This document shows, piece by piece, positions 1 to 36,628 of a stretch of DNA of 36,628 bases. The notes below the pieces were generated by a model. It did not search any database. It saw nothing but the letters and a program-made list of their open reading frames with translations, and had not been told where the DNA came from. The position numbers and the translations under genes are program-made. Location of the stretch: NCBI GenBank assembly GCA_024636755.1, contig JAGXGL010000022.1, positions 1 to 36,628 on the forward strand, written 5' to 3'. The stretch comes from Guyparkeria sp. (GTDB lineage Bacteria; Pseudomonadota; Gammaproteobacteria; Halothiobacillales; Halothiobacillaceae). Position 1 is the first letter of the stretch. The number at the start of each line of letters is the position of its first letter.

Positions 1-14
1 CGAGGCGTCACGAC

Positions 15-555
15 GTGAAATCCCTTCTGGTGCTCACGCTACTCACCTCGGCCTTCCTTCTCGGCGGCTGTTCACACGTCGCGCGTGTCGATGCGGGCCA
101 CCTGACCGCGTTCGGCGAGCCGCTCGAGCAGCCGGAGCAGTGCCTGTACTTACCTGGTGCGTATCGACAACCGGGGCCGGTCACCGGAAGAGCTCCCTCC
201 TCTCGCCATCCGGTTGCCCGACTCAGACCAACCCATTGCGCTCGAAGCGCTCACCCCGACCGTCGCGGCGCGCTATTTGCCGGCCTTCGTGCCGCCAGCG
301 CAATGGCCGACCACTTGGAAGGAAAAGGCAAGCCGGCGAACGGCGTTCGAGGGAGGAGGCATCTACGTGAATTTCGAGGCGCAGGGGCCGGGATTCATCG
401 CCCTGTGCTCGCATTGCCACGGCGGCCGGCACTCCCCGGTCCTGTGCACGGCGGACGGTTCGGTCTGCCACCAACTGCCGCTCACGTATGAGGGGCTGGT
501 CGAATTGATCGGACCACCCGACCGGGTCCAGAGGGTGCGTGAGGTGACGTACTGA
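15..555 (+). pseudogene. Frameshifted lipoprotein of unknown function
   Basis: A GTG start at 15 opens a lipoprotein signal peptide with a hydrophobic core and lipobox LLGGC, so the product would be lipid-anchored in the envelope. The frame is sensible up to about position 149 and then becomes Arg/Pro-rich noise. The +1 frame from 151 continues sensibly (VRIDNRGRSPEELPP...) to the stop at 555, with a cysteine/histidine segment (LCSHCHGG) near the end. One extra T at about 150, in tacTtac, would explain the break. The rejoined protein would be about 180 residues. I do not recognise the family. Either the gene is decayed or the base is a sequencing error. It is convergent with the phosphoribosyltransferase at 574. 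Confidence 0.55.
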
Positions 556-573
556 GTCCTCGCCGCCCGCCTC

Positions 574-1200
574 CTAATCCTGGTCGAGGCGAATGCCGCC
601 AAAGAACAGGACGCGGTCGAGCTCGGCCTCCTTCAGTTGCAAACCATGCTCGGCATGCAGCCGCGACACCGCCTCCTCGCGCGTGCGCGGCGAGGGCTGC
701 ATGTCGCACAGGAACTGGCCGACATCCTCGACCACCGCCCAGGGATAGAGTATCCAGCGCCATTCCCGGATGGACTCGGCAACGAAGTCCGCCGGGCACG
801 CCGTCCCCTGTTTTTCATGCAATACCACGGTGCGGACCGATGCCGGGCGCAGGTCGTCCAGGTAGGGGCGCAAGGCCTGCAAGGTCTTGCCGCTATCGTT
901 GACGTCATCGACGACCAGCACGTGTTCGCCCTCGATCGCGGCGCCCAGCGGCACGGTGACCCGCGCCTGCGTCACGGCGTGCGCGCCGGCCGCGTAATGC
1001 TGCACCTTGACGCTCATCAATCGGGAGACACCTAGAAAATCGCAGACATACCGCGCCGGCATGAACCCGCCGCGGGCCACGGCGATCACGGTATCCGGCC
1101 GGTAGCCGCTCGATCGCACCATGCGCGCCAGGCGGTCGGCACCGGCGACGACCTCCTCGAGCGTGATCGCGCGGACGGGTAACGATTCGCGTCGAGTCAT
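574..1200 (-). CDS. Phosphoribosyltransferase (type I PRTase, xanthine/hypoxanthine-like)
   Basis: This 208-residue cytoplasmic protein carries the type I PRTase signature VLVVDDVNDSGKTL at about residues 94-107. Hydrophobic strand, two acidic residues and a Gly/Ser/Thr loop there bind the 5'-phosphate and PRPP. An earlier VIAVARGGFMPAR segment matches the PPi loop of the family. Such enzymes transfer ribose-5-phosphate from PRPP to a purine base in salvage. The exact base is not readable from the motif. The length is a little above E. coli Gpt, with an extra acidic C-terminal extension. No operon partner is evident: the PhnA-like gene upstream lies about 100 bp away on the same strand. Confidence 0.85.
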   Translation of the reverse strand: MTRRESLPVRAITLEEVVAGADRLARMVRSSGYRPDTVIAVARGGFMPARYVCDFLGVSRLMSVKVQHYAAGAHAVTQARVTVPLGAAIEGEHVLVVDDVNDSGKTLQALRPYLDDLRPASVRTVVLHEKQGTACPADFVAESIREWRWILYPWAVVEDVGQFLCDMQPSPRTREEAVSRLHAEHGLQLKEAELDRVLFFGGIRLDQD

Positions 1201-1255
1201 TCCGTTCCTCCCTGACTGGTCCTAGTCGCGAATGTCGCGTGGGCGACCGAGTGGG

Positions 1256-1291
1256 CGATCGCCTGGACAATCACCTGGGCAATCACCCGGG
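1256..1291. repeat. Three imperfect 12-bp tandem repeats
   Basis: Three head-to-tail units of 12 bp (cgatcgcctgga, caatcacctggg, caatcacccggg) lie between the phosphoribosyltransferase and the PhnA-like gene, just past the latter's stop codon. This is probably replication slippage in a short intergenic gap. No function is apparent. Confidence 0.5.
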
Positions 1292-1297
1292 TGGCGA

Positions 1298-1642
1298 TCA
1301 CGCCTTCTTGACGAACTCGGACTTGAGCTTCATCGGCCCGAAGCCCTCGACCTTACAGTCGATGTCGTGGTCGCCCTCGACGATACGGATATTCTTGACC
1401 TTGGTGCCCACCTTGACCGCCCCGGAGCCACCCTTGAGCTTGAGATCCTTGATCACGGTCACGGTGTCGCCATCGGCCAGCGGATTGCCGTTGGCATCAC
1501 GTGCGGCGGGCTGCTCATCGGCCTCATTCGACGGATCGGCCTCGCCCGTCCATTCGTGGCCGCACTCGGGGCAGACGAACAGCGTGCCGTCGTGGTAGGT
1601 GAAGGTCGAGCCGCACTCGGGGCAAGGGGGCATATCACTCAT
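1298..1642 (-). CDS. yjdM: PhnA/YjdM-family zinc-ribbon protein
   Basis: This 114-residue protein has an N-terminal zinc ribbon (CPECG at residues 7-11 and CPECG at 24-28). A compact beta-rich C-terminal domain follows ([18 protein letters not shown], then [12 protein letters not shown], ending FVKKA). This is the standard PhnA/YjdM architecture and length. Despite the historic name, the family is not phosphonoacetate hydrolase and its biochemical role is unsettled. The start at 1642 is chosen because AGGA lies 7 bases upstream; in-frame ATGs further up lack a ribosome binding site and would add residues unlike the family. The next gene on the other strand starts about 180 bp away. Confidence 0.88.
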
Positions 1643-1825
1643 CTGTCGGTCCTGGGTCATTAACTGGGTCATCAAATCGAGACACCATGGTAACCCGAGC
1701 ACCGGCAACGCTTGCAGCCCGGGGGGCGGGCCGGTAGCCTCGACGAGGTCATTACGCATCGGGCGCGCCCAGTTATTGCCTGGCCATCGCCCGGCCATTG
1801 CCCACCGATTGAAGCGGAACGCCAC

Positions 1826-2182
1826 GTGATCCAGGACCTCCAGCGACAACTAGCACGCCACCGACGCCTCGTCGGATTGCTGTGCCTGGTCGTGGCGCTC
1901 CAGAGCCTGTGGTGTTGCGCCTGGCACGTTCACACCGCCCATGACGAGGTTGGTGGTGGCGTCGTACACCTGGAACACGCCGATTCCCACGCGGACGCCG
2001 TCGAGATTGAATCGACCGCCACGCTCAAGGCCTTCGGTGACGGGCTGGGCCTGTTCTTCGTACTGGCACTGCTGATCGCCCTGCCCCGACCAGCCGCGGT
2101 TCGCCCGCCGGCAAGCGTCAACACCCCTCCTCCCTGCCGACCGCACCTGCGTCCACCCGGGCGCGCCCCTCCTCTGGCCTGA
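1826..2182 (+). CDS. Small His-rich membrane protein upstream of czcCBA
   Basis: A GTG-started frame of 118 residues begins VIQDLQRQL. It has a hydrophobic segment (about residues 15-32), then a polar loop with many histidines and acids ([19 protein letters not shown]). A second hydrophobic segment (about 75-92) and a Pro/Arg-rich tail follow. Two membrane passes with a His-rich periplasmic loop suit a metal-binding accessory protein, and the gene sits about 95 bp before the metal-efflux operon on the same strand. I do not recognise a named family. The function is inferred from composition and position; similar small proteins often precede heavy-metal RND operons. The exact start is uncertain because no strong ribosome binding site is visible. 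Confidence 0.6.
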
Positions 2183-2276
2183 CAACTCCCGAAACTGATA
2201 GCGCCACCTAAGCCGTCGAGACGATCGACGGGGTGGCATCTGCCCCGTCGTGGGCGTTGATTCAGAGGAGTTCGTC

Positions 2277-3566
2277 ATGCCGATGACGTCTCGAACGCGT
2301 TGGGTGCGATGCATCCCTCGTCCCTTGCTGGTGAGCAGCCTGTTGCTGCTCGTCCCCTTGAATACCTTGGCGGCCGACTGGACGCTCGAGCGCAGTGCCG
2401 AACGGGCGCTGGCCGTCGCCCCCGAGCTGAAAGCCGCCCGTGCCGAGCGTGACCGATTCGCCGGCCTGGCCGACGAGGCCGGTCGCTGGCCGAATCCCGA
2501 GATGGAGATCGGCGTTAGCGACGAAGTAGGCATCGCGGATGGGTCGGGCGGTTGGTCTCTCAAGGAATACGCGATCCGCCAATCACTGCCTCTCGGTGGC
2601 CGCATCGCTCACCGTGCCGACGCCGCCGACACGCGCATCGAGGTGGCCGAGGCCCAGACACTCCAGCACGCGCTGACCATGGAACATCGCGCGGCCCTCG
2701 CCTTTCACCAGCTGCAATGGGCACAAGCCCGTATCGAGCAGGCCAAGCACCAGCAGGAGTGGACCCAGCGCTTCGCGCACATCGGTGACCGCCGCGCCCG
2801 TGCCGGCGACCTGTCCGAACGCGAACGCCTGCGGTTAAACCTGCTGCATGCCGAGGCCCAGGCCGAGTTGGCCGAGCGCCGCCAGGTGCGACAAGCCGCG
2901 CTCGCCACCTACCGCGGCCTGCTCGCGATCGACCAGAAAACCGCCGTCACCCTGGCCGAGCTGAGCCGACCGAAAGCGCCACCGGCTCTCGACACCTTGC
3001 GCGAGCGCCTCGACCGGCACCCCACCCTGCGGGCCGCCGCCCGGCAGGTGGCCGCGGCACGCGCCGAAGTAAAACAGGCCCGGGCCGAGCGACTGCCCGA
3101 CCTGGCCGTCCGCATGGGCCGTGAGCGCGGCCATATCAACGGTCGCACGGAGACCACCAACCACATCGGCCTCTCTGTCGAACTGCCGCTCTGGTCGCAG
3201 GGGCGCGGTCGCGTCGATGCAAGGCAAAGCGCGGCCATCCGTCAGGACGCCGAGCGCCAGGTCACCGCACGTGACCTGGGTATCCGGCTGGAACGCTCCC
3301 ACGCCCGTCTTGCCGGCGTGCTCGAACACATCGACGAACACCGCACCGCCATGCTTGGGCCGGCCGACACCGTGCTCGAGCAGACCCGCCGGGGTTTCGA
3401 GCACGGTGAACTGACCTTGACCGAACTGATCGATGCGGCCCAGACCAACATCCGCGCCACGCAACGGTATATCGACCTGCTGCTCGAGGCGCGTGAACAC
3501 CAAGCCGATCTGCGTCTCGCCGCCGGCCTGATGCTTACGACCGATTACCCGGAGCAGAACCGATGA
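2277..3566 (+). CDS. czcC: TolC-family outer membrane component of a heavy-metal efflux pump (CzcC-like)
   Basis: This is a 429-residue outer-membrane factor. It has a signal peptide ending at LAADW and two repeated long helical domains (around ERALAVAPELKAARAERDRF and LRERLDRHPTLRAAARQV). The C-terminal segment FEHGELTLTELIDAAQTNIRATQRYIDLLLEAREHQADL is diagnostic of CzcC/CusC relatives and is quoted here only by its ends: FEHGELTL and HQADLRLAAG. It would form the trimeric exit duct for the CzcA/CzcB pump. The ATG at 2277 is preferred over the upstream GTG because AGAGGAG lies just before it. Its stop overlaps the next start by 4 bases (ATGA), indicating translational coupling. Confidence 0.9.
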   Translation: MPMTSRTRWVRCIPRPLLVSSLLLLVPLNTLAADWTLERSAERALAVAPELKAARAERDRFAGLADEAGRWPNPEMEIGVSDEVGIADGSGGWSLKEYAIRQSLPLGGRIAHRADAADTRIEVAEAQTLQHALTMEHRAALAFHQLQWAQARIEQAKHQQEWTQRFAHIGDRRARAGDLSERERLRLNLLHAEAQAELAERRQVRQAALATYRGLLAIDQKTAVTLAELSRPKAPPALDTLRERLDRHPTLRAAARQVAAARAEVKQARAERLPDLAVRMGRERGHINGRTETTNHIGLSVELPLWSQGRGRVDARQSAAIRQDAERQVTARDLGIRLERSHARLAGVLEHIDEHRTAMLGPADTVLEQTRRGFEHGELTLTELIDAAQTNIRATQRYIDLLLEAREHQADLRLAAGLMLTTDYPEQNR

Positions 3567-5164
3567 ACCCGATTTTGATGCCCCGCCGGCGCCTTTGGCT
3601 CGTGCTGGCGACTACCTTGAGTCTTCCCCTGTCCGGCTGTCTTGACGAGCTCGGCCACGAACACGACGAGCAGGGCGAGCCTATCGGCGCGAATGTGGAC
3701 GATGCCGCAAAGGACGAGCCACCCATGCGCGCGGTCACGACCTGGTCGCGGGAACTCGAGCTATTCATGGAGTTCCCCGCGCCGACCGCCGGCACACCCG
3801 GCAAGTACATCACGCACCTCACCCACCTGAAGGACTTCTCGCCGGTCATGTCCGGCCCGCTCCGCTATCGATTCGAGCGCGAGGACGGTCACGTCGAGGA
3901 ACACGTTGCCGAGGCCATCGCGCGGGACGGCATCTTCCTGCCCGAGATCCGTGTCGAGAAACCCGGGCGTTATGAGCTCGACCTGACCCTCGGCACGGGC
4001 GACGGGGCACTCACCATCGAGGCCGGCCACGTCAACGTCACGTCGCCGGGCGAGACGATCGCCAGTGACGAGGGTCACGGTCACGACCATGGCGACGAGC
4101 GCGGCGATATCGCGTTCCTCAAGGAGCAGCAATGGCGGATGGACTTTGCCGTCCAGCAGGCCTTCAGCGACTACATCACCGAACGCCTGTCCGTACCGGC
4201 GCGTATCGAGCCCCGCCCGGGCCAGAGCGCCCAGGCGACCGCCCCGACGGGGGGCATGCTGATCCCGCCAGATAGCGGCGAATGGAAACGCCCCGGTGAC
4301 CGCGTCGAGGCGGGTGATGTCCTGGCTCGCGTTCTGCCGTTAAGCGGTGCCGAGGACGTGAGTTTGCTCGACCTTGACCTGACCCAGGCACGGGAGCGGG
4401 TTTCCCTCGCCCGTGCCGAACGCGATCGCATGCAAAGCCTCTACGACGACGGCGTCGTGTCAAAAAAGCGCCTCGATCAGGCGAACTCCGAATACCGCGT
4501 CGCTCGGCAGGCACTGGAGCGTGCCCGTACCCGGCTCGATCAACTGGAGGGTGAACGTGATCAGGCGGGTGCGGCCGTCACCCTGCGCGCCCCCATCAGT
4601 GGTCGGATCACGGCCAGCCCGCACGCCTCCGGCGAGCTGGTCGCGGCGAATGCCACCGTTTTCTCCCTGCTCGACGACAGCCACGTCTGGCTCAAGGCGA
4701 TGGCCTACCCCGGCGACATGGCCCGTATCGATCGCCCCGGCAACGTCGTCGCACGCCAGGCCGGAGCCCCGTGGCAGTCGCTGCCCGGGGCAACACTCGC
4801 CTACGTCGGCACTCGGACCGAGGAAAACGGCACCGTCCCGGTGGTCTTCGACGTGCCCAACCCCGACGGCCAGCTGATTCCCGGCACGGCCTGGTCAGCG
4901 GCGTTCTCGACCGGCGTCGGGCAGATGGCCGTGGTCGTGCCCAAATCCGCCATTCTCGACGACGACGGTATCGAGGTGGTGATCGTGCAGCACGGCGGCG
5001 AGCGCTTCGAGCGCCGGCAGGTCAAGACCGGGATCCGCAGTGGCGACCGCGTGGCGATTACCGCCGGGCTGCAGCCGGGCGAACGAGTGGTCACCCAGGG
5101 GGCCTACACCGTGCTGCTTGCTTCGCGAGGTGAGCAAGACATCGGCCATGGCCACGCCCACTGA
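3563..5164 (+). CDS. czcB: Periplasmic adaptor (membrane fusion) lipoprotein of a heavy-metal RND pump (CzcB-like)
   Basis: This 533-residue adaptor has a lipobox (LPLSGC) and several His-rich stretches: GHEHDEQG after the lipobox, DEGHGHDHGDERGD mid-protein and GHGHAH at the C-terminus. These probably capture metal. An extra N-terminal beta domain (about residues 50-165) precedes the standard barrel-sandwich, alpha-hairpin (LTQARERVSLARAERDRM and following) and beta-barrel domains. The adaptor bridges the inner-membrane pump and outer-membrane channel. It overlaps czcC by 4 bases and precedes czcA by 11 bases, so the three form one operon. It is longer than typical adaptors (350-420 residues) because of the N-terminal domain, a layout seen in some CzcB proteins. 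Confidence 0.9.
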   Translation: MNPILMPRRRLWLVLATTLSLPLSGCLDELGHEHDEQGEPIGANVDDAAKDEPPMRAVTTWSRELELFMEFPAPTAGTPGKYITHLTHLKDFSPVMSGPLRYRFEREDGHVEEHVAEAIARDGIFLPEIRVEKPGRYELDLTLGTGDGALTIEAGHVNVTSPGETIASDEGHGHDHGDERGDIAFLKEQQWRMDFAVQQAFSDYITERLSVPARIEPRPGQSAQATAPTGGMLIPPDSGEWKRPGDRVEAGDVLARVLPLSGAEDVSLLDLDLTQARERVSLARAERDRMQSLYDDGVVSKKRLDQANSEYRVARQALERARTRLDQLEGERDQAGAAVTLRAPISGRITASPHASGELVAANATVFSLLDDSHVWLKAMAYPGDMARIDRPGNVVARQAGAPWQSLPGATLAYVGTRTEENGTVPVVFDVPNPDGQLIPGTAWSAAFSTGVGQMAVVVPKSAILDDDGIEVVIVQHGGERFERRQVKTGIRSGDRVAITAGLQPGERVVTQGAYTVLLASRGEQDIGHGHAH

Positions 5165-5175
5165 GGAGCACCGAC

Positions 5176-8100
5176 ATGTTGGACCGATTGATTGACTGGT
5201 CACTGCAGAACCGCCTGCTGGTGATAGCCGCCTCCGCCCTGCTGCTCGTTCTCGGTGTGTTGACCGCGCGCGATGTGCCGGTAGACGTATTCCCGGATCT
5301 GACCGCCCCGACCGTCACGGTGATGACCGAGGCACCGGGCCTGGCCGCCGAGGAGGTGGAACAGCAGGTCAGCTTCCCGATCGAGACGGCGATGAACGGG
5401 GCGACTGACGTACGGAGGCTGCGTTCGCAATCCGTGCCCGGCTTTTCCATCGTCTGGGTGGAGTTCGAATGGGGCACGGACATTCTCGAGTCGAGGCAAA
5501 TTGTGACCGAGCGTCTCGATCAGGCCCGTGACGACCTGCCCCAGGCCGCCGGCGTGCCGCAACTCGGGCCGATCACCTCGATCATGGGCGAGATCGAGTT
5601 CTTCGGCGTGCGTGCCGAGCCGGGCGAGAATCAAGGCGAGGATCAGGGCGCCAGCCTCATGCTGGCCCGGGAAGTCGCCGACTGGCAACTCGAGCCCCAA
5701 CTGCTCGCGATTCCCGGCGTGGCGAACGTCACCGCCCTCGGCGGCGACATCCGCGAGTATCAGGTGCTGGTCTCTCCCGACCGCCTCCAGGAGATGAACA
5801 TTGGCCTGGATCAGGTGCGCGAGGCGGCGTCCCGGGCGAACCGGAACGCCGGCGGCGGCTGGATCAGCGAAGGGGGCCAGGACTACTTGCTGCGTTTCCT
5901 CGGCCGCACGGAACATGCGCCGGACATCGGTGAGGCGGTCATCACCGTCCGCGGCGACGCACCCATTCGCATCCGCCACGTCGCCGAGGTGCGCGAGGGT
6001 CCGGGCATCCCGATCGGCGATGGCGGCATCAACGGCGACCCCGGCGTTGTCGTCGCGGTATCCAAGCAACCGGGCGCCGACACCATTGAGCTGACCCAGC
6101 GTATCGGTCGGGTCCTGGAGCAGGCGAAGGCCGACCTGCCAGAGGGCATCCACCTCGAGCCGGGACTGTTCCGCCAGGCCGATTTCATCTCCCGTGCCAT
6201 CGATAACGTCGCCGTGGCACTTCGGGATGGCGCGATCTTCGTCGTGGTGGTGCTGTTCGCCTTCCTGTTCAGTTTCCGCACCACGCTGATTTCCGTGCTC
6301 GCCATCCCGCTGTCACTCGTGGTCGCCCTGGTCGGGCTCAAGTGGATGGGCATCGGCATCAATACCATGACCCTGGGTGGGATGACCATCGCCATCGGCG
6401 CGCTGGTCGACGATGCGATCATCTTCGTCGAGAACATCTACCGACGACTGCGCGAGAACGCCCGTCGCGAGCAGCCCGCCCCAGCGGCCAGTGTGGTCTA
6501 TCGCGCCAGCTCGGAGGTACGCCAGTCGGTCGTCTTCTCGACGGCCATCATCATGCTGGTGTTCGCCCCGCTGTTCTTTCTCCAGGGGGTCGAGGGGCGA
6601 CTGCTCGAACCGCTGGGTCTGGCCTATCTGTTCGCGATCGCCGCATCCCTCCTGGTCGCCCTGACGCTGACGCCGGTGCTGAGCCTGTGGCTGCTGTCGA
6701 AGGACAAGGCCCTGGGCGAAGAGAAAGACCCACCGCTGATCCGCTTCTTCAAATGGCTTTATGCCCCCATCCTGAAGGCCAGCCTGCGCTTCGCACCTGC
6801 CGTGCTGGGATTCTCGGTGATCATGGTGGTGGCCACCCTGCTGGTTATCAGCCAATTCGGTCGCTCGTTCCTGCCGGAATTCAACGAGGGCAGCCTGACG
6901 ATCGCGGTGACAGCCCCGCCCGGCACCTCTTTGGAGACCTCGGCGGCCATCGGCGGACAGATCGAGGACATCCTGCTCGATTTCGAAGAGGTGCAAACCG
7001 TGGCCCGCAAGACGGGTCGGGCCGCCCTGGACGCGCATACGCAGGGACCGAACTCCTCCGAGCTCGAGGTGACGCTGGGCGAGCTGCCACAAGGCAAGGA
7101 GGCATTTTTGGCCGAACTGCGCGGCGCCTTGAATGGCGTGCGCGGGGTCAATATCAATATCGGCCAGCCACTCTCGCATCGCATCGACCACATGCTATCC
7201 GGCACTCGGGCGGCCATTGCGGTGAAGATCTTCGGCCCCTCGCTGGCCGAACTTCGACGCCTTGGCGGCGAACTCGAAGGCACCATGCAGGAGGTGGACG
7301 GTCTGGTCGACGTCGCCATGGAACCGCTGCAAGCCGTACCGCAACTGCGATTGCGTGCCGATCGCGAGGCGATCGCCCGCTACGGAATGACGGTGGAGGA
7401 AGTTGCCCAACTGGTGGAGACCGCCTACCGCGGCAGCGTCGTCTCGGAGGTGTTCGAGGGTAATCGACGCTTCGACCTGGTGGTCCGTTTCAACGACAAC
7501 GCCCGCGAAGATCGTCACGCAGTCGGCGATACCCTGATCAGGACAGCCACCGGCGACATGGTGCCCTTGCGGGCACTGGCCAGCCCTTCGTTCGAGCGCG
7601 GGCCGGGCACCATCCTGCGCGAGAACGCGCAACGTCGTCTCGTGGTCAGCGCCAACGTCGCCGGTCGCGACCTGCGTGGCGCGGTCGAGGCCATTCAGGC
7701 GAGTGTCGATGCCGACATGAGCCTGCCGGAGGGCTACCGAATCGAGTACGGTGGCCAGTTCGAGGCGGAGGCCAATGCCACCCGCACCATCGGCTGGGTC
7801 TCGCTGGCCGTGCTCGCCGGCATCCTGCTCCTGCTGCAGATGGCCTTCCGCTCGCTGCGGCTGGCGCTGCTGGTCATGGTCAACATCCCGCTCGCCCTGG
7901 TCGGTGGCGTGGCCGCGGTCTGGTTCATGGGCGGGACGATTACGGTGGCGGCCCTGGTGGGCTTCATCACCCTGTTCGGCATCGCCATCCGCAACGGCAT
8001 TCTCTTGATCAGCCGTTATCAGGCATTGGCGCGGGACGGCATGGATGTCGATCAGGCGGTGGTCACCGGCTCCATGGAGCGACTCGCCCCGATCCTGATG

Positions 8101-8289
8101 ACGGCCCTGACCGCGGGTCTGGCGTTGATTCCGTTGGCGATGGGGCTGGGCGAGGCCGGCACCGAGATCCAGGCGCCGATGGCGGTGGTGATCCTCGGCG
8201 GGCTGGCCACCTCGACATTCCTCAACATGGTCGTGCTGCCGGCGCTCTACCGGTTGGTTGCCGCGCGTCCGGGCGGGAAGCCCGGATGA
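5176..8289 (+). CDS. czcA: Heavy-metal RND transporter (CzcA/HME family)
   Basis: This 1037-residue inner-membrane proton antiporter has the normal RND length. A first TM is followed by the HME hallmark VPVDVFPDLTAPTV. It has two periplasmic porter domains and twelve predicted TMs in two halves. The TM4 motif is GALVDDAIIFVENIYRRL, near residues 408-425. CzcA-type Zn/Co/Cd pumps usually carry DFG...DGA...VEN here and CusA-type Cu/Ag pumps VDAAIVMIEN. VDDA therefore points to a different, less characterised HME subgroup, and the substrate metal is open. GAGGAG lies before the start. The gene ends convergent with the HDOD gene, 12 bp away. Confidence 0.92.
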   Translation: MLDRLIDWSLQNRLLVIAASALLLVLGVLTARDVPVDVFPDLTAPTVTVMTEAPGLAAEEVEQQVSFPIETAMNGATDVRRLRSQSVPGFSIVWVEFEWGTDILESRQIVTERLDQARDDLPQAAGVPQLGPITSIMGEIEFFGVRAEPGENQGEDQGASLMLAREVADWQLEPQLLAIPGVANVTALGGDIREYQVLVSPDRLQEMNIGLDQVREAASRANRNAGGGWISEGGQDYLLRFLGRTEHAPDIGEAVITVRGDAPIRIRHVAEVREGPGIPIGDGGINGDPGVVVAVSKQPGADTIELTQRIGRVLEQAKADLPEGIHLEPGLFRQADFISRAIDNVAVALRDGAIFVVVVLFAFLFSFRTTLISVLAIPLSLVVALVGLKWMGIGINTMTLGGMTIAIGALVDDAIIFVENIYRRLRENARREQPAPAASVVYRASSEVRQSVVFSTAIIMLVFAPLFFLQGVEGRLLEPLGLAYLFAIAASLLVALTLTPVLSLWLLSKDKALGEEKDPPLIRFFKWLYAPILKASLRFAPAVLGFSVIMVVATLLVISQFGRSFLPEFNEGSLTIAVTAPPGTSLETSAAIGGQIEDILLDFEEVQTVARKTGRAALDAHTQGPNSSELEVTLGELPQGKEAFLAELRGALNGVRGVNINIGQPLSHRIDHMLSGTRAAIAVKIFGPSLAELRRLGGELEGTMQEVDGLVDVAMEPLQAVPQLRLRADREAIARYGMTVEEVAQLVETAYRGSVVSEVFEGNRRFDLVVRFNDNAREDRHAVGDTLIRTATGDMVPLRALASPSFERGPGTILRENAQRRLVVSANVAGRDLRGAVEAIQASVDADMSLPEGYRIEYGGQFEAEANATRTIGWVSLAVLAGILLLLQMAFRSLRLALLVMVNIPLALVGGVAAVWFMGGTITVAALVGFITLFGIAIRNGILLISRYQALARDGMDVDQAVVTGSMERLAPILMTALTAGLALIPLAMGLGEAGTEIQAPMAVVILGGLATSTFLNMVVLPALYRLVAARPGGKPG

Positions 8290-8301
8290 CGCGTCATCCA
8301 G

Positions 8302-9753
8302 TTACCGTTTCGAACGCGACTTGAGCGCCAACGCGGCCTGGTTGCGCAGGGTGCGCAGGCTGTTGAGATTGCCTTCCGTGAAGGCCGCGGCCGGGCCCTC
8401 GAGGTAGAACAGGCCAAACGGGGCACGATTGACGTGGAGGGGATAGGCCATCGCCAGGTCGCCCGTGCCCTGGAACTGCCAGTCGAAGATGTCGTCGCTG
8501 GGCATCTTCGGCCGGTGGATACTGCGATCCTCACCCGACTGGAACACCTGCGCCACGCGGCTGGTCTCGGAAAGCGACACGGTCATGCCAGGCTTGAATT
8601 CGGCGAACGACGCGCCCTGCCCCAGACGCGGAACCAGCTGCCACGCCTTGCGTTCCAGCATGTACAGCACGGCCAGATCCAGCCCTAGGCCCTCGTGCAT
8701 CGCCTCGAGCATGCGCGCGAAGATCTGGCCGAGCGGCTCCTCGTCGGTCAATGCCTGCGTCGTCTGCTCAATGCAGGCGATCAGGCGCTCGGAACGCACC
8801 TCGGGATCCGGGTCGGCCGCCACCGACTCCTGGGCGGGCATGGGCGTGTCATGGTCGGCCTCCATGCGCTGCAGGAAGGCGGGCCGCTCGGCCGATGACA
8901 AGAGCTCCTCGTATTCGAGCATGTGGTCGCGTGCCACGGTGCTGGCGTCTTCGAAGACCGACGTCTCCACCTCGCAACGCCGTGCCAGGTCGAGCGTGTC
9001 GCGCCGGATGGCCTCCACGGAATCGCCACGAGCGATCACCTCGGCCGCCGTACGCGCCAGTTGCCCCAGTCGCAGGGCGCGCGCCTCGGGGGTCAACCGG
9101 GTGATCTTGCCCGAGGCGCGCGCGGTGGTGAGAAAACGCCGCGCGGATTCCGGCAGGCCCCACTGGCGGCAGACGTCACGGGCGAGCGCCACGGGTAATA
9201 CGCCAACCACCTTCTGGATGGCCGTATCCTCGTCGAGCCCCTCATCACGACGGGCCCGCTCGATCTCGGCCAGGTGCTCGGGGGCATGGCGATAGACCAG
9301 CAGTGCCCCAAAGTCCTGGAACAGGGCGCAGAGGAACATTTCCTCGGCCGACAACCCGCCCAACTCCCGGGCCAGGTCCTGGGCGAGAAACGCCTGGTAA
9401 AGCGCCTGCAGGAAACGGCTTTGCAACAAGCGGCTGTGACGCTTGCTCTCGATTTGCTCGAACAGGGAAAGTGCCAGCGCGGCCAGCCGCACCTCCTCGA
9501 AACCCAGCACCGTCACCGCGCGGGTCACCGTGTTGATCTGGCCGCCCAGGTGGCGGTAGTGCGCGGCGTTCGCCAGCCGGAGGATGCGGTGGGTCAGCGC
9601 CGGGTCGCGCAAAATCAGCGCGGAAAGGTCATTGGCCGAGGCCAGTTCGTCATCGGTCAGCCGATACGCCTCCTGAACCGTGCGCGCGAACGCCGGAAAG
9701 TCCGGATTGCGCGCAATCCGCTTGAGGAGGGTGGATCGGAAGTTCTCTTTCAC
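8302..9753 (-). CDS. HDOD-GAF signalling protein
   Basis: This protein of about 483 residues has an N-terminal HDOD domain (a degenerate HD phosphohydrolase fold) with the signature stretch LILRDPALTHRILRLANAAHYR followed by INTVTRAVTVLGFEEVR. A C-terminal GAF domain (about residues 335-480, LGLDLAVLYMLERKAWQLVP...) binds an unknown small ligand. HDOD proteins act in signalling, often around cyclic-di-GMP or motility, without known catalysis. The GTG at 9753 gives a typical start (VKENFRSTLLKRIARNPDFP). A TTG at 9777 adds eight residues and cannot be excluded, because neither has a clear ribosome binding site. The gene is downstream of, and co-oriented with, the LysR gene. Confidence 0.82.
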   Translation of the reverse strand: MKENFRSTLLKRIARNPDFPAFARTVQEAYRLTDDELASANDLSALILRDPALTHRILRLANAAHYRHLGGQINTVTRAVTVLGFEEVRLAALALSLFEQIESKRHSRLLQSRFLQALYQAFLAQDLARELGGLSAEEMFLCALFQDFGALLVYRHAPEHLAEIERARRDEGLDEDTAIQKVVGVLPVALARDVCRQWGLPESARRFLTTARASGKITRLTPEARALRLGQLARTAAEVIARGDSVEAIRRDTLDLARRCEVETSVFEDASTVARDHMLEYEELLSSAERPAFLQRMEADHDTPMPAQESVAADPDPEVRSERLIACIEQTTQALTDEEPLGQIFARMLEAMHEGLGLDLAVLYMLERKAWQLVPRLGQGASFAEFKPGMTVSLSETSRVAQVFQSGEDRSIHRPKMPSDDIFDWQFQGTGDLAMAYPLHVNRAPFGLFYLEGPAAAFTEGNLNSLRTLRNQAALALKSRSKR

Positions 9754-9861
9754 GTCTGGGGCGAGGTCCCGGTGCAAACAATTGGGCGGCGAGACTTTAC
9801 CACGACGACCTGGCCGAATGGCGGCCAGGCACGCTACGCCTTGTTCCTTTTTCGGCGCCGA

Positions 9862-10815
9862 TCAGCCGATCTTTAGGTAGTCACCACCGTGTTCCTTGAG
9901 AAAGGCGAGAAACTCGCGGGCGATCACTGACAGGGCCTTGCCGCGCGGGTAGACGATGTTCCAGTAGCGTTGCAGCGGAAAGCCCTCGACATCCAGCTTG
10001 ACCAGCGGCCCGGCCTCGCTCTCGAGATTCAACGCATGCTCGGAGACCACCGAGATACCCAGTTGGCCGACCACCGCGTGCTTGATCGACTCGTTGCCCT
10101 CCAGCACCAGCCGCTGCCGAAGCTTGAGCCCGTGCTGGGCGAAGTGTTCTTCGACCTTGTGCCGAATGCCCGACCCCGGTTCGCGCATGATGAACGGCTC
10201 CTCGGCGATGCGCTCGATCGGGATGTGGCGCTCGCGGGCCAGCGGATGATCGCGGTGGGCGATCACCACCAACGGGTTGGGGGCGAAGGGAATCAGCTCA
10301 AGATCGATCCCACTGTCGGGTACGTGACCGATGATGTAGAGATCCGAGAGATTGTCCTCGATGCGCTTTAACAGCGTGTCCCGGTTGGAGACCTTGAGCT
10401 CCATCTCGATATCCGGGAACTGCTTAGCGAAATCCCCCATCGCCAGCGGGGCGAAGTACTTGGCGGTGGTGATCACCGACAGGCGCAACCGGCCCCTCTT
10501 CAGGCCCTTGAGGTCGTTGAGCGACATCTCGAGGTTCGACAGGGCATCGATCACGTCGCGGCAACCGCGGGCCACCAGGTTGCCGGCATCGGTGAGAAAG
10601 ATCTTGCGACCCACCTGCTCGAATAACGGCATGCCCACCGTCTCCGAGAGGCTTTTGACCTGCGCCGAAACGGTCGGTTGGGTCAGAAACAACTCCTCGG
10701 CGGCCCGCGTGAAGCTTCCCAGCCGAGCCACCGCCTCGACGATCTCGATCTGCCGCAGGGTCGCGTGCCGAAGGAGGTAACGCGCCTCCGATTGCCGAGT
10801 CTCTTCCGCCATCAT
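9862..10815 (-). CDS. LysR-type transcriptional regulator, CbbR/CmpR-like, divergent from dabBA
   Basis: This LysR-type regulator of 317 residues has an N-terminal winged helix-turn-helix (RHATLRQIEIVEAVARLGSF through LTQPTVSAQVKSLSE, residues about 16-75). A LysR substrate-binding domain follows (RLRLSVITTAKYFAPLAMGDF, then NPLVVIAHRDHPLA). The closest look-alikes are the CbbR/CmpR regulators of carbon fixation and inorganic-carbon uptake, which respond to metabolites such as RuBP, 2-phosphoglycolate or NADPH. Two adjacent ATGs (10815 and 10812) follow an AGGAGAGGA ribosome binding site. It is transcribed away from dabB, the classic arrangement for LysR control of the divergent operon, so I infer that it regulates dabBA. 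Confidence 0.88.
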   Translation of the reverse strand: MMAEETRQSEARYLLRHATLRQIEIVEAVARLGSFTRAAEELFLTQPTVSAQVKSLSETVGMPLFEQVGRKIFLTDAGNLVARGCRDVIDALSNLEMSLNDLKGLKRGRLRLSVITTAKYFAPLAMGDFAKQFPDIEMELKVSNRDTLLKRIEDNLSDLYIIGHVPDSGIDLELIPFAPNPLVVIAHRDHPLARERHIPIERIAEEPFIMREPGSGIRHKVEEHFAQHGLKLRQRLVLEGNESIKHAVVGQLGISVVSEHALNLESEAGPLVKLDVEGFPLQRYWNIVYPRGKALSVIAREFLAFLKEHGGDYLKIG

Positions 10816-10841
10816 TCCTCTCCTGCCCGTCTTTGGTCGCC

Positions 10842-10863
10842 TGCATAGAACGGATTCTATGCA
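10842..10863. promoter_or_regulatory. Perfect 9-bp inverted repeat upstream of the LysR gene
   Basis: TGCATAGAA - cgga - TTCTATGCA is a perfect dyad 27 bp upstream of the LysR start. A symmetric site this close to a LysR gene is a plausible autoregulatory operator. No T-run follows, so it is not an intrinsic terminator. Confidence 0.45.
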
Positions 10864-11042
10864 ACAGCGACCACAAGATCGATGCAAACCCTGCCTGTCG
10901 CGCTCCGACGGAGGCCAATCCGCCCGCCCAGCGCCATGGTGAATGCCTACCAATGCATTGGGATGTGTCGCCCCATTCATTGACTATTATCTATACATAG
11001 ACCCTAAGGAGGTCGGCTAGGCCCCGGCGTCTGTGTCTTGCC

Positions 11043-11066
11043 CAATGCCCGCCATGGCGGGCATTG
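11043..11066. repeat. Perfect 24-bp palindrome in the LysR-dabB intergenic region
   Basis: CAATGCCCGCCA followed by its exact reverse complement, TGGCGGGCATTG, makes a gapless 24-bp palindrome about 200 bp before dabB. There is no U-tract, so it is not an obvious terminator. It could be a protein-binding site or a cruciform. The half TTGGCGGGCATTG also occurs at 26725-26737 in the control region of the other ABC-importer operon. Confidence 0.5.
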
Positions 11067-11144
11067 ATGCCGGAAATGGCAGGACAAGCGATCAATCATT
11101 GCCCCCCGAAGATCCGAGCAAAACCAACACATAGACGTTTATCA

Positions 11145-11192
11145 ATGGATCACTTAGGCAATTCGAATTGGTGAACCAGGCCATGGATCACT
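11145..11192. promoter_or_regulatory. Candidate control array upstream of dabB: palindrome flanked by direct repeats
   Basis: The perfect 12-bp palindrome CAATTCGAATTG (11159-11170) lies between two exact copies of ATGGATCACT (11145-11154 and 11183-11192). The array is 76-123 bp upstream of the dabB start and is a good place for LysR-type activator binding. No promoter boxes could be placed with confidence. The rest of the 450-bp gap between the LysR gene and dabB shows only an A/T-rich patch at about 10980-11000 that may hold promoters. Confidence 0.35.
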
Positions 11193-11267
11193 ACCTTTCG
11201 TCCTGCCGGCGGGTCCGTCTGCAACCACGCGGCGGACCCGACCAACCAGCCTGACCGGAGGGACATC

Positions 11268-12932
11268 ATGACCACACTGACCAACTGGCCGATTGCTGGT
11301 GCCCTGCTCGCCTTGATGCCGTTGCTCCTGCTCGGTGCGGCGATCCCCGCCACCGGCGCGGGCGTCGAGGCGGCACGCCGCTACCGCCAGCGCGTGCGCT
11401 GGGCGGCCATCGGCGCCCTCGGGCTGGCCATCGTGGCCGCCATCGCCTTTCTTGCCGGCAGCCGGGCCCCACTGACGATCGCCGCCCTGCCCTTGCCGAG
11501 CGACATCGGCGCGCTGGCGCTGTCGATCCAGGTCGACCAGCTCACGATGGCGCTCGCCGTTCTGGTGGCCCTGGTGGTGACCCTGATCGCCCGCTACAGC
11601 GAGAAATACCTCGATGGCGATCCGCAGCAGGCGCGCTTCTTCCGCCTGCTGGCACTGACCGCCGGCTTCTTTCTACTGGTCGTGATCTCGGCCAACCTCG
11701 CCCTGTTCACCCTCGGCATCATCCTGACCGGCTTCTCGCTGCACAAGATGCTGCTGTTCTACCCGGACCGCCCGCGCGCGGTCATGGCGACGCACAAGAA
11801 GTCACTGTTCAGCCGCACCGCGGATGCCTGCCTGGTGGCCGCCACCATCCTGATCGGCCAGCAGGTCGGCAGCCTGCAGTTCGACGCGATCGCCGAGTGG
11901 GCCAATGCGCAGGACGGCATGCCGGTAGGGATGCATGCCGCGGCCTTCCTGATTGTGCTCGCCGCGATCCTCAAGAGCGCCCAGTTCCCGTTCCACGGCT
12001 GGCTGCTGCAGGTCATGGAGGCACCCACGCCGGTCTCGGCGCTGATGCACGCGGGCATCGTCTACAGCGGCGCGATCATCGTGCTGCGCACCAGCGAGTT
12101 TCTGCTCGCCCAGGGCAGCGCGCTGTACCTGCTCGCCATCGTCGGGCTGGCCACCCTGGTGATCGCCTCCCTGGTCATGCTCACGCAGACGGCGGTGAAG
12201 TCCTCGCTGGCCTGGTCGACCACCGGGCAGCTCGGCTTCATGCTGCTCGAGCTGGGCCTGGGCCTGTTCGCCCTGGCGCTGCTGCACCTGATCGGCCACT
12301 CGCTCTACAAGGCGCACGCCTTCCTCGCGGCCGGCAGCATCCCCGACCAGCTGCGCCAGCCCAAGCCCGCCGCGCGCCGCCGCATCCGCATCGGCACCTG
12401 GCTGCTCACCATCGTCGCCAGCCTCGCGCTGACCACGGCGCTCGCCGCGATCCTCGGCTTGCAAGTCAGCCACGAGCCGGCGCTGATTGCCCTGGTCGCG
12501 ATCGTCGCGCTGGCCGTGGCCCAACTGGTGCTCAAGGCGATCACGGTCGCGCCGAGCGGCGCGGGTATCGCCCGGGCAATAGCGGTCGCAGCCGTCATGG
12601 CGGCTGTCTATTTCCTGCTCCACGAGGCCTTCGTGACCCTGTTCGGATCGACGGTCGCCGCGATCCCGGACACCCTCACGCCGGCCTACGGCCTGATGCT
12701 GGCGCTGACCACGATCAGCTTCCTGTTCCTCGCCTGGCTGCAGGGCCCCGGCCGCGATCACTTCAACGGCTCGGGCCGCAAGGGGCTGTTCGTGCATCTG
12801 TACAACGGGCTGTATGTCGACCTGCTGGTCGAGCGCGCCGCGCACCGCCTGTGGCCGCACAAGGTCGGTCAGCACCGGTCGCAGCACGACGTCGTCAAGA
12901 CGCAAACCCCCGCCACCACGACCCCCTACTGA
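11268..12932 (+). CDS. dabB: DabB, membrane subunit of the DAB inorganic-carbon pump
   Basis: This 554-residue polytopic protein belongs to the proton-conducting NuoL/MrpA antiporter family. Its hallmark is ILKSAQFPFHGWLLQVMEAP followed by TPVSALMHAGIV (about residues 235-265), which carries the conserved Lys and His of the ion path. DabB couples a cation gradient (probably protons) to DabA, which hydrates CO2 to bicarbonate in the cytoplasm. It lies 31 bp before dabA on the same strand, the known DAB operon order. GGAGG precedes the ATG. Isolation from any Nuo or Mrp genes argues against a complex I subunit. Confidence 0.93.
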   Translation: MTTLTNWPIAGALLALMPLLLLGAAIPATGAGVEAARRYRQRVRWAAIGALGLAIVAAIAFLAGSRAPLTIAALPLPSDIGALALSIQVDQLTMALAVLVALVVTLIARYSEKYLDGDPQQARFFRLLALTAGFFLLVVISANLALFTLGIILTGFSLHKMLLFYPDRPRAVMATHKKSLFSRTADACLVAATILIGQQVGSLQFDAIAEWANAQDGMPVGMHAAAFLIVLAAILKSAQFPFHGWLLQVMEAPTPVSALMHAGIVYSGAIIVLRTSEFLLAQGSALYLLAIVGLATLVIASLVMLTQTAVKSSLAWSTTGQLGFMLLELGLGLFALALLHLIGHSLYKAHAFLAAGSIPDQLRQPKPAARRRIRIGTWLLTIVASLALTTALAAILGLQVSHEPALIALVAIVALAVAQLVLKAITVAPSGAGIARAIAVAAVMAAVYFLLHEAFVTLFGSTVAAIPDTLTPAYGLMLALTTISFLFLAWLQGPGRDHFNGSGRKGLFVHLYNGLYVDLLVERAAHRLWPHKVGQHRSQHDVVKTQTPATTTPY

Positions 12933-12963
12933 TTCGCCGGTTTCCTACCGGGAGGACCCTGTC

Positions 12964-15444
12964 ATGACTCTGGCAACGCAAGCACCGCCGGCCAACGCTC
13001 AGGCAACGCCGTCGACCGAACACCTCGATCTCGAGCAGGTTCGCCAACTGGCCGACGCGGCCGGTCGCAAGATCGCCCCGCTCTGGCCGCTGGACTCGTT
13101 CGTCGCGGTCAATCCCTACCTCGGCCTGATCGACCAGTCATTTAGTAAGGCGAGTGGCTATCTGGCCGCGATCGCCGGCGAGCGCACCGCCATGGATCAC
13201 GAATGGTATGCCGCGCGTTGGGCTGATGGGCGCCTGACGCGCGAGCACATCGAGCGGGCCGTCGAGCAGCTGGGCAACCCGGTGGCCGTCGAGACGGTCA
13301 TCAACGCGCTTGAATCGCATCGCACGACCAGCACCCCAGTGCCCATGCTGGTCGAGGCGCTCGATCGCCCCGGCGCGGCACCGATCTCGATCTTCGTGGT
13401 CGACCAGATCAGCCACTTCCTCGCCGCGCACTTCGACCGCGGCCAGGCAATCTGGAGCACGCCGGACGAGAGCGAGTCGCTGTACACCGCGTGGCGCGAG
13501 TACACCCTGATCGATCGCAGTGCGCGGGCTGCCGGGCTGGGTCAGGCACGACGCTATCTGCGCGAGGTGCCCACCGATCCGATCGAGGCGATCGCCTGGG
13601 CGATCGAGACCCTGCAGTTGCCCGAGTCGGTGCACGCCGACTACCTGTTCGCGGCCCTCAAATCGATCAACGGCTGGGCGGCTTATTGCCGTTACCGCCT
13701 GTGGGGCGCGGAGCTGACCGGCGGGACCTGCGACGATCTCACCGACCTGCTCGCCGTGCGCCTGGTCTGGGAGGCCCTTGCCCTCAAGTCGACCGACAGC
13801 GCCGCGATTCGCCGCGAATGGCAGCGCCAGATCGAGCGCCACCACGAGGCGATCGCCGCCGCCCAGAACGAGGCCATTATCGACGAGGTCATGCTCACGG
13901 CCACCGAGATCGCCTTCCGCGATCCGGTCGTCCAGCATTTCCGCGAGGCGACCGCGATCCGCAGCACGACAGCGGCGCGCCCACCGATTCAGGCGGCCTT
14001 TTGCATCGACGTGCGATCCGAGGTCTTCCGCCGTCACCTGGAAACGAGCTTTCCCGGGGCACAGACCATCGGCTTTGCCGGGTTCTTCGGCGTGCCGCTG
14101 GCCTACCGCCGCCTGGGCGAGTCGCAGTGCCGCACGCACACGCCGGTCCTGCTCAACCCGGGCGTGACCGTGGAAGACCACGTCGAGGACAATCCCGATC
14201 TGGCCGCACGCCGGCAACAGCGCATCGGCAACACCCTGTCGTGGAAGCAGTTCAAGCTCTCGGCGGCCTCCTGCTTCACCTTCGTCGAGTCGGCTGGCCT
14301 GACCTACCTGCCCAAGCTGATCGGCGACACGCTCGGCTGGCACACGCCGACCCCGCCGCCGGACGAGGCCGGGCTGACCGACGCGGAGCGCGCGCAGGTT
14401 CATCCGGCACTCGGGACGGAGGCCAGCGTGGACGAGCGCGTCGGCATGGCCGAGGGCATCCTGCGGGGGCTGGGTCTGACCGATGCCATCGCACCGATCG
14501 TGCTTGTGGCCGGACACGGCAGCACCACCACCAACAACCCGCATCGGGCGGGACTGGACTGTGGTGCCTGCGCGGGGCAGACCGGCGAGGTCAGCGCCCG
14601 GGTAGCGGCCGACCTGCTCAACGACCCCGTCATCCGTCCGGGCCTGGCCGAGCGCGGCATCGAGATCCCCGCAGACACGCGCTTTATCGCCGCGCTGCAC
14701 GACACCACCACTGACGAGGTCGGCCTGCTCGACCTCGAGGAGGGGACTGTCGAGCAGGCGAAGCTCGACGAATTGCGCCAGGCACTGGGACAGGCCGGGG
14801 ACCTCACCCGCCTGGAGCGCCTGGTCACGCTGCGCGAGAACCTGAGCGACAACCCGGCGGACCGCGAGGCGGCGCGCAAGTCCGTGACGCATCGGGGCCG
14901 GGACTGGTCCGAGGTGCGCCCGGAGTGGGGCCTGGCCGGCAACGCCGCCTTCATCGCCGCCCCGCGCGAGCGCACCCGCGATCTGGATCTCGGCGGCCGG
15001 TCGTTCCTGCACGACTACGACTGGCGCAAGGACGAGGGCTTCGGCGTGCTCGAACTGATCCTGACCGCCCCGCTGGTGGTGGCCAGCTGGATCAACCTGC
15101 AGTACTACGGCTCGACCGTGGACAACGAGCGCCAAGGGTCGGGCAACAAGGTGCTGCACAACGTCGTCGGCGGGCTCGTCGGGGTGCTGGAAGGCAACGG
15201 CGGCGACCTGCGGGTGGGCCTGTCGATGCAGTCACTGCACGACGGCGAGAACTGGCGACACGAGCCGCTGCGGCTGTCGGCCTTCGTCGAGGCACCCGCC
15301 GAGGCGATCGATACCATCATTGCCGGCAACCAGACGCTGCAACACCTGATCGACAACCGCTGGTTGACACTGCTGCGCCTCGATGACGCGGGCGAGGTGT
15401 TCCGTCGGCGCGGACACGGTGACTGGGTGGCCGAAACGACCTGA
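12964..15444 (+). CDS. dabA: DabA, carbonic-anhydrase-like subunit of the DAB pump (DUF2309)
   Basis: This 826-residue soluble DUF2309 protein has the beta-carbonic-anhydrase-like zinc site described for Halothiobacillus DabA. Cys347 and Asp349 lie in FCIDVRSE, His518 in VAGHGS and Cys533 in LDCGACAG; the spacing closely follows the published C351/D353/H524/C539 set. With DabB it drives one-way CO2 hydration and accumulates bicarbonate for CO2 fixation. The ATG at 12964 follows GGGAGG; upstream in-frame sequence belongs to dabB. A strong terminator follows the stop, so the operon is just dabBA. Confidence 0.95.
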   Translation: MTLATQAPPANAQATPSTEHLDLEQVRQLADAAGRKIAPLWPLDSFVAVNPYLGLIDQSFSKASGYLAAIAGERTAMDHEWYAARWADGRLTREHIERAVEQLGNPVAVETVINALESHRTTSTPVPMLVEALDRPGAAPISIFVVDQISHFLAAHFDRGQAIWSTPDESESLYTAWREYTLIDRSARAAGLGQARRYLREVPTDPIEAIAWAIETLQLPESVHADYLFAALKSINGWAAYCRYRLWGAELTGGTCDDLTDLLAVRLVWEALALKSTDSAAIRREWQRQIERHHEAIAAAQNEAIIDEVMLTATEIAFRDPVVQHFREATAIRSTTAARPPIQAAFCIDVRSEVFRRHLETSFPGAQTIGFAGFFGVPLAYRRLGESQCRTHTPVLLNPGVTVEDHVEDNPDLAARRQQRIGNTLSWKQFKLSAASCFTFVESAGLTYLPKLIGDTLGWHTPTPPPDEAGLTDAERAQVHPALGTEASVDERVGMAEGILRGLGLTDAIAPIVLVAGHGSTTTNNPHRAGLDCGACAGQTGEVSARVAADLLNDPVIRPGLAERGIEIPADTRFIAALHDTTTDEVGLLDLEEGTVEQAKLDELRQALGQAGDLTRLERLVTLRENLSDNPADREAARKSVTHRGRDWSEVRPEWGLAGNAAFIAAPRERTRDLDLGGRSFLHDYDWRKDEGFGVLELILTAPLVVASWINLQYYGSTVDNERQGSGNKVLHNVVGGLVGVLEGNGGDLRVGLSMQSLHDGENWRHEPLRLSAFVEAPAEAIDTIIAGNQTLQHLIDNRWLTLLRLDDAGEVFRRRGHGDWVAETT

Positions 15445-15482
15445 GGTCACCGGCATTCGCCGGTCACGACACCGAAAACGAC

Positions 15483-15515
15483 AAAGGGCGCGGATTCATC
15501 CGCGCCCTTTTCTTT
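15483..15515. terminator. Intrinsic terminator after dabA
   Basis: AAAGGGCGCGGAT pairs perfectly with ATCCGCGCCCTTT across a 2-nt gap, followed by TCTTT on the plus strand. The A-run on the other side makes it usable by the convergent gene at 15549 as well. Confidence 0.85.
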
Positions 15516-15548
15516 GTCCAGTCATCGTCAATTGCGATGCGTGTCGCT

Positions 15549-15950
15549 TCAATCGGCCACGCTGCCGCGCACCGGCATGGAGGCAAACCGTCGCCACACC
15601 AGACGCCAGGTCAACGGTTCGCGGCGATTCCACGGCAGCAACGACACCAGCCGAGCCATGGTGCAGTAGCCCACCGATACCTGAGCCCAGGTACCGATGG
15701 TCGGGATCCAGAACAGCCAACGCATCGGCTCGGGCAGCGCGACCAGTAGCAGAAGCAGATAGAAAAAGCGCACCTGAACCGGAAAGGCCGTCGGGCGCTC
15801 CGCCCTGACCGCGAAGTGCACCAAGTTGATCACGGTCAGACCGATCGCCAGCCACAGCCCGACCGGATCAACCAGCACCCCATAGGTCAGCAACACGGCC
15901 GTCACCAGCCAGTACCACCACCCGACGTCTTTCACCTCCAGCATCAGCAT
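15549..15950 (-). CDS. Small multi-pass membrane protein beside the DAB and carbonic anhydrase genes
   Basis: This 133-residue protein is mostly hydrophobic, with about four membrane segments (WWYWLVTAVLLTYGVLV, LWLAIGLTVINLVHF, FFYLLLLLVALP and WLFWIPTIGTWAQVSVGY). It ends in a basic, Trp/Arg-rich tail. The start at 15950 (MLMLEVKDV) is set by AAGGAG 7 bases upstream; an ATG at 15968 in the same frame lacks that spacing. It is convergent with dabA and divergent from the alpha-carbonic anhydrase gene, sharing that promoter region. I recognise no named family. Position suggests an accessory role in inorganic-carbon handling, but this is inference only. Confidence 0.7.
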   Translation of the reverse strand: MLMLEVKDVGWWYWLVTAVLLTYGVLVDPVGLWLAIGLTVINLVHFAVRAERPTAFPVQVRFFYLLLLLVALPEPMRWLFWIPTIGTWAQVSVGYCTMARLVSLLPWNRREPLTWRLVWRRFASMPVRGSVAD

Positions 15951-16018
15951 GGTCACGCTCCTTGTCATGGTTCTGAGTGTCGATTCCGAGCATAGCCTGC
16001 TTTTCATTAGCAGTCTAT

Positions 16019-16032
16019 GCATATCGATATGC
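16019..16032. promoter_or_regulatory. 14-bp palindrome between divergent membrane protein and carbonic anhydrase genes
   Basis: GCATATCGATATGC is a perfect palindrome midway in the 186-bp divergent region, 105 bp before the carbonic anhydrase start. It shares the TATGCA end with the dyad at 10842-10863, so the same LysR protein might bind both. That link is speculative. Confidence 0.35.
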
Positions 16033-16136
16033 GACGCGGTCATCGCGCATCCCGTTCCCTTGGGAACTAGTAGCCTGGCTATCTTGTCGCAGGACTCGAT
16101 CATCAACCACAAACGGACAGAACCAAGGAGTCCTCA

Positions 16137-16883
16137 ATGCGAATTGCCCCCAGAACCCTCGCCGTACTGGTCACTGCTTTCGGCTTTTCCCACCAGGCCA
16201 TGGCGGCCGACGCCCCGCACTGGACCTACGAGGGCGACACCGGACCGGCGAAATGGGCAACCCTGGATTCGTCCTTCAAGACCTGCGGGGATGGCGTGAA
16301 CCAGTCGCCCATCGACCTGCGCACCCCCGTCGCGGCCGAGCAGTCTGCCCCGGCCTTCGACTACTCTGCCGGTGGGACTCACGTCGTCAATAACGGTCAT
16401 GCCGTTCAGGTCGACTACCAGAAGGGCAGCACACTGACGCTCGACGGCCACGACTTCCAACTCAAGCAGTTCCATTTCCATGCCCCGAGCGAGCACACGA
16501 TCGAGGGTCGTCATTTCCCGCTTGAGGCGCATTTCGTCCATGCCGATCCGGTCGGCAACCTGGCCGTGGTGGCCGTGCTCTTCGAGAAAGGCGAGGCCAA
16601 CGAGGCGCTCGAGCCGCTCGTGGAGAACCTCCCTGACTCTGCGGGAGACGAGGTTGAACTGAATGCGGCGTTCGACGCAGCCGACCTGTTGCCGGCCGAG
16701 ACCGAGCATTACCGCTACAACGGCTCGCTGACCACGCCTCCCTGCAGCGAGGCGGTCCGCTGGGTGGTCATGCAAGAGCACCCCACCCTCTCTGCCAAGC
16801 AGATCAAGGCCTTCGAGAAGGCGATCGGCATGGATAACAATCGCCCGGTGCAACCGGTCAATGCACGGGTGCTGATCGACTGA
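16137..16883 (+). CDS. cah: Periplasmic alpha-carbonic anhydrase
   Basis: This 248-residue alpha-class carbonic anhydrase has a cleaved signal peptide (ending at QAMAAD), so it acts in the periplasm. The zinc ligands are visible in FHFHAPSEH and EAHFVH. NQSPIDL near the start and the SLTTPPCSE loop are family hallmarks, and the length is normal. The enzyme interconverts CO2 and bicarbonate. A strong AAGGAG lies before the ATG. Outside the membrane it would keep CO2, the substrate of the DAB pump encoded 700 bp away, in equilibrium with bicarbonate. Confidence 0.95.
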   Translation: MRIAPRTLAVLVTAFGFSHQAMAADAPHWTYEGDTGPAKWATLDSSFKTCGDGVNQSPIDLRTPVAAEQSAPAFDYSAGGTHVVNNGHAVQVDYQKGSTLTLDGHDFQLKQFHFHAPSEHTIEGRHFPLEAHFVHADPVGNLAVVAVLFEKGEANEALEPLVENLPDSAGDEVELNAAFDAADLLPAETEHYRYNGSLTTPPCSEAVRWVVMQEHPTLSAKQIKAFEKAIGMDNNRPVQPVNARVLID

Positions 16884-16896
16884 TCGTATCGGCACT

Positions 16897-16957
16897 CAGG
16901 CCCTCCCCGATTGAGCTAAGCTCCCCATCAAGGCCGATGTGATCAACCGAGGGCCTG
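16897..16957 (+). promoter_or_regulatory. Possible hairpin masking the ribosome binding site of the next gene
   Basis: CAGGCCCTC (16897-16905) is the exact reverse complement of GAGGGCCTG (16949-16957). The latter includes the GAGGG that serves as ribosome binding site for the ATG at 16962. Between them a small GAGC-TAA-GCTC hairpin can also form. Pairing would hide the site, which suggests either translational control or merely the terminator of the carbonic anhydrase gene; no U-tract supports the second reading. Confidence 0.3.
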
Positions 16958-16961
16958 CCCG

Positions 16962-17373
16962 ATGGATTCCGACTGGATCAAGCGCACCTATTTCAGCGAT
17001 GAACAGTTGCGAGCCGCCGATGAGTATCTTCGGGAAGTCGGTGCAGACCTGTCCTTGGACCGGCGGATCACCGCCGGCCATGAAGGCGACTTCAGGCTCT
17101 TCGTCAACGACAAACAGGATCTGCATGGCTATCTGGGCCACACCGAAGACGGCACCATTGCGGTCATCGTCCCCGAGCCCCCGGCCTCCCTCAAGCAGGC
17201 CCACATGATCCCCGGCGACCAGGTGATCCTGCAGGCCGGCGAGAATCGCTTCATGGGACGACTACGACAAACCTTCCACGGACGCCGCAAAGAGGATCCT
17301 GGCGGCTCCTTCGTGATGACGATCCACCCCGCTGATGGATCGGCTGACGGTTGCCGAAAACGGGGGCAAATAG
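16962..17373 (+). CDS. Uncharacterised protein with a probable 3' frameshift
   Basis: The frame starting MDSDWIKRTYFSDEQLRAAD reads as a normal soluble protein for roughly 125 residues. In this frame no stop occurs before 17936, so translation would run through the terminator palindrome and across the whole antisense of cynS, giving obviously non-coding sequence. In the +1 frame, ...LTVAENGGK then TAG at 17371-17373 ends directly before the terminator. A single-base shift near 17330 would therefore restore a 135-140 residue protein. I take 17373 as the likely true end. The family is not recognised. It lies 78 bp after the carbonic anhydrase gene and may be cotranscribed with it. Confidence 0.5.
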
Positions 17374-17403
17374 AGAAAGGGCGCGTCGCGACGCGCCCTT
17401 TCT
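17374..17403. terminator. Bidirectional intrinsic terminator
   Basis: This is a perfect 30-bp palindrome: AGAAAGGGCGCGTCG and its reverse complement. A-rich and T-rich flanks on the two sides let it serve both the gene at 16962 and the convergent cynS. Confidence 0.85.
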
Positions 17404-17435
17404 ACGTTTGGCTCCCGGCTGCGCCGCGAGCGGCC

Positions 17436-17879
17436 TTACCAGGATTTGTAGGGCAGGAACTTGCCGTTCATGGTGATCACGACGCGATCGCCGGCGGGGT
17501 TGGCCTCGCGGTCGATATCGAGCGAGAAGTCGATCGCGCTCATGATGCCATCGCCGAATTCCTCGTGGATCAGCTCCTTCATGGTCGGACCGTAGACGCC
17601 CACGACCTCGTAGAGGCGATAGATCAACGGATCGGTGGGCACGGTCTGCTCCCAGGTCTTCATCGGGCAGTCCTCGATCGCGGCCTTGGCCTCGGCGGGC
17701 AGTTCGAGGATCGCGACGAGCTTGTCGGCGAACTCGGGCTTGAGGCTGTTCATGCCCAGGCAGGCCGAGGTCACGAAGGTCGGCGACAACCCCACCCCGC
17801 TGGCGATATCGGCCCAGGACAGGCCCAACTCGGTCTTCTTTTCCAGGATCAGGTCGGTCAGTGCGTGCTTGGTCATCAT
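17436..17879 (-). CDS. cynS: Cyanase (cyanate hydratase)
   Basis: This 147-residue protein is close to the 156 of E. coli CynS. An N-terminal helical domain (KTELGLSWADIASGVGLSPTF) is followed by the catalytic domain. The triad is visible as Arg88 and Glu91 in YRLYEVV and Ser114 in GDGIMSAIDF. Cyanase converts cyanate plus bicarbonate to ammonia and two CO2, as a cytoplasmic decamer. That consumes one bicarbonate and releases CO2, so proximity to the DAB pump and carbonic anhydrase makes biochemical sense. GGAG lies 8 bases before the first ATG; a second ATG follows directly. A palindromic element is inserted only 37 bp upstream of the start. Confidence 0.95.
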   Translation of the reverse strand: MMTKHALTDLILEKKTELGLSWADIASGVGLSPTFVTSACLGMNSLKPEFADKLVAILELPAEAKAAIEDCPMKTWEQTVPTDPLIYRLYEVVGVYGPTMKELIHEEFGDGIMSAIDFSLDIDREANPAGDRVVITMNGKFLPYKSW

Positions 17880-17916
17880 GAGGGCATCTCCGTCAAGGGA
17901 TCACGTTGGTTGGCTT

Positions 17917-18182
17917 GGGAAGGTCTGCACGAATAGCCAACGCCTCTGCGGGTCGCCAGGCGTCCAGATGCAAGGCGCCGTGCGCGGGCAATGGCCCGTC
18001 CCATTGGCAAGCACGGCAACGCCGTAGATGGGCGCCTGGCGGCTCGCCCTGCGGGGCTTTCCGGCTTGACCGCCCTCAGTGTTACCGATCCTCGCCGGGC
18101 AATGAGCCCGCCTTCGGATTGATGCCTTGATGGCGAACAAGCCGGTAAGCCAGAGGCATTGGCTATTCGTGCAGACCTTCCC
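17917..18182. mobile_element. 266-bp palindromic element, copy A (MITE-like, three-way junction)
   Basis: The element is bounded by 31-bp terminal inverted repeats (17917-17947 and 18152-18182) beginning GGGAAGGTCTGCACGAAT and pairing with one mismatch. Inside are two long hairpins: 17948-18046 (99 nt) and 18055-18151 (20-nt arms around a 57-nt loop). They are separated by an 8-nt linker, so the whole can fold as a three-way junction. There is no transposase frame. The ends resemble those of IS5-family elements (from memory). The flanks end TT and begin TT, a possible 2-bp target duplication. A second copy with the same layout is at 22236. It lies between cynS and the sigma-54 operon, and separates cynS from any promoter further upstream. 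Confidence 0.8.
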
Positions 18183-18296
18183 TTGGTGGCCGGCAATGGC
18201 CACTGCCCGCTTCATTACAAGAAGCCTGCCAAGCCTCGTTTTTTTCGTTATTTCATAAGGTTAGACGGCCACCTCACCTGACGGCACACCCCGAAT

Positions 18297-18341
18297 CGGA
18301 CATTGTCCGCCCCGCACCGCACAAACATCGGACATTGTCCG
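18297..18341 (+). promoter_or_regulatory. Two upstream activator sites for the sigma-54 promoter
   Basis: Two identical palindromes CGGACATTGTCCG lie at 18297-18309 and 18329-18341, 32 bp apart, which is about three helical turns. They sit roughly 80-120 bp upstream of the -24 element, the usual range for enhancer-binding protein sites. The core GAC-N3-GTCCG recurs upstream of the ABC importer operon (26711-26721). Confidence 0.75.
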
Positions 18342-18416
18342 ACACTGCGCGCCCCACCACGGGGCGCCCCTGCCAAAAACGCTCTCAAACGACGCGTTGA
18401 CGCCATTCCCGGTTGT

Positions 18417-18432
18417 TGGCACAGCCTCTGCA
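18417..18432 (+). promoter_or_regulatory. Sigma-54 (-24/-12) promoter of the OsmC-flavoprotein operon
   Basis: TGGCACAGCCTCTGCA has the invariant GG and GC exactly 12 bp apart, with TGGCAC matching the -24 consensus perfectly and CTGC replacing TTGC at -12. It lies about 80 bp before the OsmC-like start. It is nearly the same as the promoter at 26860-26875. Confidence 0.85.
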
Positions 18433-18511
18433 ATGCAGTAGGCGACGGCGGGACTCGTCCAGCGAGATCCCGGCCCACGTCCAAGCCAATCCAAAACCGG
18501 AGTGAATACTC

Positions 18512-19075
18512 ATGAGCACAGCAACCGCCCAACCCGTCGCCCCGTCCTGCATCCGCCAGGCGATCAAGGAAATCGATGCCGACGGCCTCAAGGCGCTGAG
18601 CGAGAAGGGCAAGGCCAACCCGGACGCGGTGGTCACGCTCAAGGCGAAGACCGTCTGCGAAGGCCGCTTTCGCAACCTGACCTACATCCGCGATCTCGAC
18701 CCGGTGGTCGTCGACGAGCCGCCGCACCTGCTGGGCGACGACACCGCCCCGAACCCGTCCGAGGCCACCCTGGCCGCCCTGGGCGCCTGTCTGGCCGTGG
18801 GCGTGCACGCCAATGCCACCGCTCGCCAGATCAAGATCAGCAAGCTCGAGCTGAACATGGAAGCGGACATCAACGTCACCGCCGTCTGGGGCACGGGGGA
18901 TCTCGACGAATCGAAGCCGCTGGGCTTTACCGCCATCCGCGTGTACTTCGACGTCGAGACGGTCGACCCGATCAGTGACGAGGACCTGCAGGACCTGCTG
19001 AATACCGCCGAGAAGTGGTCACCGGTGGCCAACACCATGACCCGCCCGGTCGACCTCTCCTGCCATCTCGCCTGA
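18512..19075 (+). CDS. OsmC-family protein lacking the second redox cysteine
   Basis: This 187-residue protein has the OsmC fold pattern: a beta strand region (VTLKAKTVCEGRFRNLTYI), then NPSEATLAALGACLAVGV with the first conserved cysteine (Cys93). OsmC/Ohr proteins reduce organic hydroperoxides with two cysteines. Here the second site reads AEKWSPVANT, with Ser170 where xCP is usual. Classical thiol peroxidase activity is therefore doubtful, and a binding or single-Cys role is more likely. CGGAG lies before the ATG. It is the first gene after the sigma-54 promoter and is followed after 58 bp by the flavoprotein gene. Confidence 0.85.
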   Translation: MSTATAQPVAPSCIRQAIKEIDADGLKALSEKGKANPDAVVTLKAKTVCEGRFRNLTYIRDLDPVVVDEPPHLLGDDTAPNPSEATLAALGACLAVGVHANATARQIKISKLELNMEADINVTAVWGTGDLDESKPLGFTAIRVYFDVETVDPISDEDLQDLLNTAEKWSPVANTMTRPVDLSCHLA

Positions 19076-19133
19076 TCGCCGAGACATCATCCAATCGGCC
19101 CGGTCCGCCGGGCCTCCTTTCGGAGATGATTCC

Positions 19134-20285
19134 ATGACCCTCGCTACCCACGACCCCGTGGCGGCTCGACCGAATGCGGCACCACCCGAGGTACCAAGCT
19201 TTCTGAAAACCGAGCCGCCGGCCGATCTCGACACGGTCATTCGCCGCGCCCTCAAGCCGAAGGTGATCGCGATCGACCACGGCGAATACCCCGCCGACCT
19301 GTTGCACGAAATCGGTGCGGCCGGCGCCTATCGCCACCACCTCGCCACCCAGAACCCGGCCGGCATGGATATCGCCGCGGCCATCGACGACATGGACCGC
19401 ATCTCGGCCGAGTGCATGTCGACCGGCTTCATGACCTGGTGTCAGGACGCCGTGGCCTGGTATGTCGAGAACGCCGACAACCAGCACTTGAAGGACACCG
19501 TCCTGCCGAAGCTCGCCAGCGGCGAACTGCTCGGCGGTACCGCCCTGTCCAACCCGATGAAGCACTTCGCCGGCATCGAGGACATCCTGCTGCATGGCGA
19601 GGAAACCGACGACGGCTTTATCGTCAATGGCAACCTGCCGTGGATCTCGAATCTGGGCGAATCCCACGTGTTCGGCTCGATCTTCCACGTTAAGGGCGAG
19701 CACCCGCGCGACGTGATGGCACTGGTCCACACCGACACACCAGGGCTGACGCTCAAGCAACTGGTCGAATTCACCGGCATGGAAGGCACCGGCACCTACG
19801 CCCTCTTCTTCGAGGATGTCTTCATCGCGAAGAACGAGATCATGGCCGACCCGGTCGGCCCGTTCCTCAATCGCATCAAGGCCGGCTTCGTGCTGCTGCA
19901 AGCGGGCATGGCCACCGGCGTGATCGAAGGCTGCATCCGCCTGTGCGAGGACGTCGAACCGCGTCTCGGTCACGTCAATTGCTACCTCGACGACCGCCCC
20001 GACGAACTGCGCGAGGCACTGGAAGACGCTCGCGCCCTGGTGCGCGACCTGGCCCAGGACGTACACAACCCCGACCCGGCCTACTTCCGTCAGGTACTGG
20101 AACTGCGGCTCGCCGGCTCGGAACTGGCCCTGCGCGCGGCCAACAGCGCCATGCTGCATACCGGCGCGAACGGCTACCTCGTCGATGCACCCGCCCAGCG
20201 CAAGCTGCGCGAGGCCTACTTCGTCGCCATCGTGACCCCGGCGATCAAGCACCTGAGGAAGGAAATCGAGGCGCTGATCGACTGA
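19134..20285 (+). CDS. Divergent acyl-CoA dehydrogenase-fold flavoprotein
   Basis: This 383-residue protein has the three-part acyl-CoA dehydrogenase layout: N-terminal helices, a middle beta domain (GELLGGTALSNPMKHFAG to GLTLKQLVEFTGMEGTGTY) and a C-terminal four-helix domain (NRIKAGFVLLQAGMATGVIEG and on). The usual middle-domain motif of CoA dehydrogenases (TEPxxGSD) is replaced by SNPMKHFAGIED, which suggests it does not act on ordinary acyl-CoA. Families on this fold include flavin-dependent monooxygenases such as DszC, the SfnB-type sulfur-acquisition proteins and nitroalkane oxidase. In this operon, with rubredoxin and its reductase, an oxidase or monooxygenase of a small N or S compound is a fair inference. 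No fatty-acid oxidation genes are nearby. Confidence 0.8.
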   Translation: MTLATHDPVAARPNAAPPEVPSFLKTEPPADLDTVIRRALKPKVIAIDHGEYPADLLHEIGAAGAYRHHLATQNPAGMDIAAAIDDMDRISAECMSTGFMTWCQDAVAWYVENADNQHLKDTVLPKLASGELLGGTALSNPMKHFAGIEDILLHGEETDDGFIVNGNLPWISNLGESHVFGSIFHVKGEHPRDVMALVHTDTPGLTLKQLVEFTGMEGTGTYALFFEDVFIAKNEIMADPVGPFLNRIKAGFVLLQAGMATGVIEGCIRLCEDVEPRLGHVNCYLDDRPDELREALEDARALVRDLAQDVHNPDPAYFRQVLELRLAGSELALRAANSAMLHTGANGYLVDAPAQRKLREAYFVAIVTPAIKHLRKEIEALID

Positions 20286-20434
20286 CAAGCACCCCGATAA
20301 ACCTATTACGCCACCCGATTGCGGCGTCGCGTGCTCGCTCGCTCCTCGCCTATCCGATCGATATGTCCCGTCGCTCGCTCCACGGCTCCTTGCACTCGGG
20401 CGGCTCATGACGGTTTCTCGAGGTACTTGAAAAT

Positions 20435-20605
20435 ATGACATCCAGTGCCCGATTCGACACCCGACTATCGCTGACCCTGTTCGGCTTAATGCTGGCCTGG
20501 CTGTGTATCGAGGCCATCGACGTGACCCGCCCCAAGGCCGAGCCGCGACCAACCGCCCCATACGAATTGAATGAATTCAAGGTGACCCGCCATGAACACG
20601 CCTGA
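20435..20605 (+). CDS. 56-residue single-pass membrane protein
   Basis: This short frame begins [20 protein letters not shown]. One hydrophobic helix (about residues 11-27) is followed by a polar, proline-rich tail ending FKVTRHEHA. Its last 14 bases overlap the start of the rubredoxin-reductase gene in another frame, so translation of the two is probably coupled. There is a 149-bp gap after the flavoprotein gene and only a weak GAGG upstream of the ATG. I do not recognise the family. A membrane anchor or partner for the rubredoxin electron-transfer protein is a guess from position. Confidence 0.55.
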
Positions 20606-21995
20606 AGAAGACATCCGCTGGATCTGCACCGTGTGCGGCTGGATCTATGACGAGGACGAGGGCGACCCGGACAGCGGGCTGGCGCCGGGCACCCGTTTCG
20701 AGGACATCCCTGACGACTGGTACTGCCCGCTGTGCGGCGTGACCAAGGCCGACTTCATGCCCCTGCACGAGTACGCCGCCCAGCGCGCCGTCGAGGCGAA
20801 TGCCCCGCGCCCCCGGGCCGTGCGGGGTGGCGTGGGCGGGCCCGACTCGGTGGTCATCATCGGCGCCGGCGTGGCCGGCTGGACGGTCGCCGAACAGTTG
20901 CGTGCCCGCGACCCCGACCGCCCGATCACGCTGATCAGCAACGACGAGGCGGCCGCCTACACCAAGCCGGGCCTGTCGATGGCGATCAGCCAGGGACGCG
21001 CGCCGACCGACCTGATCGAGCAGAGCGGGCCGACCAAGGCGGCCGCACTGGGCATCACCCTGCAACCGAACACCGCCGTGCTCGCCCTGAACACCGACGG
21101 CAAGCGACTGCTGACCACGCGCGGCCCGGTCCACTACGGGGACCTCGTGCTCGCGCTCGGTGCCCGCCAGCGTTTCCGCGCCTTCGATGGCGATGCCGCC
21201 AATCGCATTACGCGCCTCAATCACCTGGCCGCCTACCAGCGCCTGCGCGCTCGCCTCGATGCCGAGTCGCGGCATCTGACCATCATCGGCGCCGGGCTGA
21301 TCGGGGTGGAACTGGCCGAAGACCTGACCGCCGGCGGGCATCGCGTGACCGTGCTCGATCTCGGCGAGCGCATGCTCGATCGGCTCGCCCCCGCCCCGCT
21401 GGGCAACGAATTGGGGCAACACCTGGCGGCCAAGGGCGTGGATTTTCGCCCCGGCACCAGCCTCGCCCGCGTCGATCACGCCGACGGTCGCCTGAAGGTG
21501 ACGCTGACCAACGGCGGCGAGATCCACAGCGACGAGGTGATCTCGGCGATGGGACTGGTGCCCAACACCGCCCTGGCCCAGCGCGCCGGGCTGATCACCA
21601 ACCGCGGCATTCTCGCCTCGGCGCAAACCATGCAGACCAGCGATCCGCACGTCTACGCCGTTGGCGACTGCACCGAGATCGATGGCAACAGCTACTTCTT
21701 TATCGAGCCAATCCGTCGCATGGCCCAGACCGCCGCCGCGGCCCTGAACGGCGATTGCGAACCGTTCGAACACCGCCCGGCGGCCATCCGCATCAAGACA
21801 CCCAGCCTGCCGATCATGCTCTGCCCGCCCGATCGCAAGCTGGTTGACCTGGGCCGCTGGACGCCACACCCGGTCGACGCCGGCCAACGCAACGACTTTG
21901 TCAGCCGCGGCCAGTTGGCCGGTTATGCACTGGCCGGCAAGGCCGTCAGCGAACACGAATCCCTTTACCGGCGCGTCACGGGGCGCGCTAGTTGA
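20592..21995 (+). CDS. Rubredoxin fused to FAD-dependent NAD(P)H:rubredoxin reductase
   Basis: This 467-residue fusion has a rubredoxin domain at residues about 8-60, with iron ligands in CTVCGWIY and [12 protein letters not shown] pyridine-nucleotide-disulfide-type flavoprotein follows, with an FAD site [17 protein letters not shown] at about 87 and an NAD(P)H site [17 protein letters not shown] near 230. The second FAD contact is [10 protein letters not shown] near 355. The protein would pass electrons from NAD(P)H through FAD to its own iron centre and on to an acceptor. AlkT/RubA systems do this for alkane hydroxylases, but no alkB is present; the flavoprotein encoded upstream is the natural candidate. 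It overlaps the 56-residue gene and precedes the rhodanese by 54 bp. Confidence 0.93.
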
Positions 21996-22049
21996 GGCGG
22001 TCACACCCGTCGACTCACCCACCGAGGCCAAAAGCCTCAGGAGAAAGAC

Positions 22050-22751
22050 ATGAGCACCCCCCTCATCGAACCGCAGGACTTGCAGCAATTACTCGGCACC
22101 ACCCCGGACGACGTGGTACTGCTCGACGTCCGCGACGTCGACGAGTGGATCGCCGAGAGCTCCTCGCCCTACGGCAAGGATTTCTGTCCGCGCAAGGGAC
22201 GCCTGCCCGAGGCGGTGTGGATCGAGTGGTATCACGGGAACCCCTGCACGGTTCGATAGCGTCTCTGCGGGACCGCCAAGGGCCCAGGTGCAAGGCGCAG
22301 CCCTTGTGAAGGGCCGTCGCCCTTCACAAGGGCTGCAACGCCGCAGATGGGCCCTTGGCGGCCCGCCCGGATGGGGCTCGCGGGTTTGCCCGCACTCGGC
22401 GTTGCCGTCCCTCGACGGGCAATCAAGCCCACCTTCGGGCCGGCGCCTTGATTGCGGGCAAACCCGCGAGCCAGAGATGCCATCGAACCGTGCAGGGGTT
22501 CCCTGATGAAGCCCGGCGAGGTAGCGCGCTTCAAGTCGCCCAGCGAGATTCGCGCCGAGTGCGACAGCGTCGGCATCACCCCGGATTCCGAGGTGTTCCT
22601 GTACTGCTTCAAGGGCGCTCGGGCCTCCAACACGCTGGTCGCCCTGCGCGCCGCGGGCATCGAGAACGTGCGGTTGTATTTCGGTTCCTGGAACGAGTGG
22701 TCGCGCGACCCGAGCCTGCCGATCGAGGAAGGCCTGCCCTTCGTGGCCTGA
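22050..22751 (+). pseudogene. Rhodanese gene split by a palindromic element
   Basis: The 5' part (22050-22235, AGGAG before the ATG) encodes the start of a rhodanese domain: DVVLLDVRDVDEWIAES up to VWIEWYH. The 3' part (22506-22751) encodes KSPSEIRAEC, then the active-site loop YCFKGARASNT with its catalytic cysteine, and SWNEWSRDPSLPIEEG. Between them lies the 268-bp element copy B, which brings a stop at 22257. Rhodaneses move sulfane sulfur, for example from thiosulfate to cyanide. Both halves are in the same frame and 270 bp separate them, so excision of 270 bp would rebuild the gene. It is the last gene of the operon, before the terminator at 22783. As DNA stands, no full-length rhodanese can be made. 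Confidence 0.85.
22236..22503. mobile_element. 268-bp palindromic element, copy B, inside the rhodanese gene
   Basis: The layout is the same as at 17917: 31-bp terminal inverted repeats (22236-22266 and 22473-22503, starting GGGAACCCCTGCACGGTT), a 99-nt hairpin (22267-22365), an 8-nt linker and a second hairpin (22374-22472, perfect 20-nt arms). Compared with copy A, about ten positions of the terminal stem differ, yet the opposite arm changes with them. The loop of the second hairpin is instead conserved (CGGGCAAT and GCCTTGAT shared). There is no coding frame for a transposase. Flanks show no clear target duplication. Confidence 0.85.
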
Positions 22752-22782
22752 TACGATCCTGCAGAGCCATTGCATCGCTCTG

Positions 22783-22808
22783 AGGCCCGGCATGCCGGGC
22801 CTTTTTTT
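22783..22808 (+). terminator. Intrinsic terminator ending the OsmC-rhodanese operon
   Basis: AGGCCCGGCATGCCGGGCCT is a perfect 20-bp palindrome followed directly by a run of seven Ts. It separates the operon from the GST gene. Confidence 0.92.
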
Positions 22809-22858
22809 GCTGCGGGCCGAACGGACTCCCGCCCCAACCCACTCCCGGAGACACCGCC

Positions 22859-23476
22859 GTGAGTTCGATCACGCTCTACGACTTTCCCCTGTCCGGCAAC
22901 TGCCACAAGGTGCGGTTGCTGCTCTCGATGCTCGAGATCGATCACGAGCGCGTCACTATCGACGTCGTCGCCAACCAGACCGCCTCGCCCCAGTTCAAAC
23001 GCATCAACCCGCGCGGCCAGGTGCCCTTTCTGGTCGATGGCGAGGTGAGGATCTGGGACTCGATGGCGATCCTGATCTACCTGGCGCGTCGATACGGCAC
23101 GACGAACTGGCTTCCTGATGATCCGGCGGCCGAGGCGCTCGTGATGCAATGGCTGGCCGTGGCCGGCGACGAGTTGCTCTACGGCCTGGCCCGCGCCCGC
23201 GCCGTCTGGCGACTCGGTCGCCCCTTCAATCGCGAGCAGTGCCAGCAGGAAGGACGGGGCGGCCTGTCGTTGATGGAGCAACGACTCGCGCAGGCCGATT
23301 GGCTGGCCGCCGAGCATGTCACCATCGCGGATCTCGCCTGTTACCCCTACGTGGCGCTGGCCGACGAGGCCGGTGTCACGCTGGAACCCTACCCCGCCGT
23401 CCGTGAATGGCTCGCGCGGGTCGAGGCCCTGCCCGGCTGGGTGCCGCTGATCGAACGCGAAGACGAAGCGGGTTGA
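22859..23476 (+). CDS. Glutathione S-transferase family protein
   Basis: This 205-residue protein has the two-domain GST layout. The N-terminal thioredoxin fold carries SGNCHKVRLLLSMLEI and the NPRGQVPFLVDGEVRIWDS motif, including the cis-proline and the Asp-Ser that contacts glutathione. An all-helical C-terminal domain has the VTIADLACYPYVALADE signature. It probably conjugates or binds glutathione in the cytoplasm; the substrate is unknown. The start is GTG at 22859 with GGAG about 9 bases upstream. A terminator separates it from the preceding operon, so cotranscription is unlikely. It is convergent with the peptidase gene at 23504. Confidence 0.9.
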   Translation: MSSITLYDFPLSGNCHKVRLLLSMLEIDHERVTIDVVANQTASPQFKRINPRGQVPFLVDGEVRIWDSMAILIYLARRYGTTNWLPDDPAAEALVMQWLAVAGDELLYGLARARAVWRLGRPFNREQCQQEGRGGLSLMEQRLAQADWLAAEHVTIADLACYPYVALADEAGVTLEPYPAVREWLARVEALPGWVPLIEREDEAG

Positions 23477-23503
23477 AGCGACTCCACGAGGCGATACGGG
23501 GCG

Positions 23504-24463
23504 TCAGTCACGCACTTTGGGTCGGTCTTTCTCGAGCTGTTCCTGTGCCCGTTCCTGCACCGGGCCGGGGATCGCGGCGGCCCGCCGTATCGCGTCGTCC
23601 GCCTCGCCCGTCTGGCCGAGCGAACGGAGCACAAGCCCCAGGTTGAGCCAGGCGGCCGCGAAATCGGGGTCTTCCTGCACGGCGCGGCGAAACGCTTGAA
23701 CCGCGTTCTCTCGCTCGCCGCTGGCCGCCAGGGCGTTGCCGAGGCCAAATTGCGCCAGGGCAAGGCTCGGCTCGCGAGCAACCAGTGACCGCCAGGCGGG
23801 CAGGGTCGGCTGCGCACCCTGCACCGACTCGAACGCCGAGATCGCGCCGGCGGCCTCGCGGCCCACGGTAGAGACCGGCAATTCACCCGGGGGCAACGCC
23901 ACGAAGGCCCAGCGGCCCGAACGCGCCCAGGTGGCATCGAATCGCCCCATCGCAACGTCCATGCGCGGCGTTTCGCCGCTGTGGAGCACCAGGCGTTCCT
24001 GGTCGAGGTCGTAGCCGGTCACCACCGCGTAGTGCCACATCGGCCACCACGCCAGGGCCAGATTCTGCAACACCGCCACGGAACGACCGGCCGCCACCTC
24101 CTTCAAGAGGGCATCCATCCGTCCCGGGATCACGAACGGGATCAGCCCGTGACGCCGGACGGTGGCCAGCATCTCGGGCTGGACGCTACCATCGCGACCG
24201 GGCAGGAACACCTGTGGGATCAGCTCGTCGACACTCGCGGCACGCCCGCCGTGCTCGAGCACCATGGCCAACGTGGCAGGACCGCACTGGTAGTCACCCT
24301 GGCCATAAAACGGCACCTCGTCGATCAGGTGCCGATCCGGGACGGCCGAGCGCGTCGCCTCCGACAAGGGTGGCGTCGTGGCGCAGCCACTGAGCAATAA
24401 CAAAGCGGCCAGAAACGACAAAGCGCCCGGCCAGCGGGCGCTTTTGATCGATTGATATCGCAT
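23504..24463 (-). CDS. PA2778-type C39 cysteine-peptidase lipoprotein with TPR repeats
   Basis: This 319-residue lipoprotein (lipobox LLSGC, Cys27) has a C39-like papain-fold domain with Cys60 in YQCGPATLAMVL and His144 in WHYAVVTGYD, so the catalytic residues look intact. C-terminal TPR-like helices follow (about residues 225-305, LAQFGLGNALAASGERENAVQAF...). This is the layout of the PA2778 family, which travels with PA2779-type proteins; the partner here ends 5 bp upstream on the same strand, implying coupled translation. The role in the cell is not established. It acts in the periplasm on the envelope, and by homology may process peptides. Confidence 0.88.
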   Translation of the reverse strand: MRYQSIKSARWPGALSFLAALLLLSGCATTPPLSEATRSAVPDRHLIDEVPFYGQGDYQCGPATLAMVLEHGGRAASVDELIPQVFLPGRDGSVQPEMLATVRRHGLIPFVIPGRMDALLKEVAAGRSVAVLQNLALAWWPMWHYAVVTGYDLDQERLVLHSGETPRMDVAMGRFDATWARSGRWAFVALPPGELPVSTVGREAAGAISAFESVQGAQPTLPAWRSLVAREPSLALAQFGLGNALAASGERENAVQAFRRAVQEDPDFAAAWLNLGLVLRSLGQTGEADDAIRRAAAIPGPVQERAQEQLEKDRPKVRD

Positions 24464-24468
24464 CGTGA

Positions 24469-24867
24469 TCAGCGAGTGAACGGGAACACGCTGGTCAGTC
24501 CCAGCAGATCGGTCACCAGCAGGACGATGAACACCGTGAACAAGGCACCGACCACGGCATTAGCCCCCGCCGGCATCTGGTCAAGGCGTGCGTTCATCTC
24601 GCGCACTTCCTGATCGGACAAGGCCGCGACACGCTGTTCGACCTGGGCCGGGTCGACGCCCTGGGCGACCAGCTGGTCACGCACCTCGTCTCGGGAGAGC
24701 AACTCCACGACCCGTTCACGATCCACGCTGGCCTGATCGGCGTTCAACGCTTCCTGGGTCGTGACCAGCCCGTCGATCACCGACGACGGCGCGGCCATCG
24801 CCGATACGCTGCCCAAGGTAAACGACGCAATCACGAACGGCGTGACGATTCGAGCGACTTTCTTCAT
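24469..24867 (-). CDS. PA2779-family small membrane protein
   Basis: This 132-residue protein has a signal peptide (MKKVARIVTPFVIASFTLG... to AMAA). A charged helical middle (VDRERVVELLSRDEVRDQLVAQ, LSDQEVREMNARLDQMPAG) and one C-terminal TM segment (VVGALFTVFIVLLVTDLLGL) follow. It matches the PA2779 family in length and pattern and pairs with the PA2778-type peptidase gene 5 bp downstream. The ATG at 24867 is preferred over one 27 bases upstream because GGTGGA precedes it and the signal peptide then starts correctly. The function is unknown; it may be the substrate or anchor of the peptidase. Confidence 0.85.
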   Translation of the reverse strand: MKKVARIVTPFVIASFTLGSVSAMAAPSSVIDGLVTTQEALNADQASVDRERVVELLSRDEVRDQLVAQGVDPAQVEQRVAALSDQEVREMNARLDQMPAGANAVVGALFTVFIVLLVTDLLGLTSVFPFTR

Positions 24868-24990
24868 GACATCCACCCCCAGTGCAAAACCCATTTTTTC
24901 CCGGCAAAACCGGACACTTACAAGTCTAGTCCAATCCTGCCGGGTTTCCGGGCGCGTGCAGTCAGGGGGGCCTTGACCAACACGGACATG

Positions 24991-26655
24991 TCACGGACGG
25001 CGCAACCCCAATTTGTCGAGGCGATAGCGAAACTGTCGGGTGGTCATCCCCAGGCGTTTGGCCGCCTGTGTCTTGTTGCCGCCGGTTTCGCGCAATGCCT
25101 CAAGCAGCGCATCGCCCTCGTCCTCGCGCACCCAGCGATACCGAGTGCCCACCTCAGCGGGCGGTGGCGGGTTAAATCGAGCCACTCCCGTGCCCGGCGC
25201 GCCTTCGGCATCCGTGGACCGATCGGGAACCGATTGTGCAGCGGCCGGGGCGCTGCCCGCCTCGAGGTGATCGGTGACATGGGATTCATGCGTCAGGATC
25301 AGCTTGATGTCGGCCACGGTGATCCAGCCATTCTGCGCCACCAGCACCGCGCGCTTGATCACGTTCTCCAACTGGCGAATGTTGCCGGGCCAGTTGTAGG
25401 CGGCCAGGCGATCGAGCACGCCGGTCTCGAAGGCGGCATTGCGATCGAATTCCTGGCTGGCAACCTGCAGGAAATGCCGCGCGAGGAGCTTCACGTCGCC
25501 ATCGCGCTCGCGCAGGGCCGGCAGGGAAATGGGAAAGACGTTCAGCCGGTAGAACAGGTCGATGCGAAAGCGCCCCTGGTTGACCGCCTCCTGCAGGTTC
25601 TTGTGCGTCGCGGCAATGATGCGCACGTCGACCGGCACGTCCTTGGTGCCACCCACCCGGTGGATGGTCTGTTTTTCCAGCACATGCAACAGCTTGGACT
25701 GCAAATCGAAGGCCAAGTCTCCGATCTCGTCGAGAAACAGCGTGCCACCGGAGGCGAGTTCGACACTGCCCTTCTTGGCCGACACCGCGCCGGTGAACGC
25801 GCCCTTCTCGTGGCCGAACAACTCGGATTCCAGCAGCGCGTCCGGGATGGCCGCGCAGTTGATCGCGATGAACGGCCCGTCGCAGCGCGGGCTGGTCAGG
25901 TGCACCATCCGGGCGAAGCGCTCCTTGCCGGTGCCGGACTCGCCGTTGAGCAGAACGGTGGCCTGGGTGGGCGAGACATGCAGGGTCTGGCGGACGGCCT
26001 GGCGCAGGGCCGGGCTCTCGCCGAGGATACCGTGACGCCCTTCCTGGTTGCTCGACAGGGCCTCGCGCAGGGATTCGTTCTCCTCGGCCAGCGCGGCGGT
26101 CTGCTCGCGGATCAGGTCGTCGACCTTGAGCACGCGGGCGATCAGCGCGGCCATGATGCGCAGCAACGTGATGTCGCGGTGTAGCGGGCGGTGGCGTTCG
26201 CGGATGCGATGGGCACCCAGCACCCCCATGGGCTGATCCTCGCTGAGGATGGGCACGGCGAGAAAGGCGACCGTCTCATCGGGCAACGTATCGCGTTCGA
26301 CCGCGCGGGTGAGATAGACCGGCTCTTCGTCGATGTTCTGCACCACCGCCACCTGCCCGGTGCGCATCACCCGACCGGTGACACCCTCGCCCAGCCGGTA
26401 GCGGCCACGTTCGCGCTCGGCGGACGCCAGCCCGTAGGCATAGCGGATCTCCATGAACTCGCTACTGGCATCGGGCAACACCACCCGGCCGCGATTGAGG
26501 CCGGTGATCTGCGAGAGCAGCCGCAGCATGCGCCCGATCACGGTGTCGGGATCGTTCACGTGCGAGAGCCATTGCGTGGCCTCGTGGACGACCAGCAGTT
26601 CCGCATCGGCGCTGTCGGCGCGTGCCGACGGTTGAATGACTTGCGCGTGGGTCAT
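24991..26655 (-). CDS. Sigma-54-dependent activator (GAF-AAA+-Fis)
   Basis: This 554-residue enhancer-binding protein resembles NifA/NorR types. Residues about 25-175 form a GAF sensor domain. Residues 205-440 form the AAA+ core, with Walker A GESGTGKE (238-245), the sigma-54 contact loop GAFTGA (285-290) and Walker B GGTLFLDE (303-310). A Fis-type helix-turn-helix ends the protein (NKTQAAKRLGMTTRQFRYRL). With an intact GAFTGA loop it should activate sigma-54 promoters. Two such promoters lie in this window (18417 and 26860), one of them directly divergent, so it is the likely regulator of both. GGAG precedes the start at 26655. The GAF ligand is not predictable from sequence. Confidence 0.93.
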   Translation of the reverse strand: MTHAQVIQPSARADSADAELLVVHEATQWLSHVNDPDTVIGRMLRLLSQITGLNRGRVVLPDASSEFMEIRYAYGLASAERERGRYRLGEGVTGRVMRTGQVAVVQNIDEEPVYLTRAVERDTLPDETVAFLAVPILSEDQPMGVLGAHRIRERHRPLHRDITLLRIMAALIARVLKVDDLIREQTAALAEENESLREALSSNQEGRHGILGESPALRQAVRQTLHVSPTQATVLLNGESGTGKERFARMVHLTSPRCDGPFIAINCAAIPDALLESELFGHEKGAFTGAVSAKKGSVELASGGTLFLDEIGDLAFDLQSKLLHVLEKQTIHRVGGTKDVPVDVRIIAATHKNLQEAVNQGRFRIDLFYRLNVFPISLPALRERDGDVKLLARHFLQVASQEFDRNAAFETGVLDRLAAYNWPGNIRQLENVIKRAVLVAQNGWITVADIKLILTHESHVTDHLEAGSAPAAAQSVPDRSTDAEGAPGTGVARFNPPPPAEVGTRYRWVREDEGDALLEALRETGGNKTQAAKRLGMTTRQFRYRLDKLGLRRP

Positions 26656-26710
26656 GGGGCAACTCCGGGCGAATAGATGACATTCCCGGAAGTGCAAGAA
26701 ACAGGCCCAT

Positions 26711-26832
26711 GACTTTGTCCGCCATTGGCGGGCATTGCGCACCGGCGGCGCTCATGCCGACGCACCAAGAACGGGACAAACCGCCCACCAGCGCTCCTTC
26801 GTGGTGCGAAAACACGCCATTTTCCGACAAAA
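26711..26832 (+). promoter_or_regulatory. Candidate activator sites upstream of the ABC importer operon
   Basis: GACTTTGTCCG at 26711-26721 differs at one base from the GACATTGTCCG core of the sites at 18297 and 18329, and lies about 140 bp upstream of the -24 box. Half-site-like GGGACAAACC (26773-26782) and CCGACAAAAC (26823-26832) follow. The next 16 bp contain CCGCCATTGGCGGGCATTG, similar to the 24-bp palindrome at 11043. Confidence 0.55.
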
Positions 26833-26859
26833 CGCGGCTATCTAACGTAAACGGGCAGT

Positions 26860-26875
26860 GTGGCACGGCATCTGC
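26860..26875 (+). promoter_or_regulatory. Sigma-54 (-24/-12) promoter of the ABC importer operon
   Basis: TGGCACGGCATCTGCA has GG and GC exactly 12 bp apart and a perfect TGGCAC. It matches the promoter at 18417 in 14 of 16 bases. Transcription would begin near 26886, about 30 bases before the first gene. Confidence 0.88.
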
Positions 26876-26914
26876 AACCTCGAGGTCGTCACTCACCGAC
26901 CCGAGAACCAAATC

Positions 26915-28291
26915 ATGTCCACATTCGATAACCCGTTCGACCCCAACAAGTCCCTGCATCGTGGCTGCACCTGCGGCAAGCACGCCAACCAGGCCGACCA
27001 CAACGCGGCGATCACCGCCACCCCGAACCCGACGGACGAGGAGCAGGCCCTTAATCGCGCCGTCGAATCGTCGGTGATGCGCTCGCTGTTCCCGGAAGAC
27101 CGGACGCGTCGGAATTTCCTCAAGGCCGTAGGCGTGAGCACGGCGATGGCCGCCGTCTCGACCTTCTTCCCGATGGCCGCCGCCAAGGCCGTTGCCGCCG
27201 ACCCGGTCGGGCCGCTGGAGAAAAAGAAGCTCAAGGTGGGCTTTATCCCGATCACCTGCGCCACGCCGATCATCATGGCCCACCCGATGGGCTTCTACGA
27301 GCGTGAAGGACTCGACGTCGAGGTGGTCAAGACCGCCGGCTGGGCGCTGATCCGCGACAACGTCAACAACGGCCAGCTCGATGCCTCGCACATGCTCTCG
27401 CCGATGCCGATTTCCGCTTCGCTCGGGATCGGTGCCCAACAGCAGGACACCTACGTCGCCACCATTCAGAACATCAATGGCCAGGCGATCACGATGCACA
27501 ACAAGCACAAGGACAATCGCGATCCGAGCAACTGGAAGGGCATGACCTTCGGCATTCCCTACGACCACTCGATGCACAACCTGTTGCTGCGCTACTACCT
27601 CGCCGAGCACGGCGTCGACCCGGACCAGGATGTCCAGCTCAAGGTCATCGCCCCGCCGGAGATGGTCGCCAACCTCAAGGCCGGCAACATCGACGGCTTC
27701 CTCGGCCCCGAGCCGTTCAACCAGCGCGCGGTCTACGAGGGCGCGGGCTTTATCCACGTGCTCTCGAAAGACCTGTGGGACGGCCACCCCTGCTGTGCCT
27801 TCGGTGCGACCCGGTCGTTCGTCGAGGAGAACCCCAACACCTTCTCCGCGCTGTTCCGCGCCATCGCCAGCGCCACGGTCTACGCGCACAAGAAGGAGAA
27901 CCGCCCCGAGATCATCGAGGCGATCGCCCCGGCCAACTACCTCAACCAGCCGAAGATCGTGCTCGACCAGGTAATGACCGGCCGCTACGCCGACGGGCTG
28001 GGCAACATCATCAACGAGCCCGAGCGCGCCGACTTCGACCCGTTCCCGTGGGAATCGATGGGCGTGTGGATCCTCACTCAGATGAAGCGCTGGGGTTACA
28101 TCAAGGAAGACATCGACTACGCCGACATCGCCGAGGAAATCTTCCGGGCGACCGACGCGCGCCAGCGTCTCGCCGAGATGGGCCTGCCGGCACCGGAGAT
28201 CAACAGCAAGAAGCACACGATCATGGGCAAGGTCTTCGACCCGACCAAGCCGCAGGAATACCTCGAATCGTTCGAGATCGGGAGGAGTTAA
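26915..28291 (+). CDS. Tat-exported ABC substrate-binding protein (NrtA/CmpA/SsuA class) with Cys/His N-terminal extension
   Basis: This 458-residue protein has a ligand-binding region typical of the NrtA/CmpA group (LKVGFIPITCATPIIMAHPMGFYEREGL, DASHMLSPMPISASLGIGAQ). Residues 63-70 read RTRRNFLK, a near-perfect twin-arginine motif followed by a hydrophobic stretch, so the folded protein should be exported to the periplasm by Tat. Unusually, about 60 residues precede the motif, including a Cys/His cluster (C18, C20, H23, H29 in HRGCTCGKHANQADH). The substrate could be nitrate, cyanate, bicarbonate or a sulfonate; neither motifs nor context decide. It is the first gene of the sigma-54 operon, 3 bp before the permease gene. 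Confidence 0.9.
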   Translation: MSTFDNPFDPNKSLHRGCTCGKHANQADHNAAITATPNPTDEEQALNRAVESSVMRSLFPEDRTRRNFLKAVGVSTAMAAVSTFFPMAAAKAVAADPVGPLEKKKLKVGFIPITCATPIIMAHPMGFYEREGLDVEVVKTAGWALIRDNVNNGQLDASHMLSPMPISASLGIGAQQQDTYVATIQNINGQAITMHNKHKDNRDPSNWKGMTFGIPYDHSMHNLLLRYYLAEHGVDPDQDVQLKVIAPPEMVANLKAGNIDGFLGPEPFNQRAVYEGAGFIHVLSKDLWDGHPCCAFGATRSFVEENPNTFSALFRAIASATVYAHKKENRPEIIEAIAPANYLNQPKIVLDQVMTGRYADGLGNIINEPERADFDPFPWESMGVWILTQMKRWGYIKEDIDYADIAEEIFRATDARQRLAEMGLPAPEINSKKHTIMGKVFDPTKPQEYLESFEIGRS

Positions 28292-28294
28292 GCC

Positions 28295-29137
28295 ATGAGC
28301 CAGTCACTCAGCCTACGGGCCGGCCTCGTCTCCATCCTCATCCTGCTTGCCTTCATCGGCGCGTGGTGGGGGGCGACCCTGCCCACCCAGGTCGATCTGG
28401 GCGACATGGACCCCGAATACGCCGCCATGATGGGTCTCGATACCACCCAGGAGTCGGACATCCCGACGCCGGGGCACATCGGCTCGGCGATCTGGACGCA
28501 TCTCTCGGACCCGTTCTACGTCAAGGGCTCCAACGACATGGGCATCGGCATCCAGCTGGCCCATTCGCTCTGGCGGGTGCTCGCCGGCTTTGCGTTGGCC
28601 GCGATGGTCGCCGTGCCGCTGGGCTTTCTGATCGGCATGTCGCCGCTGATGCACAAGGCGCTGGACCCGTACATCCAGATCCTGAAACCGATCTCGCCGC
28701 TGGCCTGGATGCCGCTGGCGCTCTACATCATCCAGGACGCCTCGATCTCGTCGATCTTCGTGATCTTCATCTGTTCGATCTGGCCAATGATGGTGAACAC
28801 CGCCTACGGCGTGTCCTCGGTCCGCGACGACTGGCTCGCCGTGGCCAAGACCCTCGAGGTCGGCCCGATCAAGAAGGCGTTCAAGGTAATCCTGCCGGCG
28901 GCCGCCCCGACGATTCTCACCGGCATGCGCATCTCGATGGGCATCGCCTGGCTGGTGATCGTCGCCGCGGAAATGCTCGTCGGTGGCACCGGCATCGGCT
29001 ACTTCATCTGGAACGAGTGGAACAACCTCGATCTCGCCAACGTGATCTTCGCCATCCTGCTGATCGGCGTGGTCGGCATGATCCTCGACATGATCTTCGG
29101 CCTGCTCGGCAAGGTCGTCAGCTATAAGGAGGTCTGA
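28295..29137 (+). CDS. ABC transporter permease (NrtB/CynB/SsuC class)
   Basis: This 280-residue inner-membrane protein has about six TM segments and the EAA-type coupling loop (LAVAKTLEVGPIKKAFKVILP), which docks on the ATPase. An approximately 60-residue periplasmic stretch follows the first TM (PTQVDLGDMDPEYAAMMGLD...), seen in the NrtB branch of the family. GGAGGAG lies before the ATG and only 3 bp separate it from the binding-protein gene. The ATPase gene starts 3 bp after its stop. It works as a homodimer that translocates the anion delivered by the binding protein. Confidence 0.93.
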   Translation: MSQSLSLRAGLVSILILLAFIGAWWGATLPTQVDLGDMDPEYAAMMGLDTTQESDIPTPGHIGSAIWTHLSDPFYVKGSNDMGIGIQLAHSLWRVLAGFALAAMVAVPLGFLIGMSPLMHKALDPYIQILKPISPLAWMPLALYIIQDASISSIFVIFICSIWPMMVNTAYGVSSVRDDWLAVAKTLEVGPIKKAFKVILPAAAPTILTGMRISMGIAWLVIVAAEMLVGGTGIGYFIWNEWNNLDLANVIFAILLIGVVGMILDMIFGLLGKVVSYKEV

Positions 29138-29140
29138 AAC

Positions 29141-30016
29141 ATGACTACCCCCAGCTTTATCCAGGTCGATGGCCTGGAAAAGACCTTTCCCGGCCCGGCC
29201 GGCCAGGAACCGGTCACCGTGTTCCAGAACCTCGACTTCGAAATTGAGAAGGGCGAGTTCGTCTGCCTGATCGGTCACTCGGGTTGCGGCAAGTCGACCA
29301 TCCTCAACATCCTTGCCGGACTGGATGCCGCGAGCGACGGCTACGTGTTCATGGAGAACAAGGAGCTCACCGGCCCGGGCCTCGACCGCGGGGTGGTCTT
29401 CCAGGGACACGCCCTGATGCCGTGGCTGACGGTGCGCGAGAACGTCGCCTTCGCGGTGAAGTCCCGCTTCAAGCGACACTCCAAGGACGAGGTGAACGCA
29501 CAGGTGGAGAAGTACGTCGACATGGTCGGCTTGACCCCGGCGATCGACAAGAAGCCCCACCAGCTCTCCGGCGGCATGCGACAGCGGGTCGGCATCGCCC
29601 GGGCCTTTGCCATCGAACCGAAGATGCTGTTGATGGACGAGCCGTTCGGCGCGCTGGATGCCCTGACCCGCGGGGTGATCCAGGACGAGCTGCTGGCGAT
29701 CTGCCAGGCCACCAGCCAGACGGTGTTCATGATCACCCACGACGTCGACGAGGCGATCCTGCTGGCCGACAAGATCCTGTTGATGACCACCGGCCCGTTC
29801 GCCGAGGTCGCCGAGGTGGCCTACAACCCGCTGCACAAGCCGCGCTCACGCCAGGAAATGCACCACGACGGGCACTACTACCCGTTCCGCAACCACCTGA
29901 TGGACTTCCTGGTCAACGGTCCGGGCACGCCCTACAGCGACAAGGCAACCGACGGCACTCCGCCGGCCCTGGACAAGGCCCCGCGCACCGGGCCCAGGCG
30001 CGTGGTGAGCGCCTGA
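29141..30016 (+). CDS. ABC transporter ATPase (NrtD/CynD/SsuB class)
   Basis: This 291-residue ATPase has Walker A GHSGCGKST, Q-loop VVFQGHALMPWLTV, signature LSGGMRQRV, Walker B LLMDEPFGALDAL and an H-loop in FMITHDVDEAI. The C-terminal extension (GTPYSDKATDGTP...) has no obvious regulatory domain, unlike NrtC. A perfect AAGGAGGT precedes the ATG. It powers the permease encoded 3 bp upstream. It ends the operon; a terminator follows 29 bp on. Confidence 0.95.
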   Translation: MTTPSFIQVDGLEKTFPGPAGQEPVTVFQNLDFEIEKGEFVCLIGHSGCGKSTILNILAGLDAASDGYVFMENKELTGPGLDRGVVFQGHALMPWLTVRENVAFAVKSRFKRHSKDEVNAQVEKYVDMVGLTPAIDKKPHQLSGGMRQRVGIARAFAIEPKMLLMDEPFGALDALTRGVIQDELLAICQATSQTVFMITHDVDEAILLADKILLMTTGPFAEVAEVAYNPLHKPRSRQEMHHDGHYYPFRNHLMDFLVNGPGTPYSDKATDGTPPALDKAPRTGPRRVVSA

Positions 30017-30044
30017 CCCGAGACGTTCGACACGCCCGTCATCC

Positions 30045-30068
30045 ATCCGGCCCCAGGGCCGGATTTTT
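30045..30068 (+). terminator. Intrinsic terminator after the ABC importer operon
   Basis: ATCCGGCCC and GGGCCGGAT pair across a CA gap, followed by TTTTT. Confidence 0.9.
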
Positions 30069-30499
30069 CGTGGTGTGGTCACAATCGTGGTGGAATCGTT
30101 TTTTCAGTCGCCGTGAATCGCGCGGGTGATCACCTCGACGACCTCACGATCCCGGTTACGAATACTATTCTCCACGGCCATCACCGTAAGGTGGTATGGG
30201 CGCGGCGTGGATCATCCAGCAGGTACACAGTTCGAAGGCCCCGGTCACGGCGAAGTTGCCGAGAGGGATCGGTCCCTGGGCCATGGCCTGTTGGTTGATC
30301 GAGCGTCGGCCGGCTGCACCACGATATGGCCCTGTATGATCGAGAAATCCATGCCGCGCCCCTATCGCGGGCCAGATCGTCGGCCACGAATCCAGGCCCG
30401 TATGCGGGGGATTGAAACCACCACGCTCGACAACGGTCACACACTTCCTGCCGGCCCAACAGGACAGGCCGACCATTCAACCCTTGGTAGCCCAAACCC
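30069..30499 (-). other. Intergenic stretch with possible decayed minus-strand gene
   Basis: No complete gene is supported. On the minus strand, fragments in different frames look like protein: NQQAMAQGPIPLGNFAVTGA in one frame, and HLTVMAVENSIRNRDREVV ending at a TGA near 30104 in another. The pattern suggests the eroded 3' half of a gene with several frameshifts; I cannot name the family. No RNA gene or repeat is apparent. The promoter of the M16 peptidase genes should lie in the last 100 bases but was not identified. Confidence 0.3.
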
Positions 30500-31900
30500 A
30501 TGCAGCCCGGACGTTATTCCTTCGCCTCAATCCCGATCATGCTGTCCTTTTTGGCGCTGATTGCCACACCGATGGCAACCGCGGGCAAGACAAGTGACGC
30601 GGTCCACGAAACTACGCTCGACAACGGCCTGAAGGTGCTGGTCCTGCCGGACGAACGCGCGCCGGTGGTCACGCACCAGATCTGGTACAAGGTCGGCTCG
30701 GTCGACGAGCCGGGCGGGATCACCGGGATTGCCCACATGTTCGAGCACATGATGTTCAAGGGGACGAAGACCCTCGGCCCGGGTGAATTCTCGGACATCA
30801 TCGCGCGCCTCGGCGGCGAAGAGAACGCCTTCACCGGGCGCGACTTCACCGGCTATTACCAGACGCTCGCCGCCGACGAATTGGAGACGGTGATGCGTTG
30901 GGAGGCCGATCGCATGGCCAACCTCGAGATCGACCCGGAGGAATTCGCCCGCGAGAAGGAGGTGGTCAAGGAAGAATGGCGCTCGCGCATGCGCGACAAC
31001 CCCAATGCCCGCCTGAGCCAACTGCTCTACGCCACGGCCTTTACCAGCAGCGGCTATCACCACCCGATCATCGGCTGGAAGACCGATATCGACGCCTATA
31101 CCGTCGAGGATGTGGAACGCTGGTACCGGGAGCATTACGCGCCCAACAACGCCACCCTGATCGTGGTCGGCGACGTCGAGCCCGACGCGGTGATCGAACT
31201 GGCCGAGCGCTACTATGGCAAGGTCGAGCAACGCGACCTTGCCCCGGCCAAGCCCCGTGAGGAAATGACGCAACACGGCGTCAAGCGGGCGACCCTCAAC
31301 ATCCCCGCCAAGCTGCCGCACCTGACGATGGGCTACAAGGTCCCCTCGTTGGTCACCAGCAAGGATCCGGGCACCGCCTACGCGCTCGCGGTCACCTCCG
31401 GCATCCTCGCCGGCGACTCCGGCGCCCGCCTGAACAACGAGTTGGTGCGTGCCGGCAAACTCTCGTCGGCCTCGGCTAGCTACAACCTCAATGCCCGTGA
31501 AACCACCCTGTTCACCATCGATGCCACGCCGCGCGACGGTCAGCCGCTCGAGGAGGTCGAGGGTCTGTTGCATGAACAGATCGCCGGGCTGAAGAACGAG
31601 CCGGTCGATGAAAAGGAACTCGAACGCATCAAGGCTCAGGTGGTCGCCTCGGATGTCTATGAGCGTGATTCGCTGTTCTACCAAGGCATGACGTTGGGCA
31701 TGTACGAAACGGTGGGACTCGACTACCGACTGGCCGACCGGTTTGTGGAGGGCGTGCGCGCGGTCACTATCGACGACGTGCAAACCGTCGCCCGCAAGTA
31801 TTTCCACGACGATGGCCTGACTATCGTCACCCTCCAACCGGTAAGCGGCGAGCCAACCACGCTACCCAGCCCGACCGGAGGTATCGAACGTGTCTATTGA
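30500..31900 (+). CDS. M16-family zinc metallopeptidase, catalytic subunit
   Basis: This 466-residue insulinase-family (M16B) protein has a signal peptide (cleavage near ATAGK), so it acts in the periplasm. The inverted zinc motif is intact: His79, Glu82 and His83 in HMFEHMMF, with the distal ligand Glu159 in VVKEEWRS at the expected 75-residue spacing. It degrades peptides as a heterodimer with the next protein. The genes overlap by 11 bases, indicating coupled translation. This is the usual bacterial pair of one active and one inactive M16 subunit, often linked to envelope protein turnover. Confidence 0.92.
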   Translation: MQPGRYSFASIPIMLSFLALIATPMATAGKTSDAVHETTLDNGLKVLVLPDERAPVVTHQIWYKVGSVDEPGGITGIAHMFEHMMFKGTKTLGPGEFSDIIARLGGEENAFTGRDFTGYYQTLAADELETVMRWEADRMANLEIDPEEFAREKEVVKEEWRSRMRDNPNARLSQLLYATAFTSSGYHHPIIGWKTDIDAYTVEDVERWYREHYAPNNATLIVVGDVEPDAVIELAERYYGKVEQRDLAPAKPREEMTQHGVKRATLNIPAKLPHLTMGYKVPSLVTSKDPGTAYALAVTSGILAGDSGARLNNELVRAGKLSSASASYNLNARETTLFTIDATPRDGQPLEEVEGLLHEQIAGLKNEPVDEKELERIKAQVVASDVYERDSLFYQGMTLGMYETVGLDYRLADRFVEGVRAVTIDDVQTVARKYFHDDGLTIVTLQPVSGEPTTLPSPTGGIERVY

Positions 31901-33251
31901 TGCCCGCCACCCCACTTGGCTCGCGATCCTCGCCGTCGGCGCCCTGCTGCTCACGGGTACGGCGCGTGCCGAGCCGCTGTTGGCGCTTGAGACCTGGCAG
32001 ACCGACAACGGGGCCGAGGTGCTGTTCTATCCCATCGACAGTCTGCCCATGGTCGACGCCCAGGTGATCTTCGATGCCGGCAGTGCTCGTGATCCTGAGG
32101 ACCAGGGAGGCACCGCCAGCTTGACCGCCTCATTACTCGAGGAAGGCACCACCGAACGAGATGCCAAGGCGATCGCCGATGGTTTCGCCCGTGTTGGCGC
32201 GCAGTTCTCGGCCAGCGCCAACCTCGAGACGACTACCGTGCGCCTGCGCAGCCTGACCGAGGACGGCTGGCTCTGGCCCGCCGTGGAGCTGATGGCCGAG
32301 GTCATCGCCCGTCCCGCCTTCAACGACGAGGACATCCAACGCGAGCGCGAGCGTCAGTTGCGCGGCATCCAGTCCCGCCAGCAATCCCCGCAGGCGGTCG
32401 CCAGCGACGCGTTTCGCAAGGCGGCCTACGGCAACCATCCCTACGCCCACCCCACCGAGGGCACACGCGAATCGGTGGAATCGATCGATCCGTCGGCTGT
32501 CCGCGCATTCCACCAACAGCGGTTTGTCGCCGCCAATGCCACGGTGGTGATTGTCGGTGACCTGGATGCCGATCAGGCGCGACGACTGGCCGACACGCTT
32601 ACCGAGGGCCTGCCCACGGGCCAGCCCGCCCCCGCCCTGCCCGAGGTGGCACCGTTGCAGGAATCGGAGACGGTGCGTATCGACTTCCCCTCGGAGCAGT
32701 CGACCGTGTTGGTCGCATTCGACGGGGTCAAGCGCAAGCACGAGGACTACCTGCCGCTCTACGTCGGCAACCACATGCTGGGCGGCAGCGGCTTTGCCTC
32801 GCGGCTGATGTCCGAACTGCGCGAGAAGCGCGGCCTGGCCTATAGCACCTACAGCTACCTGATGCCGCTGCGAGCCGGTGGGCGGCTGGTCATGGGCATC
32901 CAGACACGCAACGATCAGGTGGACACCGCCCTGTCGCTGATGAACGAGGAACTGGCGCGCTTCATCGATGAAGGCCCGACCGACGAGGAACTGGCCGACA
33001 GTCAGGCCAATATCGTCGGTGGCTTTCCCATGCGCCTGAACAGCAACAGCAAGATCATTGAACAGATCGGCGCGCTGGCCTTCCTCGACTTGCCGCTGGA
33101 TTACTTCGACGAATACACCGACCGGGTCGAGGCCGTGACTGCCGACGAGATCCTTCAGGCCTTCGACCAGCATATCGAGCCGCAAAAGCGAGTGGTGGTG
33201 ATCGTCGGGCCATCGGCCGAGGAAGCGGAGGCCGACAGGAAAACCGAGTAA
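31890..33251 (+). CDS. M16-family peptidase-like protein, non-catalytic subunit
   Basis: This 453-residue M16B homologue has a signal peptide (ending TARAE). The zinc motif is missing: the equivalent region reads ASLLEEGTTERDAKA. The C-terminal half keeps the substrate-binding signature GGSGFASRLMSELREKRGLAYS followed by STYSYL, including the Arg/Tyr pair that the active partner lacks. It therefore completes the active chamber of the preceding protease. The GTG start at 31890 follows GGAGG inside the end of the upstream gene. Confidence 0.92.
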   Translation: MSIDARHPTWLAILAVGALLLTGTARAEPLLALETWQTDNGAEVLFYPIDSLPMVDAQVIFDAGSARDPEDQGGTASLTASLLEEGTTERDAKAIADGFARVGAQFSASANLETTTVRLRSLTEDGWLWPAVELMAEVIARPAFNDEDIQRERERQLRGIQSRQQSPQAVASDAFRKAAYGNHPYAHPTEGTRESVESIDPSAVRAFHQQRFVAANATVVIVGDLDADQARRLADTLTEGLPTGQPAPALPEVAPLQESETVRIDFPSEQSTVLVAFDGVKRKHEDYLPLYVGNHMLGGSGFASRLMSELREKRGLAYSTYSYLMPLRAGGRLVMGIQTRNDQVDTALSLMNEELARFIDEGPTDEELADSQANIVGGFPMRLNSNSKIIEQIGALAFLDLPLDYFDEYTDRVEAVTADEILQAFDQHIEPQKRVVVIVGPSAEEAEADRKTE

Positions 33252-33360
33252 CACTTTGGGAACTTGCGATAAGCCTGCCTATCAAAGCGGTCATCGGTTA
33301 ACCGTCAGGGGCTCGCGGCATGGCCGACCAGCCCCTGACCACACTCACAGGAGCAAGACC

Positions 33361-33693
33361 ATGACCAAACGCATTCCCACCCTGCTGGCTGCATTGATCC
33401 TGCCGGCCACGGCTGCGTTCGGCGCCGACCTTCACCGCGACGCCGCCATTGGCGGGGCGATCGGGGGCGCGATCGGCGGTGTCGTCGGTGCCGAAGTCGG
33501 TGGCCGCGAGGGCGCGATCGTGGGTTCCGGCATCGGCGCGGCCGTCGGCACGGGTGTGACCACGCGCAACAGCCGCGATGATCGTTATTATCGCGACGAC
33601 GGCCACCATGAGCGCTATCGCTACCGCGAGGGACACGGCCACCCCCAGGGACGCTTCTGTCCGCCGGGGCAAGCGAAGAAGGGACGTTGCTGA
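33361..33693 (+). CDS. Small glycine-zipper envelope protein
   Basis: This 110-residue protein has a signal peptide (ending FGADL). A glycine-zipper region follows (repeats GGAIGG, IGGVVGAEVGG, GSGIGAAVGTG, residues about 30-65) that packs into or onto membranes. The C-terminus is rich in Arg, Tyr, His and Asp (RDDRYYRDDGHHERYRYREGH) and ends with FCPPGQAKKGRC. Relatives occur as small envelope proteins of unknown function. The ATG is set by AGGAG 8 bases upstream. It lies about 110 bp after the M16 operon and ends at a terminator. Confidence 0.8.
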   Translation: MTKRIPTLLAALILPATAAFGADLHRDAAIGGAIGGAIGGVVGAEVGGREGAIVGSGIGAAVGTGVTTRNSRDDRYYRDDGHHERYRYREGHGHPQGRFCPPGQAKKGRC

Positions 33694-33737
33694 AACAAGG
33701 CTCAACAGCCTCGATCACCCCACCCCGCAAAACACGA

Positions 33738-33770
33738 AACGCCACCGGCTTTCCGGTGGCGTTCTGTTTT
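33738..33770. terminator. Intrinsic terminator shared by convergent genes
   Basis: AACGCCACCGG and CCGGTGGCGTT enclose a 4-nt loop and are followed by CTGTTTT. An A-rich segment on the far side allows use by the convergent mgtC gene. Confidence 0.8.
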
Positions 33771-33829
33771 CTGCCCCACGAATCGCGGCCACAGGTCACT
33801 CCGGCAACGACCCGCCGGCGGATTCCGAG

Positions 33830-34315
33830 CTACGTCTGTTCGTCCGTCTTGCTGCCGTCGCCAGAACGATCTCGCCTGTCGTCATCCCCATTGATCGCCT
33901 GCTTCGCCGGCGAGAGCAGGCGCAGGCTGGCGAAGGTGACGATAGAGAGCAACAAGGCGATCTCGAAGCGATTCCAGGCCACGGCCACGCCGATCGCACC
34001 GGTGGCCCACAGGCTTGCCGCGGTGGCCGTGCCGCGGGTGTGATCACGACTCTTGAGGATGGCGCCTCCACCGATAAACCCCATCCCGGTAATGATGCCC
34101 TCGAACACCCGCGCCTCGGCATCGCTGGATTCGAGCACGTTGATGCCCAACAGCATGTAGGCGCAACTGGCCACGGCAACGAGAGGAAACGTGCGCAACC
34201 CCGCCGAGCGCGAGTGGCTCTCGCGTTCCAGCCCCACCGGCAAGGCCAGCACATAGGCCGCCGCCAGATAGGTCAGATTCCAATAGACCGACGCCCAATC
34301 GATATCAAACGGCAT
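33830..34315 (-). CDS. mgtC: MgtC/SapB-family membrane protein
   Basis: This 161-residue protein has about four TM segments. The MgtC core is visible: ALPVGLERE and RTFPLVAVASCAY, then GIITGMGFIGGGAILK with ATAASLWATGAIGVAVAW. The length matches the SapB/YhiD branch, lacking the C-terminal domain of Salmonella MgtC. In pathogens MgtC tunes ATP synthase and magnesium adaptation; in environmental bacteria its role is less clear. AGGGAG lies before the ATG. No partner gene is adjacent. Confidence 0.92.
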   Translation of the reverse strand: MPFDIDWASVYWNLTYLAAAYVLALPVGLERESHSRSAGLRTFPLVAVASCAYMLLGINVLESSDAEARVFEGIITGMGFIGGGAILKSRDHTRGTATAASLWATGAIGVAVAWNRFEIALLLSIVTFASLRLLSPAKQAINGDDDRRDRSGDGSKTDEQT

Positions 34316-34422
34316 TCGCGCGCTCCCTGCTAACGAGTTGGCCCGACTAAAACCGCGAAAGCTCGTGCCGGGTCATAGCTGGAAACCATTGGCGTGCCAC
34401 CCATGGACGTTTGGCTGCCGAA

Positions 34423-34953
34423 TCAGAGTGATTCGGCCACCTCCTTGGAATGGCGCTCTAGAAGGTCGTCGGCGCGGTGTTTTTCGTCCTCGTCTCGCGC
34501 GTGAACCACCACCGTCCACTCGCCATGCGAGCTGGCCTCCTGGGTGTCGGTGATCACACCCTCATGATCCGGTCGAGCCGAAATCAGTCCCGCGGCCATC
34601 CCGCCGATTGCCCCGCCGATCACCGCGAACACGCCAAAGACCCAGCCCGGACTTGTCGTGGCCCAGTCAAACCCGGCGCCGACCAGCACGCCGGCGAGGA
34701 CCAGGCCGGCGACGGCACCGACGATCGCCAATATGGTGTGCGTACGCAGCATGGTCGAGAAAATGGCGCCGGATTCCCTCTCTACCTTGCTCGACAGATG
34801 CCGATCATGTGGCTCGACCAGTTCAACCTGGTCCGAGGAGAACCCGCCCTCGGCGGCCAGCGCGTTGGCCGCGTCGCGTGCATGACGGGCGTCATGGAAT
34901 ACGGCACTGACCTTATGGGGAAACTCTTCGGTGATGATCTCAGCCTGGGTCAT
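34423..34953 (-). CDS. Membrane protein with central glycine-rich hairpin (general-stress-like), paralogue 1
   Basis: This 176-residue protein has an N-terminal alpha/beta region (VSAVFHDARHARDAANALAAE), a central pair of glycine-rich TM helices (ILAIVGAVAGLVLAGVLVGAG and VFAVIGGAIGGMAAGLI), and a C-terminal EWTVVVHARDEDEKHRADDLL strand-helix. The same three-part layout occurs in the divergent gene at 35356, and the two are clearly related. This resembles bacterial general-stress proteins with a central TM hairpin, but no named family is certain. A perfect AGGAGGT precedes the ATG. Confidence 0.75.
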   Translation of the reverse strand: MTQAEIITEEFPHKVSAVFHDARHARDAANALAAEGGFSSDQVELVEPHDRHLSSKVERESGAIFSTMLRTHTILAIVGAVAGLVLAGVLVGAGFDWATTSPGWVFGVFAVIGGAIGGMAAGLISARPDHEGVITDTQEASSHGEWTVVVHARDEDEKHRADDLLERHSKEVAESL

Positions 34954-35355
34954 GAGCTACCTCCTAATCCGGAAAAACGGCGAATTTCAACCAGAAATCC
35001 GGTCCTGTTCGTGGGAGTTGTAACGGAGACAATAGTTCACAGGACGCCAGCAGAAACGCCAGCGACAAGCCCAGGATTGCCCTTGGGCTGCCAAACACAT
35101 TGGCGATTCGCGCTGGCACTGCCGGGACGGGCAACGCGGGAGGGGACTCGGGGTCAGTCTCGCTTGAAGCGGGTGACCAATTCGTGAAACTCGCATGAAC
35201 TCGTGGTGCGCTTCAAGCGCCACTGATCTGTAGCGGGCAGAGCACTGAACGGCAAACGCCCGACTATCTGAACTACCTTCTTCTGTAGGAATCCCAATGA
35301 CAGGACTCGGGCATTTTCCGATCCCGTTACGGATCGCCACATAGGAGGGTCTCTT
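34954..35355. other. 400-bp divergent promoter region between the paralogues
   Basis: No gene or RNA gene is supported. Minus-strand frames in the left part are shadows of the downstream paralogue or short, and none has a ribosome binding site. Strong Shine-Dalgarno sequences flank both ends (AGGAGGT and AGGAGGG), showing that the region holds two divergent promoters. I could not place their boxes. Confidence 0.4.
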
Positions 35356-35925
35356 ATGGACCGTGCAGAAATCATTTCCGAACGTTTCCCGCACGTGGTC
35401 GACGCCGTATTCCATGACGAGCGGCGCGCCCGCGATGCGGCTAATGCCCTGGCCACCAAGGCCGGGCTGTCGAACGAGCAGATCGACGTGGTCGAGCCGA
35501 ACGATCCCCAGCGGGCGGAGAAGCTGGAGCCGGAGTCGTCCGAGGTTACCCGGACCATACTTCGTTCCCATGCCGCGCTCGGCGTGATCGGTGCCGTCGT
35601 CGGCCTGATATTCGCCGGCATCCTGATCGTCGCCGGTTTCGATTTTGCGCAGACCCGGCCGGGCTGGGTCTACGGAATTCTCGCCGTGGTCGGCGGCCTG
35701 ATCGGCATGCTGGGTGCCGGTATCGTGTCCGTTCGACTGGATCATGAGCGGGTGGTCGCGGAGACCCGCGACACATCAACGCACGGCGAGTGGACGGTCG
35801 TCGCCCACGCCCATAACGAGGACGAGAAGCACCGCGCTGGCGAGCTCCTCAAGGAGTACTCCGGGACGGTCAGCCAATCAAGGCCGGCCGAGCCAAGCAG
35901 CCCCAACACCTCGAGCACATCCTGA
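35356..35925 (+). CDS. Membrane protein with central glycine-rich hairpin (general-stress-like), paralogue 2
   Basis: This 189-residue protein is a paralogue of the 34423 product. Conserved parts are AVFHDERRARDAANALA, the two glycine-rich TMs (LGVIGAVVGLIFAGILIVAG and GILAVVGGLIGMLGAGIV), RPGWVYG and GEWTVVAHAHNEDEKHRAGELL. It differs by a Ser/Pro-rich tail of about 15 residues. The pair is arranged head to head, as after an inverted duplication. AGGAGGG precedes the ATG. The 3' end overlaps the convergent PAS pseudogene by about 48 bp. Confidence 0.75.
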   Translation: MDRAEIISERFPHVVDAVFHDERRARDAANALATKAGLSNEQIDVVEPNDPQRAEKLEPESSEVTRTILRSHAALGVIGAVVGLIFAGILIVAGFDFAQTRPGWVYGILAVVGGLIGMLGAGIVSVRLDHERVVAETRDTSTHGEWTVVAHAHNEDEKHRAGELLKEYSGTVSQSRPAEPSSPNTSSTS

Positions 35926-36364
35926 CCCATGCGGCCGGAAACGACACGCCCGATAACCTCGCTGATTGATACGCCGATAGAGCCGCTCGGCGCGCTGGAC
36001 ATCCTCGCGTGACGGGCAGGCTCGGACCGACTCATAACCAATCACCTCGCCGTGGTCGGTAATCGGCGTGACATACGCATCGACCCAGTAATCGCCTCCG
36101 TCCTTCGACCGGTTCTTCACCAGATCCATCCAGGGCGGGCCGGCCTTGAGATGCGTCCACATCACCTCGAACGCCAATGACGGCTCGTCCGGGTGGCGCA
36201 CGATGTTGTGCGGCTGGCCAATCAGCTCATCACGGGAATACCCACTGATCGCGACGAACGCCTCGTTGCAATACGTAATCCGCCTTTGATATCCGTGGTC
36301 GACACCAGCCGCTGCCCCGGGCGAGGGTGTGTTCGGCATCGGTGACGGGCAGGTTATTACGCAT
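35878..36364 (-). pseudogene. PAS-domain (Aer-like) protein gene with two frameshifts
   Basis: The main frame gives a PAS domain of the Aer/aerotaxis type: RITYCNEAFVAISGYSRDELI, then GQPHNIVRHPDEP, AFEVMWTHLKAGPPW, and VKNRSKDGGDYWVDAYVTPI. The family start is upstream in other frames: MRNNLPVTDAEHTLAR from 36364, then GQRLVSTTDIKG in a third frame, then the main frame. Two missing bases, near 36330 and near 36290, would join all three. The C-terminal methyl-accepting half of Aer is absent, and the tail after YRRINQR reads unlike any domain. Either the gene is decayed or the sequence has two deletion errors. Confidence 0.65.
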
Positions 36365-36493
36365 GAATTAGTGACTATTCTTAGGGATGTCGACTTAGAG
36401 GTGACGACTTCGGGATGGCAAGCCGAAACAACATATCGGGGCGATAAAATATTGGGGTTATCGAGCCCGTGAAGGAAAACTTTAGTGTGGGTT

Positions 36494-36628
36494 CTACCCC
36501 GTTTTCGCGGACGGTTGGCTTAAGGGTAATGCGTTGTCGTTGGCCCGGATTCGTCGGCGGACTCTCGGGTTGTGGAAACGCTCGATGTAATCGAACACAT
36601 CCTGGCGGGCTTCGGCAATCGTTGCGTA
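36494..36628 (-). mobile_element. 3' end of an IS3-family transposase (OrfB), cut by the window edge
   Basis: From the window edge to TAG at 36494-36496, the minus strand encodes 44 residues, YATIAEARQDVFDYIERFHN through to QPSAKTG. This is the C-terminus of IS3-family OrfB (integrase core end, DYIE.F.NP). Only the terminal part lies in the window. The insertion end should lie within about 100 bp left of the stop, but no inverted repeat could be confirmed without the other end. The gap 36365-36493 holds nothing else recognisable. Confidence 0.85.

Follow-up and report, generated by a model that had tools for sequence, protein, structure and literature searches.

Two arrays of a candidate activator palindrome flanked by sigma-54-type promoters in Guyparkeria and their probable link to cyanate utilisation

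Two stretches of intergenic DNA in the window analysed here, a 36,628-nucleotide contig sequence from the salt-loving sulfur bacterium Guyparkeria sp., each carry a clear -24/-12 sigma-54 promoter, one before an operon starting with an OsmC-family gene and one before an ABC importer. An earlier note on this DNA had proposed that a palindrome of the form GAC-N3-GTCCG is an activator site shared by both. This raises the question of whether the two loci are indeed controlled together and, if so, by which activator and in response to what. The genes involved are as follows.

17436..17879, minus strand: cyanase CynS (TIGR00673 and PRK02866 above cut-off)
18512..19075, plus strand: OsmC-family protein (PF02566)
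19134..20285, plus strand: acyl-CoA-dehydrogenase-like (ACAD-like) flavoprotein (weak Pfam ACAD matches; PDB relatives are acyl-CoA dehydrogenases)
20592..21995, plus strand: rubredoxin fused to a rubredoxin-reductase-like FAD oxidoreductase (PF00301, PF07992, PF18113)
24991..26655, minus strand: CynF-like enhancer-binding protein, GAF - AAA+ - Fis HTH (Pfam PF00158, 233.6 bits; PF02954, 46 bits)
26915..28291, plus strand: CynA-like substrate-binding protein, NrtA/CmpA family (Pfam NMT1_2; cynS neighbourhood in most relatives)
28295..29137, plus strand: CynB-like ABC permease, NrtB family (TIGR01183 above cut-off)
29141..30016, plus strand: CynD-like ABC ATPase, NrtCD family (TIGR01184 above cut-off)

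The regulator has an AAA+ sigma-54 interaction domain and a Fis-type HTH, with KGAFTGA in its translation, and RpoN (PF04552) is encoded in G000 and nine other Guyparkeria genomes. It is divergent from a cynABD-type transporter and has a cyanase gene in the same neighbourhood. The "importer" is accordingly of the CynABD type, and its neighbouring activator resembles CynF.

As for the palindrome itself, the positions given by the earlier note were borne out. CGGACATTGTCCG is found at 18297-18309 and 18329-18341, before the OsmC operon, in copies exactly 32 bp apart, while GACTTTGTCCG at 26711-26721, with one mismatch to GACATTGTCCG, lies 139 bp (about 140 bp had been claimed) before the importer promoter TGGCACGGCATCTGC (26861-26875). 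The only other perfect -24/-12 match in the window is TGGCACAGCCTCTGC at 18417-18431. Counted by motif matches, the loose GAC-N3-GTCCG shows no excess over chance in the window or in its own genome. GACNNNGTCCG with at most one mismatch has 66 matches in the window, versus 69.6 expected; CGGACNNNGTCCG occurs at 5 places in the window's own assembly (1.78 Mb, 79% complete, genus Guyparkeria), versus 9 for a reversed control; and TGGCACN5YTGC occurs 14 times, versus 14 for its control. Since the loose motif is at chance level, frequency alone supports nothing, and the case rests on comparison between genomes.

An unseeded palindromic EM search of 17 intergenic regions from 9 Halothiobacillaceae genomes converged on GGACAWTGTCC. 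Its log-likelihood was 124, versus 50.1 (sd 8.7, maximum 80.3) in 20 shuffled sets, the regions not being fully independent because some of the nine representative genomes are congeneric. The sites seen earlier are thus real, but the consensus proposed for them was too loose, the centre being CAWTG and the full unit GGACAWTGTCC. GAC-N3-GTCCG and TGGCAC-N5-[TC]TGC, the two patterns suggested for a genome scan, both occur at chance level, whereas GGACAWTGTCC falls mostly in the cynS/osmC spacer. Scored with the resulting matrix, both loci hold arrays of units, which are palindromic and listed without strand.

18298..18308: activator unit U1, GGACATTGTCC (matrix score 16.2; 10/11 bases invariant in 10 Guyparkeria genomes)
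18330..18340: activator unit U2, GGACATTGTCC, 32 bp from U1 (matrix score 16.2; aligned in 10/10 Guyparkeria)
18340..18350: weaker unit U3, CGACACTGCGC, adjoining U2 at a centre spacing of 10 bp (matrix score 6.1)
26710..26740: importer three-unit array, TGACTTTGTCC / CGCCATTGGCG / GGGCATTGCGC, centres 26715, 26725 and 26735 (scores 9.4, 8.5 and 9.6)

The pair described before the OsmC operon is therefore part of an array of about three units once the weak U3 is added; relatives have a stronger version of this unit (CGACAATGCCC in SCN-R1; matrix score 12.6 in G001). Likewise, what had been taken for a single importer site is present but is really a three-unit array at 26710-26740, its units being weak (8.5-9.6) compared with U1 and U2 (16.2). 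Units are mostly spaced 9-11 bp apart, the other spacings being about 20, 32 and 45 bp. Overall, their distances are helically phased (Rayleigh p 3e-7 at 10.5 bp), largely because of the 9-10 bp class; for units spaced more widely than 9-11 bp (n=15), support for phasing is weak (p 0.05 at 10.5 bp).

These arrays are conserved. Searches of 10 other genomes of the genus recovered the importer in 9 and the OsmC gene in as many; outside the genus, both occur in several further Halothiobacillaceae and in one additional family (G052). One locus, L061, was left out because its OsmC match begins at residue 23 and the upstream DNA looked unrelated. In the genus alignments, palindromes and promoters stand out as conserved blocks: 25/30 bases are invariant in 10 Guyparkeria at the importer array (26711-26740), 16/16 at its promoter and 10/11 at U1, versus 113/259 and 116/300 bases for the whole aligned regions.

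The cynS/osmC spacer has other features as well. A GCCCC-N5-GGGGC inverted repeat at about 18356-18370, lying after the array and before the osmC promoter, is kept in Guyparkeria, in two species as the variant GCACC-N5-GG[AG]GC. At 17917-18182, between cynS and its sigma-54-like promoter, lies a MITE-like element of 266 bp with 32-bp terminal inverted repeats that are 97% identical. The window's own assembly contains at least 5 further near-full-length copies (76-91% identity) and many partial ones, and the corresponding spacer is about 265 bp shorter in most other Guyparkeria.

Each array is flanked by promoter elements on both sides, and the region upstream of cynABD holds one further candidate site.

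18216..18231, minus strand: sigma-54-like promoter facing cynS, divergent, TGGCAGGCTTCTTGTA, with GT rather than GC at -12 (equivalent element in every Halothiobacillaceae cynS/osmC spacer examined)
18417..18432, plus strand: -24/-12 sigma-54 promoter of the osmC operon, TGGCACAGCCTCTGCA (score 10.5/12; 14/16 invariant in Guyparkeria)
26693..26708, minus strand: sigma-54-like promoter of the activator gene (cynF), divergent, GGGCCTGTTTCTTGCA (score 9.5/12)
26793..26807, plus strand: imperfect NtrC-like site, GCTCCTTCGTGGTGC (10/14 versus TGCACCA-N3-TGGTGCA; 12/100 shuffles as good)
26861..26876, plus strand: -24/-12 sigma-54 promoter of cynABD, TGGCACGGCATCTGCA (score 11.5/12; 16/16 invariant in Guyparkeria)

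The two promoters named in the earlier note were confirmed, but they are probably only half of the picture, since two further, divergent sigma-54-like elements, facing cynF and cynS, flank the arrays. GG-N10-GC with TGGCAC and TTGC elements is present at the cynA, osmC and cynF promoters. In a both-strand scan of the cynF/cynA spacers, GG-N10-GC with TTGC precedes the activator gene in 17/17 Halothiobacillaceae and was not found in G052. On the other side, TGGCA[AG]G-N4-TTG[AT] precedes cynS in each of the 16 cynS/osmC spacers listed for Halothiobacillaceae; the canonical GC at -12 is absent there, being replaced by GT or GA in this family, while the element itself is conserved, and some other families have a canonical -24/-12 element before cynS or the activator gene. 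Missing partners aside, promoters flank both arrays in all recoverable Halothiobacillaceae spacers (17 per type). This layout suggests that the arrays probably serve four promoters, each array lying between two divergent ones (cynF and cynABD; cynS and osmC), and that the divergent cynF and cynS promoters would be used as well. The importer array is only 9-29 bp from the -24 element of cynF, and binding so close to it could repress that promoter instead of activating it. As for the NtrC-like site, ntrC is encoded in the genome and clear sites (13/14) are found at about the same place upstream of cynABD in two other genera, but in Guyparkeria a role for NtrC in the system is only suggestive.

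How far would such a regulon extend? The exact word GGACAWTGTCC turns up 20 times across 11 Guyparkeria genomes; 15 copies are in the cynS/osmC spacer and five are inside ORFs, the latter with no convincing sigma-54 promoter nearby. When genomes were searched with a 21-bp array profile (prefiltered, 150 candidates scored per genome), both loci ranked first in every Guyparkeria genome with matches. The profile was trained partly on these loci, which match by construction, so that the informative part is the lack of other conserved matches: further matches lacked conservation across species, and no sigma-54 promoter was close to any of the five extra ones examined. Weak units would escape both the word and the profile searches. 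The suggestion that the consensus could define the regulon of the activator thus holds within the genus, where two loci come top and extra matches are unconserved. That regulon would comprise cyanate utilisation together with the OsmC/acyl-CoA-dehydrogenase-like/rubredoxin-reductase module.

Does the motif travel with the activator? We applied the matrix, trained on Halothiobacillaceae only, to nine outside loci that were excluded from training and have an activator 48-59% identical and an osmC gene nearby. It found sites upstream of osmC (Fisher p 3.8e-10 versus shuffles), with one perfect and two near-perfect units on the Marinobacter plasmid pMAD49a. On 12 cynABDS loci where the activator is another one or is missing, the matrix gave no signal (p 0.45). 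Loci whose activators are 44-50% identical mostly lack the GGACAWTGTCC-type motif; at beta-proteobacterial ones (46-50% identity) the signal is marginal (p 0.01) and TTGTTAACAA-like sites can be seen by eye, which suggests that site and protein have drifted together.

These comparisons bear on two other explanations. That the palindromes arose by chance in a GC-rich genome agrees with the chance frequency of the loose GAC-N3-GTCCG in window and genome, but it is extremely improbable given conservation in ten species, unseeded discovery above all shuffles and independent transfer; for the cynS/osmC pair, these same findings refute it. It is also quite improbable, if less drastically so, that the sites belong to a different regulator, such as a repressor of the OsmC operon, and are conserved with the cluster by chance. 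Repressors, too, typically bind short two-fold palindromes, but the motif is found at independent loci with activator orthologs while being absent from cynABDS loci that have another activator or lack one, its positions upstream of -24/-12 elements suit sigma-54 enhancers, and the regulator gene that adjoins the importer array is the activator itself. Conservation, unseeded discovery, matrix transfer and absence with other activators all support the idea of an activator site shared by both loci, as predicted from the DNA.

Some observations on these relatives stand apart. L133, L134, L138 and similar alpha-proteobacterial cynABDS loci carry another sigma-54 activator, and TACGAAATTTCGTA-like palindromes can be made out by eye ahead of cynA, which points to a second control system in parallel. 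The recognition helix (RQ[FL]RYR versus RQ[FL]NYR) seemed to track the outer bases of the palindrome, but L181 and L187 are exceptions and we make no such claim. Two activator orthologs, L168 (G217) and L174 (G081), have one in-frame stop within the match (TAG and TAA, respectively). On the Klebsiella pneumoniae plasmid pRHBSTW-00973_5 (L180), a 44% identical activator lies beside two ABC transporters and genes for a carbon-nitrogen hydrolase and nitrile hydratase. At L076 and L077, a rhodanese-like gene seems, from reading the DNA by eye, to end directly upstream of cynA, which suggests a link to cyanide or thiocyanate.

If the sites are shared, the regulon might nonetheless not concern cyanate; the NrtA/CmpA-type importer would then transport some other small compound, such as bicarbonate or nitrate, and the signal would be a different one. 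The permease and ATPase do match nitrate-transporter models, DabA/DabB-like and carbonic-anhydrase genes are nearby in the window, some orthologous clusters have only a distant substrate-binding protein (25-27% identity), and the activator relative on the Klebsiella plasmid sits among nitrile-related genes. We nevertheless regard this as unlikely, since cynS directly follows the close importer relatives in most alpha- and beta-proteobacterial loci, which is the studied cynABDS order (PMC6627978), and the second array is shared by cynS itself. The activator, osmC, ACAD, rubredoxin-reductase and cynS genes co-occur across families, including on pMAD49a, where the activator, osmC, ACAD and rubredoxin-reductase genes form a consecutive same-strand series with cynS last.

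Together, these findings make it very probable that the palindromes serve as upstream activator sequences for the CynF-like sigma-54 activator, which is encoded divergently (24991-26655). Dimers of its Fis-type C-terminal domain would sit on about three units (GGACAWTGTCC or weaker variants), mostly in helical phase, their occupancy would build the AAA+ oligomer, and the GAFTGA loop of this oligomer would open sigma-54 polymerase at the flanking -24/-12 promoters. One array would serve cynF and cynABD, and the other cynS and the osmC-ACAD-rubredoxin reductase operon. The inducer would be cyanate, or something metabolised to cyanate, sensed by the GAF domain, and NtrC may add nitrogen control at cynABD. 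Binding, activation, inducer, oligomeric state and the activity of the divergent cynF and cynS promoters are what we infer from gene content and DNA signals. More tentatively, and with the odds somewhat against it, the OsmC/ACAD-like/rubredoxin-reductase operon could be a flavin-dependent oxidative module that makes or detoxifies a cyanate precursor for CynABD/CynS, both arrays being bidirectional enhancers acting on four sigma-54 promoters, including that of the activator itself.

For sulfur-oxidising bacteria, among which the Guyparkeria isolate SCN-R1 makes cyanate from thiocyanate (PMC6504805), this yields a predicted binding sequence that can be tested and a compact regulon of four probable promoters for the use of cyanate. 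In addition, a module of OsmC, ACAD and rubredoxin proteins that is conserved with the activator across several families becomes tied to cyanate metabolism, which offers a route to its role. The control of cynABDS by CynF and the sigma-54 regulatory principle are well known. An open-access literature search on the motif and on the OsmC/ACAD/cyanase cluster found nothing relevant; within that literature, binding sequence, divergent layout and OsmC link all seem to be new.

Among characterised activators, NifA is the best NCBIfam match and has the same domain order, but the protein falls below the curated cut-off (TIGR01817, 455.2 versus 528.85 bits), and the cluster lacks nif genes. NifA itself is known to recognise TGT-N10-ACA. 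The palindrome here also differs from NorR sites, and its unit spacing is mostly 10 bp. NorR, a GAF-type activator, requires three enhancer sites in the divergent intergenic region upstream of norVW (PMC2941729), which the three-unit arrays and GAF-AAA+-HTH architecture recall; the third protein of the osmC operon is, like NorW, a rubredoxin-reductase relative. However, our activator is below the cut-off of the NorR model (NF003451, 327.7 versus 476 bits) and has different neighbours. In a comparative study, cyanate lyase (COG1513) is among the enriched sigma-54 targets in alpha- and gamma-proteobacteria, in a passage that names no activator, site or operon layout (PMC12316311).

The closest parallel is CynF of Pseudomonas pseudoalcaligenes (oleovorans) CECT5344. 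This sigma-54 activator of the Fis family is encoded divergently from cynABDS, an operon that requires it and is cyanate-induced and ammonium-repressed (PMC6627978). In its main text, that paper gives no binding sequence for the activator. Our comparison covers domains and gene neighbourhood. In both systems, a sigma-54 Fis-family regulator lies divergent to an ABC transporter for cyanate, cynA is preceded by a putative sigma-54 promoter, the cynF-cynA intergenic region is of similar length (268 bp in CECT5344, 259 bp here), and the cyanase is under the same regulator as the transporter, as reported there (PMC6627978) and proposed here. In contrast to CECT5344, cynS in Guyparkeria is detached from cynABD and divergent from the OsmC operon, and the cynF promoter is sigma-54-like, whereas a sigma-70 promoter was reported for CECT5344 (PMC6627978).
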